DNA from: Oscillospiraceae bacterium
Lineage (GTDB): Bacteria; Bacillota; Clostridia; Oscillospirales; Acutalibacteraceae
Reading direction: 5' to 3'
Assembly: GCA_015065605.1 (NCBI GenBank)
Contig: SVPZ01000002.1
Span: 51,288-115,287 of the forward strand
DNA: 64,000 bases
A program made the translations under genes and the position numbers. Below the pieces are notes generated by a model that saw only the letters and a list, made by a program, of their open reading frames with translations, was not told where the DNA came from and did no database searches. Positions 1 through 64,000 of this stretch are shown here, one piece after another (the first letter of the stretch is position 1; every line of letters starts with the position of its first letter).

Positions 1-501
1 TTCCAACCATTTAAGCTGATTTTCTCCAAGTACGTGGCGAGGTTCGTTTTCAGGAGGCGCTTCACCCATACCGGGAGGGGCGTGTTTTATTATACCTTCT
101 TTTGGGAAATATGAATGATTAGTGTCGATAAAAATAAATCTGTAACCACCTTTATCAACGTAAAAATAGGTGACGTCACCGTTTCCTACCTTGCCGTCTT
201 CGGTGCCCCAAACAACGTTTTGGTCGTTAGTAAGGCGAGGGGTAACAAAATCAAAGGTATTATCAACCGATTCGGTATCGTGGTTGCCATAAGTGCCGTA
301 AACCTTTAAATCGTATTTGTTACTAAGTAAGGTTTCTGAAAGTTCTGTAAACTCCGTCCACTTACGTGTAAGGTCGCCACAGTGCATAATGAACTCGCTG
401 TTCTTTGCTTTTGCGCTTTCTATTATTTCTTCAACGTGTTCGTGCCTTGCAAAATTTCGGTCGTAATGCAAATCGGAAAAAACCGTAAATTTTATACTCA
501 T
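1..501 (-). CDS. Metallophosphoesterase, 3' end outside window
   Basis: Calcineurin-like metallophosphoesterase, truncated by the left edge of the window (167 codons visible, N-terminal part). Visible metal-site motifs, read on the minus strand, are the opening FSDLHYD (D-x-H), CGDLTRKW (GD) and YGNHDTES (GNHD), which are the first three of the five blocks of the family. The start is the ATG at 501, preceded by AAGGAAG at normal spacing. No signal peptide, so probably cytoplasmic. It belongs to the same family as the gene at 11386 but the two are clearly different in sequence. The substrate cannot be told from the sequence. Confidence 0.85.
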   Translation of the reverse strand, partial: MSIKFTVFSDLHYDRNFARHEHVEEIIESAKAKNSEFIMHCGDLTRKWTEFTELSETLLSNKYDLKVYGTYGNHDTESVDNTFDFVTPRLTNDQNVVWGTEDGKVGNGDVTYFYVDKGGYRFIFIDTNHSYFPKEGIIKHAPPGMGEAPPENEPRHVLGENQLKWLE

Positions 502-590
502 ATAATCACTTCCTTAACATTATTATACAGTACGAAAATTAAAAGTAAAGTGAAAAAATACAAATATTTTATAGAATTGGTTTCACGCTC

Positions 591-619
591 TTGTAATTAA
601 ACTAAAAAGCATATATAAT
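591..619 (+). promoter_or_regulatory. SigA-type promoter
   Basis: TTGTAA (591-596), a 17-nt spacer and a perfect TATAAT (614-619) lie about 30 nt upstream of the ATC-hydrolase-like gene. Confidence 0.6.
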
Positions 620-648
620 ATGTAGGTAAAATCGAAAGGGGTATGAAA

Positions 649-1146
649 ATGAGCATTGTAAAAAACGAAGCAAAGTATAAAAACGGACTTTTAAAGGCAA
701 TTCGTGAACAACTTGAACACAGAGCATTCTGGCTTTATCTTCTTTGTGACGAGGCAAAAAAGAAAGGACTTGAGCCTAAGGATTTTGCTCCTGCCGCCAT
801 TAAACGTTGTGGACTTTCTCAAGGGGAAAATCTTGTTAAAAAAGGAAAGACCGACAACCTTAAGGGACTTCGTAAAACGCTTTTCACAAAACCTGCACAA
901 CTTGTATTTGAAATGAAAATTTTAGAATCAACCGATGATAAATTATCCATAGATTTTCATTACTGTCCTCTTGTAAAGGCTTGGCAAAAAGCAGGCTGCA
1001 GTGATGAGGAAATAGCAGAACTTTGTGATATCGCTATGTGCGGTGACCACGGTATCGGCGAGTGCTACGGCAGTATTTTAGAACTTCCTAAATGTATAGC
1101 AAAGGGCGATGACGTCTGCTCACTTCGTTACAGCAAAAAGAAATGA
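649..1146 (+). CDS. L-2-amino-thiazoline-4-carboxylate hydrolase family protein
   Basis: 165-aa protein of the ATC-hydrolase family (the Pfam family named after L-2-amino-delta2-thiazoline-4-carboxylate hydrolase). The C-terminal half carries the typical block FHYCPLVKAW followed by a cysteine-rich stretch (LCDIAMCGDHGIG) and two more cysteines near the end. Two ATGs are in frame, at 643 and 649; AAAGGGG sits directly against the first and 7 nt before the second, so 649 is chosen. Members of this family in Clostridia are widespread and mostly uncharacterised, so the thiazoline substrate should be read as a family name rather than a proven activity. The stop codon runs straight into a heptamer repeat array. 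Confidence 0.75.
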   Translation: MSIVKNEAKYKNGLLKAIREQLEHRAFWLYLLCDEAKKKGLEPKDFAPAAIKRCGLSQGENLVKKGKTDNLKGLRKTLFTKPAQLVFEMKILESTDDKLSIDFHYCPLVKAWQKAGCSDEEIAELCDIAMCGDHGIGECYGSILELPKCIAKGDDVCSLRYSKKK

Positions 1147-1244
1147 TTTAGGATTTAGGGTTTAGGATCTAGGATCTAGGGTCTAGGATTTAGGGTCTAG
1201 GATTTAGGGTTTAGGATTTAGGGTTTAGGATTTAGGGTTTAGGG
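1147..1244 (+). repeat. Telomere-like heptamer array, 14 x TTTAGGR
   Basis: Fourteen uninterrupted 7-bp units in register, starting at the base after the stop codon of the preceding gene. Units are TTTAGGA or TTTAGGG, with TCTAGGR variants at units 4, 5, 6 and 8. No unit is shorter or longer than 7 bp. Four degenerate units in the opposite orientation lie at 1418-1445. Confidence 0.95.
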
Positions 1245-1278
1245 GATAGCAATTAAGATTTGTGAAAAAATTTATTAC

Positions 1279-1335
1279 TACACCTCATCCACCGCATACG
1301 CGGTCCCCCTTCCCCTCCGAACAAAAGGGGAAGGC
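1279..1335. repeat. Palindromic extragenic element (REP-like)
   Basis: Two adjacent hairpins in intergenic DNA: ACCGC/GCGGT (1291-1304) and a 9-bp stem CCTTCCCCT/AGGGGAAGG (1308-1316 with 1326-1334). Locally GC-rich against an AT-rich background. It resembles the short dispersed palindromic elements seen in many gut Clostridia, but there is only one copy in this window. Confidence 0.5.
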
Positions 1336-1368
1336 AATGATAACAATAAAGATTGGTGAAAATAAAAA

Positions 1369-1395
1369 CGGGCGATGGATAATCGCCCGTTTTGT
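1369..1395. terminator. Bidirectional rho-independent terminator
   Basis: 8-bp stem CGGGCGAT/ATCGCCCG with loop GGATA (1377-1381), flanked by A residues on the left and T residues on the right. It lies between the ATC-hydrolase-like gene (+) and nfnB (-). Confidence 0.8.
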
Positions 1396-1417
1396 TGTTT
1401 GAATGAATAATGAGGCA

Positions 1418-1445
1418 CCCTAACCCCTAGATCCTAGCCCCTAGA
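1418..1445 (-). repeat. Inverted degenerate heptamer units
   Basis: Four 7-bp units reading CCCTAAC, CCCTAGA, TCCTAGC, CCCTAGA on the + strand, i.e. degenerate TNTAGGG-like units on the minus strand and inverted relative to the array at 1147-1244. The stop codon of nfnB (1434-1436) and its last codons lie inside this array. Confidence 0.8.
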
Positions 1446-2837
1446 GCCTTTCTCAATATACTCGTCAATTGCCTTTGCGGCGGTTTTTCCTGCGCCCATA
1501 GCCGATATTACCGTTGCGGCGCCCGTTACTGCGTCACCTCCGGCAAAAACTCCGACTTTACTTGTGGCTCCTGTGTTTTCCTCAACTATAATGCCACCGC
1601 GTTTATTTACGTCAAGTCCTTCGGTTGTATCCTTTATAAGTGGGTTAGGTGAGGTTCCTATAGAGATAACTACGGTATCGGTATCAAGGATAAATTCACT
1701 GTTTTCAATAGGTACGGGACTTCTTCTGCCTCTTTCATCGGGTTCGCCAAGCTCCATTTTTATACACTTCATAGCTTTAACGAAGCCGTTATCGTCACCC
1801 AGAATTTCAATGGGGTTATTAAGAAGCATAAATTCAACGCCCTCTTCAATAGCGTGTTCAACCTCTTCCTTTCTTGCGGGAAGTTCATCCATACTTCTTC
1901 TATATACAATGTAAACCTTTTCGGCGCCAAGTCGCATAGCGGTTCGGGCAGCATCCATGGCTACGTTGCCACCGCCCACAACGGCAACCTTGCCACCCTT
2001 CATAATCGGAGTGGTGGGATTTTCGAGATAAGATTTCATAAGGTTGCTTCGGGTTAAAAACTCGTTAGCCGAATAAACACCCTTAAGGGTTTCTCCCTTT
2101 ATTCCCATAAAGGAGGGAAGTCCTGCTCCCGACCCGATAAATACCGCTTCAAAGCCCATTTCGAAAAGCTCGTCAACGGTAAGGGTTTTACCTATTATAA
2201 TATTAGTATTGATTTCAACACCCATAGCGCAAAGGTTGTCGATTTCTTTTTGTACTATTTTTTTAGGAAGTCTGAATTCGGGAATACCGTAAACAAGCAC
2301 ACCGCCTGCGGTATGCAATGCTTCAAAAACAGATACTTTATATCCCATTCTTGCCAAATCGCCTGCGCAGGTAAGTCCTGAAGGTCCGCTGCCGATAATG
2401 GCTACTTTGTGTCCGTTGGACGCTATATTAATCGGTGCGGTTTGACTGTGAGCGTTATGCCAGTCGGCAACGAAACGTTCAAGTCTGCCGATTCCTACAC
2501 TTTCACCCTTAATTCCTCTGACACAGTTTGCTTCGCATTGCTTTTCCTGAGGACAAACACGTCCGCAAACGGCAGGAAGGGAGGAAGACTGACTTATAAT
2601 TTCATAAGCGCCCTCAAAATCACATTCCTTTATTTTTTCAATAAAAGCGGGAATGTGAATGTTTACGGGACAACCTTGAACACAGGGCATATTTTTGCAG
2701 TTTAAACAACGTAAAGCCTCGCTGACTGCGGTTTCTTCACCGTATCCTAAAGCAACCTCGTCAAAGTTTTTGTTTCTTATTTGAGGCTCCTGACAGGGCA
2801 TAGGATTTTTAAGGTTACTCATATTAGGCTTATTCAT
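1434..2837 (-). CDS. nfnB: NADPH-binding subunit of NfnAB / GltD-like flavoprotein
   Basis: 467-aa flavoprotein of the glutamate-synthase small-subunit family. The N-terminal part has the cysteine pattern for iron-sulfur clusters (C44, C47, C52, C56, then CGRVCPQEKQCEANC near residues 90-105). A first dinucleotide site IGSGPSGLTCAG (FAD) and a second VGGGNVAMDAAR (NADPH) follow. The start at 2837 is chosen over a longer frame from 2894 because AGGAGG lies 8 nt upstream and the extra N-terminus would lie entirely inside the upstream gene. Overlap with the upstream gene is 8 nt (translational coupling). Next to nfnA it most likely forms the electron-bifurcating NADH-dependent reduced ferredoxin:NADP+ oxidoreductase; a role in glutamate synthesis is less likely since no large gltB gene is present. 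The C-terminal codons fall in a repeat. Confidence 0.88.
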   Translation of the reverse strand: MNKPNMSNLKNPMPCQEPQIRNKNFDEVALGYGEETAVSEALRCLNCKNMPCVQGCPVNIHIPAFIEKIKECDFEGAYEIISQSSSLPAVCGRVCPQEKQCEANCVRGIKGESVGIGRLERFVADWHNAHSQTAPINIASNGHKVAIIGSGPSGLTCAGDLARMGYKVSVFEALHTAGGVLVYGIPEFRLPKKIVQKEIDNLCAMGVEINTNIIIGKTLTVDELFEMGFEAVFIGSGAGLPSFMGIKGETLKGVYSANEFLTRSNLMKSYLENPTTPIMKGGKVAVVGGGNVAMDAARTAMRLGAEKVYIVYRRSMDELPARKEEVEHAIEEGVEFMLLNNPIEILGDDNGFVKAMKCIKMELGEPDERGRRSPVPIENSEFILDTDTVVISIGTSPNPLIKDTTEGLDVNKRGGIIVEENTGATSKVGVFAGGDAVTGAATVISAMGAGKTAAKAIDEYIEKGSRG

Positions 2838-3693
2838 TGTCGTTTGCCTCCTTTTTAAAGAGGTTACAAGCCTTTTCGTAGGCGTGTCTTTCAAAATCTT
2901 TATACATACTTGCTCTGCTCATAGCCTCGTCGAAATCAATTTTATATCCGTCAAAATCGGGGCCGTCAACACAGGCGAATTTAACTGTTCTCTTACCGTC
3001 TTCAATAAGGGAAAGTCTGCATCCGCCACACATACCGGTGCCGTCTATCATAATTGGATTCATCGAAACGGTGCAGGGGATACCAAAGGGGCGAACTGCT
3101 TCAACAACGAATTTCATCATAATAAGAGGTCCTATGGTTATAACCTCGTCAAAGGTTTCACCACTTTCGAGCATTTTGTTTATCGGCATACAAACGTTGC
3201 CCTTTTCACCGTAGGAACCGTCGTCGGTCATAACAAAAAGTCTTTCGGAAGAATTACGGAATTCATCCTCTAAAATAAGAAGATCTTTGTTTCTGAATCC
3301 GATAATACTTGTAACGGCAGCGCCCTGCTCCTTTAATTTTTGAGCAACGGGCAAAGCAATAGCGCAACCGACACCACCGCCGACTATCAAAACTTTTTTG
3401 AGTCCGTCGGTTTTGGTGGGAGTGCCTAAGGGCCCTGCAAAGTCCTCGATATATTCGCCCTCGTTCTTTTTGGAAAGACGAAGGGTAGTTTCACCAACAG
3501 TCTGAAAGATTATTTTTACCGTTCCTTTGGTTCGGTCAAAGCCTGCAACGGTCAGAGGTATGCGCTCACCGTCGCTATCGACTCTGAGTATGATAAACTG
3601 ACCTGCTTGAGCCTTTTTTGCAACAAGCGGGGCTTTTATATCCATCATAGTAACGGTTGGATTAAGTATTTTTTTACTTACTATTTCGTACAT
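2830..3693 (-). CDS. nfnA: NfnAB small subunit (ferredoxin-NADP+ reductase-like)
   Basis: 287-aa protein of the ferredoxin-NADP+ reductase / dihydroorotate dehydrogenase electron-transfer subunit family. An FAD-binding beta-barrel comes first (RIPLTVAGFD), then the NAD-binding site LIVGGGVGCAIALPVA, then a C-terminal [2Fe-2S] cysteine cluster (GTGMCGGCRLSL and FACVDGPDFDG). The start at 3693 is chosen because AAGGTG precedes it at normal spacing; upstream codons are low-complexity and cover the promoter. The partner gene overlaps its 3' end. By family knowledge the pair couples NADH and reduced ferredoxin oxidation to NADP+ reduction in anaerobes, supplying NADPH for biosynthesis. Confidence 0.88.
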   Translation of the reverse strand: MYEIVSKKILNPTVTMMDIKAPLVAKKAQAGQFIILRVDSDGERIPLTVAGFDRTKGTVKIIFQTVGETTLRLSKKNEGEYIEDFAGPLGTPTKTDGLKKVLIVGGGVGCAIALPVAQKLKEQGAAVTSIIGFRNKDLLILEDEFRNSSERLFVMTDDGSYGEKGNVCMPINKMLESGETFDEVITIGPLIMMKFVVEAVRPFGIPCTVSMNPIMIDGTGMCGGCRLSLIEDGKRTVKFACVDGPDFDGYKIDFDEAMSRASMYKDFERHAYEKACNLFKKEANDNE

Positions 3694-3724
3694 TTTTTTC
3701 ACCTTACAGAGTAAATATAGATAT

Positions 3725-3753
3725 ATAATATCACATTTTTCTTTTAAGGTAAA
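3725..3753 (-). promoter_or_regulatory. Promoter of nfnAB
   Basis: On the minus strand, TTTACC and TATTAT are separated by 17 nt, about 30 nt upstream of the nfnA start codon. Confidence 0.5.
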
Positions 3754-3890
3754 CCATAATTTGCACATTTTTGGCTATATTTATTGAAATAAACCGAAAA
3801 GAAAGATTAAAAATTTAAGCAAAGTTTTAGAAAAAAGATTGTTTTGTGCATAACTTTTTAAAAAATATATAAAAATTTTGAACAAAACAC

Positions 3891-3919
3891 TTGACAAATA
3901 GTTTATTATGCACTATAAT
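3891..3919 (+). promoter_or_regulatory. Consensus SigA promoter of a gene-free transcript
   Basis: Perfect TTGACA (3891-3896), 17-nt spacer and perfect TATAAT (3914-3919). No open reading frame of credible size follows before the terminator at 4246-4274. Confidence 0.85.
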
Positions 3920-3925
3920 AAAGAC

Positions 3926-4275
3926 AGAAAAGAGAGGACAGAAAGGTGGCTGATACCAATGAAAATGGAAGCCGAACCTGTTAAGGAAAGCTTATCGAAC
4001 TGAAAGAGGTGAGTCCAAAAAAGTATTAACTTCACATCCAAGGCTTAAGACAAAGTTAATAAAAAATATTTGAGTTTAGTTGAAATTTACTTTTTTGAAA
4101 TTTTAGTTGATAACCAATAAAAATAATTAATTATAAAAAATAATCCTTTCTCAAAAAATATAAATATGGTGAGACCGATGTATAATGTAAAAGTTTTGAA
4201 AAACATTAAATAGGTTAGGGTGTTACCAATGTACAGTTAATATTTCCCGACGTCTTTTGACGTCGGGTTTTCTTA
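3926..4275 (+). ncRNA. Candidate structured non-coding RNA, about 350 nt
   Basis: The stretch between a consensus promoter and a strong terminator has no protein gene; the only start with a nearby purine run gives a 14-codon frame (3959-4003). Local complementarity suggests folding: TTAACTT/AAGTTAA (7 bp) around 4028-4060, TAAG/CTTA around 3980-3993, GGTGAGT/ACTTCACATCC around 4006-4040, and the 9-bp terminator stem. Two similar GRTACCAATG/GTTACCAATG segments occur near each end. Size and context fit an abundant clostridial regulatory RNA; I cannot assign a family with confidence (raiA RNA and 6S RNA are the first models to test). It could also be a long 5' leader region that terminates before the CHAP gene at 4367. 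Confidence 0.6.
4246..4274 (+). terminator. Rho-independent terminator of the ncRNA candidate
   Basis: 9-bp perfect stem CCCGACGTC/GACGTCGGG with a TTTT loop followed by TTTTCTT. Confidence 0.9.
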
Positions 4276-4366
4276 TTATTGGGTTTGACTTTGCTTTTTA
4301 TTTATGATATTATTATCTTGTTATATGATATATCTTTATGCTTCTCAAAAGGACGGAAAAAATTAA

Positions 4367-7132
4367 ATGAAAACCTTTAAAAAGATTATTCTTTGTTTTC
4401 TTTCTGTTCTCCTTGTTTTTACGGCGGTTTTACCCGTACAGGTCAAGGCGGACGTTACTTATAGCACCGAATTTCCTAACACGTGGAATAATACGGGAAA
4501 ATATATTGAAGACCTTATCGGCGTTGCAATGACTCAGGTGGGTTATTACGGCAATACCAGAGTCGGTACAAAATACGGCGCTTGGTACGGTGAAAACTAT
4601 ACCTATGCTCAGTGGTGCGCTATGTTTGTGGCTTGGTGCGCAAATGAGGCAGGTATTCCTACTTCGGTTATTATGAAAACCGCAAAGGCAAACAACTTTA
4701 GAAACAGCGGAACCTACCATTATAAAGACGATTACACTCCAAAACGCGGCGATTTGGTGCTTTATAACCCTATGACCAACGGATATTCGGGAACTTATTA
4801 TTGGCCCGAAAAAAATTCTGACGGAACCTATAAAGAAAGTTCTCACGTGGCAATAGTATGCTCCTACGATTCTTCCACTAAAAAAATATGGGTGGTTCAC
4901 GGAAATTCTACCGACGATAAGGTTTGCTATAACAGTATTTTAGTATCTTCAAACGCCATTCAGGCTTTCGTTACTCCTGCTTATTCGGGCTCTTCTTCAT
5001 CGGGAGAAAGTCTTGTACGCGTATTTGATTACGTGAATGGTGACGGAATAAATATGCGAACAGGCGCGGGAACAAGCTACTCAAAGGTTACCACCTTGGA
5101 TAAGGGACTAAACGTTGATATTCTCGAAACGGTAACAAACAGCAGTAATGAAGTTTGGTATAAGGTAAAGGTAATCAGCACCGGCGCAGTAGGTTACGTC
5201 AGAAATGATTTTATAACCCTTGTGACCAAGGATGATACTCCAACTACACACTACGTAAACGGCGACGAGGTAAGACTCAGAAGTAAAGCGGGTACTGATG
5301 GAGATATAGTAGGTACATACGACAGAGGAACGGTAATTAAACTTCTCGGAGTAACCAAAAACGATGCGGAAGAATATTGGTATAAGGTTAAAATAACGGC
5401 TGACGGAAAAGAAGGCTATATTCGTAACGACCTTATAAAAATAGTTACAAAAACCGAAACCCCTTATGTAAATGACGATACCGTTCGTCTCAGAAGCAGT
5501 GACAGTACGGCAGGGGATATAGTCGGCGAATACGATAAAGGCACTAAAGTAGAAATTATTGAAACTGTTACCAATTCAAAGGGCGAAAAATGGCATAAGG
5601 TAATAGTATTTTCCGATAAGGTTGAAGGTTATATCAGAAGCGATTTTATTTCTGCCGATAAAGCTCCCGAAACGCCAAATTACGATTATACTAACGCTTC
5701 TTATAGTTTGCGAAGCGCTCCCGGTACAGAAAACAGTGTTGTTGCAAAGGTTGATGCCAATGTAAAGGTTACCGTGTTGGAGGCTGCCTTTGATAAGGAC
5801 GGCGACAAATGGTTTTTGGTCAGAGTATTAAGCAGCGGTAAAGAAGGATATATTTATTATAAAAGAGTAACCTTAAGCGCAAAAAGTAAGGATACGATAA
5901 ATGCTTCCTGTAATCTTGTTTCTGCTCCGGACGGTACAACGAGTGTTTGCAGTCTTTCAAAGGGCGATACCGTTACGGTGCTCGGAACAACCTTCGACGG
6001 CAAAGGGAATAAGTTTTTTAAAGTAAGCGTAAATAAAAACGGTAAAGGGTACGTAGGATATATTCCTACTTCAAAGGTAACCCTTTACGGCTTAAACAGA
6101 AAAGACGTTGTGTTTAAATCTAATCTTGAATCTCCTACGGGAAGCCTTGATTATACCGAGGACGACGTTATAACCGTTCGCGGTTGGGTGTTCAGTAACG
6201 TGGGTGAGGCGCAGTGCTATTATTCACTTGACGGCGGAGCCAAAACGCCTATGCCTGCCGAAAAACGTACCGACGTAAACTCTTCCTACAGCACCTGTAC
6301 CACCGACTATGCAGGCTTTAAACTTTTGCTTAGTGCGGGGGAACTTTCTCATGGAGAGCATACGGTTGAAATTTTTGCGGGCGGTGACGTAACCGTAAAG
6401 CGAATATATAAATTTTCAATAAACGTTATGGATAAAAAAGCGCCCGAGGGCAGTCTTATAGACGTTGTCGATATTGATGAAAGCGGTTATACTCTTGTGG
6501 TAACGGCAACCGATGATATAGGACTAAGCGCAGTTTATACCAAAACAACCGTAAACGGAACCGAAAAAGAACATATTGCAAATCTGATAGATGATGATAC
6601 CTATCACGTTCGTGTTAAAACTTCGGATTTCGATACTTCCGACAGCACATACGTTACAAAGGTTTTTGCCCGTGACGGCTATAATAACGTAACGCTCATA
6701 AAAGAGATTTCCTTGAATCCTAAACAGTATGAACCTATAAAAATCACCTTTGACGCTAACGGCGGAAGCGGAGCGCCGGAGGATGCGATTTTAAGCTTTA
6801 TGGGTAATTTTGCTATCGAAATAACCGAAATGAAAAGGGAAGGTATGATATTTGTCGGTTGGTCGAGCGTAAAGGACGGCAACGTGGAATACATCGCTGA
6901 CGTAAATTACGTATTTACCGAAAGCACTACCCTTTATGCAGTATGGAGTGACGTGATTCCGGGCGACTGTAATAACGACGGCGAAATTAATACGGTGGAT
7001 TTAGCCATGCTGAAATTAGCGCTATGCTTCAACGAATATTCTGATATAGCTCTTTATGATTTTGATTCAAACGGTGTGGTTGATACCGTGGACCTTGCAA
7101 AACTTAAACTTTATCTTGCGGGAATAAAGTAA
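4367..7132 (+). CDS. Secreted CHAP-domain wall hydrolase with SH3 repeats and dockerin
   Basis: 921-aa secreted modular protein. Residues 1-28 are a signal peptide ending VQVKA. Residues 50-205 form a CHAP amidase/endopeptidase domain with the catalytic set Cys84 (QWCAMFVAWC), His160 (SSHVAIV) and Asn180 (VVHGN), expected to cut peptidoglycan peptide bonds. About five bacterial SH3 repeats follow (roughly 215-575), each with the G-Y-[IV]-[RYP] end pattern, then Ig-like segments, an InlB-type repeat (about 785-850, ending TTLYAVW) and a type I dockerin (862-921) with two Ca-binding repeats (DCNNDGEINTVDLAMLKL and DFDSNGVVDTVDLAKLKL). The dockerin predicts docking to a cohesin scaffold. RBS at 4350-4355 (AGGACG) is modest. 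No operon partners. Confidence 0.9.
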   Translation: MKTFKKIILCFLSVLLVFTAVLPVQVKADVTYSTEFPNTWNNTGKYIEDLIGVAMTQVGYYGNTRVGTKYGAWYGENYTYAQWCAMFVAWCANEAGIPTSVIMKTAKANNFRNSGTYHYKDDYTPKRGDLVLYNPMTNGYSGTYYWPEKNSDGTYKESSHVAIVCSYDSSTKKIWVVHGNSTDDKVCYNSILVSSNAIQAFVTPAYSGSSSSGESLVRVFDYVNGDGINMRTGAGTSYSKVTTLDKGLNVDILETVTNSSNEVWYKVKVISTGAVGYVRNDFITLVTKDDTPTTHYVNGDEVRLRSKAGTDGDIVGTYDRGTVIKLLGVTKNDAEEYWYKVKITADGKEGYIRNDLIKIVTKTETPYVNDDTVRLRSSDSTAGDIVGEYDKGTKVEIIETVTNSKGEKWHKVIVFSDKVEGYIRSDFISADKAPETPNYDYTNASYSLRSAPGTENSVVAKVDANVKVTVLEAAFDKDGDKWFLVRVLSSGKEGYIYYKRVTLSAKSKDTINASCNLVSAPDGTTSVCSLSKGDTVTVLGTTFDGKGNKFFKVSVNKNGKGYVGYIPTSKVTLYGLNRKDVVFKSNLESPTGSLDYTEDDVITVRGWVFSNVGEAQCYYSLDGGAKTPMPAEKRTDVNSSYSTCTTDYAGFKLLLSAGELSHGEHTVEIFAGGDVTVKRIYKFSINVMDKKAPEGSLIDVVDIDESGYTLVVTATDDIGLSAVYTKTTVNGTEKEHIANLIDDDTYHVRVKTSDFDTSDSTYVTKVFARDGYNNVTLIKEISLNPKQYEPIKITFDANGGSGAPEDAILSFMGNFAIEITEMKREGMIFVGWSSVKDGNVEYIADVNYVFTESTTLYAVWSDVIPGDCNNDGEINTVDLAMLKLALCFNEYSDIALYDFDSNGVVDTVDLAKLKLYLAGIK

Positions 7133-7180
7133 AATATGTGAAAAATTTGTCAAAAACACGTTTTTCCCGTAGAAAAAATA

Positions 7181-7208
7181 TTGCATAATTTTAAAATTAT
7201 GATATAAT
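7181..7208 (+). promoter_or_regulatory. Promoter of the NifU-like/GGGtGRT operon
   Basis: TTGCAT (7181-7186), 16-nt spacer, perfect TATAAT (7203-7208). A small hairpin CGCCTATAAAGGCG (7219-7232) sits in the 5' UTR before the AAGGAG site. Confidence 0.65.
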
Positions 7209-7255
7209 AGTTTCGAAGCGCCTATAAAGGCGGATTAACCGAAAGGAGTTCTGTT

Positions 7256-7948
7256 ATGAAATACTCACATGAAGTAGAAAAAATGTGTCCTCTTGCTAAG
7301 GGCGCATACCACGGACCTGCACCTATTCCGCAGGAAGGTGCCTGGACTCAGGTAAAAGAAGTAAAGGATGTTTCCGGTCTTACACACGGTGTGGGCTGGT
7401 GTGCTCCTCAGCAGGGTACCTGCAAACTCACCCTTAACGTTAAAGAGGGTATCATTGAAGAGGCTCTTGTTGAGACTCTCGGCTGCTCCGGTATGACTCA
7501 CTCTGCAGCTATGGCTTCCGAAATTTTGGTTGGTAAAACCATTCTTGAAGCTCTTAATACCGACCTCGTTTGCGATGCTATCAACACCGCTATGAGAGAA
7601 TTATTCTTACAGATCGTTTACGGTCGTACTCAGACCGCTTTCTCTGAAGATGGTCTTCCCATCGGCGCAGGTCTTGAAGACCTCGGTAAAGGTCTTCGTT
7701 CTCAGGTTGGTACCACCTATGCTACCAAGACTAAGGGCCCCCGTTATCTCGAACTTGCTGAAGGCTATATCACCAAGATTGCCGTTGACAAGGACGACCA
7801 GATTACCGGTTACAAATTCGTTCATCTTGGTAAGATGATGGATATGATTAAAAAAGGTATGGACGCTAACGAAGCTTTAGAAAAAGCAAGCGGCCAGTAC
7901 GGACGTGTTGATGACGCTGCTAAACTCATCGACCCCCGTGAAGAATAA
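7256..7948 (+). CDS. NifU/IscU-like iron-sulfur scaffold paired with GGGtGRT protein
   Basis: 230-aa protein annotated by family knowledge as an iron-sulfur cluster assembly scaffold protein of the NifU/IscU fold. Candidate ligand cysteines lie in GVGWCAPQQGTC, LGCSGMTHSA and LVCDAIN; the LGC-S-x-x-x-S-A/A-S pattern recalls the second IscU cysteine block. It begins 8 nt after AAGGAG and is followed after 18 nt by the GGGtGRT gene, its constant partner in Clostridia. Codon use (GGT, GCT, AAC, CGT, CTC rich) resembles the ribosomal protein genes of this window and differs from the neighbours, which points to high expression. The actual client of any cluster is unknown. Confidence 0.8.
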   Translation: MKYSHEVEKMCPLAKGAYHGPAPIPQEGAWTQVKEVKDVSGLTHGVGWCAPQQGTCKLTLNVKEGIIEEALVETLGCSGMTHSAAMASEILVGKTILEALNTDLVCDAINTAMRELFLQIVYGRTQTAFSEDGLPIGAGLEDLGKGLRSQVGTTYATKTKGPRYLELAEGYITKIAVDKDDQITGYKFVHLGKMMDMIKKGMDANEALEKASGQYGRVDDAAKLIDPREE

Positions 7949-7966
7949 TTAAGGAGGCAATGACTT

Positions 7967-8968
7967 ATGGCATTATTTGAAAGTTATGAAAGACGTATTG
8001 ACCAAATCAATGCGGAACTTAATAAACACGGCATTGCTTCTATTGAAGAAGCAAAGAAAATCTGCGACGACGCAGGAGTTGATGCTTACGGCATCGTAAA
8101 GGGTATTCAGCCTATTTGTTTCGAAAACGCTGCATGGGCTTACGTTGTAGGCTGTGCTATCGCTATTAAAGATAAGGTAGCAAGCGCTGCTGAAGCTGCT
8201 GAAAAGATCGGTCTCGGACTTCAGTCCTTCTGTATCCCCGGTTCCGTTGCTGACGACCGTAAGGTTGGTCTTGGACACGGTAACCTCGGCGCTATGCTTC
8301 TCAGAGATGAAACCAAGTGTTTCGCATTTTTGGCAGGTCACGAATCCTTCGCTGCTGCTGAAGGCGCTATCGGTCTTGCAAAGAGCGCTAACAAAGCAAG
8401 AAAAGAACCTCTCCGCGTTATCCTTAACGGTCTTGGAAAGGACGCTGCTAAAATCATTTCCCGTATTAACGGCTTTACCTACGTTCAGACTAAGTTCGAC
8501 TACTATACCGGTAAAGTAAACGTTGTTGAAGAAATTGCTTATTCCAACGGCGAACGCGCAAAGGTTCGTTGCTACGGTGCAGACGACGTTCGTGAAGGCG
8601 TTGCTATTATGCATCTTGAAGGTGTTGACGTTTCCATCACCGGTAACTCCACCAATCCTACCCGTTTCCAGCATCCTGTTGCAGGTACCTATAAGAAGGA
8701 ATGTATCGAACAGGGCAAGAAGTACTTCTCCGTAGCAAGCGGTGGCGGTACAGGTAGAACCCTCCATCCCGATAATATGGCTGCAGGTCCTGCTTCCTAC
8801 GGTATGACCGATACTATGGGCCGTATGCACTCCGACGCTCAGTTCGCAGGTTCCTCTTCCGTTCCTGCTCACGTAGAAATGATGGGACTTATCGGTGCAG
8901 GTAACAACCCCATGGTTGGTATGACTGTTGCTTGCGCAGTTGCAGTTAACGAAGCGCTGAACAAATAA
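7967..8968 (+). CDS. GGGtGRT protein (conserved family of unknown function)
   Basis: 333-aa protein carrying the family signature GGGTGRT at residues 259-265 within SVASGGGTGRTLHPDN. The function of this family is not established. The glycine-rich signature suggests a nucleotide or phosphate binding loop (inference). No signal peptide or membrane segment. It has an AAGGAGG site 8 nt upstream and forms a two-gene operon with the NifU-like protein. Strong codon bias suggests abundant expression. Its last eight codons recur, with only synonymous changes, at 9752-9775. Confidence 0.88.
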   Translation: MALFESYERRIDQINAELNKHGIASIEEAKKICDDAGVDAYGIVKGIQPICFENAAWAYVVGCAIAIKDKVASAAEAAEKIGLGLQSFCIPGSVADDRKVGLGHGNLGAMLLRDETKCFAFLAGHESFAAAEGAIGLAKSANKARKEPLRVILNGLGKDAAKIISRINGFTYVQTKFDYYTGKVNVVEEIAYSNGERAKVRCYGADDVREGVAIMHLEGVDVSITGNSTNPTRFQHPVAGTYKKECIEQGKKYFSVASGGGTGRTLHPDNMAAGPASYGMTDTMGRMHSDAQFAGSSSVPAHVEMMGLIGAGNNPMVGMTVACAVAVNEALNK

Positions 8969-8997
8969 TCACGGATTATTTGTATATAACCAAAATC

Positions 8998-9023
8998 AAA
9001 GGACTTGGGTAACCAAGTCCTTT
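8998..9023. terminator. Terminator between GGGtGRT gene and XRE gene
   Basis: 11-bp stem AAAGGACTTGG/CCAAGTCCTTT with loop GTAA; usable in both directions. It overlaps the stop codon of the minus-strand XRE gene. Confidence 0.8.
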
Positions 9024-9231
9024 AATTATCTTCATTATTTATAAATTCTGCAATATCTTCTATTTTGCAATTCAATGCGGTACAGATTTTATCAATCGTT
9101 TTTGTTTCAATATTTTCATTGGCTTTAAGACGTCTGATTGTTTTGCTGTCAATTCCGCATTTTTCTCTTAATTTATAGGTTGTAAAACCTTTTTGCTTCA
9201 TTGTGAGCCATAATTTATTAAAAACTATCAT
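9022..9231 (-). CDS. Small XRE/Cro-type HTH regulator
   Basis: 69-aa single-domain helix-turn-helix protein (TTYKLREKCGIDSKTIRRLK is the HTH core), of the Cro/CI-like HTH_26 type common in mobile elements. Divergently transcribed from the SLOG gene at 9319, with GGGGTTAT-type boxes in between that also cover its own RBS, so autoregulation and control of the SLOG gene are likely. The ATG at 9231 is preceded by GGGGG at normal spacing. Confidence 0.8.
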   Translation of the reverse strand: MIVFNKLWLTMKQKGFTTYKLREKCGIDSKTIRRLKANENIETKTIDKICTALNCKIEDIAEFINNEDN

Positions 9232-9236
9232 AAAAT

Positions 9237-9298
9237 AACCCCCTTGACAAATATTATTATGGGGGTTATAATCCTAAATATTAAGGGGATATAATCCC
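9237..9298. promoter_or_regulatory. Divergent promoter/operator region of the XRE-SLOG pair
   Basis: A consensus + strand promoter, TTGACA (9244-9249), 17 nt, TATAAT (9267-9272), drives the SLOG gene. Around it are related boxes: GGGGGTTATAATCC (9261-9274), the near-palindrome GGGGATATAATCCCC (9285-9299) and a CCCCC/GGGGG pair spanning the promoter. They look like operators for the adjacent XRE protein. Confidence 0.6.
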
Positions 9299-9318
9299 CA
9301 TATATTAAGAGGGGTTTT

Positions 9319-9705
9319 ATGATTAAACGAGTAGTTATTGCAGGGTGCAGAGATTACAATAATTATGACGAGGCAAAACTTTATATTGATTTTTGTCTGT
9401 CTAATATAAGACGGGAAAATGATATTGTTATTGTTTCGGGGTGTGCAAGCGGTGCTGATGCTATTGGAGAGCGTTATGCAAGACAAAACGGCTTTAAGGT
9501 AGAAAAATATCCTGCCAATTGGGAAAAATACGGCAGAGGCGCAGGACCAATACGAAATAAGCAAATGGCACAAGCGTGCGACTATGTAATCTGTTTTTGG
9601 GACGGCAAAAGCAGAGGCACAAAGTCAATGATTGAATTCGCCAGAGAATGTAATAAACCAGTAAGAATAAAAAAGATATGCAGAGAAAAGGGATATTTAA
9701 GGTAA
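9319..9705 (+). CDS. SLOG-fold protein (DUF2493/YspA-like)
   Basis: 128-aa protein of the YspA/DUF2493 branch of the SLOG (DprA/LOG-related Rossmann) superfamily. It begins with a beta strand and IAGCRDYNNY, has the central VSGCASGADAIGERYA motif (the GxxxGAD nucleotide-binding signature) and ends with the PIRNKQMA and GTKSMIEFA segments. Such proteins are frequent in phages and mobile islands and are proposed to sense or process nucleotide ligands, but most are uncharacterised. It is led by AAGAGGGG and paired with a divergent XRE repressor. Confidence 0.8.
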   Translation: MIKRVVIAGCRDYNNYDEAKLYIDFCLSNIRRENDIVIVSGCASGADAIGERYARQNGFKVEKYPANWEKYGRGAGPIRNKQMAQACDYVICFWDGKSRGTKSMIEFARECNKPVRIKKICREKGYLR

Positions 9706-9751
9706 AAAAACAACCCACAGATTTAAATGACCGAAGCCATAAGCAGCCTAA

Positions 9752-9775
9752 GTTAACGAAGCACTTAATAAATAA
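9752..9775 (+). pseudogene. Copy of the GGGtGRT gene 3' end
   Basis: 21 of 24 bases match the last eight codons of the GGGtGRT gene (8945-8968), encoding VNEALNK plus stop; all three differences are synonymous third positions (GCG/GCA, CTG/CTT, AAC/AAT). Upstream frame contains stops. It is either the end of a decayed paralogue or the displaced original gene end left when the XRE-SLOG segment inserted. Confidence 0.65.
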
Positions 9776-9838
9776 GGATTTATGCGGTTTTTGAAGACCA
9801 AATAAGCATTATTCAATATAATTATAAGCAAAAAAGTT

Positions 9839-9882
9839 GGACACATCATTTTTGAGTTTTCTTAAATGATGTGTCCATATTT
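9839..9882. terminator. Terminator downstream of the 377-aa XRE gene
   Basis: 12-bp stem GGACACATCATT/AATGATGTGTCC (9839-9850 with 9865-9876), with AAAAAAG on the left and ATTTTTT on the right; functional for the minus-strand gene and probably bidirectional. Confidence 0.8.
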
Positions 9883-9888
9883 TTTATC

Positions 9889-11022
9889 TTATGCTTTTTG
9901 CTCTGCTTTTATTTTTTCTTCAGCCCATTTAATAGCATTTTTGTATTTATCGGTTTCGCGAACTGAATTAAACCATGCCCAACGCATATCGTTAAGAAAT
10001 CTATATAAAAAATCTATATCATAAAAGGATAAATATGAAATACCAAATAGTTCGTATTCTTCGCCATTTTCGTTTACGGCAATTGTCCATTGTTTATTTA
10101 CTCTCAAATTTGCAAACAATTCACCACCGAGGTCTAACCATTTATCGGTAGAGTCAAATATATATTTGTATTTGTTTATTGCGGAATCAAAATGGTTCCA
10201 GCCCTCTTCGTATTTTCCCATATCAAAAAGACAGGCTGATAATACTAATTGCTTATACGCGTAAAATAATTTCCAACCGTCTGGCACTTCGGTTCCGTTA
10301 CCAAAGCTTTCAATAACGTTAAGTATTTTGTAATGATATTCAGATTTTTTGGCAGAACCAAAACAGTCGGGAAAACGTCTGTCCAATTGATTTGAAAACT
10401 TTTCTAAATTTTCAAGACCTTGGTGAATATATTGTTTATCAACGGTGCTGGTATGTTGGATATACCGTGATACTATACAGCCACGTCTATTAAACGTTGA
10501 TGTATATGGGCATAAATCCAACCAGTTTTCAAGATCTTCTTCGCTACAAGCAACAACCATTCGTTCTATTGCCCAATCTCTGTATTGGGTATCAAGTAAC
10601 TTTTCGGCATTGTCTTTAAGTATTTTATATATTTCTCCGTTTTTATCATTGCCTATCAATATTTGATTAGAAGCGATATTTACTAAATGCCATTTGTATT
10701 GTGGGTCAGCAGGGTATTTATGACAATATTCTTTAGCTAAATTTAATTGTTCCACGTCACGCCAATCAAGAGTATCTAATTTATTTAAAAACAATTCTTT
10801 GTCTTTTTCTTTTGAAATTTTATCATTAGATAACAAACTGTCAATTGTTACCCCGAAACAACTTGCAATTATAGGCAACAATTCAAAATCAGGATAACAA
10901 ACACCTAATTCCCATCTTGATACTGATTGACAAGATACACTTAACATTTCAGCAATTTGTTCTTGAGTTATTCCTTTTTGCTTTCTAAGTCTTTTAAAAT
11001 TATCTCCAAATTGTAGTTTCAT
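9889..11022 (-). CDS. XRE-family regulator with long helical C-terminus
   Basis: 377-aa protein. Residues 5-60 are a Cro/CI HTH (ITQEQIAEMLSVSCQSVSRW). The remaining 310 residues are rich in Trp, Tyr and helix-forming stretches and resemble a TPR-like or ligand-sensing domain, but no family is recognised. It begins 9 nt after GAGG at 11031-11034. It stands alone, with the dead dockerin gene upstream on the other strand and the XRE-SLOG pair downstream. Targets cannot be predicted. Confidence 0.8.
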   Translation of the reverse strand: MKLQFGDNFKRLRKQKGITQEQIAEMLSVSCQSVSRWELGVCYPDFELLPIIASCFGVTIDSLLSNDKISKEKDKELFLNKLDTLDWRDVEQLNLAKEYCHKYPADPQYKWHLVNIASNQILIGNDKNGEIYKILKDNAEKLLDTQYRDWAIERMVVACSEEDLENWLDLCPYTSTFNRRGCIVSRYIQHTSTVDKQYIHQGLENLEKFSNQLDRRFPDCFGSAKKSEYHYKILNVIESFGNGTEVPDGWKLFYAYKQLVLSACLFDMGKYEEGWNHFDSAINKYKYIFDSTDKWLDLGGELFANLRVNKQWTIAVNENGEEYELFGISYLSFYDIDFLYRFLNDMRWAWFNSVRETDKYKNAIKWAEEKIKAEQKA

Positions 11023-11144
11023 AATATTACCTCGTTTGTTTATTTAGAAGTAGCGCCCCTCTGAGTTTATTTTATCAACTGTCAAACAGTATTTCAATAT
11101 CACGTTTGGTGAGAGTGTTTCACTATATTGGTGATTTAACCTAT

Positions 11145-11237
11145 ATGGGCAAATTAAACGTTAATTTTCACGAATACGTAATGGCTGATACTACCGACCT
11201 TGCATCATTAAAACTAAAACTTGCACGAATTGAATAG
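11145..11237 (+). pseudogene. Remnant of a dockerin-protein gene (3' end)
   Basis: 30-codon frame ending ADTTDLASLKLKLARIE and a stop. The end matches the second half of a type I dockerin repeat as in the two intact dockerin proteins here (compare VDTVDLAKLKLYLAGIK at 7080-7132 and VDLATLKLMLANI at 45850-45894). The Ca-loop before it is corrupted and no signal peptide or upstream frame survives. A good terminator at 11248-11284 still follows it. It is the tail of a decayed dockerin gene. Confidence 0.7.
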
Positions 11238-11247
11238 TTATTAATTA

Positions 11248-11284
11248 AACCGCTTGAATTTTTGATAATTCGGGCGGTTTTATC
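11248..11284 (+). terminator. Terminator of the dockerin remnant
   Basis: Long stem AACCGCTTGAATT/AATTCGGGCGGTT with two G-T pairs (11248-11260 with 11267-11279) and a T tract. Confidence 0.8.
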
Positions 11285-11385
11285 AATGTATTATGTTTAA
11301 TAAATCTAAAAGCAATGCGTTTTATATTGCAAAATTAAATGGGGGAGAGTATAATAAATAAAAACGTAAATTCGGGAGGTAGCTC

Positions 11386-12306
11386 ATGAAATTTACAATG
11401 TTTGCGGATTTTCATCATGCGCCCGGTCGCTTTATGCGCGGAGGTTTTGAGGATCTTGATTTTATTTTTGAACGTGCCGAAAAAGAAGAAGTTGATTTTA
11501 TTATCCATGCAGGCGACCTTACTCACGGGCCTTCAAAACACCTTGATTTTGTGAATAAGTATAATAATTTTCATATTCCTACCTATAACTGTCTTGGTAA
11601 TCACGATGCCGACGGAACACCTTACGAGGAAACGCTTAAACTATATAATATGGAAAACGGCCATTACTATTTTGACAACGGCGGTTACCGTATAATCGTT
11701 ATGGATCCCAACTATTTTGAAAAAGACGGAAAGTACGTTCATTATAGTATGGGTAACCAATACGAAAACTTAAAAACTTGCGATTGGGTTCCGCCGGAGC
11801 AGGTTGAATGGTTAAAGGAAACTATTGCTACAGCACCCGGCCCTTGTATTGTTATTGCGCACGAAAGTTTTGAACGCGAGTCGTACGGTGTAAAAAATAT
11901 GATGGAAATACGCAAAATTTTCAACGACGCTAACGCTAAAAAAACTAACAGCGTTCTTATGGTAATTAACGGTCACCATCACCGTGATTTTGTTCGTATT
12001 CTTGACGGTATTATTTATTTCGATATGAATTCCACCAACTATGAATGGGTGGCAAAGCCCCATAACTGTTACCCCGCAGAACTTATGGAAAAATATTACA
12101 GTCTTAAAAACTGCGTATCCTACGATGCTCCTATTCACGCAGTAATAACTGTAGAAGGCACTACCGTTACCTGTGAAGGTATGGAAACCACAATGTTTAT
12201 GGGTGTTAAGCGCGAGGACACAGGAAACGACAGATTTGACCAAGCGGGAAGGGAAGTAACCCCCACTGTTCAGTCCTTTAAAATTACGTTAAGCAAACAC
12301 GAATAA
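11386..12306 (+). CDS. Metallophosphoesterase with element-derived C-terminus
   Basis: 306-aa calcineurin-like phosphoesterase with all five metal-site blocks: FADFHHA, HAGDLTHG, LGNHDADG, IAHESFER and NGHHHRDF. No signal peptide, so cytoplasmic. RBS GGGAGG lies 8 nt before the ATG. Family members hydrolyse phosphodiesters or phosphomonoesters; the substrate is not evident, though the neighbouring glycan genes make a sugar-linked ester possible. The last four codons and the stop (AGC AAA CAC GAA TAA) are the terminal repeat of a MITE inserted exactly at the codon boundary after Leu302; the reconstructed empty site reads TTA TAG, so the ancestral protein ended four residues earlier. Confidence 0.9.
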   Translation: MKFTMFADFHHAPGRFMRGGFEDLDFIFERAEKEEVDFIIHAGDLTHGPSKHLDFVNKYNNFHIPTYNCLGNHDADGTPYEETLKLYNMENGHYYFDNGGYRIIVMDPNYFEKDGKYVHYSMGNQYENLKTCDWVPPEQVEWLKETIATAPGPCIVIAHESFERESYGVKNMMEIRKIFNDANAKKTNSVLMVINGHHHRDFVRILDGIIYFDMNSTNYEWVAKPHNCYPAELMEKYYSLKNCVSYDAPIHAVITVEGTTVTCEGMETTMFMGVKREDTGNDRFDQAGREVTPTVQSFKITLSKHE

Positions 12307-12562
12307 TCCGAACCTGATTTTAAAGGCTCAATTTTCGTCTTTGCATTGTTAAAATACTCGTTAATCCGTCAGGATTAACTGCGTTTTGTGCCTCGCACAG
12401 CCAAAATTTCAACTCTTTAAAATTCTGCGACCTAAAACGGGCAGAATTTCGAGTGATTTTTGGTGCGGAAGAATCCGTCAGGCTAACGCCTACGGGTGAT
12501 GACAAACCGAAAAGTGCCGAAAGAATGCCGTTTTAGGCAGGTTCGGATTATTCGTGTTTGCT
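12292..12562. mobile_element. 271-bp MITE, copy 1 (TA-flanked, perfect terminal inverted repeats)
   Basis: Body of 271 bp bounded by 25-bp perfect inverted repeats (left end AGCAAACACGAATAATCCGA..., right end its exact complement) and flanked on both sides by TA (12290-12291 and 12563-12564), as expected for a TA target duplication of the IS630/Tc1-mariner type. Inside is the palindrome GTTAATCC-GTCA-GGATTAAC (12360-12379). No transposase. A second copy at 44230-44500 has the same length and differs at two positions only. It overlaps the 3' end of the phosphoesterase gene. Confidence 0.92.
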
Positions 12563-12605
12563 TATAGTTATTCTAAATGTTTTTTCGAAAACCATAATCA
12601 TCATA

Positions 12606-12640
12606 AAAGGCTTGAGGATTTTTCCTCAAGCCTTTATTTT
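12606..12640 (-). terminator. Terminator of the GH78 operon
   Basis: 13-bp stem AAAGGCTTGAGGA/TCCTCAAGCCTTT with loop TTTT (12606-12618 with 12623-12635); the stem overlaps the GH78 stop codon. Confidence 0.85.
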
Positions 12641-14793
12641 TTAGTGAAAATCAATTCGTATTTTCCGTCGTTTATACTGCTGTTTACAAGATAGCCGTCG
12701 GGGACTATAATTTCTATATTTACGTCTTTTGTATGGGTTAGGACGTAGCGGATATCTTTGCCGTTTCGCTCCCATTTAGCCGTTGCTGTTCCGCGTAAGT
12801 TTCCTTCGCAGAAGTTTAATTCGTCGGGGAAATATGGAGAGATGACAAGAGTTTTATAGCCGACTGTGTCAATTTTCTGAGAAATTCCCACTAGTTTTTT
12901 CATAAACCATGAAACCACCGAAGAATTCATATGATGGTTTGCCGATTGTTTCATATTCCACGCTTCGTAAAGTGTAGTTGCGCCGTCCTCCATCCAAAGA
13001 GAATAAGAGGGGTATCCCGTAGCGGTTATTATTTTATAAACCAAATCGTTTCTGCCTATCATATCAAGGGCGGGAATTAGATATTGCAGTCCCACCATTC
13101 CGCAGTCAAGATGATTATCTTTTTTTAAGACCAGTTCTGTAAGTTGACGGATTAGTCCTTCGCTTATTCCGTCGTTTTTAATACAAATCATCATTGAAAC
13201 TGCCGTCTGCGTATCTACAGTGCATTTTTCATTTTTCTTATCATAGAAAAGAGAGAAGAAACGGTTGTAAATTTTATGGTAAATTTCTTGTGAAAGGGGA
13301 TTTATTATGCCTAAAATTTCTTCCACTTTCGTAATTAGTTTTGCATATTTAATGGTAAGCGCCGTGTCAACAAATTTAACGGGTGTAAAGGATACAAAAT
13401 CGTCACCGCCACCCCAATCACCAAGTTTAATCGAAAGCAGACCGTCACTTGTAAAGTTAGATAGTAACCAATCAAGGTGACGCTTCATATAAGGGTAAGC
13501 AGCACGAATATACTCCTTATTGCCGTTTGATTGATACATAGCAAAGGGAAGTTCGAAAATAATTCCCGTACATAAAACTCCCGTATAGTTTTCGGTTGTC
13601 CAACCCCAAGCGGGAATTATGGGCGGTAGATTTCCGTCTTGTGTCACCGAATCGAAAACATCGATAAGCCATTTCTCAAAAAAAGGCGCAGAATCAAAAT
13701 TCATAAGAATTTGTTCTGCCGAAGCTACTGCGTCGTTTGCCCAACCTAATTTTTCGCGTGTGGGACAGTCGGTAAGTGAATAGAACATATTTGACCAAAC
13801 CGAAATATCACTGCAGTTGCTGATTTTGTTTAAAAGTTCATTAGAGCAATAAAAGGTAGATATTTTATCTACCGCCTGATGAACAAAAACCGAATTTATT
13901 TTAATTATTTCGCATTCGCCTTCGATTTCTGCATAGCGAAATCCGTGATAGGCAAAGCGAAAAACGGGGGAGTCAGCATTTCCCGAAAGTATTATTTTAT
14001 TGGTCTGAAATTCGTGCCCTCTATGAAAAGGATGCTTATTCATTCCACGGTGGTCAAGTGTGCCGTCTTCAAAAATATGCTCGCCGTGTCTAATTGTTAT
14101 CAAGTCACCCGCTTTGCCCGCAAGAGTAATATCAAGATAACCCGAAACGTTTTGCCCAAAATCAAAAACGGTATTTCCATCACGATTTATGAAAGTCTTC
14201 ACGGGAGCAAAATGCTCGAATTCACGTATTGGCTGACACAAACATTCCCGAAGTGTTCCTTTTGGCGAATTTTTACTTAATTTTACGGGAAGATAGTCTT
14301 TTGTTCCAAAAAGACGGAAATTTTCGCCTCTGCTACAGTCATAGGTCTCGCCCGAACGAAGTTCATTATAAATTACGGGGGAGTCGTTTATACCGGCTAA
14401 CCAACTTTCATCGGTGAAAATGGTTTCTTGGTCTAATGAAAGGGCTAAAAGAAGTTTAGGAGTTCCTTTAAAATCAGCATAGGCATAGTCCCAACCGTAA
14501 AAGCCGTTGCCGACAATTACACAAAGTTCGTTTTCGCCTACCTTCAAGAACCTTTTCACGTCATATACGTTGTACCAAAGAGTTTTACTGTAATCACTTA
14601 CGGGTGCAGTAAATAAGTCGCTTGTTATAGGCGAGCCGTTAAGATAAACATAACCAAGCCCCAAAGCACAAACCGAAAGCTTTGCGTTTTGGGGTAGTTC
14701 TTTTAAAGAAAATTGCTTTTTGAAAATAGGCGCAGAAAAGTTATCAATATTAGGAAATTCTATGAATTTTGCAAGACTTAGCATAGTTTTCAT
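12634..14793 (-). CDS. Alpha-L-rhamnosidase-like glycoside hydrolase (GH78)
   Basis: 719-aa GH78-type enzyme without signal peptide, so acting on imported oligosaccharides. The N-terminal beta domain has YVYLNGSP and the FDFGQNVSGY motif found before the catalytic domain; the (alpha/alpha)6 catalytic barrel carries DCPTREKLGWANDA at 342-355, the family block around the general acid and its partner acidic residues, and later WGGGDDF. It is shorter than the common 850-1000 aa GH78 proteins because the N-terminal carbohydrate-binding part is reduced. It is the last gene of a six-gene operon, 18 nt behind the GH3 gene, with AAGGA 9 nt before the ATG. Rhamnose release is inferred from family; other 6-deoxy sugars are possible. 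Confidence 0.85.
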   Translation of the reverse strand: MKTMLSLAKFIEFPNIDNFSAPIFKKQFSLKELPQNAKLSVCALGLGYVYLNGSPITSDLFTAPVSDYSKTLWYNVYDVKRFLKVGENELCVIVGNGFYGWDYAYADFKGTPKLLLALSLDQETIFTDESWLAGINDSPVIYNELRSGETYDCSRGENFRLFGTKDYLPVKLSKNSPKGTLRECLCQPIREFEHFAPVKTFINRDGNTVFDFGQNVSGYLDITLAGKAGDLITIRHGEHIFEDGTLDHRGMNKHPFHRGHEFQTNKIILSGNADSPVFRFAYHGFRYAEIEGECEIIKINSVFVHQAVDKISTFYCSNELLNKISNCSDISVWSNMFYSLTDCPTREKLGWANDAVASAEQILMNFDSAPFFEKWLIDVFDSVTQDGNLPPIIPAWGWTTENYTGVLCTGIIFELPFAMYQSNGNKEYIRAAYPYMKRHLDWLLSNFTSDGLLSIKLGDWGGGDDFVSFTPVKFVDTALTIKYAKLITKVEEILGIINPLSQEIYHKIYNRFFSLFYDKKNEKCTVDTQTAVSMMICIKNDGISEGLIRQLTELVLKKDNHLDCGMVGLQYLIPALDMIGRNDLVYKIITATGYPSYSLWMEDGATTLYEAWNMKQSANHHMNSSVVSWFMKKLVGISQKIDTVGYKTLVISPYFPDELNFCEGNLRGTATAKWERNGKDIRYVLTHTKDVNIEIIVPDGYLVNSSINDGKYELIFTKK

Positions 14794-14811
14794 AATAAAG
14801 TAATCCTTATA

Positions 14812-16395
14812 TTATTTAAAATTCACCTTATAAGGCAGTTTGCCTTTTGCTTCTCGTTCTCCTGCAAGGACTTCAAGACAGGCAAGGGTGCTTTTTTGTG
14901 AGCAACCGCCGAAAATTTTTCTGGATATATGGGGAAGTTCTTCCATAACCTTGGCGTTTCCGTAATGAATAATCGTTGAAACACGATTGGTATATTGCAT
15001 TGAATTTATGATATTTAAAAAACGGCGGGTGAAACATTCGGGTCCTGTATATGCAAGAAATTCCGAATAGGTTATGAAGATAATGTTATCGTAGCCAAAG
15101 GTGTCGTTTATTACCCAAAGGCACTGCGTCTGAGTGGGATACTGATGCATTAAAATGGTTTTGGAATTTGGGAAAAGTTCCTTTATTTTGCTTTCTATAA
15201 GATCGGGCCTGTGCCAGTTTCCGCTAAAGGTATCGGCGCCAACCTGACTTTTTTCGCCCAAATATTCATTACTTGCAACGATAACGAACATATGCTTTCC
15301 GTCGCGGTCAATAGTGAGGGGAAGTCCGTCTTCAACTATGGCAGAAACACCGTCTGCATCTATGTTTTGCGCAAGATATTCCTCTTCCTCGGTCACAGAC
15401 CTTGCTCTGTTCTTATCAAGTTCCATAAGTGTATGTTGAGCGCGAAGAATATTCTTTACTGCACGGTCAAGTTCTTTTTCGGTAAGAAGTCCACGCTCAA
15501 AACAATCTTCCATAGCATTCTGAAGTCTTTCAACACCTTTGCCGTCGTACATATTAGCAAGGTCGTTTCCTGCTTCAATGCACATACCCATAGGATCAAG
15601 GGGACCGTATTTTGCGCGAATACCCATCATACAAAGGGCATCGGATATTATAAAGCCTTCGAAACCGCATTTTTCTCTTATAATATTAAGAACTTTTTTA
15701 GAAAAACTTGTGGGACAGGTGGGGTCGATATTTTCCATAACAGTATGACCAGACATAATTCCGTCCAGCAGGTTTTCTTTTATCAATTCATTATAGGCAT
15801 AAAGGCTTGTGGCTAAAAGTTCTTCTTCGGTTTGGTTACAGTGACCCTCGACTAAATGAGTGTCAACGGCATCTTCTCTTAAAGCGCTCGGATAGTGTTT
15901 ACCAACCGTTAAAATGCCTGCATCGTGCATTCCGCGCGCCTGAGCTTTACTAAGCCTTGCTATTTCGTGAATATCACTGCCGAGTGAACGATTGGAGCCG
16001 GCGGATATGTCTAGCAGAGGATTGCAAACCACGTTATAGCCAATCTCCCTTGCAACGACACCGAGTTTTTTACCGAAAGCATAGCTGTATTTCTCACCTT
16101 GCACTCTGCCGAGAGCGTTGGCATATCCTATTCGATGGTCGTCAAAGCCGGATTCAGCATCGGTGATTATAAGAATAGGATAGTCGGCGGCATCACGAAT
16201 TCGCTTAATGCGGTTGCGAATAAGATCGCCTTTAACCCAACTCCATTGCACCCAGACCGATCCGATTGCACGGTTTTTAACAAGCTCTATAACATAGTCC
16301 TCGTCCTCTTGAGTACACCATATATTAAGGGTTGCGTTATGCACAAAGCTGAGCTTTTGCTTTAGTGACATTTCTTCAAATTTAATTTCTTTCAT
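14812..16395 (-). CDS. Glycoside hydrolase family 3 (NagZ-like)
   Basis: 527-aa cytoplasmic GH3 enzyme. The TIM barrel shows ITDAESG at 77-83, GKHYPS at 165-170 with D178-x-H180 (a Lys-His and Asp-His arrangement like that of NagZ-type beta-N-acetylhexosaminidases) and the nucleophile Asp252 in FIISDALCMMG. A C-terminal domain of about 190 residues follows (VIVASNEYLG and a GxSQKS motif near the end). The NagZ-like His-Asp dyad suggests N-acetylhexosaminide or a phosphorolytic/hydrolytic GH3 subtype rather than a plain beta-glucosidase. Operon gene five; 33 nt downstream of the M24 gene. Confidence 0.85.
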   Translation of the reverse strand: MKEIKFEEMSLKQKLSFVHNATLNIWCTQEDEDYVIELVKNRAIGSVWVQWSWVKGDLIRNRIKRIRDAADYPILIITDAESGFDDHRIGYANALGRVQGEKYSYAFGKKLGVVAREIGYNVVCNPLLDISAGSNRSLGSDIHEIARLSKAQARGMHDAGILTVGKHYPSALREDAVDTHLVEGHCNQTEEELLATSLYAYNELIKENLLDGIMSGHTVMENIDPTCPTSFSKKVLNIIREKCGFEGFIISDALCMMGIRAKYGPLDPMGMCIEAGNDLANMYDGKGVERLQNAMEDCFERGLLTEKELDRAVKNILRAQHTLMELDKNRARSVTEEEEYLAQNIDADGVSAIVEDGLPLTIDRDGKHMFVIVASNEYLGEKSQVGADTFSGNWHRPDLIESKIKELFPNSKTILMHQYPTQTQCLWVINDTFGYDNIIFITYSEFLAYTGPECFTRRFLNIINSMQYTNRVSTIIHYGNAKVMEELPHISRKIFGGCSQKSTLACLEVLAGEREAKGKLPYKVNFK

Positions 16396-16428
16396 AACAC
16401 TTTTTCCTTTTTACTGTGATAAGTAGGT

Positions 16429-17616
16429 TTAGCAAGGAATTTCAAACAACTCTCTGGGATAATTGGTGAAGTTTTCGGCGCCGTCTTTCTTTACGCATAC
16501 TACGTCTTCCATACGAAGACCTGTTTGTGTTTTGGAAGAGCCCAGGAAGATATCTACACAGAAGGTCATATTTTCTTCCAATAGGTAATCGGAAGAGGTT
16601 TCAATCCACGGTGCTTCACCTTCCATTGTGCCGTTTCCGTGGCACGGACCGTACAGCAACCAGTCTCCATAACCCATTTCGGTAACGTTTTTAATATGAG
16701 CTTTTGCTACCTCGCAGGCGGGAGTACCTGCTTTTAACATAGCGATAACCGCTTCTTGTGCCTTGTAACCGGCTTCAATAAGATTGCGCTGTTCTTCGGT
16801 TGCTTTACCGAATACAACCGGTCTGCCAATGCTGGAGGCATAACCGTCAACACGAGCACCGATTTGAATAAACGTCATATCGCCTTTTTCAATTGCTTTA
16901 TTACGGGGACGGCTGATTGCCTGGTTAGAGCCTTTACCTGTCAACACCCACAAAGGATATGATTCACGTTCGGCACCAAGCTCGTGCATTTTACCAAGAG
17001 CTAAACCGACAACCTGCTGTTCGGTCATACCAACACGTATATTTTTCAATACGTAATCAAAGGTTTCGGCTGTGATTTTAGCTGCGGCACGCATACAAGC
17101 AAGTTCATTTTCCGTTTTATGCATACGAATATTGTTTACAACGTAATCGGCTTTTTCAATCTTAATATCGCCATATACTTTAAGGGCTTCCGACAAGGCT
17201 TCGTATACGCCTATGGTCATAAGGGGAAGACCTGCAACGCCTATGCGTTTTACAGGCTTTTTGCCCAATACTTTTTCAAAAACCGTGTTGAAAGTATCCA
17301 ATACTTCACCCGGATATTCCGGCTCGGAAGATTCACGGAAAGCTTTCAAACGGCAGATTTGTTCAATTTTAGAACGGTCGCTGGCGTAGGTGTAGCTTTC
17401 GGGCCCTATAAGCAACAGCGGATCGCCCTGCGAGGGAATTAATACACCTGCGGTTTCAAACGACGGCCAATAGCCCGAAAAATAACGGACAAATTGCGGT
17501 TCTGCTTCGTTGCCGTAAGCTAACAAAATATCATATCCTTCTTTTTGCATGGTAGATTGTACCTTAACTATACGTTCCTTGTATTCTTCAAGTGGAATGC
17601 TTGGCAGATTAATCAT
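16429..17616 (-). CDS. M24 (Xaa-Pro peptidase/creatinase fold) protein with degraded metal site
   Basis: 395-aa two-domain M24-family protein: creatinase N-domain (1-160) and pita-bread catalytic domain (165-395). In metallopeptidases of this family five ligands (Asp, Asp, His, Glu, Glu) bind two metals. Here the first two positions read Gln251 (FIQIGA) and Ser (GYASSIGRP), the His is kept (His326, GPCHGNG), the fourth is Asp355 and the last is Glu370. Two or three ligands are therefore missing, as in creatinase, which works without metal. An amidinohydrolase- or lyase-like reaction on a small molecule is more likely than proline peptidase activity (inference). It lies 6 nt after the phosphotriesterase-like gene in the same operon. 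Confidence 0.82.
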   Translation of the reverse strand: MINLPSIPLEEYKERIVKVQSTMQKEGYDILLAYGNEAEPQFVRYFSGYWPSFETAGVLIPSQGDPLLLIGPESYTYASDRSKIEQICRLKAFRESSEPEYPGEVLDTFNTVFEKVLGKKPVKRIGVAGLPLMTIGVYEALSEALKVYGDIKIEKADYVVNNIRMHKTENELACMRAAAKITAETFDYVLKNIRVGMTEQQVVGLALGKMHELGAERESYPLWVLTGKGSNQAISRPRNKAIEKGDMTFIQIGARVDGYASSIGRPVVFGKATEEQRNLIEAGYKAQEAVIAMLKAGTPACEVAKAHIKNVTEMGYGDWLLYGPCHGNGTMEGEAPWIETSSDYLLEENMTFCVDIFLGSSKTQTGLRMEDVVCVKKDGAENFTNYPRELFEIPC

Positions 17617-17622
17617 AGTTCA

Positions 17623-18666
17623 TTACTCCTTTTCTTTTCCGCACAGCCAATCTGCGGCGTTATCTTTTAACATAATGCTGATTTGCTCATCGGTAATGCC
17701 TTCGTCTTGCATCATAGGTACTATATTGGTTAACAGATGGTCATATCCCCAACCACCGTATTTGTGTAAAAGGTTTTTGAGGCATAAATCACAGGATAAC
17801 AGGATTTGTTTTAAATATCCGTCGTTAATCATCTTTTTAAGAAGTTTCACACGCTCTGTATCGTGAACAAATAAACCGTAACCTGAATTTCGCACCTCAC
17901 GGCGAATGTAATACTCTTTACCGAAATTGTCGAATTCAACGTATACACCTTTTTTAAGAAGCTCGTAAATATATTCCTTTCGGTTTTCTACGTCAATGTG
18001 GCTAATGCAAATACGTTGCGGTTGTACACCGGCATTTAACAAAATATCTGCCGCCTCTAAGCCGTTAACGGTCCACGGATTGATGTGTACGTTGATAGCC
18101 ACACCGGTTTTTTTGTGTGCAATGGCTGCGGCACGCAGCACCTTGCGCTCTTTGTCGTCAAAGATTTCGCTGATTCCTATTTCGCCAATGTATCCTGCAC
18201 GAACACCGTCAACACCTTCGTTAAGCTCCTTGAGCATCAAATCTCCGACTTGTTCATCGGTCATATTTGCAAGCTCTTTGGGATGTGTTTCACCAACGTA
18301 GAAGCCTGTGCCCATAATGATATTAAGCCCCGTTGCTTTTGCAATGCGCATTAATGCCTTGGGATTACGGCCAATACCAGGGAGAGAAGCATCTACCACA
18401 GTATTGCCGCCTGCTTCTTTAAAACGGTTAAGTTCATCAATAGCAACAGCTTCGTCTTCTAATAATAGGTTGTCTTTTAGTGCATAACAGTCTCGGCTGA
18501 GAATTCCCAAATTCCACATTTCTACCTTTTGAGTAGCGGGATTTTCAATGCCGGGTACCGGTAATTCTTGATAAAATGCAGTAAGGTCGAGCAATACGTG
18601 TTCATGGGTGGTAACAACACCTAAATCCTCACGGCGAAGTTCGCCGCAAACTCCTTGAATGTTCAT
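17623..18666 (-). CDS. Phosphotriesterase-family amidohydrolase
   Basis: 347-aa phosphotriesterase/PHP-type TIM-barrel metalloenzyme. Ligands visible: H21 and H23 (TTHEHVLLD), the bridging residue as Glu162 in GYIGEIGIS (Glu instead of a carboxylated Lys, as in the E-type subgroup), H194 (NVHINPW), H223 (ISHIDVE) and D293 (LLSCDLCLK). Family members in carbohydrate clusters are lactonases or deacylases rather than phosphotriesterases. Third gene of the operon, 13 nt after the ASRT-like gene; AAGGAGG precedes the ATG. Confidence 0.85.
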   Translation of the reverse strand: MNIQGVCGELRREDLGVVTTHEHVLLDLTAFYQELPVPGIENPATQKVEMWNLGILSRDCYALKDNLLLEDEAVAIDELNRFKEAGGNTVVDASLPGIGRNPKALMRIAKATGLNIIMGTGFYVGETHPKELANMTDEQVGDLMLKELNEGVDGVRAGYIGEIGISEIFDDKERKVLRAAAIAHKKTGVAINVHINPWTVNGLEAADILLNAGVQPQRICISHIDVENRKEYIYELLKKGVYVEFDNFGKEYYIRREVRNSGYGLFVHDTERVKLLKKMINDGYLKQILLSCDLCLKNLLHKYGGWGYDHLLTNIVPMMQDEGITDEQISIMLKDNAADWLCGKEKE

Positions 18667-18679
18667 TCTAAAAGCCTCC

Positions 18680-19051
18680 TTATTCGCTTTGCGCCATTAA
18701 TGCCATGTACGCCATATTAGGCTGTTGCACATCTAAACGTCCGTACTGTACTATAACACCAACATCACTGGTAATTGAAAGAGAATACTGAACACCAACG
18801 TCAAGTTTTAAGTCGCCAAAAACCGTGCTGTCGTCACTTTTGAAGCATTTAATGCGTTTTGCAGGTACGGTGCAGGGGATGTTTTCAACCGGTTCACGGT
18901 CTTCAAAATACACGCTTATACGCATATGAGCGTCTTGAGTGTTTGTATTAAGAATCATAATGCTTTCGTGTCCTTCGTAAACAGCGTTTGGGTCCGGTTG
19001 CGGTGATGGACGGTAGCCGTCTACAATGTACCATTGCTTTTTTCCACTCAT
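18680..19051 (-). CDS. ASRT-like protein (sensory rhodopsin transducer family)
   Basis: 123-aa beta-sandwich protein of the Anabaena sensory rhodopsin transducer family (PF07100 type). Diagnostic segments are KKQWYIVDGYRP at the N-terminus, ESIMILNTN, ISVYFEDREPVEN and VQYGRLDVQQPNMAY at the C-terminus. No rhodopsin gene is present; homologues outside cyanobacteria commonly sit in carbohydrate gene clusters, as here, and are thought to bind small sugars or act on them. The ATG at 19051 has AAGGTG 8 nt upstream; a GTG at 19066 would overlap that site and is rejected. Second gene of the operon. Confidence 0.82.
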   Translation of the reverse strand: MSGKKQWYIVDGYRPSPQPDPNAVYEGHESIMILNTNTQDAHMRISVYFEDREPVENIPCTVPAKRIKCFKSDDSTVFGDLKLDVGVQYSLSITSDVGVIVQYGRLDVQQPNMAYMALMAQSE

Positions 19052-19066
19052 GATTTTCACCTTCAC

Positions 19067-19876
19067 TTATTCGGGAATTTCTTCGTCACCGTGCTCTTCC
19101 ATCCAAGCAACTGCGGCGTCGTATGCTTCGTAATCAAGGTCTGCCATAGTATTGGTATGAAGTACGATTCCTTCAATTTCGCCCTTTAAAAGAAGTTCGC
19201 GGTAATAGTTGAGCTGCCATATTACAGCTTCGCTCGTTGCCTGTTTTGCTTCACCGAAATTATAAAGGTAGCATCCAACCATACGTCTTGTTTTTGGAGT
19301 CAGTTTTTTAAATAGTTCAAATTTTTCGGGAATTAAGTGTACGTCTTTTTCTTGCCAGGTCCACATAATTACACCGTCGAATTCGTCCATATAGGGCTGA
19401 AATTCTACGTCTTCTTCTTCGTTTACGCCGAATTGGAAGGTGTATAAAACCATCCACGAATCAAGTTTTCTGACAGGGTTGTTATGAAGCTTATTGTTTA
19501 AATCCTTAAGCATCGAAACGGGAAGTCTTTTATATCTGGGTTCGCCTTTTTCTTCGATTTTGAAGTCGTCGATAACTACGCAGGAAATGTTTTCGAAATC
19601 CTTTGCCTCGTTAATGATTTCGTCAACAAGTTCAGGCTTTTCACAGGCTTCAAAACATTCCCAACCTACCTGATTTAAGGTTTTAAAGGATTTATTATAC
19701 TGTCTTTTATTAACGTTTACGCCAACCGGTACCATAAAGGTGTTTCGTATTCCAAGGTAAAGACAAGCCTCCATGGGCGACATTCTGGATACGTCGGGGC
19801 AACCGAAATTATCGGCATTTTCGTTATATCTTCCTTCGGGATGTCCCCAAAGCCAACAACAATCTCTAAGTAACAT
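19067..19876 (-). CDS. Protein of unknown function, first gene of glycan operon
   Basis: 269-aa protein without signal peptide or membrane segment and not matched to a family I can name. It is rich in aromatic residues (WGHPEGRYNEN, MWTWQEKDVHLIP) and has alternating strand/helix stretches ending in acidic positions (SCVVIDDF, GVIMWTW, GIVLHTNT), which is compatible with a TIM barrel with carboxylate active-site residues. The ATG at 19876 has AAGGAG 9 nt upstream; a start at 19897 is rejected. It opens the operon that continues with ASRT-like, phosphotriesterase, M24, GH3 and GH78 genes, and it lies divergent from an AraC gene. Confidence 0.7.
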   Translation of the reverse strand: MLLRDCCWLWGHPEGRYNENADNFGCPDVSRMSPMEACLYLGIRNTFMVPVGVNVNKRQYNKSFKTLNQVGWECFEACEKPELVDEIINEAKDFENISCVVIDDFKIEEKGEPRYKRLPVSMLKDLNNKLHNNPVRKLDSWMVLYTFQFGVNEEEDVEFQPYMDEFDGVIMWTWQEKDVHLIPEKFELFKKLTPKTRRMVGCYLYNFGEAKQATSEAVIWQLNYYRELLLKGEIEGIVLHTNTMADLDYEAYDAAVAWMEEHGDEEIPE

Positions 19877-20008
19877 ACTAAAATCTCCTTTTAACATTTC
19901 CTCTTTTATTTTTTAAAAAATGTGCTATAATGTATTTATAGATAAATTGTATCTTGTTTTTCTCTAAATTACAATGAAAATTACGGTATTAAATATGGAG
20001 ATATGGGT

Positions 20009-20812
20009 ATGGTAGAAATTAAGGAATACAACTGTTCTAAAGGTTTGGGGAAATTTAAACTTGAACTTTTAAACTGTGGAAGCGCAGTGCTTGATAGTTC
20101 TTGGAAGGGAAAGGTTATTTGCTCGCCGGTATCAAGACTGTATTTTGTTAAAACGGGAAGTTTTTTTCTTATTATAAATGGCGAAAGAATAGAACTTTTC
20201 GAGGGGAACTGGTACCTTGTTCCCTCAGGCAGCAGTTATGAATACGGTTGCGACGGGGAAACGACTCAGTTATTTTTTCATTTTAATTTGTTGGGCGCCG
20301 AAAATATTGATATTTTTGAAAGACAGTCTTCGGTACTTACTTTAAAAGAAGGCTTTGACGAGGCAGAAGAAATAGGCGACTTTTTAAAGAGTGATAACGA
20401 TATATCTGCGCTTAGTGTAAAAAATGCAGTGATGAAAATTCTTTTAAATATTATAAAAGAAAACGAAATAGAATTAAAGAACAGTAAGTATTCGCCATGT
20501 GTTATAAAAGCTATAAACTATATTAACAAAAATCTTTCGGAAAATCTTACCATAAAAGGTATAGCAAATGCAATTTACGTTTCTGAAAGCACCCTTACGA
20601 AGCACATAAGACGGGAACTCGGCACTACGGTAAACGGCTATATCGATGATTTGATATTAACTCGCGCCGCTCAGATGATAGCAGAAGGTCGGTATTCTTT
20701 AAGCGCTATAAGCAACCGTTTCGGTTTTTGCGACCAATTTTATTTTTCGAGAAAGTTTAAAGCAAAGTTCGGAATTACCCCCAGTGAATATAAAAAATCA
20801 AGAGATATTTAA
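20009..20812 (+). CDS. AraC-family regulator of the GH78/GH3 operon
   Basis: 267-aa AraC/XylS-type activator: cupin-like sensor domain (residues 1-150, with YLVPSGSSYEYGC) and two HTH motifs at the C-terminus (IYVSESTLTKHIRREL and FCDQFYFSRKFKAKFG). Start 20009 is chosen because GGAG at 19997 is 8 nt away, whereas the ATG at 20003 would be only 2 nt from it. Divergent from the six-gene operon that starts at 19876, which it most likely controls in response to a sugar ligand. Confidence 0.85.
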   Translation: MVEIKEYNCSKGLGKFKLELLNCGSAVLDSSWKGKVICSPVSRLYFVKTGSFFLIINGERIELFEGNWYLVPSGSSYEYGCDGETTQLFFHFNLLGAENIDIFERQSSVLTLKEGFDEAEEIGDFLKSDNDISALSVKNAVMKILLNIIKENEIELKNSKYSPCVIKAINYINKNLSENLTIKGIANAIYVSESTLTKHIRRELGTTVNGYIDDLILTRAAQMIAEGRYSLSAISNRFGFCDQFYFSRKFKAKFGITPSEYKKSRDI

Positions 20813-20826
20813 GCGGAAGAAATAAT

Positions 20827-20862
20827 AAAATAGTTTAAGGAAAATTCCTTAAACTATTTTTT
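20827..20862. terminator. Bidirectional terminator
   Basis: 16-bp perfect stem AAAATAGTTTAAGGAA/TTCCTTAAACTATTTT with a 2-nt AA core, followed by further T; shared by the converging AraC gene and the gene at 20867. Confidence 0.9.
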
Positions 20863-20866
20863 CTAA

Positions 20867-22405
20867 TTATATTTCGCCTGAAATTTCTGCTAAGAGGTAT
20901 AGATGAGAAGCGCAACCAATATGGCAGTTAATCCAGAAATTACGAAGCTCTTCAATATTTTCCTTTGAGGTCCAGAAGGTTGGAATTACACCGCTGTCAC
21001 CGTTTTGCATACGGGTGAGCATATCGCCGAGAGCGGCGGCTTTTTCATAGTATAATTTATCATTTGTTGCCTTGTACATTTTTAAAAACGTACGCATTAT
21101 TTTTCCTCCGCTTGCATCAATGGGCCAATAACAGAAATACTGTTCAAGTCCTGCAGGGGATTTGACTTCGGGGCAACTTGCCTTTGTCCAGGGCGCATAT
21201 TCATCCCAGACAACAAACTGGTCTTCAACAAAGCGCATAAGTTCTTTTGCATCTTCCATCATTTCGGGGTTGTTTTGCACCAGATATTCTATCATATCGT
21301 CGGCGGTGAAATGTGTTAAATTAAGGTAGTTGGAACTTGGAGGAATATCCTCGAACTGTCCTTCCCAGTTAAAGTTATCAAAGCAAGTCTTCTTAAGATA
21401 AGCAAAGTAATTGTCGCCAAGTAACTTCCAAACTTCTTCATTCGTTACTTCTTTTAATTTTGTTAAAAAGTTTAAAATACTGAAATAATTACAGTAGTTA
21501 TTGGTTAAAGGAAGTCCCGTTTCGGCAGATACCTGTAAATACCAATTCCCGTTTTCCTGAACGTTTTCTTTATAGTAATCTGCAATAGCCATAGCGGCAT
21601 CGTAATATTTTTCATCTTTAGTAACTTCATAAAGATTTAAATAGGCAAGTCCCGCAGCTGCAGGATATATAAGCATAGTTGTATCCTTGCATTTTTTTGC
21701 GGCAGGCGCAACACTGTTAACCTTTTCTTCGTTAAGTCCTTTAAAGCAATATGTGGGAGGAAGTCCCTTTAAGGGAGACTCTTCACCATAGCTGACGCTT
21801 AGCATATAATCGGCTGCTGCCGTTGCAATTTTTAAAGAGTTATTTGCGCTTTCGGGGGATAACTTTGCATAAGTAAGCATGGCGTTGATAATACTGCTAA
21901 AGGTTTTTGCAGGATAAACGTTATGAGGGAATTCGGGGTCGGGTGTGCTGAACTTTAACCAATGCTGAACCATCGGCTGTTCGTAAACGTATTTATAAGC
22001 AAGAAGTGCGGCTTCTTTATAAGAACGGGTTCTCTCGGGGAGATTTTCTCTTCCGGGGAAGGGTGAACATTTGAAAAACGTACGGCTTCCAACCTGCCAG
22101 GTAACCTGACCGTTTCTTATTGCTTCTACCTTTAGAGTTACAAGTCCTGTGGGTATTTCACTCCAAATAGGCGTAAGGTCTGCAGTTGATGATTTGCTGT
22201 GGAAAGTGTGTTCAACGCCGTCTTTATCGGTAGCGGTGTATAAAAATTCGTGAATTGCTCCGTTAGGGAAAGACGGAAAATAAAAAGAGGGAGCAAATAT
22301 AAACTGACTTGAGTTCATATTCCAAAAGGGCTGTCCGTTTACTCCGCCCGGTCTGATGGTTAATGTGTTATATTCGTTTAGCGCTTTTTCAGCAAAGTTT
22401 TCCAT
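20867..22405 (-). CDS. Putative (alpha/alpha)6-toroid glycan enzyme
   Basis: 512-aa cytoplasmic protein. After an N-terminal beta-rich part (1-140) come repeated helix pairs of the six-hairpin toroid kind, for example EKYYDAAMAIADYYKENV and KLYYEKAAALGDML, with aromatic patches such as YFCYWPIDASGG and FWINCHIGC. This fold is used by several glycoside hydrolases, polysaccharide lyases and epimerases; the exact family is not recognised and catalytic residues cannot be named. AGGAGG lies 8 nt before the ATG at 22405, so longer frames are rejected. An AraC gene lies upstream on the same strand (22505), and a divergent glycyl radical enzyme gene lies beyond it. Confidence 0.7.
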   Translation of the reverse strand: MENFAEKALNEYNTLTIRPGGVNGQPFWNMNSSQFIFAPSFYFPSFPNGAIHEFLYTATDKDGVEHTFHSKSSTADLTPIWSEIPTGLVTLKVEAIRNGQVTWQVGSRTFFKCSPFPGRENLPERTRSYKEAALLAYKYVYEQPMVQHWLKFSTPDPEFPHNVYPAKTFSSIINAMLTYAKLSPESANNSLKIATAAADYMLSVSYGEESPLKGLPPTYCFKGLNEEKVNSVAPAAKKCKDTTMLIYPAAAGLAYLNLYEVTKDEKYYDAAMAIADYYKENVQENGNWYLQVSAETGLPLTNNYCNYFSILNFLTKLKEVTNEEVWKLLGDNYFAYLKKTCFDNFNWEGQFEDIPPSSNYLNLTHFTADDMIEYLVQNNPEMMEDAKELMRFVEDQFVVWDEYAPWTKASCPEVKSPAGLEQYFCYWPIDASGGKIMRTFLKMYKATNDKLYYEKAAALGDMLTRMQNGDSGVIPTFWTSKENIEELRNFWINCHIGCASHLYLLAEISGEI

Positions 22406-22504
22406 AAAAACCCTCCTAATTGGTTTATATATTAATATTAACACAGAAAGTGATAAAAATGAATAGAAAATCTCTATGCAAATATATAAATATTCTATAA
22501 AAGT

Positions 22505-23245
22505 TTAGTTTTTCCATTTGCTTGGAGCAACGCCCGTTTCTTTTTTAAATACCTTGCTGAAGTAGTAGGCGTCAGAAAAATTACATATGGCGGCAATGGA
22601 ACTTATGGAATATTTACCGCTTGAAAGCAGAGTTTTAGCCTTTTCAATTTTTAGTTTAATTATATATCTGTGAGGAGTTATATTATAGGCTTTTCTGAAT
22701 AATTCACCGAAACGCCGTTGCGTCAGCGAGCTTTCCTTTATTACCTCGTCAATGCAGTCAGCGTTACAAAAATTAAGGTCGATATACTCTTTTGCCTTTG
22801 CCATACGTTTATCTTTAGGAAAGTAATGGCGGTATTTTAGATTGCTGATTTCAGAACACAAAGCATAAACTACGGAATGTAGCGCCAAATGGTCGTTTTT
22901 ATTATACAAATGCAGTGCTTTTTCCAAAAGAGAAACTATGGTTGCGTTGTTATTGATCTGAATGTAAAAACTGTCGGTGCTTATGTTTTCGTATGTGGTA
23001 AAATGAACTGAAAAAGCTTCCGATTGTTCTAACACAAACGTCATATAGTTGTCTTTTTTATTAAAAAAATAAACACAGTTTTCCGATAGGGTGAATTCCT
23101 GATTTTCAAAGGTATGTATAACCTTTCCTTTTAAAGAAATTCCTATAAAATGAGTTTCTCTATCCTTTGCAACCCATTGTTTTGAATTTGGTGTAAAACT
23201 GACAACGTTGGTTACGTCCTTTATATGAAGATTTTCAAATTGCAT
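22505..23245 (-). CDS. AraC-family transcriptional regulator
   Basis: 246-aa regulator with cupin-type N-terminus (LSENCVYFFNKKDN) and C-terminal double HTH (SSLTQRRFGELFRKAYN; ICNFSDAYYFSKVFKKETG). GGGAGG lies 8 nt before the ATG. It is divergent from the glycyl radical enzyme gene (23422) and upstream of the toroid-fold gene (20867); either or both may be its targets. Confidence 0.85.
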   Translation of the reverse strand: MQFENLHIKDVTNVVSFTPNSKQWVAKDRETHFIGISLKGKVIHTFENQEFTLSENCVYFFNKKDNYMTFVLEQSEAFSVHFTTYENISTDSFYIQINNNATIVSLLEKALHLYNKNDHLALHSVVYALCSEISNLKYRHYFPKDKRMAKAKEYIDLNFCNADCIDEVIKESSLTQRRFGELFRKAYNITPHRYIIKLKIEKAKTLLSSGKYSISSIAAICNFSDAYYFSKVFKKETGVAPSKWKN

Positions 23246-23421
23246 TTTTCAGCCTCCCGCAAAGTGCTACGATTATATTATACTACGTTCGAGATGTTTG
23301 TAAATAAAAACCTATATTTAGGCGAAAAAACATTTCCGTTTTTTACATTTTTCCGTTTTTGGTATTGTTTTGGTTTTAGGGCAGTGATATATTAAAATAA
23401 ACTACTATCGGAGGGATTTTT

Positions 23422-25668
23422 ATGTACGCTGATAAAGTAAAAAAAGAACTTTACGATTTTTATCTGACCGGTGACGCTGAAAGGTCAAAAGCCTTTGCGG
23501 AACATTGTTTTTCTATAATGGACTCAAGATATAAAGAGGATATGAGCGTAACCGCTCTAAAACTTTTGCAGTATGACGTTATAACCGAAGAATTTACACC
23601 CGTAATCTTTAAAACTATTCCCTATTATTACGAAACAGGTGTGTTGACCTCTCTTTCCGATGGTACGGCTTGGGCAAAATCACTGAATTTTAATCAGGCT
23701 AACGGTTGGGCGACGAGCAAAAACAAAGACGTGTTTGTTGAACAAGACAGCGAACTCTTTAAACTCAAATGCGCTCACGCAAAAAATATTCTTTATTTAA
23801 TTTGCGGTCCTTATAACGATTTGAAACAGCATTACAATTTTAATTGCCGTCCGTTTTTAGAGGGTGGACTTAAGTCGGTTTACGAAAAAGCAGAGGCTGA
23901 AATTAAAAACGCTAAAAATGACCAAGAAAGAGAATTTTTGAATTCTGTATGTCAGGGTATGCTTGCGCTTAAAAAGGTTGCGGAAAAGTTTTCAAAAAAA
24001 GCAGAAGAAATGCTGTGTGCCGAAACCGATAAATCTGCTATTGAAAATTTAACCCTTATTCGTGATACCGCAAAACGCGTTCCGTGGAACAAGCCCGAAA
24101 CCTTTTACGAAGCGCTTAACACCATGGCTTTTATGCGTACCGCGATGGGTTCTCTTGAGGGTGTTGGCCCTAATACCTTCGGAAGACTCGATAAAGATTT
24201 AATTAAGTTTTATGAAAACGATATAAAAAACGGTGTGTTGACAAAAGAAAAGGCGTACGAACTCGTCAGTCAGTTTTTACTTATTTGGGACTGTCATTAC
24301 GACCACGATATGTTAATGGCGGGGTATGCCGACCACGAACTTGAAAATACCTACGTGCTTGGCGGATGTGACGATGACGGTAATCCTCTTTATAATGAAG
24401 TTACCGAAATGTTTTTACGCGCAACAAGGGAATATACCATTATTTTCCCAAAAATAAAATGTCGTTTTTCAAAAGATTCGCCTAAAGAATATCTTGATGA
24501 AGTGAACAAGGCAATAGTGGCAGGAACGAGCACCGTTTTGCTTCAGAATGACGATGCCTCTATACCTGCTATTGTAAGAAGTGGTAAAACCTTAGAAGAA
24601 GCAAGAAATTATCTTGTTACGGGATGTTGGGGTTTCGCTTTATCACAGGAGAAATTCGACCACGGCAGTTATCTTAATTTAATGAAGGCCTTTGAATTGC
24701 CTCTCCATAATTGTGACGATATTATAAATGAAATTCAGATTGACTTTGAAAAGTTTGACGATTGTGCTACGTTTGAAGAGTTCTACTCAAGAACTGTCAG
24801 AAACTGTGAAAAACTATTAGATGCAAAGCTTATGATTACCAAAAAAGGCGGTCAGATTTTTCATAAATATGACAGACTTCCGATTTTTTCATCAACCCTT
24901 GAAAACTGTATTGAAAATCATAAGGACTATACACAAAGGGGTGCAAAGTATAATGACGACTATCAGTTAATGTTCGGTTTTCCAAATATTATCGACTCTT
25001 TGCTTGCTGTTAAAACCTTAGTGTTTGATACTAAAAAATACACCTTTAATGAAATGCTCAGCGCGGTAAGAACCAACTGGGAAAATAATGAAGATATGCG
25101 AATTGAAGCAACTCGCTGTCACGGTTGGGGAGATGGCAGTAAAGAATCAAATGAACTTGCAACCCGTTTTTATGATGACCTTTATGAAATGTGTCAGAGA
25201 AAGACGGGCACCTATGGCGGCAAGGTTCATATGGGACATCTTACCTATACCGAGATTATATGGTGGGGAGAAAAAACTCTTGCAACCCCCGACGGCAGAA
25301 AGAACGGCGAATATTTTGCACAAGGACTTACTCCTTCAAGATTAAAGCGTATTCCAAACGTAGCCGACGTTATTAACAGTATGAAATGCCTTGACGGCTC
25401 AAAAATGGGCGCCAATTCCGTTGTTAATATTATTCTTCCGAGCAATATTTCTCTTGAACGTTGCGAGAATTTCTTAAGAGTTATTGCAACAACGGCTATT
25501 CAGTCTTTACAGCTTAACTGCGTTTCCAAGGAAGTGCTTCTTGATGCGCAAAAAAATCCCGAAAAATACCCTGAATTAATAGTGCGAGTAACAGGCTTTT
25601 CCGCAAAATTCACAAGTCTTTCACCTACCTGGCAGCAAGAGGTTATTAGCCGTAACTTTTACGATTAA
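23422..25668 (+). CDS. Glycyl radical enzyme of uncertain subclass
   Basis: 748-aa member of the pyruvate formate-lyase / glycyl radical enzyme superfamily. The C-terminal radical domain has RVTGFSAKF with the radical Gly725, preceded by LQLNCVSKEVLLDAQKNP. The thiyl Cys is Cys402 in VTGCWGFAL. Diol dehydratases and choline lyase carry Cys-x-Glu here and pyruvate formate-lyase carries Cys-Cys; this protein has neither, so the reaction is not predictable from known subclasses. No radical SAM activating enzyme gene is adjacent, so activation must rely on a gene elsewhere. GGAGGG lies 8 nt before the ATG. Flanked by an AraC gene and a DUF4886 gene in a carbohydrate region. Confidence 0.85.
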   Translation: MYADKVKKELYDFYLTGDAERSKAFAEHCFSIMDSRYKEDMSVTALKLLQYDVITEEFTPVIFKTIPYYYETGVLTSLSDGTAWAKSLNFNQANGWATSKNKDVFVEQDSELFKLKCAHAKNILYLICGPYNDLKQHYNFNCRPFLEGGLKSVYEKAEAEIKNAKNDQEREFLNSVCQGMLALKKVAEKFSKKAEEMLCAETDKSAIENLTLIRDTAKRVPWNKPETFYEALNTMAFMRTAMGSLEGVGPNTFGRLDKDLIKFYENDIKNGVLTKEKAYELVSQFLLIWDCHYDHDMLMAGYADHELENTYVLGGCDDDGNPLYNEVTEMFLRATREYTIIFPKIKCRFSKDSPKEYLDEVNKAIVAGTSTVLLQNDDASIPAIVRSGKTLEEARNYLVTGCWGFALSQEKFDHGSYLNLMKAFELPLHNCDDIINEIQIDFEKFDDCATFEEFYSRTVRNCEKLLDAKLMITKKGGQIFHKYDRLPIFSSTLENCIENHKDYTQRGAKYNDDYQLMFGFPNIIDSLLAVKTLVFDTKKYTFNEMLSAVRTNWENNEDMRIEATRCHGWGDGSKESNELATRFYDDLYEMCQRKTGTYGGKVHMGHLTYTEIIWWGEKTLATPDGRKNGEYFAQGLTPSRLKRIPNVADVINSMKCLDGSKMGANSVVNIILPSNISLERCENFLRVIATTAIQSLQLNCVSKEVLLDAQKNPEKYPELIVRVTGFSAKFTSLSPTWQQEVISRNFYD

Positions 25669-25729
25669 ATTGTAAAATTTCTTTACTTATTTTTTAAATG
25701 TGATATAATCTTAAGCAGAGGTGACTTTT

Positions 25730-26491
25730 ATGATAAAAATGTTAAGTATAGGAAACAGTTTCTCTTGTGACGCTTTGGCTTACTTTGGCGATATGGCAAA
25801 AAATGCAAATATCGAAGTTGAGGTATGGCATTTAGAAATAGGTGGTTGTTCTTTTGAACGCCACTATAACAATATGTGCGCCGATATGTGTACCTATAAC
25901 TTTTCAGTAAACGGAGAAGCTCGTCCTATGGCACGTTTGTCCGACGTGGTGGAAAAAGAGAAATTTGATATAGTTACTATTCAGCAGGTTAGTCACAGTA
26001 GCGGTCTTTATTCTACGTATCATCCGTATATTGATGAATTTGTTGATTACATAAGAAAATATCAAAAGGAAGCAAAACTTTGGCTTCATAAAACATGGGC
26101 TTATGAAAAAAATAGTTCTCATTCGGGATTTGTCAATTACGGAAAAAACCAAATGGTTATGTACGAGGCCATCTGTAATATTTACGAAAAAATCGCTAAA
26201 GAAATTAATGCTGACGGCATAATTCCTTCGGGTGACGTTATTCAGGCTTTAAGAGGTAAGCCCGAGTTTAGTTATCCGAATGAGCCCAGCCTTTGCAGAG
26301 ACGGTTTCCATATGCATTTTCTTTACGGACGTTATGCTGTTGCGGCAACCTGGTTTGAAACGCTTCTTCACGGCGATATAAGAAAGGTTGACTTTTTACC
26401 GCCTACAGAAATTGTCGGTGAACTTTATGAAGGTGAACTTAAAAGAATTGAGATTATTAAAGATACGGTTCACAGCATTTGTACTAAATAA
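25730..26491 (+). CDS. DUF4886 / SGNH-like hydrolase
   Basis: 253-aa protein of the DUF4886 family, with the SGNH block I start MLSIGNSFSCDA (nucleophile Ser), a Gly in IGGCSFERHYNN and a C-terminal DGFHMHFLYGRY segment that supplies the His/Asp. Such proteins are deacylase-like and often sit in glycan-use loci. No signal peptide. AGAGGTG lies before the ATG at 25730; the GTG at 25721 is part of that RBS. Follows the glycyl radical enzyme gene but has its own TATAAT-like box (25702-25707). Confidence 0.8.
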   Translation: MIKMLSIGNSFSCDALAYFGDMAKNANIEVEVWHLEIGGCSFERHYNNMCADMCTYNFSVNGEARPMARLSDVVEKEKFDIVTIQQVSHSSGLYSTYHPYIDEFVDYIRKYQKEAKLWLHKTWAYEKNSSHSGFVNYGKNQMVMYEAICNIYEKIAKEINADGIIPSGDVIQALRGKPEFSYPNEPSLCRDGFHMHFLYGRYAVAATWFETLLHGDIRKVDFLPPTEIVGELYEGELKRIEIIKDTVHSICTK

Positions 26492-26494
26492 CCA

Positions 26495-26525
26495 AAAAGG
26501 ACTTCTGACGAAGTCCTTTTACTTT
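26495..26525 (+). terminator. Terminator of the DUF4886 gene
   Basis: 10-bp stem AAAAGGACTT/AAGTCCTTTT with loop CTGACG and following T residues; shared with the convergent DUF11 gene. Confidence 0.85.
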
Positions 26526-26528
26526 TTA

Positions 26529-27383
26529 TTAAATTGTTCCTTCAACCGTAAGAGTAGCAATTCCGGGGGTTAAAATATATTCGCCTGTAGTTACGTCTTG
26601 AACGAAAGTGGCGGCAGGAACGGTAATATTGGTGGGTAAGGTTGTAAACAAACCGGTGGTTTCGTCATAGTTATAATTTACACCCTCAGTCCAAGCGTTG
26701 CCGTTATAGCTGACGGAAAGGTTGGTCAAAATGGGATTAAAGGTATCGGTTATAACTGCGTCGGAGGTAGAAACGATCGCTTCATTTCCCGTATTCTGAA
26801 TAATAAAGGTGTAGGTTACACGGTCGTTATCTACTACCTGAGCAGGTGTAATCGATTTGGAAATCGAAAGATCAGCCTCACTCAAAGCGTTAATTGTATC
26901 GGTTGCCGTAATGGGAGCGTTTAATCCGTCACCGGTAACAGTAACGGTATTTGTGATAACCCCTTCTGCTTCGGGATTGGCGAAATTAGTTACTGTGGTC
27001 TGATAAACGATAACTGCGTCGCTGTTTGCGGGGATATTAATTCCCGTAATAACGAGAGGCGGTCCTGCAGTTACGGTAGGCGCGGGATTTATAACACCGT
27101 TCACGTAATATAAAACGGAGCCGTCAACAAAGTTTAGCGGATAAACTGTGGTGCCGCCAAATTCATAACCGCCTAAATCGTCGCTGACGGTAAGATTTGT
27201 CAGAGCGGTATTTCCCGTATTGCGAAGGGCTACAACGTAGGTTACGGTATTTCCTACGGAATAATTTTCTTCAACTGAGGTTTTGGTTGCGGCAAGTACG
27301 TCGAGAATTTCACCGAAAGCAACGTTTGAATTAGTGATTGTTCCGTTATAAGATAAAGTTGCCTGATTGGTAAAAATAGCCAT
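26529..27383 (-). CDS. DUF11-repeat protein
   Basis: 284-aa protein made of two DUF11-type beta-sandwich repeats, with the repeat hallmarks VTYVVALRNTGNTALTN and VTYTFIIQNTGNEAIVS followed by D-x-L/T strands. It opens with MAIFTNQATLSYNG and has neither a signal peptide nor a membrane or sortase anchor, which is odd for a domain that is typically outside the cell. Related short DUF11 proteins with this opening occur in sporulating Clostridia, so a spore surface or other non-Sec route is conceivable (inference). AAAGGAG lies 7 nt before the ATG. Single gene. Confidence 0.8.
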   Translation of the reverse strand: MAIFTNQATLSYNGTITNSNVAFGEILDVLAATKTSVEENYSVGNTVTYVVALRNTGNTALTNLTVSDDLGGYEFGGTTVYPLNFVDGSVLYYVNGVINPAPTVTAGPPLVITGINIPANSDAVIVYQTTVTNFANPEAEGVITNTVTVTGDGLNAPITATDTINALSEADLSISKSITPAQVVDNDRVTYTFIIQNTGNEAIVSTSDAVITDTFNPILTNLSVSYNGNAWTEGVNYNYDETTGLFTTLPTNITVPAATFVQDVTTGEYILTPGIATLTVEGTI

Positions 27384-27491
27384 ATTTTTTCTCCTTTCTT
27401 TTTTTTATGCCGATTTATATCGGTATTATATTTTATGACGATTAAGCGTTAGGTGTCACAAATGCAAAACGAAAAAGTTTAGTGGAAGGTT

Positions 27492-27686
27492 TTGGCAACC
27501 ATTTCTTATTACGTTGAAAACGACGACGTTACCGAAGAAAAGGAAATTAAACTTGATTTGGGTAAGGAAGGCAAGTATGAAATTTATCTTTTAGATAAAG
27601 AGCATGACGGTGAACTTATTGATACCACAAGTGATTTGACCTTTAACTTAAAGCCTCTTAGTGCGTTACTTATTAAGGAAATATAA
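27492..27686 (+). pseudogene. Fragment resembling the C-terminus of a glycosidase
   Basis: 64-codon frame opening with TTG directly after an in-frame TAG at 27480. The peptide (ISYYVENDD, IDTTSDLTFNLKPLSALLIK) looks like the C-terminal beta-sandwich of GH39/GH51-type glycosidases. No plausible RBS at a correct distance, and the sequence ends at a good terminator. It is most likely the surviving tail of a deleted glycosidase gene, though expression as a small protein cannot be excluded. Confidence 0.5.
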
Positions 27687-27690
27687 TTTA

Positions 27691-27730
27691 AAAGGAGTTA
27701 AGCCGATTTTCTCGGTTTAACTCCTTTTTT
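27691..27730. terminator. Bidirectional terminator
   Basis: 16-bp stem AAAGGAGTTAAGCCGA/TCGGTTTAACTCCTTT (one G-T pair) with loop TTTTC and a T run; between the fragment at 27492 (+) and the DUF6259 gene (-). Confidence 0.88.
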
Positions 27731-27731
27731 G

Positions 27732-29813
27732 TTATAAGGTACTGATTTTATAAGTGCGAATATCGTTTGGCTCGAGCGTATCAGAAATAATACATTTATT
27801 GCCGTTTATTGTGAAATTTTCGGGAAGTGTTTTGCCGACAATTCCATATTCTTCTAAGCTGAATTCCAAAGAAAATTCCGCCTTTTCATCGGCAATGTTT
27901 GCCGCGATTATTACAGTTTCTTTTCCATCGCGACGTCGCCACGCGCCTGTGATAACCTGTTCGGATTCTATAGTTCCTTCAAACCACAGTCCCGCTGTGG
28001 TAACAAGTTTTGGAAGCGAACACTTAACCAATGGGGGACGAAGCATCTGTGAGGCATTAAACAGATCGTCAAGTTCCCAACGTACGTTTACAGCTTTCTT
28101 GAGGAAGTTTAGCCAACGTGGTTGCCAAACGAGATCTGCCTTGCACCATCCGAGTTGCTGACCTGACACAAGAGAACGCGCCGTACAATATTTAAAGAAC
28201 GGAAGGTCTTCTTTTTTCTTTCCGATAGTACAACGTCCTAAAAGTTGAATATATCCTGCATAAACTGCAGAAAACGCAGGAACTTCGCCTTGATATACCC
28301 ACGTCCAAGTAAGATATCCGTCAAAACTCTTCATGAAAGATTCTGCGTTATCTTCGGTGAAATAGAAAGCGTCTGCAGGCTTCTTTTCACGAATACGTGC
28401 CATCATAGTATTCCATCCGTCCGTCCACCAACTTCCTCCACCGGGAAGATGCTCGTGAGTCGGATTATAGCAAGGTTGTGCTCTTACAGCGGCAGTCTGA
28501 TCGTAGTATATACCATCAATAGGAAGTGTTTCTTCCATCTCGCGTGTGAGATTTTCCATAAGGCTATGCCACGGGGAATATGTAGGGCACATCTGTACGA
28601 GAAAACTTTTCTCTCCTTGTTCTGTAGTTTGAGGATAGATTTGACGTAAAACTGACCCGTCGGCCTGTATTACTGCACCTTGTGCGCCTGTGTTATCATA
28701 GTTTATCCTGTGTCCCATCTTGCCATCATGCTTTTCCCAACTGACCGCGTTGATGTAAGGCAGAACCGCTATGTTGTTTTCACGCAGTTTTTTGGCGTTG
28801 GCAAGAAAGGTCTCTTTTGCGGGAAGAAAATGAGGATATTCTATATTAAAAGGTATTTCGTGCCAGTTATATACGTGGTATGCGATAGGAACTCCAAGTT
28901 CTTTTTGTAACTGAATAGGAGCTTCGTACCAATAATCAGCATCGTAAATATCACTTCCTGCGCTGAGTGACATCGGTTTGTTGTCTCGCTGATATGGTGA
29001 ATTTGGAATATAATCACTTATCCAAAACGGGTTTTTGCGGAAGCGTTCTGAGGTATCGGGACGTCCTAACTCGGGAAGCCAATTTGCTTTAGAACGAACA
29101 AAATCTGCATATATCATAGAAGCATCATACCAGTCGCCGACAAAGGGTTGCCACCTTGTTTCGCCGAACAGGTCGAATGAATTTCCTGCAACACCGCCAT
29201 TTATGGCATAAAATAATGACGTTAACGAAAAACGATTTTCGCTTGTTTGTACGGCAAATTTCTTGGTTGCCGCACTGCCATCTTCGGTGCTTATGTAAAC
29301 ACCGCCATTTTTTGAATAAACGGCAAAGTATTGCATCGTTATTCGTCCACCGGGATAGTTTTCACCATAAGTAAAGCCTTTGCTTCCGGCGTTTTCTATG
29401 ATTTGTCCCCCTATATAAGGGAGAAACAACGTGAATTCGGGATGCTCAAGACAAGGCAACGGATAACTGATTTGCATAACGCTCCATTCTGCGCTGTTGT
29501 TAACTACACTCGTTTGCCAAACAAGTCCGCCACGCTCTTCTTTTACACGGCAGATAATTGTAAGTTCACGGGCAATTTCGTGTCCTGCGCAGACTATCTC
29601 TGTGTGGATCTCATTCGTATGCCACGTTACAGAGTCCCATATATCAGACGAGGAAATTTTGACCGACGTTTCGTCGTTTGCCCGTCTGATATCACCGACG
29701 AAAAGCGGTGAAGGTATGACGGTGAAATCCATCATTTTTCCTCCGACAATTTCCAGTCGTTGCCCTTTTGCTGAAATATCTGCATAAAAATTATTGTTAC
29801 CAACACGAAGCAT
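27732..29813 (-). CDS. DUF6259-type putative glycoside hydrolase
   Basis: 693-aa cytoplasmic protein that I place in the DUF6259 family of glycosidase-like proteins. An N-terminal beta-sandwich (1-230) is followed by a TIM-barrel-like centre with acidic strand ends (IDGIYYDQTAAV, FYFTEDNAES, YLTWTWVYQGE) and a C-terminal beta domain. The Asp of GIYYDQ and the Glu of FTEDN are candidates for the catalytic pair. GGGAGG lies 9 nt before the ATG at 29813; the frame from 29840 is rejected. An AraC gene is divergent from it at 30043 and is its probable regulator. Confidence 0.75.
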   Translation of the reverse strand: MLRVGNNNFYADISAKGQRLEIVGGKMMDFTVIPSPLFVGDIRRANDETSVKISSSDIWDSVTWHTNEIHTEIVCAGHEIARELTIICRVKEERGGLVWQTSVVNNSAEWSVMQISYPLPCLEHPEFTLFLPYIGGQIIENAGSKGFTYGENYPGGRITMQYFAVYSKNGGVYISTEDGSAATKKFAVQTSENRFSLTSLFYAINGGVAGNSFDLFGETRWQPFVGDWYDASMIYADFVRSKANWLPELGRPDTSERFRKNPFWISDYIPNSPYQRDNKPMSLSAGSDIYDADYWYEAPIQLQKELGVPIAYHVYNWHEIPFNIEYPHFLPAKETFLANAKKLRENNIAVLPYINAVSWEKHDGKMGHRINYDNTGAQGAVIQADGSVLRQIYPQTTEQGEKSFLVQMCPTYSPWHSLMENLTREMEETLPIDGIYYDQTAAVRAQPCYNPTHEHLPGGGSWWTDGWNTMMARIREKKPADAFYFTEDNAESFMKSFDGYLTWTWVYQGEVPAFSAVYAGYIQLLGRCTIGKKKEDLPFFKYCTARSLVSGQQLGWCKADLVWQPRWLNFLKKAVNVRWELDDLFNASQMLRPPLVKCSLPKLVTTAGLWFEGTIESEQVITGAWRRRDGKETVIIAANIADEKAEFSLEFSLEEYGIVGKTLPENFTINGNKCIISDTLEPNDIRTYKISTL

Positions 29814-30042
29814 TACGTATAACCTCCCTTTCGTTTGCAATTTGCTTTATGTTATGTTGACACAGTTTTGTTTCTGTGCTATAATTTTAAATATCCTATA
29901 TTCAATATAATTTGAAATATATGCATATATATTCGACTACAACATAAGCTATCAATACGATTTTAACATATAACTTAGATTTTTTCTATCAAAATACTGC
30001 TTAAAAATTTTAAAAATTCTGCACTAATAAGAAGGAGGTACT

Positions 30043-30813
30043 ATGAAATCTGCATTTCCAAATATTATAACCATAGGAACATTTGACAGCAGACGTAACT
30101 ATCCTTCTGAAAAGAAAACCGAACCGAGAACGGTGCGCTGCTATGAATTTGAATATTTTTATATAGACGGCGGCGTTTCAGTGCTTAATGACGTGCCGTA
30201 TAAACTGACTAAAGGCAGTGTTTTGTTTGCAAAACCGGGTGATATACGATATAGTTATTTGCCTGTCGCTTGTAGATTTGTGCATTTTAATATTGAAAGT
30301 GAGGAACTTATCAGTTCTTTAAACGACGTAGCACCATTTTTATCGGCATCTGAGCATCAATTAACCGAGGAAATTTTCGGTAAGATATTATCGCTTTTTC
30401 ATTCGGGAAAGGCTATTGATAATATGGCGGCATCGGCTGAACTTTTACTTCTGTTGCGTTCCTTGTCGATTAAACATTCTCAAAACGTTAACCTGATTTC
30501 ATACGCTCAGAAATTTATCGAAGACAATTATTATAAAAATCTTTCTGCAGAAGATATTGCAGCGGAATGTAACGTCAGCGTTTCCTATTTGCATCATATG
30601 TTCAAAAGACGGCTTAATACTACACCGTGTGATTATCTTTGTGGCTGTCGCATATCTGCAGCTCGCAGTCTGCTTATTAATACTACTCTTCCTTTCGGTG
30701 ATATATCTTTTAAATGTGGTTTTAATTCCCAAAGTTATTTTTCTTATTGTTTTAAACAGCATATCGGTCTCTCTCCAAGTGAGTACCAAAAAAAATACAG
30801 AGGTATAATGTAG
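30043..30813 (+). CDS. AraC-family transcriptional regulator
   Basis: 256-aa AraC regulator: cupin-type sensor (LTKGSVLFAKPGDIRY) and C-terminal double HTH (CNVSVSYLHHMFKRRLN and CGFNSQSYFSYCFKQHIG). AAGGAGG lies 7 nt before the ATG. Divergent from the DUF6259 glycosidase gene across a 230-bp AT-rich spacer, and followed by a GNAT gene after 24 nt that may be co-transcribed. Confidence 0.87.
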   Translation: MKSAFPNIITIGTFDSRRNYPSEKKTEPRTVRCYEFEYFYIDGGVSVLNDVPYKLTKGSVLFAKPGDIRYSYLPVACRFVHFNIESEELISSLNDVAPFLSASEHQLTEEIFGKILSLFHSGKAIDNMAASAELLLLLRSLSIKHSQNVNLISYAQKFIEDNYYKNLSAEDIAAECNVSVSYLHHMFKRRLNTTPCDYLCGCRISAARSLLINTTLPFGDISFKCGFNSQSYFSYCFKQHIGLSPSEYQKKYRGIM

Positions 30814-30837
30814 ATTTATAAAACAGAGGTTTTTACT

Positions 30838-31737
30838 ATGGAAATCAGAAAACTTAAACCAAATGAATTTTACGCTTTGCGAGATCTTCTTGATGAAGTG
30901 TTTACTCGTCATAATAAGCGAGACACAATTTTTGAAAAAGAATTCCCTCGCATATTCGGAGAACCGAATGAATATTGCACTTCATCGCATATCGGCGCCT
31001 TTGATGGTGACCGACTGATAGGAACTGCGGCAATGTATCCTATCGATTACGTTATCGGCGGTGTTCACGTAAAACTTATTGCCAACGGAAACGTTGTCGT
31101 TCACGAGGATTATCGTGGTAGAGGTGTGATGATGAGTCTTCTTCAGAAAATCAACGAGGAATGCGACAAAATCGGTGACGTTGGTTATCTTCACGGAAAA
31201 GCAGAACGTTATGGCAAAGTAGGATATTTCTCGGGTGGAGTACAGTATTTGTGTACTCTTGAAGCAGGAGAGAAGGCAGGTTATGAGTTTGCTGCGGTAC
31301 AGCCCGAAGAAATCGATTATCTTATGGAACTATCAACAAAACGTACCGATTATATCGTTCGATCAAAAAAGGATTTTCTCCCCGCTTTGCACAGTTGCGG
31401 ACGTGAAGCGCTTACGGTTTTCAAAAATGGTATTATCGTCGGTTACGTTTCTCTTGCACGAAAAAGTGGTTTTGTTGAGGAATTTGCTATCGTTAACGAT
31501 GACGAACCCGGTGTTTTCAAAGCACTTGCAAACGAAATCGGTGCGCCCGTTACAGTTCGCCTTTCAGGGTACGAAGTAAAGACTTTTGAAAAAATTAAAG
31601 CCTGTGTAAAGGATTCTTCAGCCATTAAGCAATCTGAACCTGCATTATTCCGCATTATAAACGCTGAACCGCTAAAGGCAGGCGCTCGTGCGCTCGGTCT
31701 TGATGAAAGTGTGATTTACGCTCCATATCTTACTTGA
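30838..31737 (+). CDS. GNAT N-acetyltransferase (Eis-like architecture)
   Basis: 299-aa GNAT protein. The acetyl-CoA motif A is VVHEDYRGRGVMMSLL (R/Q-x-x-G-x-G/A type). The length and the C-terminal half suggest an Eis-like double-GNAT plus sterol-carrier-like arrangement. Substrate unknown. Runs behind the AraC gene with a 24-nt gap and is followed by the MBL hydrolase after 16 nt, so the three may form one transcript. Confidence 0.8.
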   Translation: MEIRKLKPNEFYALRDLLDEVFTRHNKRDTIFEKEFPRIFGEPNEYCTSSHIGAFDGDRLIGTAAMYPIDYVIGGVHVKLIANGNVVVHEDYRGRGVMMSLLQKINEECDKIGDVGYLHGKAERYGKVGYFSGGVQYLCTLEAGEKAGYEFAAVQPEEIDYLMELSTKRTDYIVRSKKDFLPALHSCGREALTVFKNGIIVGYVSLARKSGFVEEFAIVNDDEPGVFKALANEIGAPVTVRLSGYEVKTFEKIKACVKDSSAIKQSEPALFRIINAEPLKAGARALGLDESVIYAPYLT

Positions 31738-31753
31738 TTAAGGACGTGATGCT

Positions 31754-32419
31754 ATGAAGCTTACAATATTAAAATATGCAGAATCGGTAATAGGAGAAGA
31801 CTCTGTCTTTTTAGGCGGCAAAAAGGGAAGAATATGGCCTATATCCTTTTTCCTTTTCCTTTTTGAAGATGAAAACAGAAAAATATTAGTTGATACGGGT
31901 TGTAACACTTTGCCGGGATTTCCTTTAAGCAGATTTATAAAGCCTCTTGATTTGCTTTTAAAATACGGAGTAAAGGCAGAAGAAATAACCGACCTTATTA
32001 TTACACATTCCCATTCCGACCATGCAGAATTAGCGGCGGAATTTAAAAATGCAACGGTTTACGTTCAGCAAGAGGAATATAATATACGTAAACGGTATTT
32101 TTTAGATAATCGGAAAATAATTACCTTTGAAAACGAAATACAGGTAGCAGACAATATAAAGGTGATAAAAATCGGAGGACATAGCATAGGCTCGTGCATA
32201 GTCGAATTTACTAAAAATGATAAAAAATACGTAATAGCAGGGGATGAAGCCTATTCGAGAGAATGTATTAAAAGAAAAATCCCCACTGGTGCTAGTGTTA
32301 ACGCCATACATAGCCGTAAATTTATAGAAAAATACAGTGACGAAAACTATACCGTTCTTTATTCTCACGATATGGATATTTTAGAGGGCAAAAACGGCTT
32401 TGTGACTATAGAAAAATAG
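31754..32419 (+). CDS. Metallo-beta-lactamase-fold hydrolase (lactonase-like)
   Basis: 221-aa MBL-fold protein with the zinc motif THSHSDHAEL (H-x-H-x-D-H), a later His in GGHSIGS, an Asp in IAGDEAYS and a terminal His in YSHDMD. Pattern and length resemble N-acyl-homoserine-lactonase-like and related hydrolases; the substrate is not known. It overlaps its own terminator at the stop. Confidence 0.82.
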   Translation: MKLTILKYAESVIGEDSVFLGGKKGRIWPISFFLFLFEDENRKILVDTGCNTLPGFPLSRFIKPLDLLLKYGVKAEEITDLIITHSHSDHAELAAEFKNATVYVQQEEYNIRKRYFLDNRKIITFENEIQVADNIKVIKIGGHSIGSCIVEFTKNDKKYVIAGDEAYSRECIKRKIPTGASVNAIHSRKFIEKYSDENYTVLYSHDMDILEGKNGFVTIEK

Positions 32420-32446
32420 AACTCCCTAAGGAGTTCTATTTTTTAT
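32414..32446. terminator. Bidirectional terminator
   Basis: 12-bp stem AAATAGAACTCC/GGAGTTCTATTT with loop CTAA and flanking A and T runs; between the MBL gene and the convergent ABC transporter gene. Confidence 0.85.
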
Positions 32447-34260
32447 GACTGTAACGATTTTAAATTATAAAATTCGCCTTTTTTCTCCATAAGTTCCTCG
32501 TAATTTCCGAACTCTACGCATTTTCCGTCACGGATAACTGCGATTTTATCGGCATTTCTTATTGTGGAAAGTCGGTGAGCAACTATAAAGGTTGTTCTGT
32601 TTTTTGTAAGGTTTTCAATAGCCTTTTGAATTTCTGCTTCCGATACGCTGTCAAGCGCACTGGTGGCTTCATCGAAAATAATCACTTCGGGGTCGCGTAT
32701 AATTGCTCTGGCTATGGCAATTCGCTGCTTTTGACCGCCCGAAAGTTTATCGCCGTGCTCTCCTACGCTTGTATTGACACCTTTCGGAAGTTTTTCAATA
32801 ACACTTGTGAGCTGAGCGGCTTCGATAACTTCATTTAATCTTTCTTTTGAAATTTTGGGGTTTCCATAGGTAATATTCTCTTTTATTGTACCTGAGAATA
32901 AAATGGTTTTCTGAGGTACTACGGATAAGAAACGTCGATAACTGTGAAGGTCTATATCTTTAACGTTTTGTCCGTCTATTAACAGACTTCCTTTTGAAAC
33001 GTTATAAAAGCCTGTCACAAGGCTTATTATAGTGCTTTTGCCTGAACCCGATTCACCTACAAGGGCAATTGTTTCTCCTTTGTTCACCTTTAAATCAAGA
33101 CCGTTTAAGACGGGGGACTCATCATCGTATTTGAAGAATACGTTTTTAAATTCGTATTGACCGTCAAGTTTTTTGAGTTTTATCTTTCCAGCGTTATTTT
33201 CTACGTCACCGGCAGAAAGAATTTCACCTATAGAGTTTACCGATTCAAGACCTTTTGAGAGAATCGGGAGAACCGAAACTATGCCGTTTACGTGACCTAA
33301 CAGGGTAGTAAAGTAGGTTTGGTAAAGGGTGATATCACCAATATCCTTTATTACGCCTTTGACGGCAAGATACCCCGTAAAGAATAGGCAGACTATTTGC
33401 GCCAAAGACATAAACACCCATACCACAGAACCGAAAAGACTTTGAACGAAATCAAGGTTGTATCCTTTTTGGGCGGCTACGGTTACTTCGTTTGTGATTT
33501 TTTTAATTTCCTTTTCTTCGAGCGCATGTGCGCGGGTGACGGGAACCAGTTCCAGCATATCAATAACGCTTGAAGAGGTGTTTTCCATAGTTTTTCTGAA
33601 TTCGGAATTTTTCTCCCTCATCGGTTTTCTGAATTTTGCCATAAGAAAAGCGAAGAATGGTATGCAAATCAGAAACATAAAAAACACCGGTACGCTTTTT
33701 CTTATTATGATAACAAGGGTGATACTCATATCAGCAACAACGCGAAGTATTACGTTGAAAATCTGAGAAGAAAGTGCTTCAACACTTTCTACGTCACGCA
33801 TTACTTTGGACTGAATTTTACCTGTTGGCATCTCCTTATGGAAACCAATAGAAAGTTGTTGCAGTTTTCTGACCATTGCGCCTCGAAGTATTGCTTCAAC
33901 CTTTCGTTTTGCTTTACTGAAAAAGTGCGAATGTATCATATGGGTGGGAATGTTTTGCACTAAAACAATAAAAGCGATTATGAAATCTATGATAAGTCGC
34001 CGCGTAGCGCCCGAAGGCATTTCTATGATAGTATTGATAACGTCTGCCGTAATCAGCGGAATTACCCATACCGGCAACTGTTTTATGACAAAAAATAAAG
34101 ACGAGACTAACAGATTTTTGTAGTCACCCTTATAGATTCCGAAAAGGACTCTCAGACCCTTTCCGTTATGCTTTCGGTAACAATCAATAATCTGTTCTTC
34201 TCGCCGTAGAATTTCGGTATTGCTTAAAATTTTTTTTGATTTGTTTGCTTTTTTATTCAT
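32443..34260 (-). CDS. ABC exporter, fused membrane and ATPase domains
   Basis: 605-aa type IV ABC half-transporter. Six predicted membrane helices in the N-terminal 330 residues (for example VVADMSITLVIII and MFLICIPFFAFLMA) and an ATPase with Walker A GESGSGKST, Q-loop VPQKT, signature LSGGQKQRIA, Walker B VIIFDEATSALDS and H-loop VAHRLST. Works as a homodimer or with an unseen partner; drug, lipid or peptide export is all that family supports. AGGAG lies 10 nt before the ATG at 34260. A DtxR-type regulator gene lies upstream on the same strand. Confidence 0.9.
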   Translation of the reverse strand: MNKKANKSKKILSNTEILRREEQIIDCYRKHNGKGLRVLFGIYKGDYKNLLVSSLFFVIKQLPVWVIPLITADVINTIIEMPSGATRRLIIDFIIAFIVLVQNIPTHMIHSHFFSKAKRKVEAILRGAMVRKLQQLSIGFHKEMPTGKIQSKVMRDVESVEALSSQIFNVILRVVADMSITLVIIIRKSVPVFFMFLICIPFFAFLMAKFRKPMREKNSEFRKTMENTSSSVIDMLELVPVTRAHALEEKEIKKITNEVTVAAQKGYNLDFVQSLFGSVVWVFMSLAQIVCLFFTGYLAVKGVIKDIGDITLYQTYFTTLLGHVNGIVSVLPILSKGLESVNSIGEILSAGDVENNAGKIKLKKLDGQYEFKNVFFKYDDESPVLNGLDLKVNKGETIALVGESGSGKSTIISLVTGFYNVSKGSLLIDGQNVKDIDLHSYRRFLSVVPQKTILFSGTIKENITYGNPKISKERLNEVIEAAQLTSVIEKLPKGVNTSVGEHGDKLSGGQKQRIAIARAIIRDPEVIIFDEATSALDSVSEAEIQKAIENLTKNRTTFIVAHRLSTIRNADKIAVIRDGKCVEFGNYEELMEKKGEFYNLKSLQS

Positions 34261-34370
34261 ACAAATCACACTCCTGCGTGGGAAAAAAGAGGCTATTAAG
34301 TTTTAGTGTCCTATGAGAAGAGGTTTCTTCAAGGACTTTATAACACAATGAAAAACAAAAGTCAATACTT

Positions 34371-34736
34371 TTAACTGAAGTTTATGAATTTTTTCAGCGC
34401 CTTAAAGGTGACGTCGCTTATATCGTGTTCGATTTTACAGGCATCCTCGGTTGCGGTTGTTTTATCAACACCCAGTTTTATTAAACATTCGGTGATTACC
34501 GTGTGTCTTTCGTAAATTTTTTCTGCTATTTCTTCGCCTTCTTCTGTAAGGGTGAGATAACCTTCATCATCCATTTTAACAAATCCACCGTTTTTTAAAA
34601 GACCGACGGCTCTGCTTACGCTTGGCTTTGAAAAACCGCGGTATTCGACTACGTCGATAGAGCGGACTTTTTTGAGTTTTTTTGACAGCACGTAAATTGA
34701 TTCGAGATACATTTCTCCTGATTCTTTAAGAGTCAT
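34371..34736 (-). CDS. DtxR/MntR-family metal-dependent regulator
   Basis: 121-aa protein with the DtxR winged HTH (VRSIDVVEYRGFSKPSVSRAV, shortened here to its core) and the helical dimerisation/metal domain (ERHTVITECLIKLG, DACKIEHDISD), whose His, Cys and Glu residues match MntR/TroR-type metal ligands. It lacks the C-terminal SH3-like domain, as MntR-like members do. GGAGGGAC precedes the ATG. Located 110 bp upstream of the ABC exporter gene; feoB of this window is far away but could be a target. Confidence 0.85.
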   Translation of the reverse strand: MTLKESGEMYLESIYVLSKKLKKVRSIDVVEYRGFSKPSVSRAVGLLKNGGFVKMDDEGYLTLTEEGEEIAEKIYERHTVITECLIKLGVDKTTATEDACKIEHDISDVTFKALKKFINFS

Positions 34737-34925
34737 AACGTCCCTCCGATGTGTGTTTATTATATGTTACCACATTTTAATAAAAAAAGCAAGAAAAGGC
34801 AATTTTAAAAATCTTTAATTTGAAAGCGAGAGGAAATAATAATTAACGAACTACTAAATCTATGTAAAAAAGTCGTCTTTTGACACAATATGTAATAAAA
34901 TCTGTGGGTTTTATACAAATATAAT

Positions 34926-34954
34926 TTGACAAAGGTGAAGTAGAGGTGTATAAT
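34926..34954 (+). promoter_or_regulatory. Consensus promoter of murA
   Basis: Perfect TTGACA (34926-34931), 17-nt spacer, perfect TATAAT (34949-34954), 83 nt before the murA start. The 300-bp gap before murA otherwise holds only AT-rich sequence and this promoter. Confidence 0.85.
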
Positions 34955-35037
34955 GATGGCTGAGGTAGTGTTTCTTGCACTATTTCTTTTTAGTGAATGT
35001 TCTCATTTAAAATGTTAAAATAAACGGAGAGAAAACA

Positions 35038-36294
35038 GTGGAAAAGTATGTTATAGAAGGCGGTAAAGCTTTAAAGGGCGAAGTACATATAAGCGGTGCA
35101 AAAAATGCTGCCGTTGCAATACTCCCTGCCGTTTTACTTGCCGATGAACCCTGTATAGTGGAAAATCTCCCCGACATTTCCGATGTCAGTTTGTTACTTA
35201 AGAGTATGACTACTCTTGGAGCAAAGGTTGAAATGCTTGATGTAAACACCGCAAAAATTGATCCTACCGGTATAAAGTCTTATATAGTAACCAAAGATAT
35301 GAGCAGTGGTATGCGTGCTTCAAGTTACTTTTTGGGCGCACTGCTTGGCCGTTTTAATAAGGCTAAGGTGGCTCCTCCCGGTGGTTGCGATTTTGGTGTA
35401 AGACCGATTGACCAGCATATCAAGGGCTTTGAAGCTATGGGTGCAAAGGTTTCCTGTGAAAACGATATGGTTGTTTGCCGTGCAGAACAGCTTATGGGTA
35501 ACTATGTTTATCTCGATATGGTTTCTGTAGGCGCTACCATTAATATTATGTTGGCAGCCGCAAAAGCAAAGGGTATGACCGTTATCGAAAATGCGGCAAG
35601 AGAACCGCATATAGTTGACCTTGCAAATTTCCTTAACTCAATGGGCGCGAACATTATGGGCGCAGGTACCAACGTTATTAAAATCCGCGGTGTTGAAAAA
35701 CTTCACGGCGTTACCTACAGTATAATCCCTGACCAGATTGAAGCGGGTACTTATCTTGTTGCCGCCGTAGCTACGGGTGGTGACGTTACAATAACCAACG
35801 TAACCCCTAAACATCTTGAATCTATAGTTGCAAAACTTATTGAAGCAGGCGCAACGGTTGAACAGTTTGATGAAGCGGTACGTATTAAAATGGAAAGACG
35901 CCCACGTCGTTGTCAGGTAAAAACAATGCCTCATCCGGGATTCCCCACCGATATGCAACCTCAGATGACTACTATGCTCACAATTGCTGAAGGTGAAAGC
36001 ACCGTATATGAAAGTGTGTGGGACAACCGTTTCCGTTATATAGATGAACTCAAAAAAATGGGCGCCGACGTCAATGTTGAAGGCAAGCGCGCTATTATAA
36101 ACGGAAAAGATTCGCTTACTCCTGCCGTAGTAAACGCAACCGACTTAAGAGCAGGCGCCGCAATGGTTATTGCAGGACTTATGGCACCCGGTAAAACCGT
36201 GGTACAAAATATTGAATACATTGACCGAGGCTATGAAAATCTGGTAGAAAAATTTGAAAAACTCGGCGGTGTTATTCACAGGGTTTCCGAATAA
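35038..36294 (+). CDS. murA: UDP-N-acetylglucosamine 1-carboxyvinyltransferase
   Basis: 418-aa MurA, the first committed enzyme of peptidoglycan precursor synthesis (enolpyruvyl transfer from PEP to UDP-GlcNAc). The active-site Cys117 is in APPGGCDFGVRPID; the substrate region HISGAKNAA near the N-terminus and RYIDELKKMGA near the C-terminus are typical. Full family length. It starts with GTG, supported by GGAG 8 nt upstream. The Cys (not Asp) form predicts fosfomycin sensitivity by family knowledge. Confidence 0.95.
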   Translation: MEKYVIEGGKALKGEVHISGAKNAAVAILPAVLLADEPCIVENLPDISDVSLLLKSMTTLGAKVEMLDVNTAKIDPTGIKSYIVTKDMSSGMRASSYFLGALLGRFNKAKVAPPGGCDFGVRPIDQHIKGFEAMGAKVSCENDMVVCRAEQLMGNYVYLDMVSVGATINIMLAAAKAKGMTVIENAAREPHIVDLANFLNSMGANIMGAGTNVIKIRGVEKLHGVTYSIIPDQIEAGTYLVAAVATGGDVTITNVTPKHLESIVAKLIEAGATVEQFDEAVRIKMERRPRRCQVKTMPHPGFPTDMQPQMTTMLTIAEGESTVYESVWDNRFRYIDELKKMGADVNVEGKRAIINGKDSLTPAVVNATDLRAGAAMVIAGLMAPGKTVVQNIEYIDRGYENLVEKFEKLGGVIHRVSE

Positions 36295-36298
36295 CTTT

Positions 36299-36325
36299 AA
36301 AGGGAGGTTTTTCCTCCCTTTATTA
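36299..36325 (+). terminator. Terminator after murA
   Basis: 9-bp stem AAAGGGAGG/CCTCCCTTT with a T-rich loop. Confidence 0.7.
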
Positions 36326-36351
36326 TATATATGTAAGAGGGAGATGAAAAA

Positions 36352-37140
36352 ATGGCAAAACTTTGTCCGCTTTTTAGCGGAAGTAAAGCAAACTGCACCT
36401 ACCTTTCGGGTAACGACGGCGCGTTGCTTATAGATGCAGGGGCTTCTTGTTCGGCTATACTTAAATCAATTGAGGCGCTGGGTGAAAGTGTTGACAGAAT
36501 ACGTGCCATACTCATCACTCATGAACATACCGACCATATAAAAGGTCTTAAAGCTCTTCTTAAAAAAATTGACGTTCCCGTTATGGCTTCGCAAAAAACT
36601 CTTGAAACACTTTATAACGTTAACGTGTTAAATGATGAAGCAAAAACAGTAGCGCTTGGCGAAACTGCTTTTGAAAGCGAAGTGGGTAAAATAATACGTT
36701 TTGAAACAATGCACGACTGCGAGGGCTCCAGCGGATATAAAATTGATTTTGGTAACGATAGCACGGCGGCGGTTTGTACCGATCTTGGCGTCGTTACTCC
36801 CTCTGTAAGAGAGGCGCTCAGCGGTTGCAGTACGGTACTTCTTGAATCAAATCACGATTTAAGGATGCTTCAGAACGGACCTTATCCTCCTGAACTTAAA
36901 ATCAGAATTGCAGGGGAGAGGGGGCATCTTTCAAATGCCGCCGCCGCTTGCGAACTCGTTTCTCTGCTTAAAAGCGGTACTAAGCGTTTCGTTCTGGGAC
37001 ACCTTAGCGAAAACAATAATCTTCCTGCTTTGGCACTTAGAACAAGCGAGTCTGCGCTGATGGATGCGGGTGCTAAAAAAGGTATTGATTATACGTTGTT
37101 TTGCGCTTTGAGAGAAAACAAGGAAACGGTATATTTCTAA
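36352..37140 (+). CDS. YycJ/WalJ-type metallo-beta-lactamase-fold hydrolase
   Basis: 262-aa MBL-fold protein with ITHEHTDHIKGL (zinc site), ETMHDCEGSSGY, TDLGVVT and a late HLSENNNL, the pattern of the YycJ/WalJ family. In Bacillus YycJ is a 5'-nucleic-acid-associated MBL nuclease-type protein linked to the WalRK cell-wall system and to DNA repair; here there is no walRK next to it. GAGGGAGATG supplies the RBS. Confidence 0.85.
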   Translation: MAKLCPLFSGSKANCTYLSGNDGALLIDAGASCSAILKSIEALGESVDRIRAILITHEHTDHIKGLKALLKKIDVPVMASQKTLETLYNVNVLNDEAKTVALGETAFESEVGKIIRFETMHDCEGSSGYKIDFGNDSTAAVCTDLGVVTPSVREALSGCSTVLLESNHDLRMLQNGPYPPELKIRIAGERGHLSNAAAACELVSLLKSGTKRFVLGHLSENNNLPALALRTSESALMDAGAKKGIDYTLFCALRENKETVYF

Positions 37141-37166
37141 AAATTTTCAAATATTAAAAAAAAGGC

Positions 37167-37195
37167 TTGACCGAGGGTGCATTTTGTGATATAAT
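37167..37195 (+). promoter_or_regulatory. Promoter of the rpmG-secE-nusG operon
   Basis: TTGACC (37167-37172), 17-nt spacer, perfect TATAAT (37190-37195). Confidence 0.8.
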
Positions 37196-37201
37196 TGCTG
37201 T

Positions 37202-37380
37202 ACCTCTAAGGAGTCTTTTTTTTTGTTTGGACTCTATTCTGTAAAAGTTCTCGTGTTTCGGAGTGCTTACCTTTCGTATGGCGACATAATGCGAAGGGTC
37301 CGAAGAGTTACTTAACTGAGGGAGGCGTTTACTGCGTATTCGCAGCAAAAAAATATTTCCGTAAAGCGGGAGGTGCCGTT
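37202..37380 (+). promoter_or_regulatory. Structured 5' leader of rpmG
   Basis: About 180-nt untranslated leader with nested complementarity: TTCGGA/TCCGAA enclosing ACCTTTCG/CGAAGGGT (8 bp, one G-T), plus CTGCG/CGCAG near 37331-37345 followed by an A run, and an early T9 tract (37216-37224) after GGAGTC. Long structured leaders on r-protein operons often serve autogenous control. I do not know a named family for this one. Confidence 0.55.
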
Positions 37381-37530
37381 ATGAGAGTAAAAATCACACT
37401 CGCTTGTACTGAGTGCAAGCAGCGCAATTACAACACAATGAAAAACAAGAAGAACGATCCGGACAGACTTGAAATGAACAAATATTGCAAGTTCTGCAGA
37501 AAGCACACCGTTCATAAGGAAACTAAATAA
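37381..37530 (+). CDS. rpmG: 50S ribosomal protein L33
   Basis: 49-aa zinc-ribbon form of L33. It opens [17 protein letters not shown] and closes with [14 protein letters not shown]; the two Cys-x-x-Cys pairs are complete, so this is the C+ (zinc-binding) paralogue. GGGAGG lies 7 nt before the ATG. It has the usual clostridial place in front of secE and nusG; no tRNA-Trp lies between, unlike in some Firmicutes. Confidence 0.95.
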
Positions 37531-37541
37531 GGAGAGCTGAT

Positions 37542-38228
37542 ATGATGAAAGTTATCAATAAAGCTTGTCAGGTTTTAGCTACCCTTTGCAGTATTTCTGC
37601 TTTGGTTTTCTTCTTCTTTAATTTCGCCAGCCTCACAACAAACGAAGCAGGCGTAATTTCTGTAAGCGGTCTTCAGATGGGATTCGGTTCCGAAGTAATC
37701 GAGGGAACAAAAATCGCTAAAAGCGCAGACGTTCTTTTCTGCTTCCTTCTTTCCGTTCTCGGTGTTGCTCTTTCGGTATTTACATTCTTCTCCAAGTCTA
37801 AAGGCTTAAAGTATTTTGCTTCCGGTATTAATGCCGCAGTTGCAATTTATATGCTTGTTATTGCCCTTAGCAATCCTTGGAAGTTTGTTGATACCCGTCC
37901 GTTCACTGCAACAGGCGTTGAGTACACTTCTTTCGTTCTTATAGTATCCTTAGTGATGTTTGCCGCACTTATTTTCAGTGTTGCATATTTCCTTTTGGAC
38001 GACTATATTGAAGTTCTTGAATCCAAAGGCTCTAAGAAGTTTATCTTAAAGAGAATTGCTCAGTTCTTCAAGGACTATAAGAGTGAGTGCAAGAAGATTG
38101 TTTGGCCCGGTCTTAAAGAAGTTCTTAAAAACACCGGTATAGTATTGGTTATGTTTATTATAATCGGTGCGATTATTTGGCTCGTTGACTTTGGTCTTGG
38201 TACTTTACTTGAAAGTATCTGGAAATAA
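37542..38228 (+). CDS. secE: SecE with a large N-terminal membrane extension
   Basis: 228-aa protein. The C-terminal 65 residues are a classical SecE (FFKDYKSECKKIVWPGLKEV then one membrane helix), the stabilising subunit of the SecYEG translocon. The first 160 residues are an additional membrane domain with about four helices (around 7-28, 63-83, 95-110 and 130-150) that ordinary Firmicute SecE, about 60-75 aa, lacks. There is no frameshift; both parts are in one frame with one RBS (AGGAGAG at 37529-37535). The extension resembles small four-helix membrane proteins of Clostridia; its purpose is unknown. Confidence 0.9.
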   Translation: MMKVINKACQVLATLCSISALVFFFFNFASLTTNEAGVISVSGLQMGFGSEVIEGTKIAKSADVLFCFLLSVLGVALSVFTFFSKSKGLKYFASGINAAVAIYMLVIALSNPWKFVDTRPFTATGVEYTSFVLIVSLVMFAALIFSVAYFLLDDYIEVLESKGSKKFILKRIAQFFKDYKSECKKIVWPGLKEVLKNTGIVLVMFIIIGAIIWLVDFGLGTLLESIWK

Positions 38229-38239
38229 GGAGAACCAAT

Positions 38240-38761
38240 ATGTCTGAACAAGCAAAATGGTATGTAGTGCAGACCATGTCGGGTTACGAAAATAAAGTAG
38301 CTACCGACCTTGCTACTATGGTAGAAAACCGTAAGATGCAGGATTTAATCGTGGATATTAAAATCCCCACCGAAAAGGTAACAGAGGTGAAGGATGATAA
38401 GGTTCGCGAGGTAGAACGTAAAATTTTCCCCGGATATGTTCTAATCAAAATGATCGTTACTAACGATTCCTGGTACGTAGTCCGTAACATTCGCGGCTGC
38501 ACAGGATTTGTAGGTCCCGAATCAAAACCCGTACCCCTTACTGATGAAGAGGTAGCGTCCCTGGGCGTTGAAAAGCACAGCGTTGAGGTTGGTTACAATG
38601 TGGGTGACCGCGTTGTTATCGTTAGTGGACCTCTTAAAGACTTCGCAGGCGTTGTTAAAGAAATTAATGTCGCAGATAACAGCGTTAGCGTAGGAATTGA
38701 TGCGTTCGGTAGAGAAACTATTGCCGAACTCGAGCTGGATCAGATTGTTCTGGCTGACTAA
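38240..38761 (+). CDS. nusG: Transcription termination/antitermination factor NusG
   Basis: 173-aa NusG: NGN domain opening WYVVQTMSGYENKV, FPGYVLIKM in the RNA polymerase contact region, and the KOW domain with GDRVVIVSGPLKDFAG. It modulates elongation and couples to ribosomes. Follows secE after 11 nt with AAGGAG as RBS. Confidence 0.96.
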   Translation: MSEQAKWYVVQTMSGYENKVATDLATMVENRKMQDLIVDIKIPTEKVTEVKDDKVREVERKIFPGYVLIKMIVTNDSWYVVRNIRGCTGFVGPESKPVPLTDEEVASLGVEKHSVEVGYNVGDRVVIVSGPLKDFAGVVKEINVADNSVSVGIDAFGRETIAELELDQIVLAD

Positions 38762-38769
38762 TTAAGGTA

Positions 38770-38905
38770 ATAATACGGTTTGACCGTTTATTATGCGGCT
38801 GTCTCGCCGCTGACACCGTTCGGTGTCGCAAGTGGGAGGAGCATAAATTCTTTTAAGATGCTCCGCCAAGTGTAAATAAACACTGTTACCACAATTTTGG
38901 AGGTG
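38770..38905 (+). promoter_or_regulatory. L11-L1 operon leader (r-protein autoregulation)
   Basis: The nusG-rplK gap has successive stems: GCGGC/GCCGC (38792-38807), GACACCG/CGGTGTC (38809-38824) and GGAGCAT/ATGCTCC (38837-38863) around the GTGGGAGGAGC segment typical of L1-binding leaders in Firmicutes. By family knowledge L1 binds here to repress rplK-rplA. Confidence 0.7.
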
Positions 38906-38911
38906 CAAAAA

Positions 38912-39337
38912 ATGGCTCAAAAAATTATAGGCTACATTAAATTGCAGATCCCCGCAGGTAAAGCAACTCCTGCCCCCCCGGTAGGTCCTGCTCTGGGTCA
39001 GCACGGTGTAAACATTATGGCTTTCACCAAGGAGTTCAATGAACGCACAAAGAATGATATGGGACTTATTATCCCTGTTGTAATCACTGTTTACGCAGAC
39101 CATTCTTTCAGCTTCGTTACAAAGACTCCTCCTGCCGCTGTTCTTATTAAGAAGGCTTGCGGTATTGAATCCGCATCCGGCACACCTAACAAAACCAAGG
39201 TTGCCAAGATCACCAGCGAGCAGATTAGAAAAATCGCAGAAACAAAAATGCCCGACCTTAACGCTGCAAGTATCGAAACCGCTATGAGTATGATAGCAGG
39301 TACCGCACGTAGTATGGGCGTAGAAGTAGTCGATTGA
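38912..39337 (+). CDS. rplK: 50S ribosomal protein L11
   Basis: 141-aa L11 with the N-terminal [19 protein letters not shown] block (thiostrepton region and RNA-binding C-domain intact). The start at 38912 follows GGAGGTG by 6 nt; the frame extended to 38897 is rejected. Part of the GTPase-associated centre. Confidence 0.96.
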
Positions 39338-39393
39338 TTCTCTCTCGTGGGAGGAAATTTCCGATTTAACCACTTATTGGGAGGTAAAATAAA

Positions 39394-40089
39394 GTGAAAC
39401 ACGGTAAAAAATATTTAGCCAGCGCACAGCTTATTGAACCCGGTAAGCTTTATGACGCTGAAGAAGCAACAGCAATCGTTGTAAAGACTGCTGCTGCAAA
39501 ATTTGATGAAACAGTAGAAATCCACGTACGTCTTGGTGTTGACTCTCGTCACGCTGATCAGCAGGTTCGCGGTGCAGTAGTTCTTCCTAACGGTACCGGT
39601 AAGACTGTACGTGCCCTTGTTCTTGCTAAGGGCGACAAGGCTGATGCTGCTCTTGCTGCAGGCGCAGACTTTGTTGGTGCAGAAGATATGGTTGCTAAAA
39701 TCCAAAACGAAAACTGGTTGGATTTCGACGTAGTAATTGCAACACCCGATATGATGGGTCTTGTAGGTCGTCTTGGTAAGGTTCTCGGCCCCCGTGGCTT
39801 GATGCCTTCTCCTAAGGCCGGTACTGTTACTCCTGACGTTGCTAAGGCTGTTGCTGAAGCTAAGGCAGGTAAAATTGAGTACCGTCTTGATAAGACCAAC
39901 ATCATCCACTGCCCCATCGGTAAGGTTTCCTTTGGTGCTGAAAAGCTTCAGCAAAACTTTGATGCTCTTATGGGTGCTATTATTAAGGCTAAGCCTGAGG
40001 CTGCTAAAGGTCAGTACATCAAGTCTTGTGTACTTGCTACCACTATGGGCCCCGGTATAAAGCTCAACGTTGCTAAGTTTGGTAACTAA
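39394..40089 (+). CDS. rplA: 50S ribosomal protein L1
   Basis: 231-aa L1, with [18 protein letters not shown] and [14 protein letters not shown] signatures. GTG start with GGGAGG 9 nt upstream. Binds 23S rRNA in the L1 stalk and regulates its own operon. Strong codon bias. Confidence 0.96.
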
Positions 40090-40112
40090 TATTAACAAAT
40101 AAAACCGTATTT

Positions 40113-40150
40113 GAGGCACACTCCTAAGGGAAGTGTGCCTCAGTTATTTA
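40113..40150 (+). terminator. Hairpin after rplA
   Basis: 10-bp stem GAGGCACACT/AGTGTGCCTC with a 9-nt loop; only a weak T tail (AGTTATTTAT). A second hairpin AAACGGAGA/TCTCCGTTT follows (40157-40195). Confidence 0.65.
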
Positions 40151-40196
40151 TATAGAAAAAACGGAGACTACTTCTTTATGAAGCATCTCCGTTTCT

Positions 40197-40691
40197 ATGA
40201 ATATGCGAAAGAGCATCAGAGGTGGAATTTTCAGAGCAGGTACGGGAAGCGCTATGGAATATATTGTAAGCGCCAAAAAGGTTGGTGCAACAGCAGACGG
40301 AAGATATGCATTTTCTCCTTACGGCTCAAGTTTTTCACCCTCGCCTGAATGTAAAACAAAAGGAGTACTCTCCTGTATTAAATCGTTTACAAAATATGAT
40401 TTAAGTGATATAATAAACGGCGGTCCGTTAACCCTTGAAATTCACGATACGGTTTTTAGAAATAATGATGGAATTAAAAAGGTGGCGAAGCTGGTTAAAT
40501 GCTTTATAGACCGCGGAGGTCATCAGCTACAGCTGAACTCGGTTAATCGCGACGTGCTTATAAACGCTCAAAAAAATCCTGAAGATTATAAAAATCTGAT
40601 AGTCAGAGTATGGGGTTGGAGTGGATATTTTACCGAACTTGCCAAAGAATATCAGGACCATATAATAAAAAGAACCGAATTTACAATTTAA
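40197..40691 (+). pseudogene. C-terminal fragment of a PflD-type glycyl radical enzyme
   Basis: 164-codon frame equivalent to only the last fifth of a dehydratase/PflD-type glycyl radical enzyme (normally about 800 aa). Recognisable blocks: AGTGSAMEYIVSAKK, NGGPLTLEIHDTVFRN, GGHQLQLNSVNRDVLINAQ and the radical motif RVWGWSGYF with Gly140, ending with the usual DHIIKRTEF. The catalytic Cys barrel is absent. No convincing RBS precedes the ATG at 40197 or the internal one at 40254. Most likely a decayed gene end, but a stand-alone radical domain akin to GrcA/YfiD (127 aa) is a real alternative. It belongs to a different subclass from the intact enzyme at 23422. Confidence 0.75.
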
Positions 40692-40705
40692 AATAAAAAA
40701 AGTGT

Positions 40706-40734
40706 TGACAAACGGTACGTGTTTGTGTATAATA
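40706..40734 (+). promoter_or_regulatory. Consensus promoter of rplJL
   Basis: Perfect TTGACA (40706-40711), 17-nt spacer, perfect TATAAT (40729-40734). Confidence 0.88.
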
Positions 40735-40739
40735 CTTTT

Positions 40740-40870
40740 GTTGCATTACTTGAGACAGTAGGTTCCAACTTTGGAGTAAGCTTAGCGCCTACCGAGGTGA
40801 GCAGAACATTATAATTTATTTTTAATGTTTCAGTCTGTTCCTCGTCTCAGGGAACAGACTTTTTTTATTA
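40740..40870 (+). promoter_or_regulatory. L10 leader with attenuator
   Basis: Typical ribosomal L10 leader between promoter and rplJ: the segment GCGCCTACCGAGGTGAGCAG (40787-40806) is the recognised core for binding of the L10(L12)4 complex, followed by a 10-bp terminator stem AGTCTGTTCC/GGAACAGACT and T7 (40832-40867). Binding of excess L10-L12 is known to favour termination. Confidence 0.85.
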
Positions 40871-40891
40871 TTTTTTACGGAGGTGAAATTA

Positions 40892-41401
40892 ATGCCTAAT
40901 GCAAAAGTTTTAGAGGAAAAGAAAGCGATAGTTGCTTCCCTTGCTGAAAAACTTCAGAATTCCGTAGCCGGCGTTATCGTTGACTATACCGGTACTTCTG
41001 TTGCAGATGATACTGCTCTTCGTAAGGAGCTTCGTGAGGCCGGCGTTGATTATTTCGTAGTTAAGAATACTCTTCTTGCCCGTGCTATCGAAGGCACCGA
41101 CCTTGAGGGTATGAAGGAAGTTCTTGAAGGAACCACCGCTCTTGCAATCTCTAAAGAAGATCACGTTTGCGCTGCTCGTATTCTTTGCAAGTTCGCAGAA
41201 AGCCACGAAAACTTCAAGGTTAAATCCGGTTATCTCGACGGTAAAGTTATCGATACCGCAATGATTGAAAGCCTTGCAAAACTCCCCAGCAGAGAAGTTC
41301 TTCTCGCTACAGTTCTCAGCGCTTTCCAGGCACCTATGGCAAGCTTTGCTCGTGCCGTTCAGGCCATCGTTGATAAAGACGGTGAAGCCGCTGCTGAATA
41401 A
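40892..41401 (+). CDS. rplJ: 50S ribosomal protein L10
   Basis: 169-aa L10 with the N-terminal rRNA-binding domain ([20 protein letters not shown]) and the C-terminal helix for L7/L12 dimers. The ATG at 40892 follows GGAGGTG by 7 nt; a GTG at 40883 inside this RBS is rejected. Confidence 0.95.
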
Positions 41402-41463
41402 TTCAGCTTATAAAAATAATTAAAAACAAAAAACTATATTTATTTAAATTGGAGGAAAATAAA

Positions 41464-41841
41464 ATGGCATCCGAAAAAATTACTGCTATTATTGAAGAAT
41501 TAAAAGTACTTACAGTTCTTGAGCTTTCTGAGCTTGTTAAGGCTGTAGAAGAAGAGTTTGGCGTATCTGCTGCTGCAGCTGTAGCTGTTGCTGCTCCTGC
41601 TGCCGGTGGCGCTGCTGCTGCTGAAGAAAAGACCGAATTTGACGTTATCCTTGCTGGTGCAGGCGCTAACAAGATCGCTGTTATCAAGGCTGTTCGCGAA
41701 ATCACCGGTCTTGGCCTTGCTGAAGCTAAGGCTCTCGTTGACGGCGCTCCTAAGACTCTTAAAGAGGCTGCTTCTAAGGAAGACGCTGATGCTATCAAGG
41801 CTAAGCTCGAAGAAGCTGGCGCTACTGTTGAACTTAAGTAA
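41464..41841 (+). CDS. rplL: 50S ribosomal protein L7/L12
   Basis: 125-aa L7/L12: N-terminal dimer domain, Ala-rich hinge ([18 protein letters not shown]) and the C-terminal domain ([22 protein letters not shown]). GGAGG at 41450-41454 sets the start at 41464. The operon ends here at a strong terminator; rpoB is not downstream. Confidence 0.96.
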
Positions 41842-41862
41842 TTTAAGGTTAGATAAAAAATT

Positions 41863-41892
41863 AAGACTCTGCTTTATGCAGAGTCTTTTTTT
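41863..41892. terminator. Terminator after rplL
   Basis: 10-bp stem AAGACTCTGC/GCAGAGTCTT with loop TTTAT and T7; shared with the convergent kinase gene. Confidence 0.92.
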
Positions 41893-42592
41893 ATAATGCT
41901 CTATAGAGTTTTTTTGCAGATTGATACCTTTTTTGTGGTGAAATATCGGTACATTTTCTTATGATTTTGCCACCTCTGCCTTTCGCCAGCGTTTCACTGG
42001 GATGTCGTCCTGTCAGCATTACGTTTAGTAAAACACCCATTGCGTAGATGTCGGTTCTTTGGTCGCTTTGTGTGATACCAAGTTGTTCGGGGGAGGCATA
42101 TCCCACCGTTCCCATAACAACCGTATCCTTTTTTGAATTATTTAACTTTCGGTATGCGTTAAAGTCAATTAATACAACGTGATTATTTTTCGAAATAAGA
42201 ACGTTTTCGGGTTTAATATCTCTGTGTATTATATTCATCCCGTGTAAAACCTCAATAGCTTTGCATAGAGATTTTAAAAGTTTTGAAGCTTCTTTATAGT
42301 TGTACTTTTTAATCTCCATTGATTCGGCAAGAGTAATGGAATCGATATATTCTTCAAGAGCTATCATTCCGTCGTCAAGAATTATTGTGTCATAAATTTT
42401 CGGAAGATTTTTACAGTCTATATTTACAAGTTCTTCGTATGCAGAAACCCTTTCCGCATAACTTCTGAGCACAATATCCTTATTTAACTGTTTGTGTCGA
42501 AAATGGAAAACCGTATATTCGGCTTTGTTTACCCATACGTGCATAAGCTGATAGGTTTTTTTGAAATTTTCTATATAATCGTTACGCGTCAT
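41891..42592 (-). CDS. Small Ser/Thr protein kinase
   Basis: 233-aa single-domain Hanks-type kinase without membrane segment. Catalytic loop HRDIKPENVLI and the metal-binding triad as DFN (LIDFNAYR) instead of DFG; activation segment GTVGYASPEQ is intact. The glycine-rich loop and the usual VAIK lysine are poorly preserved (N-terminus KDIVLRSY), so it may be an atypical or specialised kinase. Third gene of an operon, 9 nt after the zinc-ribbon/LRR gene, behind an HTH gene. Confidence 0.85.
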   Translation of the reverse strand: MTRNDYIENFKKTYQLMHVWVNKAEYTVFHFRHKQLNKDIVLRSYAERVSAYEELVNIDCKNLPKIYDTIILDDGMIALEEYIDSITLAESMEIKKYNYKEASKLLKSLCKAIEVLHGMNIIHRDIKPENVLISKNNHVVLIDFNAYRKLNNSKKDTVVMGTVGYASPEQLGITQSDQRTDIYAMGVLLNVMLTGRHPSETLAKGRGGKIIRKCTDISPQKRYQSAKKLYRAL

Positions 42593-42601
42593 TTTTTATA
42601 C

Positions 42602-43678
42602 CTAATATGCATTGTATTTCCAGTTGGCGTTTTTTAAATAATCGTTTTGCGCTCCAATGGAAATTGTTTCACGTTTGGCTTGGTCGGAGCCGTAATATAC
42701 GGTGGTTAGTTTATTGCAACCCCAAAAGGCAGCATCGCTTATTCCCACTATGGATGCCGGTATTTTTATACTGGATAAAGCGGTACAGTGTTCGAAGGTT
42801 CCAAACTGAATACCGCGAAAACCTGACGGAATAGTAACACTTTTTAATGATTTGCAACCGTAAAAAGCATAAGTGCCTATTGAAGTTAAACTTTCGGGAA
42901 GGTTAATGGAAGAAAGTGAAGTGCAGTTGTAAAATGCTGACCCTTCAATAATTTTTACTGTACTCGGGAGAGTGATAGAGGTAACGTTTTTGCAATGAGC
43001 AAAAGCCGCTTCTTTTATAACGGTCACGTTTTTTCCGTTTATTGTTTTTGGAATATTTATAGTTCCCGAAGCGTTTTCAGCACAATCGGTAATAACTATC
43101 CCCGAAGGGTAACTTGTACGTTCTTCGTATTTGAAATAAATGGGGACAGCATTATTTTGTGCGTTATTTTTCGAAGTGTCGGAAGAAGGTGAAGAAGCGG
43201 GCGAAGAGGAAGATGAAATTATTGATGAATTGTCATCAATAAAGGTGGAGGACGTTTCAGAGGGACTTTGGGTTGAGTCTTCACTTGAAGAATTATTTGA
43301 AGGTGTGCTTTCGTCTTCGCTGCTACTGCTGTGCTGAGTGTCGTGAGATGTATCAGGAGTGTTTGAAGCCGTATTTTTGTTAAATAAAATCGGCAAAAAG
43401 GTTGAGCCCGACGAAGTTTGGCTGTTACCGTCGGATGAATAACCTTTACTTTCGGTTATTATATCGGGGGGATTTAACGGTATTTTACTTAGAATATAAA
43501 AACTGCCCACAGAAAATATTATAAGCACAACAAAAACGGCGACAGAATGAATCAGGCGCCGAGAGAGTGTTGTTTTTTTTGAGACGATAACCTTTCTTTC
43601 GATAAGGCTAGCCATACAATAAATGCAAAAATTAGCGTTATCCGCTATTTCAGCATTGCAAAAAGGACAGTTTTTCAT
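42602..43678 (-). CDS. Zinc-ribbon, single-TM, LRR_5 surface protein
   Basis: 358-aa protein in four parts: an N-terminal zinc ribbon (CPFCNAEIADNANFCIYC, residues 4-21), a membrane helix (about 43-65, SVAVFVVLIIFSVGSFYIL), a Ser/Thr/Asp/Asn-rich stalk (about 75-180) and BspA-like leucine-rich repeats (about 185-340; units such as AFYNCTSLSSINLPESLTSI). The order puts the zinc ribbon inside and the repeats outside the cell. With the downstream kinase and upstream HTH gene (gaps 9 and 4 nt) it looks like a transmembrane sensor. The Ser/Thr-rich stalk is extracellular in this model, so it is a glycosylation candidate rather than a kinase target. Confidence 0.82.
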   Translation of the reverse strand: MKNCPFCNAEIADNANFCIYCMASLIERKVIVSKKTTLSRRLIHSVAVFVVLIIFSVGSFYILSKIPLNPPDIITESKGYSSDGNSQTSSGSTFLPILFNKNTASNTPDTSHDTQHSSSSEDESTPSNNSSSEDSTQSPSETSSTFIDDNSSIISSSSSPASSPSSDTSKNNAQNNAVPIYFKYEERTSYPSGIVITDCAENASGTINIPKTINGKNVTVIKEAAFAHCKNVTSITLPSTVKIIEGSAFYNCTSLSSINLPESLTSIGTYAFYGCKSLKSVTIPSGFRGIQFGTFEHCTALSSIKIPASIVGISDAAFWGCNKLTTVYYGSDQAKRETISIGAQNDYLKNANWKYNAY

Positions 43679-43682
43679 TATT

Positions 43683-44123
43683 TCATCCTAGAGTTTTAAA
43701 ACCGTAATTAAAAAGTAATTCGTTGATTTCAGGAATAGATAGATTTTTGAAAAATCCGTATATGACAACGCTGTCAAAGGGGAGTTTTATATATAAAGGC
43801 GGATATCCCGCGCTTTTTAATAACGTCTGAGTTTCATCGAAATTCAAACCCATACCTATCGCTAAAGCTAAAAGCTTTTTGCGGTCAGGTAAACGCAGTC
43901 CCGAAAAAATCTGATAGGAATAAACTTCAGAAAGTCCCGAATTTTTTATAATATCAGATTTATGAAGATTTTTTTCCTTGATTAATTCATCCAATAATTC
44001 CGAAAGAGGTTTTTCGGTAATATATTCCTTATTTTCGTTGTAAAATGTGTTGAAATCTTCATTTAAATGGAGTTCTTCAACAATTTTAGAAGTGTCTTTA
44101 GTCAATTTCCTCAATCCCAACAT
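43683..44123 (-). CDS. HTH protein of the kinase operon
   Basis: 146-aa protein with a Cro/CI-like HTH (KSDIIKNSGLSEVYSYQIFS) followed by DRKKLLALAIGMGLNFDETQ, a pattern shared by a family of clostridial regulators found beside Ser/Thr kinases. The C-terminal 50 residues (VVIYGFFKNLSIPEINELL) are conserved in that family. The promoter TATAAT ends only about 13 nt upstream of the ATG at 44123 and no RBS is visible, so the mRNA would be almost leaderless; an alternative TTG at 44105 with AGG close by gives a better N-terminus for the family (LTKDTSKIVEEL). Confidence 0.75.
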   Translation of the reverse strand: MLGLRKLTKDTSKIVEELHLNEDFNTFYNENKEYITEKPLSELLDELIKEKNLHKSDIIKNSGLSEVYSYQIFSGLRLPDRKKLLALAIGMGLNFDETQTLLKSAGYPPLYIKLPFDSVVIYGFFKNLSIPEINELLFNYGFKTLG

Positions 44124-44136
44124 TTGTGCTGATTAG

Positions 44137-44165
44137 ATTATATCACACTAAACAAAATATTTCAA
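44137..44165 (-). promoter_or_regulatory. Promoter of the HTH-LRR-kinase operon
   Basis: Minus strand TTGAAA (44165-44160), 17-nt spacer, perfect TATAAT (44142-44137). Confidence 0.75.
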
Positions 44166-44183
44166 CTATGCTTATAGCATAGT
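44165..44183. promoter_or_regulatory. Perfect palindrome between divergent promoters
   Basis: ACTATGC-TTATA-GCATAGT, 7-bp arms. It touches the -35 box of the minus-strand HTH operon and lies 10 bp before the -35 of the + strand promoter; a likely operator, possibly for the HTH protein itself. Confidence 0.55.
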
Positions 44184-44193
44184 AAATTAATTA

Positions 44194-44222
44194 TTGCTTT
44201 AATAAAAGTTGTGTAGTATAAT
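44194..44222 (+). promoter_or_regulatory. Promoter upstream of MITE copy 2 and the dockerin/LRR gene
   Basis: TTGCTT (44194-44199), 17-nt spacer, perfect TATAAT (44217-44222). The expected transcription start is at about 44229, the first bases of the MITE. Confidence 0.65.
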
Positions 44223-44229
44223 CAGTATA

Positions 44230-44500
44230 AGCAAACACGAATAATCCGAACCTGATTTTAAAGGCTCAATTTTCGTCTTTGCATTGTTAAAATACTCGTT
44301 AATCCGTCAGGATTAACTGCGTTTTGTGCCTCGCACAGCCAAAAATTCAACTCTTTAAAATTCTGCGACCTAAAACGGACAGAATTTCGAGTGATTTTTG
44401 GTGCGGAAGAATCCGTCAGGCTAACGCCTACGGGTGATGACAAACCGAAAAGTGCCGAAAGAATGCCGTTTTAGGCAGGTTCGGATTATTCGTGTTTGCT
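44230..44500. mobile_element. 271-bp MITE, copy 2
   Basis: Same length and ends as the copy at 12292-12562, flanked by TA at 44228-44229 and 44501-44502. Differs at two positions: T/A in the CCAAAATTTC run and G/A in AAAACGGGCAG. Both copies are in the same orientation in the window. It lies between a promoter and the start codon of the dockerin/LRR protein gene. Confidence 0.92.
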
Positions 44501-44523
44501 TAAGTAAATTTAGGGTGGCAAGT

Positions 44524-45897
44524 ATGAAGAAAATTATATCGTTTATTTTATTTATTTGCATATTAATATCTTGTGTTAATTGTATTTCTTTTTCTGTTTC
44601 AGCGCTTAGCGGAACCACAGGGGAATGTAGTTGGCAACTTGACGGAAAAGTGCTTTATATTAACGGTAACGGAAAAATGGCTGATTATCAGGGCGAGGAT
44701 ATTCCGTGGGGAAATGATTTTACCGAGGTTATTATAGGTGAAGGCGTTACCGAAATCGGTGAATTTGCGTTTGCTTATACGTCGGTAAGTAAGGTTAGCC
44801 TTGCCGAAAGTGTAGAAGGAATCAATTTTGGAGCATTCTTAGCTGCGCCTATAAAAGAAATCACCTTTGGTGAAAACGTTAAATATATTGATGCGGTTGC
44901 TTTCGAAGGCTCAAAGGTTGAAAAAATAACCTTCAAGGGCGCCACCTTCCTTAATTCAAATGCATTTGATTATTGCGAAAACCTCACAGAAATTGATTTC
45001 GGCAATGGTGGAGTCAGAATAGGTTCTTGTGTTTTTTCCGGTTGCTCGGCTATTAAAAAACTTAATCTTGAAACTGTTGAGGAGATAGGCGGTGCGGCTT
45101 TTGGCGGCTGTACAGCGATTAAACAGATTACTATAGGAAATGAAATTAAAGAGATAGGCGGCGCGGCTTTTTCAGGATGTATTTCTCTTGAGAGCGCGAC
45201 TATTGGCGATAACGTTGAAAAAATAAACGACTACGCGTTTGCCGGTTGCACAGGTTTAAAAGAAGTGATTTTCGGTGCAAAAATGAAAGAGGTTGGCGTT
45301 GAGGCGTTCCTTGACTGTCCATCTCTTGAAAAAATAGTGCTTAACGGTAATGCAGTTAACTTCGGATATAACGCTATATACAATACGGCGTATTTTAATA
45401 ATGAAGATAATTGGGAAGACGGCGTACTATACTTAGAAAACGTGTTGGTTGCTGTAAAAGATACCTTTGACGGAGTATATACCATAAAAAAAGGAACTAA
45501 AATTATCAGTAGTTACGCATTTTTAAGAACTTCGTCTTTGGCTGTGCTGTACGTTCCGAACAGTATGGAAAAAATAGCTGATTCTGCTTTTGAGGAGTGT
45601 ATATCGCTGTTGGAGGTTTATTACGAAGGCGATGAAGAAACGTGGCTTAGCTTGAATGAAAATTATTTTAAAACCAATAATGAAGCTCTTGTATATGCAT
45701 ACGTAAACTTCCAAACAGATAATGTCTTGGGGGATTGTGACGGCGACAGTACGCTTACTACGACTGATTTGGCAGTTCTTAAACTTATCCTTTCGGGAAT
45801 AGAAAAAAGAAACAACAACCTTCCTGATATAAATCAAGACGGAGTATTTGATGTAGTGGACCTGGCAACCCTTAAACTTATGTTAGCAAATATATAA
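44524..45897 (+). CDS. Secreted BspA-like LRR protein with dockerin
   Basis: 457-aa secreted protein. Signal peptide (KKIISFILFICILISCVNCISF... to about residue 28), then BspA-type LRR_5 repeats (about 50-380; units such as AFSGCISLESATIGDNVEKI) and a C-terminal type I dockerin (about 398-457) with LGDCDGDSTLTTTDLAVLKL and DINQDGVFDVVDLATLKL. It should bind a cohesin scaffold and mediate binding to hosts, other cells or polymers. The start at 44524 follows GGGTGG; a frame extended to 44434 would begin inside the MITE and is rejected. Confidence 0.88.
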   Translation: MKKIISFILFICILISCVNCISFSVSALSGTTGECSWQLDGKVLYINGNGKMADYQGEDIPWGNDFTEVIIGEGVTEIGEFAFAYTSVSKVSLAESVEGINFGAFLAAPIKEITFGENVKYIDAVAFEGSKVEKITFKGATFLNSNAFDYCENLTEIDFGNGGVRIGSCVFSGCSAIKKLNLETVEEIGGAAFGGCTAIKQITIGNEIKEIGGAAFSGCISLESATIGDNVEKINDYAFAGCTGLKEVIFGAKMKEVGVEAFLDCPSLEKIVLNGNAVNFGYNAIYNTAYFNNEDNWEDGVLYLENVLVAVKDTFDGVYTIKKGTKIISSYAFLRTSSLAVLYVPNSMEKIADSAFEECISLLEVYYEGDEETWLSLNENYFKTNNEALVYAYVNFQTDNVLGDCDGDSTLTTTDLAVLKLILSGIEKRNNNLPDINQDGVFDVVDLATLKLMLANI

Positions 45898-45922
45898 ATA
45901 ATAACAAATTATTTACTAAAAT

Positions 45923-45955
45923 AAAGGATAGAGAACGTTCTCTATCCTTTATTGT
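45923..45955. terminator. Bidirectional terminator
   Basis: 28-bp perfect palindrome AAAGGATAGAGAAC/GTTCTCTATCCTTT between convergent genes. Confidence 0.85.
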
Positions 45956-45966
45956 TTACGAGTGTT

Positions 45967-47460
45967 TTATTTAGTTGTTATCAAATACGTGCAGTTTGCG
46001 GTTAATTTGAGTGTTAGTTCGTTTTCTTTTGAAATAAATTCCTTAATAGGCTTTATAAGTCCTTCTTCGCGAAGGATTTTAAGTTCTTCCTCGCTCATAT
46101 TTTCGTTATATCCGTTACGCTGATAAAGTCTATAAGGATTGGTGGTTTCCTTATCAATACAGTAAACCCTTACTTTTTTGCCCTTGACTTCATCGGGAAG
46201 TACAAGGGTTTCCTGTTTCTTTGGAATATCTTCCTTAAAATATTTACTGCAGTATGTTAACATAATACTGTAGTTACCGTTTTTATCGGTGGTGGGAAGA
46301 AGGAAGGTGTTTTCATCTGCACCATTGTATTTTAAGAAGTTAGTAAACAAACGGGAAGAAAGCAGATAAGCGTTATAAATAGGCTTTGTAATGAAATTAA
46401 GGGTGAAGAAGTTTCTGAATCCCGAAAAGTCGGTTATCATTTCGTGCTGACCGGACAGGCAAATCATCAGCTTATCAATATTTATATTGTGGTCAACAAA
46501 ATCATAAATAAGCTTAGTGAAGTAGGAAGAGAAAATCTCGGTTTCTCTGTCCATAAATTTAGGACATTCTTCTACGTTATAGTATCCGTGACTTGCCATA
46601 CCCCATTCGTCAATAATTATGGGCGTATTTTCAAAACCACACTTTTCTATAATTTCCTTATAGGTGTTATATATTTGAATAATTGCATCGGTGTAAAATT
46701 CATCGTTCTGGCTTTTTATTAACCAAGGATTAGTACCATACGTGTGTAAAGATATAAAATCAATTTTTAAATCCTTTTCCCTTATGGTATTGAGTAAGTT
46801 TTCAAAGAAGAATTTAGAAGAGGGGAGTGCTATTGCAGGGCCGCCGAGTTTAACCTCTTCACTTGCTCTTCTGATACCATTCTGGAAGTATTTATAAAGT
46901 TTTGCATATTCTTTTGCTCTAAATTCGGTATGCTCCGCTCCTTTATAGTCTGCCATAAAGAAGCAGGAAACGTCGGCTTCGTTAAAACACTGCATTCTCC
47001 AGTTTTTAACCCTTTCAATTCCGTAACGCTCAATTAAGTGCTTTGTGTACTGATAACATACCTCTTCCCATAAAGCATAATCCTTAGGACGAGAGGTATT
47101 AAACATTTTACCCTTATATCGCGTCTTGTTTTTGGAAACACTTGCAAGAGCCTGATTATTCTCGGCAATGCAAGATGGCATAGAGGCATAAGCAATAAGC
47201 AAATCAAAACCTTTTTCAACAAGATAGTCAAGACGCAAATCGTTTATACGAAAATCGTAAAGCAAATTGCCGTCTTCGTCGGTATAAACAATATCCTCAA
47301 GCATTGCGTAAATTCGTATTGTGCCAATGGATTTATCCTTTGCAAATCGGTCGATAATGCGTTTGCCCCAAGGGTCTTCAATAGCATCGGTAGGATGAAA
47401 AAGACAGTGGTTCCAGAATTTATTGGTGGTTTTTATTACTTCATTACTGATTTTCAGCAT
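45967..47460 (-). CDS. GH39-like beta-xylosidase/glycosidase
   Basis: 497-aa cytoplasmic TIM-barrel glycosidase of GH39 type. The acid/base Glu is in MQCFNEADVS and the nucleophile Glu in IIIDEWGMAS; SLHTYGTNPW lies between. A C-terminal beta domain follows. Third gene of the uxaC operon, starting 2 nt after the SDR gene with AGGAGG. Together with uronate catabolism this suggests degradation of xylo-uronide oligosaccharides (glucuronoxylan type) or another uronate-xyloside. Confidence 0.82.
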   Translation of the reverse strand: MLKISNEVIKTTNKFWNHCLFHPTDAIEDPWGKRIIDRFAKDKSIGTIRIYAMLEDIVYTDEDGNLLYDFRINDLRLDYLVEKGFDLLIAYASMPSCIAENNQALASVSKNKTRYKGKMFNTSRPKDYALWEEVCYQYTKHLIERYGIERVKNWRMQCFNEADVSCFFMADYKGAEHTEFRAKEYAKLYKYFQNGIRRASEEVKLGGPAIALPSSKFFFENLLNTIREKDLKIDFISLHTYGTNPWLIKSQNDEFYTDAIIQIYNTYKEIIEKCGFENTPIIIDEWGMASHGYYNVEECPKFMDRETEIFSSYFTKLIYDFVDHNINIDKLMICLSGQHEMITDFSGFRNFFTLNFITKPIYNAYLLSSRLFTNFLKYNGADENTFLLPTTDKNGNYSIMLTYCSKYFKEDIPKKQETLVLPDEVKGKKVRVYCIDKETTNPYRLYQRNGYNENMSEEELKILREEGLIKPIKEFISKENELTLKLTANCTYLITTK

Positions 47461-47461
47461 T

Positions 47462-48301
47462 TTATACTCCTCCTAAGGTTAAAAATCCGCCGTCAACGGG
47501 AATGGTAATTCCGGTTACGAAGGATGAATTTTGTTCGTCCAATAACCATTTGACACAGCCTGTAAGGTCGTTTGCCTGACCGAATCTGCCCATAGGTGTA
47601 TGCCCTATAACTTGTTCGCCGCGCTTGGTAAGACCTTCTTCTACGGTACCGAGATAGGCTTTGCTTCGCTCGTTTACCATAAATCCGGGAGCGATAGCGT
47701 TAATTCTTATATTCGCGGGAGCGTAGTATGCCGCAAATGATTGGGTGAGATTGGATATGGCGGCTTTGCTCATAGCGTAAGCAAAACAACGGGTCAGAGG
47801 ACAGTAACTATTCATAGAGGCAAAGTTGATAACGCTGCCGCCACCTTTTTTCACCATCTGCTTTGCAAATTCCATAGTAGGAATAACGGTGCCCATTATA
47901 TTTATATCAAGCACACTTTTAAAGGCATCCATATCAATATCATAAAGTCCTTTTGCGCCTTCCTCAAGCTCACCGCTTAACTCTCTTGGATCGAATTTGG
48001 TGATGGTGGGCATTGCCTTTGCGTTGTTTCCGCCGGCGCCGTTAATAAGAAAATCGCAACCGCCGACTTTTTCTACCTCGCTGCCCAGAACTGCTATAGC
48101 ATCTTTATCGGTAACGTCGCAGGGATAAACTAACGCATCGCCGCCGAAGGACCTGATTGTTTCGTAAACCTTTTTAAGTTTTTCTTCTGTTCTGCCGATA
48201 AGGAAAACCTTTGCGCCTTCTTTTGCGAGATTTATGGCGATTTCACTGCAAAGAGTACCGCCTGCTCCCGTTACTACTGCTATTTTATCTTTGAATTTCA
48301 T
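47462..48301 (-). CDS. SDR oxidoreductase, probable fructuronate reductase (mannonate oxidoreductase)
   Basis: 279-aa short-chain dehydrogenase with AVVTGAGGTLCSEIA (NAD(P) site), INGAGGNNAKA, catalytic Ser in NFASMNSY and YAMSK (Tyr, Lys). This subfamily stands next to uxaC in Firmicutes and reduces D-fructuronate to D-mannonate (the non-UxuB form). Starts one base after the uxaC stop, with AGGAG inside the end of uxaC. Confidence 0.8.
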   Translation of the reverse strand: MKFKDKIAVVTGAGGTLCSEIAINLAKEGAKVFLIGRTEEKLKKVYETIRSFGGDALVYPCDVTDKDAIAVLGSEVEKVGGCDFLINGAGGNNAKAMPTITKFDPRELSGELEEGAKGLYDIDMDAFKSVLDINIMGTVIPTMEFAKQMVKKGGGSVINFASMNSYCPLTRCFAYAMSKAAISNLTQSFAAYYAPANIRINAIAPGFMVNERSKAYLGTVEEGLTKRGEQVIGHTPMGRFGQANDLTGCVKWLLDEQNSSFVTGITIPVDGGFLTLGGV

Positions 48302-49654
48302 TTATATCTCTCCTATTACATCTTTTGCGTTTTTATAACACATTCTTTTCACTAAATCTTCCAAAGCGTTATAATCGAAAATTTCACCGTTTTCGAACAT
48401 TTCACCAAGGACACTGCAAAGTATTCTTCTGAAATAATCATGACGAACGAAGGACAAAAAACTTCTCGAATCTGTAGTCATTCCTAAAAAATTATAAAGC
48501 AAAGAGAAGGAGGCGGTATCGTTCAGCATATCGGTAATACCTTTCTTGTGGTCACACCACCACCATGCAGGGCCTTGAGTTATGAGTCCCGATTTTCCGT
48601 CGCGAGAAAAAGAACCCGATAGACAGGAAAAAGTAGCGTTATCGGCAGGATTAAGGGTGAAAAGTACGGTTTTAGGAAGTCTTTCCTTAGTTTTATCTAT
48701 CGTGTCAAGCATTTTTGCGACAGAGTCAATATCAACGCAACTTCCGATAGCGGCAAAACCGCCTGCTGCTCCAAGTCTTTGACGAAGAGCGGAGCTTGTA
48801 TAACGCTGAGCACCGATATGAAGCTGCATTATCATACCGTTTTTGGCGTATTCCTGTGCTATAAAGCAAAGCATATAGGAAAAGAACTTTTCTTTTTGCT
48901 TTTTTTCGGCATCACCGTTTATTAATCGGTCAAAATATTTTTCGCTATCTGAGTCGTCTTCGAAAAATCTGAAACCGTTATCGAGCGCATGGTCGGAAAA
49001 TATACAACCTGCTTTTCTAAATACCTTTATCTGTTTCGAAACGGCGCTTTTATAGTCGCTTAGGTTTTTAATTTCGGTATTGGTTATCTTGCTTAATTCG
49101 CTGACGAATTTTTTGTCGGGTGCAAGAACGTTGTCTGCTCTCAGAGAAGGGGTGACACCCTTTACGTTTTTTAATATTTCAGGATTATCCGTAAGGGTAA
49201 AACAGGGGCAAACAAGTTCGGCATTAAATTTATTTAAAAAGAATTTTGGTGTTACTTCGTTTTCTTCTAAAAAAGCATTGCATTTTTCATAAATACTTAC
49301 TGCGTTTTCGCCGTTTGGTAAGTCTTCAATACCGAAAACGTAAGAAAGCTCCATCAAACTCCAATGGTAAAGGGGATTTCCGATAAGTTTAGGAAAGGTT
49401 TCGCACCATTTGATAAATTTTTCCTTTTTATCTTTGTTTCCCGTTATATATTCCTCATTAACTCCGCACATACGCATAACGCGGTGCTTATATGGGTCGG
49501 GCGCCACCCACAAATCATAAACGTTATTAAATCTATTGTTGCTTTTTACGTCCTCAAGACTTAAATGATTATGATAATCAATTATCGGCAAATCCTTAAC
49601 AGCGCCGTATAATTTTTTTGCGGTACTGTTTGATAGTAAAAAATATTCGTCCAT
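48302..49654 (-). CDS. uxaC: Glucuronate (uronate) isomerase
   Basis: 450-aa UxaC of the amidohydrolase superfamily, converting D-glucuronate to D-fructuronate or D-galacturonate to D-tagaturonate. Recognised by IDYHNHLSLEDV at the N-terminus, QLHIGAQRYTSSALRQRLG in the centre and SRSFLSFVRHDYFRR near the C-terminus. Only slightly shorter than the E. coli enzyme. First gene of the uxaC-SDR-GH39 operon; AAGGAAAGTG is the RBS. Divergent AraC gene at 49777. Confidence 0.92.
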   Translation of the reverse strand: MDEYFLLSNSTAKKLYGAVKDLPIIDYHNHLSLEDVKSNNRFNNVYDLWVAPDPYKHRVMRMCGVNEEYITGNKDKKEKFIKWCETFPKLIGNPLYHWSLMELSYVFGIEDLPNGENAVSIYEKCNAFLEENEVTPKFFLNKFNAELVCPCFTLTDNPEILKNVKGVTPSLRADNVLAPDKKFVSELSKITNTEIKNLSDYKSAVSKQIKVFRKAGCIFSDHALDNGFRFFEDDSDSEKYFDRLINGDAEKKQKEKFFSYMLCFIAQEYAKNGMIMQLHIGAQRYTSSALRQRLGAAGGFAAIGSCVDIDSVAKMLDTIDKTKERLPKTVLFTLNPADNATFSCLSGSFSRDGKSGLITQGPAWWWCDHKKGITDMLNDTASFSLLYNFLGMTTDSRSFLSFVRHDYFRRILCSVLGEMFENGEIFDYNALEDLVKRMCYKNAKDVIGEI

Positions 49655-49776
49655 ATAATCACTTTCCTTGTGGTATTTGACAATTTCATAAAAATACTAT
49701 ATAATATAAATTAGGAAAAGTGAATACTTTATTTGATTAATTTATATGGTATTCGCTAATGTTTTAGGAGAAGTTT

Positions 49777-50514
49777 ATGGAAGATATTCGTTGTTTTGAA
49801 AAAAATGAACTAACCCTTGAAAAAATCAGCTTTATAAGTATAATCAGAAATAAAGATTACGTCTTTGAAAATAAAAGAGGAAAACAGGTTTATTCCTTTG
49901 TTTATGCCGAATCGGGAAGTAACGAATTTTGTTATAACGATGGAATGGATAAAATCGTCTTAAAAAAAGGAGAAATGCTTTTCATTCCAAAGGAATTTCC
50001 CTATAGAACCACTTACTTGATGGATAACACCCGTATTAAAATGATTTGCTTTGATTCGGAATATGATTTAGGAATAGGGGATAAGCCGTTTATTAAAAAA
50101 TCTGTAGAAATAACAAACGAATTTTCAACAGTAACCAGAGCGCAAATGCAAGACCATCTTTATCTCAGTTCGGTTATATACAGGATTTTGTATATACTTA
50201 AAAGAAGTCAGGAAACGGTGCCTGAACGTTATAAAAAAATAATTCCCGCCTTAAACGAAATTGAAAATAATTATTTTGAAAATCAGCCAATTTCATATTA
50301 TGCGGGACTTTCTTATATGAGTGAATCGAATTTTCGCCGTCTGTTCAAAGAGTTTATGGGAAAAAGCGTTATAGAATACCGCAATGAAATTCGCTTAAGA
50401 GAAGTAAATAAAATGCTCATAAGCGGAGAATATACCGTCAGTGAAGCAGCCATTGCCGCAGGTTTTAACAATATGTCCTTTTTCTATGAACTCTATAGAA
50501 AATATAATAAATAA
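49777..50514 (+). CDS. AraC-family regulator of the uxaC operon
   Basis: 245-aa AraC regulator with cupin-type N-terminus (LKKGEMLFIPKEFPYR) and double HTH (MSESNFRRLFKEFMGKS; AAGFNNMSFFYELYRKYN). Divergent from uxaC across a 120-bp spacer; likely responds to a uronate or xylooligosaccharide. TTAGGAG is the RBS. Confidence 0.87.
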   Translation: MEDIRCFEKNELTLEKISFISIIRNKDYVFENKRGKQVYSFVYAESGSNEFCYNDGMDKIVLKKGEMLFIPKEFPYRTTYLMDNTRIKMICFDSEYDLGIGDKPFIKKSVEITNEFSTVTRAQMQDHLYLSSVIYRILYILKRSQETVPERYKKIIPALNEIENNYFENQPISYYAGLSYMSESNFRRLFKEFMGKSVIEYRNEIRLREVNKMLISGEYTVSEAAIAAGFNNMSFFYELYRKYNK

Positions 50515-50548
50515 AAAATGCCATTGAAACTTTTCAATGGCATTTTAA
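50515..50548. terminator. Bidirectional terminator
   Basis: 15-bp stem AAAATGCCATTGAAA/TTTCAATGGCATTTT between the AraC gene and convergent nagA. Confidence 0.9.
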
Positions 50549-50549
50549 A

Positions 50550-51659
50550 TTATTCTCCGTCTTTAAATACTTTAATAATATTAAAATCGTTATCGCAAAT
50601 AACGATATCTGCGGCTTTTCCAATGTCAAGGGAGCCGATTTTATCGTTTACGTTAAGCATTGTGGCGGTGTTAATGGTTGCGGCGTTTACTACTTCATAA
50701 AGAGGAATTTTGCTGTTTTTAGCCACGTTATTTATACCTGTGTTAAGATTGATTACACTGCCTGCAATAGTGCCGTCGGGGAGCCTACATTCAACACCCT
50801 TTTTAGTAACGGTGAAACCGTTTTGCTCGTAGGTGCCGTCAGGCATTCCTGCGGGACGGATAGAGTCGGTAATTATTATTAATTTATCCTTTTTAAGATT
50901 ATAAAAGAAATCGTAAAGGGCAGGATGAATATGGAATTTATCGCTGATCATCTCGGCATAAATTCTATTGTCGGTAAGCACCGCGCCGGGAAGACCAGGT
51001 TCTCTGTGAGAAAGGGGAGAGGTTGCGTTAAAGAGGTGGGTTGCGTCGGTTGCGCCGGCATCGATTCCCGCCTTTGTTTGCTCATAGGTTGCGTTGCTGT
51101 GACCGAGAGCTACCTTTACTCCCTCTTTGGTAACGGCTTTTATAAAATCGGTTGCGCCCTCCAGTTCGGGAGCACAAATAACAAGCTTTATAATGTCTTT
51201 GTTTTTAATAACTATGTCGGCATCGGGAAGCTTTAACCAGTCTTCTCTGTGAGCGCCGCGCTTTTCTTTGCTTAAAAAAATCCCCTCAAGGTGAAGGCCT
51301 ATAATTTTAGCGCCTTTATTTTCCTTTTGTGCCTGTCGGACAGCGTTTAAAATTTCGTCGATTTTTTCAATTTCAACAGTTCCTAAGGTGGGACACCAAC
51401 TTGTTACTCCCGTCGTTAAAAGATATTCACTCATTGAATTTAAGGCTTCTACGCTTGCATCTTCAGTGTCAAAACCGTTTATACCGTGAATATGGGGACT
51501 GATAAAGCCTGCGGTTACAAGATTTTCTTTTGCATCTATAATTTCGGCATCCTTTGGAGCCTTGTCACAGATATCAATAATTTTATTATCGAAAACTAAA
51601 ACCTTGTTCTCTAAAACTTGATTTTTCAGTACTATTTTACCGTTAATAATTGCTTTCAT
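50550..51659 (-). CDS. nagA: N-acetylglucosamine-6-phosphate deacetylase
   Basis: 369-aa NagA of the amidohydrolase superfamily; removes acetate from GlcNAc-6-P for amino-sugar catabolism or wall recycling. Motifs: SPHIHGINGFD (metal His pair position), LHLEGIFLS (metal Glu), ALGHSNATYEQ and DATHLFNA (His ligands), and IITDSIRPAGM (catalytic Asp). nagB is not adjacent; the gene stands alone between the AraC gene and pduL. Confidence 0.93.
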   Translation of the reverse strand: MKAIINGKIVLKNQVLENKVLVFDNKIIDICDKAPKDAEIIDAKENLVTAGFISPHIHGINGFDTEDASVEALNSMSEYLLTTGVTSWCPTLGTVEIEKIDEILNAVRQAQKENKGAKIIGLHLEGIFLSKEKRGAHREDWLKLPDADIVIKNKDIIKLVICAPELEGATDFIKAVTKEGVKVALGHSNATYEQTKAGIDAGATDATHLFNATSPLSHREPGLPGAVLTDNRIYAEMISDKFHIHPALYDFFYNLKKDKLIIITDSIRPAGMPDGTYEQNGFTVTKKGVECRLPDGTIAGSVINLNTGINNVAKNSKIPLYEVVNAATINTATMLNVNDKIGSLDIGKAADIVICDNDFNIIKVFKDGE

Positions 51660-51724
51660 TTCCTCAGTACATCTCCTTTATAAAAAAATTATATCACTTA
51701 AATTAAAAAAAGTCTATATTTTAC

Positions 51725-51752
51725 TTGAAAGTATAAAAAAATATGTTACAAT
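51725..51752 (+). promoter_or_regulatory. Promoter of pduL
   Basis: TTGAAA (51725-51730), 16-nt spacer, TACAAT (51747-51752), 37 nt before the pduL start. Confidence 0.55.
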
Positions 51753-51789
51753 AGAAGGGTAAAAATACATTAAAAAGGAAGTATTTACT

Positions 51790-52365
51790 ATGAAAAAAAC
51801 TGTATTAGTAGAAATTTCTGCTCATCACGTTCACGTAAGCGAAAAAGACCTTGAAATCCTTTTTGGTAAAGGTCATCAGCTTACCAACAAAAAGGATCTT
51901 TCTCAGCCCGGTCAGTTCGCTTGCGAAGAAAGAGTTACCGTTGTAGGCCCCAAGAGAGAAATCAAGGGTGTATCCATCTTAGGACCCTGCCGTCCTCAGA
52001 CTCAGGTTGAAATCTCCCTTACCGAAGCAAGAAGCATCGGCGTATCTGCTCCTATCCGTGAGTCAGGCGACCTTGCAGGCAGCCCCGGATGTAAACTTGT
52101 TGGCCCTTGCGGTGAGGTTGAAATTACCGAAGGTGTTATTGCCGCTAAGCGTCATATCCATATGACTCCCGAAGATGCTGAAAAGTACGGTATCGTTGAT
52201 AAGCAGATTGTATCTGTAAAAATCCCCACCGAAGGCAGAAGCCTTATTTTCGGTGACGTTGTTGCCAGAGTAAGCCCCAACTATGCACTTGCAATGCATC
52301 TTGATACCGATGAAGCAAATGCTGCTGCTATCCCCGGTTCTTGCGAGGGCGAAATTCTTGACTAA
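51790..52365 (+). CDS. pduL: PduL-type phosphate acyltransferase
   Basis: 191-aa PduL phosphotransacylase (acyl-CoA + phosphate to acyl phosphate), evolutionarily unrelated to Pta. The two beta-barrel halves carry zinc-binding His clusters SAHHVHVSEKD and AKRHIHMTPEDAEKYG. There is no N-terminal microcompartment-targeting peptide and no shell gene nearby, so it is the soluble form that serves acetate or propionate fermentation. Strong codon bias. AAGGAAG is the RBS. The hemW gene overlaps its 3' end. Confidence 0.93.
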   Translation: MKKTVLVEISAHHVHVSEKDLEILFGKGHQLTNKKDLSQPGQFACEERVTVVGPKREIKGVSILGPCRPQTQVEISLTEARSIGVSAPIRESGDLAGSPGCKLVGPCGEVEITEGVIAAKRHIHMTPEDAEKYGIVDKQIVSVKIPTEGRSLIFGDVVARVSPNYALAMHLDTDEANAAAIPGSCEGEILD

Positions 52366-53485
52366 ACCTATAGGGGTTTACGTCCATATTCCTTTTTGCC
52401 GTAAAAGATGCGCCTATTGTGATTTTTACACGGCTATGTGTGTGGATTCGGTTAAAGAGGAATATATTAAAAGTTTAAAAAACGAAATTAATCGGTGGGG
52501 TGGGGCTTTGTCGCGCCCCGCCGATACTGTATATTTCGGGGGCGGAACTCCGTCAATATTGGGCGCTGACCTTCTGAGTGATTTGCTAAAGGTCGTAAAA
52601 AGCAGTTTTTTTGTTACGGAAAATGCAGAAATAACCCTTGAAGTAAATCCCGAGGATGCAACCGAAGAATTTTTTTTAAAGGTAAAAAAAGCAGGTTTTA
52701 ACCGTTTATCATTGGGCTTTCAGTCGCTTGACGACGATACCCTTAAAATTCTGGGCAGACGGCATAACTCTGAAAAAAGCATAGAAGCCTTTAATATGGC
52801 GAGAAAAGCGGGTTTTGATAATATAAGCGTTGACCTTATGCTGTCGCTACCCGATAGTTCTGTTGAAAGTTCTGTTTTGTCGGCGCAAAAAATCATCTCC
52901 CTGTTTCCCGAGCATATTTCTTGCTATATGCTTATATTGGAGGAAAAAACCGCCCTTTACGCAAAACGGGATAAACTTCATTTTCCGAGCGAAGAAGCAA
53001 TAGAACAAGAATATCTTAAAATTTCTAAACTTTTTTGTGATGCAGGATATTCTCATTATGAAATATCTAATTTTGCAAAATCGGATAAAATGAGTAAGCA
53101 TAACTTAAAATATTGGCGCACACAAGAGTATATCGGCATTGGTCCCTCTGCCTATTCCTTTGTGGACGGTGAGCGCTTTCATTACGAAAATGACCTTAAG
53201 GGTTTTATTAATTCGCCAAAGACCGTTAATGACGGTGAGGGCGGAGATTTGCTTGAATACGTAATGCTTACTTTAAGGCTTAAAGAAGGCCTTGATGAAG
53301 AAAAAATAAAACTACGTTTTTCTAAAAGATTTTCCGAAAAACTTAAAAAAACAGCCGAAAAGTTTAGAGAAAACGGCTTTTTAACCTTAGAAAACGGCGT
53401 AATTTCCTTTACCTCAAAGGGAATGCTTGTTTCCAATTCTCTTATAACTGAATTTATGGAGGAGAATATGTATGAAGACCTATAA
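52358..53485 (+). CDS. hemW: Radical SAM heme chaperone HemW
   Basis: 375-aa HemW-like protein (formerly oxygen-independent coproporphyrinogen III oxidase-like). The cluster motif is YVHIPFCRKRCAYCDF (Cys-x3-Cys-x2-Cys), followed by VYFGGGTPS and LSLGFQSLDDDTLKILGRRH. It lacks the extra cysteine (C-x3-C-x2-C-x-C) of true HemN, so heme insertion rather than oxidation is the expected role. The TTG at 52358, overlapping the pduL stop, fits the family start (T-K-P-I-G-V-Y-V-H-I-P); an ATG further upstream would overlap pduL deeply. Confidence 0.88.
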   Translation: MTKPIGVYVHIPFCRKRCAYCDFYTAMCVDSVKEEYIKSLKNEINRWGGALSRPADTVYFGGGTPSILGADLLSDLLKVVKSSFFVTENAEITLEVNPEDATEEFFLKVKKAGFNRLSLGFQSLDDDTLKILGRRHNSEKSIEAFNMARKAGFDNISVDLMLSLPDSSVESSVLSAQKIISLFPEHISCYMLILEEKTALYAKRDKLHFPSEEAIEQEYLKISKLFCDAGYSHYEISNFAKSDKMSKHNLKYWRTQEYIGIGPSAYSFVDGERFHYENDLKGFINSPKTVNDGEGGDLLEYVMLTLRLKEGLDEEKIKLRFSKRFSEKLKKTAEKFRENGFLTLENGVISFTSKGMLVSNSLITEFMEENMYEDL

Positions 53486-54074
53486 AATATACCTTATACG
53501 TCACGGCGCAACCGACGGTAATGCAAGGGGCGAATATATCGGTGTTACCGATTTGGCGCTTTCTTTGGGCGGAGTGGCTGAGCTTACCGAATTAAAAGAA
53601 AAGATACAGTATCCCTTTGTTGAAAAGGTATATACAAGTCCTTTGCTTCGTTGCCGTCAGACCGCTAATATTCTTTATCCTGAACAGGAAGCGGATATTG
53701 TTGAAAATCTTTCTGAATACGATTTCGGTGAATTTGAGGGAAAAACTGCTCTTCAGCTTGAAAGTAATCCCGATTTTTACAAATGGACTTCAGGTCAGAT
53801 TTCTTCGCCTCCCGGCGGTGAGGACTCCACCGAATTTGCAAAAAGAATTTGCGTAGGTTTTCACGAGGTTGTTGAGGATATGATGGCGAGAGGTATTTTT
53901 AAAGCCGCGATTATTATGCATGGCGGCGCTATTATGACGCTTCTTTCCTGTTGCGCGCTTCCTCGTCGCAGAAGCCTTGAATGGACAAGTGATTTTGGCA
54001 GAGGCTATCAGGTTGCGGTTACGCCAACACTTTATCACAGTAACGGCGTTATAGAAGTAAGAGAAGAAATATAA
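53472..54074 (+). CDS. Histidine phosphatase (phosphoglycerate-mutase superfamily)
   Basis: 200-aa histidine phosphatase with YLIRHGATDGNARGEY (catalytic His in RHG), YTSPLLRCRQTA, YDFGEFEGKTA and the second His in IIMHGGAIM. Resembles CobC/GpmB-like broad phosphatases. Overlaps the hemW end by 14 nt with AGGAG inside hemW, so translationally coupled. Confidence 0.88.
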   Translation: MKTYKIYLIRHGATDGNARGEYIGVTDLALSLGGVAELTELKEKIQYPFVEKVYTSPLLRCRQTANILYPEQEADIVENLSEYDFGEFEGKTALQLESNPDFYKWTSGQISSPPGGEDSTEFAKRICVGFHEVVEDMMARGIFKAAIIMHGGAIMTLLSCCALPRRRSLEWTSDFGRGYQVAVTPTLYHSNGVIEVREEI

Positions 54075-54108
54075 TAAAAAAATAAACGGATTACTCCGTT
54101 TATTTTTT
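54075..54108. terminator. Bidirectional terminator
   Basis: 15-bp stem AAAAAAATAAACGGA/TCCGTTTATTTTTTT with loop TTAC. Confidence 0.9.
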
Positions 54109-54140
54109 TGGGAAAAATCCCGAATTTGAAAGGTAAAGGT

Positions 54141-54329
54141 TTAAGATTTTTTATTGGTGCGGTAGTCTTTTTTTGAAATTCCCTGAGCAATAGTCGGGTA
54201 AAAATTGTCCGACTCGGCTGTGGGCTGTATTTCATAGGTTCCGTATTTTAAAAGCATTTCCGAAACGTTTTCGGGTTGGCTTATTATAGGAACACTTGAC
54301 AAATCGCTTTTTGTTTTTTTATTGTTCAT
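54141..54329 (-). CDS. Small hypothetical protein
   Basis: 62-aa soluble polar protein, not recognised. AAAGGTGAG lies 8 nt before the ATG at 54329. It has no signal peptide or membrane helix. Located between a terminator and the CPBP protease gene, on the same strand as the latter and 32 nt behind its stop, so possibly the last gene of that operon. Real but unverified. Confidence 0.5.
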   Translation of the reverse strand: MNNKKTKSDLSSVPIISQPENVSEMLLKYGTYEIQPTAESDNFYPTIAQGISKKDYRTNKKS

Positions 54330-54361
54330 CATACTCACCTTTCAAGGTTAGTATGGGCTCC

Positions 54362-55321
54362 TTACATAAAAATACTAAGTGCAAATTCTACCAAAACGGT
54401 TACTGAAAACATAATCATTCCGGCATTAACAAGGGAATATAAAACCGCTTTTCCTTTGCTCAGTTCATAATAATTTTTTAAGAAATAAAACTTTTTGATT
54501 GATTTTATCAGTTTTATTACGCCGAGTACCGTCAGAGCAAGTGAAGCGCCAATCATAAGATAGTAAAGTCCCGTAAACATATAGGACACTATCTTGATAT
54601 CGCTGAAGGCTTTACTTGCCGTAAGGAAGGACTGCTGAACAACAGAATAGGTGTTAAAGGCAATATGTAAAATAACGGGATAAATAATATTTTTTGTTCT
54701 TACGTAAATAAAAGCTAAAACAAAACCTATTGCAAAAGCATAAAAAAGTTGATAGAAGTTTCCGTGGAACATACCGAAGGTGAGGGCAGAGAATAAAACT
54801 GCTAAAAATTCACCGTAGGGACGTATTCTGTCAATTATAAATTTTCTGAAAACCAGTTCTTCGAGTATGGGACCTATAATACCAATTACTAAAAGCAGTA
54901 TAAGTGGGTTGCTGTTTTCAATCAGTTCACCGACGGTATTGTCAATTTCCTTTCCTAAAATAGTGGAAATAATTTGGTTTAAAACCGTTCCTATCATATT
55001 TCCTGCGTAGGCAAGCGCCTGACATATTAAAAAAGCGCCGAAAATATCCTTAAAGGACATTTTTTCTTTTTGATAGCGGTATTTAGGAAGACCGATAAGA
55101 ACGAGTCTTATGGCGGGAATTCCTATTATATACTGACAAAATACCATCTTTATCCATATATACATATCGTGAAAATAAAGATCGGGTAAAAATTTTGAAA
55201 CTAAAAAGTCAAGCAAAATAACCGAAGCATAAACGGCAATGAAGTAAACGAAAAGGGAAAGACCTATTCGCGAAAATACCTTTCGTGGATGTTTGATTTT
55301 TTTCATAGTTAATTCTTCCAT
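54362..55321 (-). CDS. CPBP-family intramembrane metalloprotease (CAAX protease-like)
   Basis: 319-aa membrane protein with about eight helices and the ABI/CPBP motifs EELVFRKFIIDRIRP (EExxxR) and FGMFHGNFYQL (FxxxH), then ILHIAFNTYS (HxxxN/B). Members in Firmicutes serve in prenyl-protein-like processing, bacteriocin immunity or signalling; the role here is open. Starts 4 nt after the RluA gene stop with AGGAG inside that gene. Confidence 0.88.
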   Translation of the reverse strand: MEELTMKKIKHPRKVFSRIGLSLFVYFIAVYASVILLDFLVSKFLPDLYFHDMYIWIKMVFCQYIIGIPAIRLVLIGLPKYRYQKEKMSFKDIFGAFLICQALAYAGNMIGTVLNQIISTILGKEIDNTVGELIENSNPLILLLVIGIIGPILEELVFRKFIIDRIRPYGEFLAVLFSALTFGMFHGNFYQLFYAFAIGFVLAFIYVRTKNIIYPVILHIAFNTYSVVQQSFLTASKAFSDIKIVSYMFTGLYYLMIGASLALTVLGVIKLIKSIKKFYFLKNYYELSKGKAVLYSLVNAGMIMFSVTVLVEFALSIFM

Positions 55322-55325
55322 AATT

Positions 55326-56294
55326 TTATTCTCCTATTTTGTATCCGAACAGTTCTTCTGCAAACCATACGGATTTAACTTTAAAGGTTTTTCGATTCAG
55401 ATAATTTAAAATTCCTGCGTCGCTTTCAAAGGTAAAGGTCAGCATATATGAATAAAGCGCCTGCTTATTAAATCCCATTTTCTTGTCTTCTTTTAAATTA
55501 CCGTATTTTCCATCCCCCAAAAGCGCGTGACCGATGGAAGCCATATGCGCTCTTATCTGATGGGTTCTGCCTGTTAAAAGTTCGATTTCCAAAAGCGAAA
55601 GTCCGTTTTTGCTTTTTAAGGTGCGGTAATAGGTTTTAATTGATAAATTATCGTCGGTTTTATTTTTTTGAAGATAAACCTTGTTTTTGTCGCTGTTTTT
55701 TTCCAAAAAGCCTTCAAGAAGTGCTTCCTTTCTTTTTGGGGTACCGTGAACTACGGTTAAGTATCTTTTATCAATTTCTCTTGATTTTATTTTATCACAT
55801 AAAATTCTTAAAGCCTCGCTGTTTTTTGCCGCAATTACTATACCGCCTGTGTTTCGGTCAATTCTGTTGGCAAGGGAAGGCTTGAAGGAATTTTCTGCTT
55901 CGGGGTCGTATTCGCCTTTTTTATAAAGATATTTCTGAACTCTTGTTATAAGAGTATCGTTATATTCATTTTCATCGGGGTGGGATAAAAGTCCCTGCGG
56001 TTTATCAAGAAGTATTATATTTTCATCTTCATAAACAACGTTTAAACTGTCGCTTGCCGACAAAAAATCGTATTTCGGCGCAACTTTTTCGAAAAATTCA
56101 TCCTTTATGTAGGCTGACACAGTGTCGCCCTCGTTAAGTCTTGTGCTTATGTCGGCTTTTTTGCCGTTTAACTTAATATGCTTTGTGCGTATGAATTTAT
56201 ACATAAGCGTCTTGGGAAGCGACGGAATAGCCTTGCTTATGAACTTATCAAGACGTTGATCAGCATCGTTTTTTGAAATAATAAATTCTTTCAT
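55326..56294 (-). CDS. RluA-family pseudouridine synthase
   Basis: 322-aa RNA pseudouridine synthase: N-terminal S4 domain (RLDKFISKAIPSLPKTLMYK core) and catalytic domain with the Asp in RIDRNTGGIVIAAK, then TGRTHQIRAHMASIGH. RluC/RluD-like, acting on 23S rRNA; exact site unassigned. First gene of an operon with the CPBP gene. Confidence 0.88.
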   Translation of the reverse strand: MKEFIISKNDADQRLDKFISKAIPSLPKTLMYKFIRTKHIKLNGKKADISTRLNEGDTVSAYIKDEFFEKVAPKYDFLSASDSLNVVYEDENIILLDKPQGLLSHPDENEYNDTLITRVQKYLYKKGEYDPEAENSFKPSLANRIDRNTGGIVIAAKNSEALRILCDKIKSREIDKRYLTVVHGTPKRKEALLEGFLEKNSDKNKVYLQKNKTDDNLSIKTYYRTLKSKNGLSLLEIELLTGRTHQIRAHMASIGHALLGDGKYGNLKEDKKMGFNKQALYSYMLTFTFESDAGILNYLNRKTFKVKSVWFAEELFGYKIGE

Positions 56295-56359
56295 TAAATC
56301 ACCTTGAAAAATATGGAAAAAAGTAGTAAAATGTATTAAAAATTTACAGGAGCAAAAAA

Positions 56360-57055
56360 ATGGGACTTCACGACGGACATAGAGAAAGAATGCTTTCTAA
56401 GTTTGAGAAAAACGGCTTTTCTATTTTTGAAGAGCATGAAAAACTTGAAATGATTCTTTTTTACGGTGTTCCAAGACGAAATACTAACGAGTTGGCACAC
56501 GAACTTTTAAATAAGTATCATACTATAGCAAACGTTATGGATGCGCCTAAAAGAGAACTTTTGGAGTTCGACGGTTTTACTGAGCGCACCTATCAGCTTT
56601 TTCAAATGATTAAAGAAACCTATGCGCTTTATGAAATTGAAAAGAAAGCATATAAAACCTATATGACGACAAAGGATGAATTCAGATCCTTCTTTCAGCT
56701 GTATTTTGTTACCGAAAAACAAGAGCAAGTGGCGATAGTTTGTCTTGACAGTGTCGGAAAGGTGCTGCGAACTCAAAAGATAGGGAGCGGTAACAATAGC
56801 GAAAGTTTCTTTAATCTTCAGGAAATGGTGAAGATAATGATGGATTGTTCGGCTACCGAAATAGTTATAGCCCACAATCATCCGGGCAATAATCCTCATC
56901 CGTCACAAGACGATATTAACAGTACGGTGCAGATTAAACAGAGCCTTGATTCACTGGGATTCAGATTGCTGGATCATTTTATCGTATGTGAAAACGACTG
57001 TTATTCAATGGCGTCGGCTGAAGAAACCGCTGATATTTTTAAAATTAAAAAATGA
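56360..57055 (+). CDS. RadC-like JAB domain protein
   Basis: 231-aa RadC-family protein: N-terminal helix-hairpin-helix part (MGLHDGHRERMLSKF) and C-terminal JAB/MPN metalloprotease-like domain with IAHNHPGNNPHPSQDD (H-x-H-x7-S-x2-D) and a Glu upstream. Long called a DNA repair protein though the activity is unproven. AGGAG lies 8 nt upstream. Its stop abuts the convergent AlaX gene (no gap). Confidence 0.88.
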   Translation: MGLHDGHRERMLSKFEKNGFSIFEEHEKLEMILFYGVPRRNTNELAHELLNKYHTIANVMDAPKRELLEFDGFTERTYQLFQMIKETYALYEIEKKAYKTYMTTKDEFRSFFQLYFVTEKQEQVAIVCLDSVGKVLRTQKIGSGNNSESFFNLQEMVKIMMDCSATEIVIAHNHPGNNPHPSQDDINSTVQIKQSLDSLGFRLLDHFIVCENDCYSMASAEETADIFKIKK

Positions 57056-58216
57056 TTAAAGAGTAACGGTTTTTGCATCTTCAAAAAATGCAGATATTTC
57101 ATTTGATGATGCAGTAACACTGCCCTGACACATCGGCACTCTTCCGCCGCCGCGTCCTGAAAGCGCTGTGTTCATATTTTTAATAAAACTTGGAAGAATT
57201 TCATCCTCGCTATATACGATGTAGGTATAACCTGAAGTATCATCTCCACCGAAAGCGGCACACATGCTGCCGCTTTTTTCTTTTGCTTTATTAACTAAAT
57301 CAATAAGCTGTTTTTTATCGGTGCAGGAAGTGAAAAGCAAAAGCGTTTTTTCGGTTTTTTCAATGGCTTCAAGTTTTATTTCGTTAATCTGAGCAAGAAG
57401 AGTGTTAATCTTATAAACGGCTTCCTTATTGCTTTTAATAAGACGTTCAACGTTTTCGGCGCAATCTTCACCCTTTGAAGCAAGAAGAGTGCCCACGGCT
57501 TTAATTTGACTGTGTTTTTCGGCATAATCGAGATATGCATCCTTACCGCAAGCAATAAATAAACGCACACCCGAGCGAAGCTTCATAGATGATAGAATTT
57601 TAATAATGCCGACCTCACCCGTAGTTTTTACGTGGGGAGCGCAACAAGCGCAACAGTCAACGTCGCCTATTTTAACTATTCTTATGGCTTCGTTTATTTC
57701 TTTTTTACTTCTGTATTGGGTGTTTTTAAGTTCACTTTCGCTTGGATAATAACCGGTAACAGAAAGATTTTTATAAACCGCTTCGTTAGCAAGAAACTCT
57801 ACTTTATTAAGCTGTTCCTCATTAAGTTCGATATCGTAGTCGCAGGTTACTTCGTCTTCGCCAAGGTGGAAACCGACGTTTTCACCACCGAAAAGGGAGT
57901 GAATAAGACCTGAAATAACGTGTTCTCCCGTGTGATTTTGCATATTGCGAAAACGTCTTTCAAAATTAAGTTTTCCCGTAACGGTACCCGTTAAACTTTG
58001 ACGGCAGTAATGTACGATTTCGCCGTTTTCAATTTGAACGTCGAAAACTTCACTGTCACCGAGTGTACCTTTGTCGCTATATTGACCGCCTTCTTCGGGG
58101 AAAAACGCGGTTTTATTTAAAATCACCTTATAATAGCCGTCTGCTTCGTTGCAGGAAATAACCTCGGCTTCAAATTCGGTTAAGTAAGAATTAGTATCAT
58201 AAAGCTTTTCTGTCAT
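57056..58216 (-). CDS. Alanyl-tRNA editing protein AlaX (long form with DHHA1)
   Basis: 386-aa stand-alone AlaRS editing-domain protein, which clears Ser-tRNA(Ala) or Gly-tRNA(Ala). N-terminal beta-barrel (FFPEEGGQYSDKGTLG), zinc-binding editing site NHTGEHVISGLIHSLF and the C-x-A-C-C-A-P-H ligand group (CCACCAPHVKTTGEVG), and a C-terminal DHHA1 domain ending GRGGGRVPMCQGS. The ATG at 58216 with GGTG 7 nt before it is preferred over the ATG at 58228. Confidence 0.88.
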   Translation of the reverse strand: MTEKLYDTNSYLTEFEAEVISCNEADGYYKVILNKTAFFPEEGGQYSDKGTLGDSEVFDVQIENGEIVHYCRQSLTGTVTGKLNFERRFRNMQNHTGEHVISGLIHSLFGGENVGFHLGEDEVTCDYDIELNEEQLNKVEFLANEAVYKNLSVTGYYPSESELKNTQYRSKKEINEAIRIVKIGDVDCCACCAPHVKTTGEVGIIKILSSMKLRSGVRLFIACGKDAYLDYAEKHSQIKAVGTLLASKGEDCAENVERLIKSNKEAVYKINTLLAQINEIKLEAIEKTEKTLLLFTSCTDKKQLIDLVNKAKEKSGSMCAAFGGDDTSGYTYIVYSEDEILPSFIKNMNTALSGRGGGRVPMCQGSVTASSNEISAFFEDAKTVTL

Positions 58217-58263
58217 AATAATCACCATTTTTAATTATACCATAATAATAGCATTTTAGCAAT

Positions 58264-58291
58264 AAAAAAACCTCTGCGTGAGCAGAGGTTT
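58264..58291 (-). terminator. Terminator of the decarboxylase operon
   Basis: 10-bp stem AAACCTCTGC/GCAGAGGTTT with loop GTGA; the minus-strand product ends in seven T. Confidence 0.88.
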
Positions 58292-58298
58292 TTGATAA

Positions 58299-59714
58299 TT
58301 ATGAAAGGTCTTCAACGATAAGGGTGCGAACACCGTTTTCGTCGATATTAGGCTTGGAAGTGGGCTCTTCCTTTTTGCCATATTTTGTTTCAAGGAATTT
58401 AGCGGCAACCTGTGGGAAGAGAGCGTAGCTTAATACGTCTTCTTCATTTCTTGCAAGGTCGCCTGCCTCTGCCTTATACTTTTCGAGTTCGGGCTCAAGT
58501 AAATCAGCAGGTCTGCAGGTAATAACCTCGTCGTTGCCAATACATTTCTTGCGAACTTCCTCGTTTACCTTGGCGGGAAGAGTACCGTACTCACCGCGAA
58601 GAAGTCCTTTGGATTCCTTGGGAACCATTTTGTATCTTTCGCCTGCGATAACGTTCATAACCGCCTGTGTACCAACGATCTGACTGGTTGGTGTAACAAG
58701 GGGAGGATAACCGAAGTCTTCTCTTACCTTCGGAACCTCAGCAAGAACGTCGTAATACTTATCCTCTTTGCCTGCCTGCTTTAACTGGCCGAGCATATTG
58801 GAAAGCATACCGCCGGGAACCTGATAAATAAGTGTTTTGGTATCAACGCTTAATACCTTGGGGTCAAGTGTACCGTCAGCCTTCATCTTGTCGGCAACGC
58901 TTCTGAAGTGAGTAGCAACGTCAGCGAGTGCGTCAAGGTCAAGACCGGTATCTCTTTCTGTTCCTTTAAGGGTAGCAACCAATGCTTCGGTAGCAGGGTT
59001 AGCGGTACCGTTACCGAAGGGGGAAAGAGCGGTGTCAACAATATCTACGCCTGCCTGAGCAGCCATAAGATAGGTCATATCACCGGTACCGGTAGTGTTA
59101 TGAGTATGAAGGTGAATAGGGCATTTAACTGCAGCCTTCAACTTCTTAACGAGTGAATAAGCGTCATAGGGAAGAAGAAGGTTAGCCATATCCTTAATAC
59201 AAATAACGTCAGCGCCCATAGCCTCAAGCTTTTTGGCAAGTTCTACGAAATATTCTTCGTTATGAACGGGGCTGATGGTATAGCTCATAGCAGCTTCACA
59301 GATACCGCCGTATTTCTTACAGGACTTCATAGCCTGTTCCATATTACGAGTATCATTAAGAGCGTCGAAAATACGGATAACGTCAATACCGTTTTCAATA
59401 GCCTTTTTAACGAAAGCGTCAACAACGTCGTCGGCGTAATGCTTATAGCCTAAGATATTCTGACCGCGGAGAAGCATCTGAAGCTTTGTGTTGGGCATAG
59501 CCTTCTTAATGGTACGAAGTCTTTCCCATGGGTCTTCATTAAGGAAACGCATACAAACGTCGAAGGTAGCGCCGCCCCAACACTCAACGGACCAATAGCC
59601 TAATTTGTCGAGCTTTTCAAGAGCGGGAATCATATCTTCAATGCGCATACGGGTAGCAGCCTGAGACTGATGAGCGTCACGGAGTATAGTATCTGTAATA
59701 TTTAATTTAGTCAT
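58299..59714 (-). CDS. oadA: Carboxyltransferase (alpha) subunit of Na+-pumping decarboxylase
   Basis: 471-aa carboxyltransferase domain of the OadA / pyruvate carboxylase subunit B type. Key parts: ITDTILRDAHQSQAATRM, VECWGGATFDVC, the metal-binding HLHTHNTTGTGDM and IFDALNDTRNM. It ends before any biotin domain; biotin is on a separate protein in the same operon. Transfers CO2 from oxaloacetate (or a related acid) to biotin. Last gene of the operon. Confidence 0.92.
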   Translation of the reverse strand: MTKLNITDTILRDAHQSQAATRMRIEDMIPALEKLDKLGYWSVECWGGATFDVCMRFLNEDPWERLRTIKKAMPNTKLQMLLRGQNILGYKHYADDVVDAFVKKAIENGIDVIRIFDALNDTRNMEQAMKSCKKYGGICEAAMSYTISPVHNEEYFVELAKKLEAMGADVICIKDMANLLLPYDAYSLVKKLKAAVKCPIHLHTHNTTGTGDMTYLMAAQAGVDIVDTALSPFGNGTANPATEALVATLKGTERDTGLDLDALADVATHFRSVADKMKADGTLDPKVLSVDTKTLIYQVPGGMLSNMLGQLKQAGKEDKYYDVLAEVPKVREDFGYPPLVTPTSQIVGTQAVMNVIAGERYKMVPKESKGLLRGEYGTLPAKVNEEVRKKCIGNDEVITCRPADLLEPELEKYKAEAGDLARNEEDVLSYALFPQVAAKFLETKYGKKEEPTSKPNIDENGVRTLIVEDLS

Positions 59715-59728
59715 AGTTTATACCTCCA

Positions 59729-61162
59729 TTAACCAAAGAGTGCAAGGAGTACGCCTGCGGCAATAGCAGAACCGATAACACCTGCAACGTTGGGGCCCAT
59801 AGCGTGCATTAAAAGGAAGTTCTTGGGGTTTTCTTTCTGACCAACGGTCTGAGAAACTCTGGCAGCCATAGGTACAGCGGAAACACCTGCAGAACCGATA
59901 AGAGGATTAATCTTATTCTTTCTGAGGAAGAGGTTCATTACCTTAGCAAGTAATACACCGCCTGCAGAACCAACGGCAAATGCTACAACACCGATAACGA
60001 TAATCTTTAAGGTGCTGATAGAAAGGAAGGTTTTTGCGGTAGCGGTAGCGCCAACGGTAGTGCCGAGGAATATAGTAACGATGTTCATAAGCTCGTTCTG
60101 TGCGGTTTTGGAAAGTCTGTCTGCAACACCGCTTTCTTTAAAGAGGTTACCAAGCATAAGACAACCGATAAGGGGAGCGGCAGAGGGAACTAAGAGAGCA
60201 ACGAATACGGTAACGGCAATGGGGAAAATAATCTTTTCCTTTTTGCTTACTTCTCTTAAGGGTTTCATAACGATCTGACGTTCTTTTTTGGTGGTAAGAA
60301 GCTTCATAATGGGAGGCTGAATTACCGGAACCAAAGCCATATAAGAGTAAGCGGCAACGGCAATAGGTCCTAAAAGATGGGGAGCAAGTTTACTTGTTAC
60401 GAAAATAGCGGTAGGACCGTCAGCGCCACCGATAATACCGATAGAGCTTGCTTCGAGAGAATCAAAGCCTAAGAAGTTGGTAGCAACAACGTAGGTTGCG
60501 AAAATACCAAGCTGTGCTGCTGCGCCGAGAAGTAAACTCTTGGGGTTGGCAATAAGGGGACCGAAGTCGGTCATAGCGCCAACGCCTAAGAAGATAAGAC
60601 AAGGATAGATACCAAGCTTAACACCGAGATAGAGGTAGTCAAGAAGACCGCCGGTAGCGGCAAGCTCGGGCCAGTTAATATGTCCGCCTGCAAAAATTGC
60701 TTCGTGGAACATATTTGCGCCGGGAAGGTTGGTAAGAAGCATACCAAATGCGATAGGGAGAAGAAGTAACGGTTCAAAACCTTTTCCTATAGCAAGATAC
60801 ATAAGAATAAAGGAGATGAGAAGCATTACGAGATAACCGTAGTTTGCAGTAAATTCTTCGAAGGAACCTGCTCCCTTGTGGAAATTGCCGAACATAGCCT
60901 TAAAGCCTGTGTCGTTAAGGAAGTTCATAATTGCTTCTTTAGGATTAAGGTCTTCGGACTCTTCTTCTACTTTTATATTGGTAGGCTCGTCGGCACCACC
61001 GATAACAGCAGAAGAAATATCTTCCTGTGTAGTTCCTACTGTGGAAGAGGAACCTTCATTGGTAAGACCTTCTTCATTGTCGGCAAAAACGTTAAAGCCC
61101 ACGATAATAAGGGCGAACGCTAAAACCACAGCGAAGAGGGTTTTAATAAACTTATTATTCAT
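59729..61162 (-). CDS. oadB: Membrane beta subunit of Na+-pumping decarboxylase
   Basis: 477-aa polytopic membrane protein of the OadB/MmdB/GcdB family, which decarboxylates carboxybiotin and exports Na+. Signature segments: [19 protein letters not shown] [22 protein letters not shown]-type loops and the ending [14 protein letters not shown]. An unusual N-terminal addition of about 90 residues precedes the conserved part: an export-like helix ([11 protein letters not shown]) and an acidic, Ser-rich linker. Positioned 14 nt before oadA. Confidence 0.92.
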
Positions 61163-61183
61163 CAGTCTATCCTCCGAGAGAAA

Positions 61184-61537
61184 TTAACCGATTACGCAAA
61201 GGAGAGCGCCGGTCTCAACGGTAGAGCCCTTCTGAACGTTAAGGGAAACGATTTTACCGTCAACGCCTGCCATAATTTCGTTTTCCATTTTCATAGCTTC
61301 CAAAATCATAAGAACCTGTCCTGCTTTAACGGTGTCGCCTACGTTTACGTTTACGGCAAGGATATTGCCGGGCATAGGACTGTTAACCTGTTCGCCTTCA
61401 GAAGCAGCTGCGGGAGCGGGTGCAGGTGCTGCTGCAGGAGCAGGTGCTGCGGCGGGAGCGGATACTTCGGCACTGTCAACAACCTCTAAAGTGATTTCAT
61501 ATTCAGTACCGTTAACGTTTACTTTATACTTTTTCAT
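61184..61537 (-). CDS. Biotin carboxyl carrier subunit
   Basis: 117-aa carrier: short N-terminal part, an Ala/Pro-rich flexible hinge (about 30-50) and a biotinyl domain with LEAMKMENEI, whose Lys is biotinylated. Corresponds to the separate biotin subunit of malonate/methylmalonyl-CoA/oxaloacetate decarboxylase complexes. Third gene in order behind oadG. GAAAGGTG is the RBS. Confidence 0.92.
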   Translation of the reverse strand: MKKYKVNVNGTEYEITLEVVDSAEVSAPAAAPAPAAAPAPAPAAASEGEQVNSPMPGNILAVNVNVGDTVKAGQVLMILEAMKMENEIMAGVDGKIVSLNVQKGSTVETGALLCVIG

Positions 61538-61572
61538 AATTCTTTCACCTTTCTTTTACTTTTAAAAGACAA

Positions 61573-61848
61573 TTATAGTTTTTTGAATGATTTGATTCTG
61601 AGTGCCGAAACGTCGGTACCGAGTTCTTCGGCGATAACAGCCGAAACTGCAGCGATAATGCGCTGTTTGTCAACAATTTCATCGCTTGCTGTATTGGTAG
61701 CAGGTGCAGTCACAGCGGCTTTTTTTGCCTTTGGCTTTTCGCCTATCCGTACAATGCCGCTGACTATCTTACATACGATTATGATGCATATCAGACCAAC
61801 AAATACGGTGCCTATGCCCATTAAGCACACGAATAATGTATCGTTCAT
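61573..61848 (-). CDS. oadG: Gamma subunit (OadG-like) of Na+-pumping decarboxylase
   Basis: 91-aa small membrane anchor with one N-terminal helix (LMGIGTVFVGLICIIIVCKI) and a soluble tail with Ala-rich and Asp/Glu residues. OadG subunits assemble and anchor the complex. First gene of the operon; GGAGGT lies 8 nt before the ATG. Confidence 0.85.
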   Translation of the reverse strand: MNDTLFVCLMGIGTVFVGLICIIIVCKIVSGIVRIGEKPKAKKAAVTAPATNTASDEIVDKQRIIAAVSAVIAEELGTDVSALRIKSFKKL

Positions 61849-61879
61849 ATTCGCTTACCTCCTCTTTTTTATTTTTGAT

Positions 61880-61940
61880 GGGCGAACAGCAAATCCAAAT
61901 TCGCCCATATTATTATACTAAAAATATTTCTAATAAACAA
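61880..61940 (-). promoter_or_regulatory. Promoter and leader hairpin of the oad operon
   Basis: On the minus strand TTGTTT (61940-61935), 17-nt spacer, perfect TATAAT (61917-61912). Right after the start point lies a 7-bp hairpin GGGCGAA/TTCGCCC (61880-61886 with 61900-61906). Confidence 0.65.
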
Positions 61941-61950
61941 TAGTAATTTT

Positions 61951-61990
61951 ACCACTTTTTAGAAATTTATCAAAATACTCAAAAAGTGGT
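61951..61990. terminator. Inverted repeat after feoB
   Basis: 10-bp stem ACCACTTTTT/AAAAAGTGGT with a 20-nt loop, in the gap between feoB and oadG. Suited as a weak terminator for feoB. Confidence 0.5.
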
Positions 61991-62008
61991 GAAAAATATT
62001 GTTTAAAT

Positions 62009-62023
62009 TGTAAACAGTTTACA
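62009..62023. promoter_or_regulatory. Palindrome TGTAAACAGTTTACA
   Basis: Perfect 7-bp arms around one central A, in the feoB-oadG gap, about 70 bp upstream of the -35 box of the oad promoter and 10 bp behind the feoB stop. Operator-like. Confidence 0.4.
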
Positions 62024-62032
62024 TAGAAAAAA

Positions 62033-63793
62033 TCAAATAATGAGTTTTATAACGTTTACGCTAAAGCAGAGAAGTATTCCGGTTATTAGAGGAAGTAAAA
62101 CAGATAAAATACAGTATTTTATTTTCCCCGTTTCTTTTTTTATTGTTAATAAAGTGGTAGTGCAAGGCCAATGAAAAAGCGAGAATAACGATACCGAAAG
62201 GGCGGTGAAAAAATCCCAGCCGTTAGCAATAAAAATATTGCTTATAAAGGAGTTATCGTAGTTTTGCAAAGTAGAAGAACCGAGATATGCCATAAGTATT
62301 ATGGGGATAACTATTTCGTTTGCGGTACTGCCTAAAATAAAGGCTAAAAGAATAACTCCGTCCATAGCCAGAAGTCGCGCTATGGGGTCTAAAAAATCAG
62401 CGCATATAAAAAGCAAAGAATTTCCGTTAATAAAAGTATTTGCGCATATCCAAAGTAAAGCGCCTGCGGGAATTGCCACGTATATTGCTCTTACCAGTAT
62501 TTTAAGGGTTTTATTAATAAAGGAATCTATTAGCGTTTTTAAAACCTTGGGTTTTCGGTAGGAGGGAAGTTCAATTTCTACGCATTTTTCGTCGTTACCC
62601 ATAAAAGTGGATAATATATTGGTTTCGACTATCGTAAGCGCAACCGACAGAATTATAAATATGGTGAGAAACGATGCTTTTGTGATAGAGGAAGCGTTTT
62701 TAAACATAATTGAAATAAGTAGTATAAGGGTAGGAAATCTGCCGTTGCAGGGAATAAAACTGTTTGTAACGGCAGAAGCAATACGGGATTTTTTATCAGC
62801 AATAATTCTGCAACCCGTAACTCCAACCGCATTGCATCCAAGTCCCATACACATGGTAAGGGCCTGTTTGCCGCTGCTTCCCGCTTTGCTTAAGGGCTTA
62901 TTTAGATTATAGGCAATTCTCGGCAAAATACCGCTTTCTTCAAGTAAAGAAAAAATCGGAAAGAATATAGACATAGGCGGAAGCATTACCGATACAACTT
63001 CGCTAAGTACACAGTAAGCACCGTCATATATTATTCCTTTTATAAAGGGCGGAGTATTAATATTAATTAAAAATAAATTAAAATACTTTCCTATAAAAGA
63101 AAATGCTTTTGAAAGAAGGGCGGAAGGATAGTTTGCTCCGACTATAGTTATCCACAAAATAAGTGTCAGAAAAATAATCATCACGGGCAGGGCGGTAAAT
63201 TTTCCGCAAAGAAGTTTGTCGATTTTTCTATCCTTTGCTTTTACGTCGGTATTTTTATAAAATACGTATTTATCAATTACGGTGTGGCGAGAAGTAAGAG
63301 GTGATTTTAAAGGAAGAATATCGTTTTTTATTGCCTCGACTACGCTTTTTACGTCTTTGGTTGCACTGCATCCGATAACTTCTGCTTTCAGTTCCTTTTT
63401 TATGCCTTCAACGTCTATTTCAATACCTCGGCGTTTTGCTTCGTCAAGCATATTGATGCATAAAATAACGTTTTTGGTAATATCTGCCACCTCGTAAAAA
63501 AGCCGTAGATTTCTGTGTAAATCGGTAGCGTCGCAAATCACGATTACCTTATCAAAGGTTTCGTTTATAAGATAATCCTTAGCGATTTTTTCTTCGGGTG
63601 ATTTGAAATCAAGACTATAGATACCGGGCAAATCGATTATTTCATAGGTCTTTTTATCATATTTTAAGTAACCTTTTGCCACTTCTACCGTTTTACCCGC
63701 CCAGTTTCCCGTATGCTGTTTTTTATGTGTAAGTTTATTAAAAATAGTGGTTTTGCCTACGTTTGGATTTCCCATAAGTACGATTTTTTCCAT
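62033..63793 (-). CDS. feoB: FeoB-type ferrous iron transporter (short form)
   Basis: 586-aa FeoB: G domain with GNPNVGKTTIFN (G1), DLPGIYSL (G3) and NMLD (G4), a short linker helical domain and a C-terminal membrane part with two Gate motifs (MGLGCNAVGVTGCRI and a later GSTANEIVIP). About 80-100 residues shorter than common FeoB, mainly in the linker and membrane part. No feoA gene beside it. The ATG at 63793 is preferred; a GTG at 63802 is in frame but is part of the purine-rich RBS region. Strand and context suggest a single gene. Confidence 0.9.
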   Translation of the reverse strand: MEKIVLMGNPNVGKTTIFNKLTHKKQHTGNWAGKTVEVAKGYLKYDKKTYEIIDLPGIYSLDFKSPEEKIAKDYLINETFDKVIVICDATDLHRNLRLFYEVADITKNVILCINMLDEAKRRGIEIDVEGIKKELKAEVIGCSATKDVKSVVEAIKNDILPLKSPLTSRHTVIDKYVFYKNTDVKAKDRKIDKLLCGKFTALPVMIIFLTLILWITIVGANYPSALLSKAFSFIGKYFNLFLININTPPFIKGIIYDGAYCVLSEVVSVMLPPMSIFFPIFSLLEESGILPRIAYNLNKPLSKAGSSGKQALTMCMGLGCNAVGVTGCRIIADKKSRIASAVTNSFIPCNGRFPTLILLISIMFKNASSITKASFLTIFIILSVALTIVETNILSTFMGNDEKCVEIELPSYRKPKVLKTLIDSFINKTLKILVRAIYVAIPAGALLWICANTFINGNSLLFICADFLDPIARLLAMDGVILLAFILGSTANEIVIPIILMAYLGSSTLQNYDNSFISNIFIANGWDFFTALSVSLFSLFHWPCTTTLLTIKKETGKIKYCILSVLLPLITGILLCFSVNVIKLII

Positions 63794-64000
63794 TTTGTTC
63801 ACTCTTTTTTATAGTATTCTTCTTTTATATCCTATGAAAAAATACGGTGAGTGACACAAAAAAACACAGTTGACTTTCGGGAGTTGTTCTTAGGGACAAA
63901 TAGGTTTTTCAGATAAATTTGTACGCTTTCTTGTTTTGAAAACTTGTAAGACACAAAGTATTACTGCGTTTTCGCAACTTCAAAATCGAAACAAATTTAT
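63794..64000. other. Gene-free right edge with inverted repeat
   Basis: No reading frame of note. The 10-bp word ATAAATTTGT at 63913-63922 is repeated inverted at 63991-64000, at the edge of the window, with partly similar sequence inside each arm. It also holds TGCG-TTTT-CGCA (63965-63976). May be the border of a repeat that continues outside the window. Confidence 0.4.

Follow-up and report, generated by a model that had tools for sequence, protein, structure and literature searches.

The DNA analyzed here carries two copies of a repeat that probably belongs to a family of short, TA-duplicating insertion elements, present in 76 of 391 sampled genomes of the class Clostridia and likely mobilized in trans by a transposase that our searches did not turn up. 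Several copies are near-identical, sites occur filled in one species and empty in another, a clean empty site has a single TA, the length of most members varies little, the core is conserved and the arms stay paired while the ends vary.

Two copies of a 271-bp element

The window, meaning the whole 64-kb stretch of DNA under analysis, contains two elements of 271 bp, copy 1 (12292–12562) and copy 2 (44230–44500), each bounded by terminal inverted repeats of 25 bp that are perfect; the two differ at 2 of 271 positions (L001 versus L003). All four of their ends contain the 20-mer AGCAAACACGAATAATCCGA without a mismatch, where 0.02 matches would be expected with up to three mismatches allowed. 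Sequence comparison therefore confirmed the original prediction of two elements, 269/271 identical, with perfect 25-bp ends and TA bounds, and its interval 12290–12564 is copy 1 plus its two TAs. It had also seen no transposase in the window, and a Pfam scan of 55 window ORFs (from 111 of at least 80 aa, many overlapping) found none. The features of the two copies are:

12290..12291, no strand: left TA target duplication, copy 1 (sequence; duplication shown at the empty site of a sister copy)
12292..12562, + strand: copy 1, 271-bp element (covariance model R1, 266 bits)
12292..12316, + strand: left 25-bp terminal inverted repeat, copy 1 (sequence)
12349..12360, + strand: conserved core motif TTAAAATACTCG, copy 1 (column identity in family alignments)
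12360..12379, + strand: core hairpin, copy 1, 8-bp stem and 4-nt loop (family Watson-Crick covariation)
12538..12562, - strand: right 25-bp terminal inverted repeat, copy 1 (sequence)
12563..12564, no strand: right TA, copy 1 (sequence)
44228..44229, no strand: left TA, copy 2 (sequence)
44230..44500, + strand: copy 2, 271-bp element (covariance model R1, 272 bits)
44230..44254, + strand: left terminal inverted repeat, copy 2 (sequence)
44287..44317, + strand: core motif and core hairpin, copy 2 (sequence)
44476..44500, - strand: right terminal inverted repeat, copy 2 (sequence)
44501..44502, no strand: right TA, copy 2 (sequence)

Copies and empty sites in the host genome and a related species

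The copy-number search proposed with the original prediction, run on the window's own genome (G000, a draft of 2.27 Mb in 57 contigs), returned many copies: seven full ones, five cut at contig ends, two 154-bp forms and five single-ended remnants of about 75 bp each. The seven full copies differ pairwise at 1 to 5 positions. Complete copies were found without requiring TA, and all nine (seven of 271 bp, two of 154 bp) have TA on both sides; no complete copy outside TA was seen in G000, in keeping with the TA-bounded insertion that had been claimed. The element is short, has terminal inverted repeats and occurs in several copies, as expected of a miniature inverted-repeat transposable element (MITE), and at 271 bp it has no space for a transposase gene, which makes it non-autonomous.

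We compared G000 by syntenic flanks with G001, a species of the same genus, which is empty at four G000 sites that hold one full copy, two 154-bp forms and one remnant. At C17:39879, occupied in G000 by a 154-bp form, the empty site is clean: G001 has a single TA versus TA-element-TA in G000, and the joined flanks match at 232 of 240 bases without a gap. The sites C17:23193 (full copy), C7:12566 (154-bp form) and C7:25077 (remnant) are empty in diverged sequence. Because the one clean empty site has one TA and not two, the TA is a target duplication, which bears out the earlier reading; target site duplication, also a feature of MITEs, is thus seen at the one clean site, with three further empty sites lying in diverged sequence. 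Low-identity candidates for empty sites at other loci were left out. The G001 comparison yielded no empty site for the window's own two copies: the right flank of copy 1 resembles G001:C75 at 97%, starting 34 bp beyond the element, and its left side differs; no clear syntenic match was found for the flanks of copy 2.

Elements in G000 and G001 are 97–99% identical, whereas the syntenic flanks are 66–85% identical (one other gene region, 97%). This difference indicates that movement was recent, as had been proposed, and recent movement together with likely exchange between species would fit these identities best.

The two 154-bp forms lie on separate contigs, have one common deletion junction and are one base apart, so the shortened form probably moved in its own right. 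It is without the core hairpin and is missing much of both arms; short forms elsewhere retain one arm each (L355/L356 and L357). Since the coreless form occurs at two sites, the core is, strictly speaking, dispensable for movement, and the one-armed forms show that a full pair of arms is not indispensable either.

The broken side of the remnants L015 and L018–L021 (G000) and L088, L090 and L092–L094 (G001) often meets TA by eye, as if the deletions extended from the interior up to the very end of the element. At about 2350–2700 of L021 (G000 contig C23), a different repeat (AACAATGATTTTTGACATAAAAAACGGGACGATG...) occurs twice within 400 bp.

Spread across Clostridia

Within the order, blastn found relatives in 22 of 394 genomes, counting G000 itself. 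A core pattern matched at least 118 stretches; the 80 records among the matches listed are all MAGs, and their titles read Clostridia, Eubacterium, Oscillospiraceae or Ruminococcaceae, from which the class name used here is taken. The class-wide figure comes from a covariance model built from 40 diverse elements, with the own genome again among the 76 positive genomes; 66 of these have matches at E ≤ 1e-10, where model E-values are rough and match counts per genome are lower bounds. Most of the class-scan matches listed are 270–282 bp including the TAs, and some are shorter, cut or longer.

From 174 core copies we obtained 94 elements with matched ends, dropping the other 80; 85 of the 94 are 260–280 bp, nine being dropped further for length, and 81 are 270–275 bp, TAs excluded. 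This set required TA and matched ends, so that TA and end pairing are there by construction; its interior pairs and its ratio of G-U to A-C mismatches are independent of the selection criteria. A second set of 60 elements was found by the covariance model, whose structure leans towards pairing, and was examined with flanks; after 13 short or redundant rows were dropped, 47 more distant elements remained. Strictly symmetrical TA/TA flanks 40 of the 60, compared with one each for the controls AT and CG; symmetrical GC occurs at 29 of 60, but this GC lies inside the repeat. The other 20 are without strictly symmetrical TA, several having TA on one side only or none.

Members sometimes neighbor one another (L310, 1229–1499 and 1501–1776; L308, 924–1201 and 1501–1776; L273, 2688–2853 and 2852–2992). 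The adjacent members in L273 have different end types, and such pairs possibly reflect insertion beside an older copy.

Variable ends, a conserved core and a two-armed fold

In the 40 diverse elements, mean column identity is 0.57/0.56 for the outer 13 bp and 0.81/0.86 for the next 13 bp, compared with 0.99 for the core TTAAAATACTCG. In the 47 more distant elements the same values are 0.54/0.55 and 0.63/0.69, and the core falls to 0.72, so the contrast between core and ends is weaker there. Two genomes, G187 and G095, each have two end types on elements of the family. Ends that vary between copies had been named as evidence against the recently mobile MITE family; they do not vary within G000, but they do across the family, between lineages.

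The predicted fold of the 271-bp element is strong (z −9.6), a terminal stem closing two arms. Two-sided changes occur at 55 of 90 pairs, 95.0% of cells pair compared with 77.7% in shuffled alignments, and the covariation score is 0.465 compared with 0.150 when shuffled and at most 0.084 when slid.

A terminal repeat resembling a tRNA T-arm (GGGGTTCGANTCCCC-like) was seen at 7 of 60 right ends, compared with a mean of 0.115 in shuffles, all in distant elements (L327, L330, L334, L336, L345, L353 and L359); in the first set it occurs in 0 of 40. ARAGORN, run on six of these seven loci (L330 left out), found no tRNA.

Insertion surroundings

The first 15 bases of copy 1 end a Metallophos ORF (11386–12306), supplying its last residues, SKHE, and its stop at 12304–12306. 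Copy 2 lies in the spacer between the diverging genes 43683–44123 (-) and 44524–45897 (+), upstream of the LRR_5/dockerin gene and ahead of its likely ribosome-binding site; a TATAAT hexamer (44217–44222) was noticed by eye just upstream of the element. Elsewhere in the window, a stand-alone glycyl-radical domain protein (40197–40691) is encoded with the ribosomal L1 gene on one side and the L10 leader and gene on the other, the leader (RF00557) scoring 66 bits at 40731–40874.

In 83 elements, a ribosome-binding site and start codon directly adjoin 33 of 166 ends, compared with 121 of 3251 intergenic TA ends (Fisher 6e-14); the second set has 14 such ends of 118. Insertion upstream of ribosome-binding sites is over-represented, which probably reflects tolerance or a target preference. 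An orientation bias of 26:7 in one set did not recur in the second (7:7), so we do not generalize it. We also discarded insertion into tRNA genes: ARAGORN on 20 loci found one tRNA only (L165), away from the element.

Probable pairing at the level of DNA

If the fold served a one-strand RNA, G-U pairs should exceed A-C mismatches. Counted on pairs predicted from both strands alike, the two are about equally rare: 92:84 in the 40 elements (57:51 in the interior alone) and 126:127 in the 47 others, 218 versus 211 in both sets together, with 20:3 in a control of 16 tRNAs from the collected loci. Other mismatches number 150 in the first set and 323 cells in the second. The missing G-U excess points to pairing that is maintained in DNA rather than in a one-strand RNA, as far as alignments can tell; equal counts could also reflect an RNA function on two strands or template-switch correction.

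A structured RNA acting from the insertion site, a 5′-UTR stabilizer or regulator kept for the benefit of the host, would account for the strong fold and for the excess of ends next to ribosome-binding sites and start codons. We nevertheless consider it improbable, given the tRNA control, the inconsistent orientation bias and Rfam, in which copy 1 had no match at E ≤ 1 and seven loci of relatives had none at the gathering score. The near-identical copies also argue against it, as pairing among them is lost one side at a time: of the one-sided changes in 42 elements forming 11 clusters, 80 break a Watson-Crick pair and 32 create one, and a further 11 changes are two-sided and stay paired.

Those 32 and 11 changes, together with the strand symmetry of the Watson-Crick covariation, are what would be expected if template-switch (quasi-palindrome) correction during replication, and not selection, maintained the pairing. 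This account seems to us unlikely: the same clusters still carry the 80 one-sided breaks, so correction of the arms is not fast, and correction alone leaves the sequence conservation of the core motif unexplained. Pairing is lost in single copies yet retained in lineages, as would be expected if selection acted on active source copies; such selection would leave unspecified the step that needs pairing.

Search for a mobilizing transposase

The original prediction had assigned the element to an IS630/Tc1-mariner-type transposase acting in trans. The MITE build and the TA duplication stand; an IS630-type DDE transposase, by contrast, was not found in the genome. A DDE_3 search (PF13358, E ≤ 0.001) was negative in all six draft genomes searched, and the control search was positive in 3 of 14 known genomes. 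A TA target by itself is no proof of IS630/Tc1-mariner.

The expected autonomous insertion sequence (IS) with the same 25-bp ends was not seen in G000, G001, eight further drafts or the collected loci. With up to three mismatches, the end pattern occurs at 30 sites in G000 and 21 in G001; of the 30, full copies account for 14, contig ends for 5, the two 154-bp forms for 4 and remnants for 5, and the other 2 are weak sites standing alone. Ten single-site loci (two in G000, eight in G001), aligned to the element and read around the site, had no facing pair of ends at transposon distance. The eight further genomes gave 59 end sites in six of them (none in G054 and G212); among sites read by eye, facing neighbors are about 150–430 bp apart, and larger gaps lie between separate elements. 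Scripted pairing over the collected loci returned three end pairs longer than 290 bp (294, 428 and 5756 bp), the last of them probably two elements. Because draft assemblies break at the element, an autonomous copy may have gone unbinned; where no end pair was found for a core copy (80 cases), the copy is at a contig or locus edge in 50. Searches of phage records and plasmid records gave no lead, and two core patterns had no match in viral contigs; three viral matches to an 18-base end sequence, without TA and without a partner end nearby, were set aside as chance.

An ordinary IS630/Tc1-mariner MITE, whose ends derive from an IS630-type element with a transposase that recognizes their sequence, and whose interior reflects only shared descent and recent horizontal spread, is possible, if doubtful. 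The TA duplication, the perfect 25-bp ends, the near-identical copies and the coreless form at two sites would all follow from it, and pneumococcal RUP is a precedent described in the available text of a review (PMC2229807). The negative DDE_3 search and the lack of an observed IS with these ends weigh against it, as do ends that are more variable than the core while internal stems covary.

Hairpins at the DNA level also recall the IS200/IS605- or RAYT-type Y1 transposases, which would move folded single strands, and Y1_Tnp occurs in 12 of 20 genomes searched (the 20 include G002, which has no blastn match to the element). G000 has no Y1_Tnp match, however, and we think this route very improbable. 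To our knowledge, terminal inverted repeats combined with a TA duplication are foreign to Y1 transposition.

Relation to known repeat elements

REP and REPIN sequences, mobilized by RAYT, resemble the 271-bp family in being palindromic DNA repeats that move in trans. REPs are only 20–40 bp, according to the accessible part of PMC3733652, and G000 lacks a Y1 match.

Other comparisons draw on accessible sections of the sources cited. A 2007 review describes bacterial repeats of less than 200 bp, most with TA ends, and in those sections names a matching transposase for RUP only (PMC2229807). A 2024 review traces MITEs mainly to IS elements, and the words Clostridi- and Firmicutes are absent from its main text as available (PMC10969869). 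A literature search (including PMC2267715), with most subscription papers outside its scope, returned no recognized description of the 271-bp family.

ERIC/IRU of enterobacteria is similarly short and non-autonomous with TA termini, and is mostly intergenic, present in many species and predicted to form a stable hairpin transcript (PMC2229807, PMC10969869). ERIC/RU-1 measures 127 bp (PMC2759123) and has 7-bp terminal inverted repeats (PMC2229807), whereas the 271-bp family, compared by description, is mostly 270–282 bp with two internal arms, has 25-bp ends in G000 and has ends that differ between lineages. Correia/NEMIS of Neisseria shares TA termini, a target duplication and a hairpin, with 24-bp terminal inverted repeats, but comes in 107- and 155-bp forms (PMC2229807). 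RUP of S. pneumoniae is non-autonomous, targets TA and has been proposed to be mobilized in trans (PMC2229807); it differs in its 107 bp and in that IS630-Spn1 has matching ends, whereas no such element was seen for the 271-bp family. CIR of Caulobacter has a two-armed predicted fold with its arms joined by a linker (PMC2229807), whereas in the 271-bp family a long terminal stem closes both arms. In our judgement, the family belongs among the TA-type bacterial MITEs (ERIC, Correia, RUP) and is itself newly described.

Discussion

We envision a cycle in which source copies would keep their mobility only as long as the arms are able to pair in DNA, and in which the mobilizing enzyme would likely recognize TA together with an outer stem, paired or extruded, and depend less on any single end sequence. 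After insertion, single copies would probably decay as deletions remove an arm, the middle part or an end, and sites immediately ahead of ribosome-binding sites probably tolerate insertion or are preferred for it. The stronger form of this idea, that across a class-wide element the transposition machinery reads shape (TA and a paired DNA stem) and not sequence, is one that we hold tentatively and regard as rather unlikely as yet. If it were true, the ends would be free to drift provided that both change together, and the folded DNA arms would be kept through selection on source copies.

The family also carries a warning for work on draft genomes of these bacteria, which break where the element lies. 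Its mobilizer should be findable in these Clostridia, where paired and unpaired ends could be compared. A short element of little length variation that ranges over many taxonomic families of a single class, with DNA-level pairing and drifting ends, makes testable how TA-type MITEs without a known transposase, such as ERIC and Correia, move.
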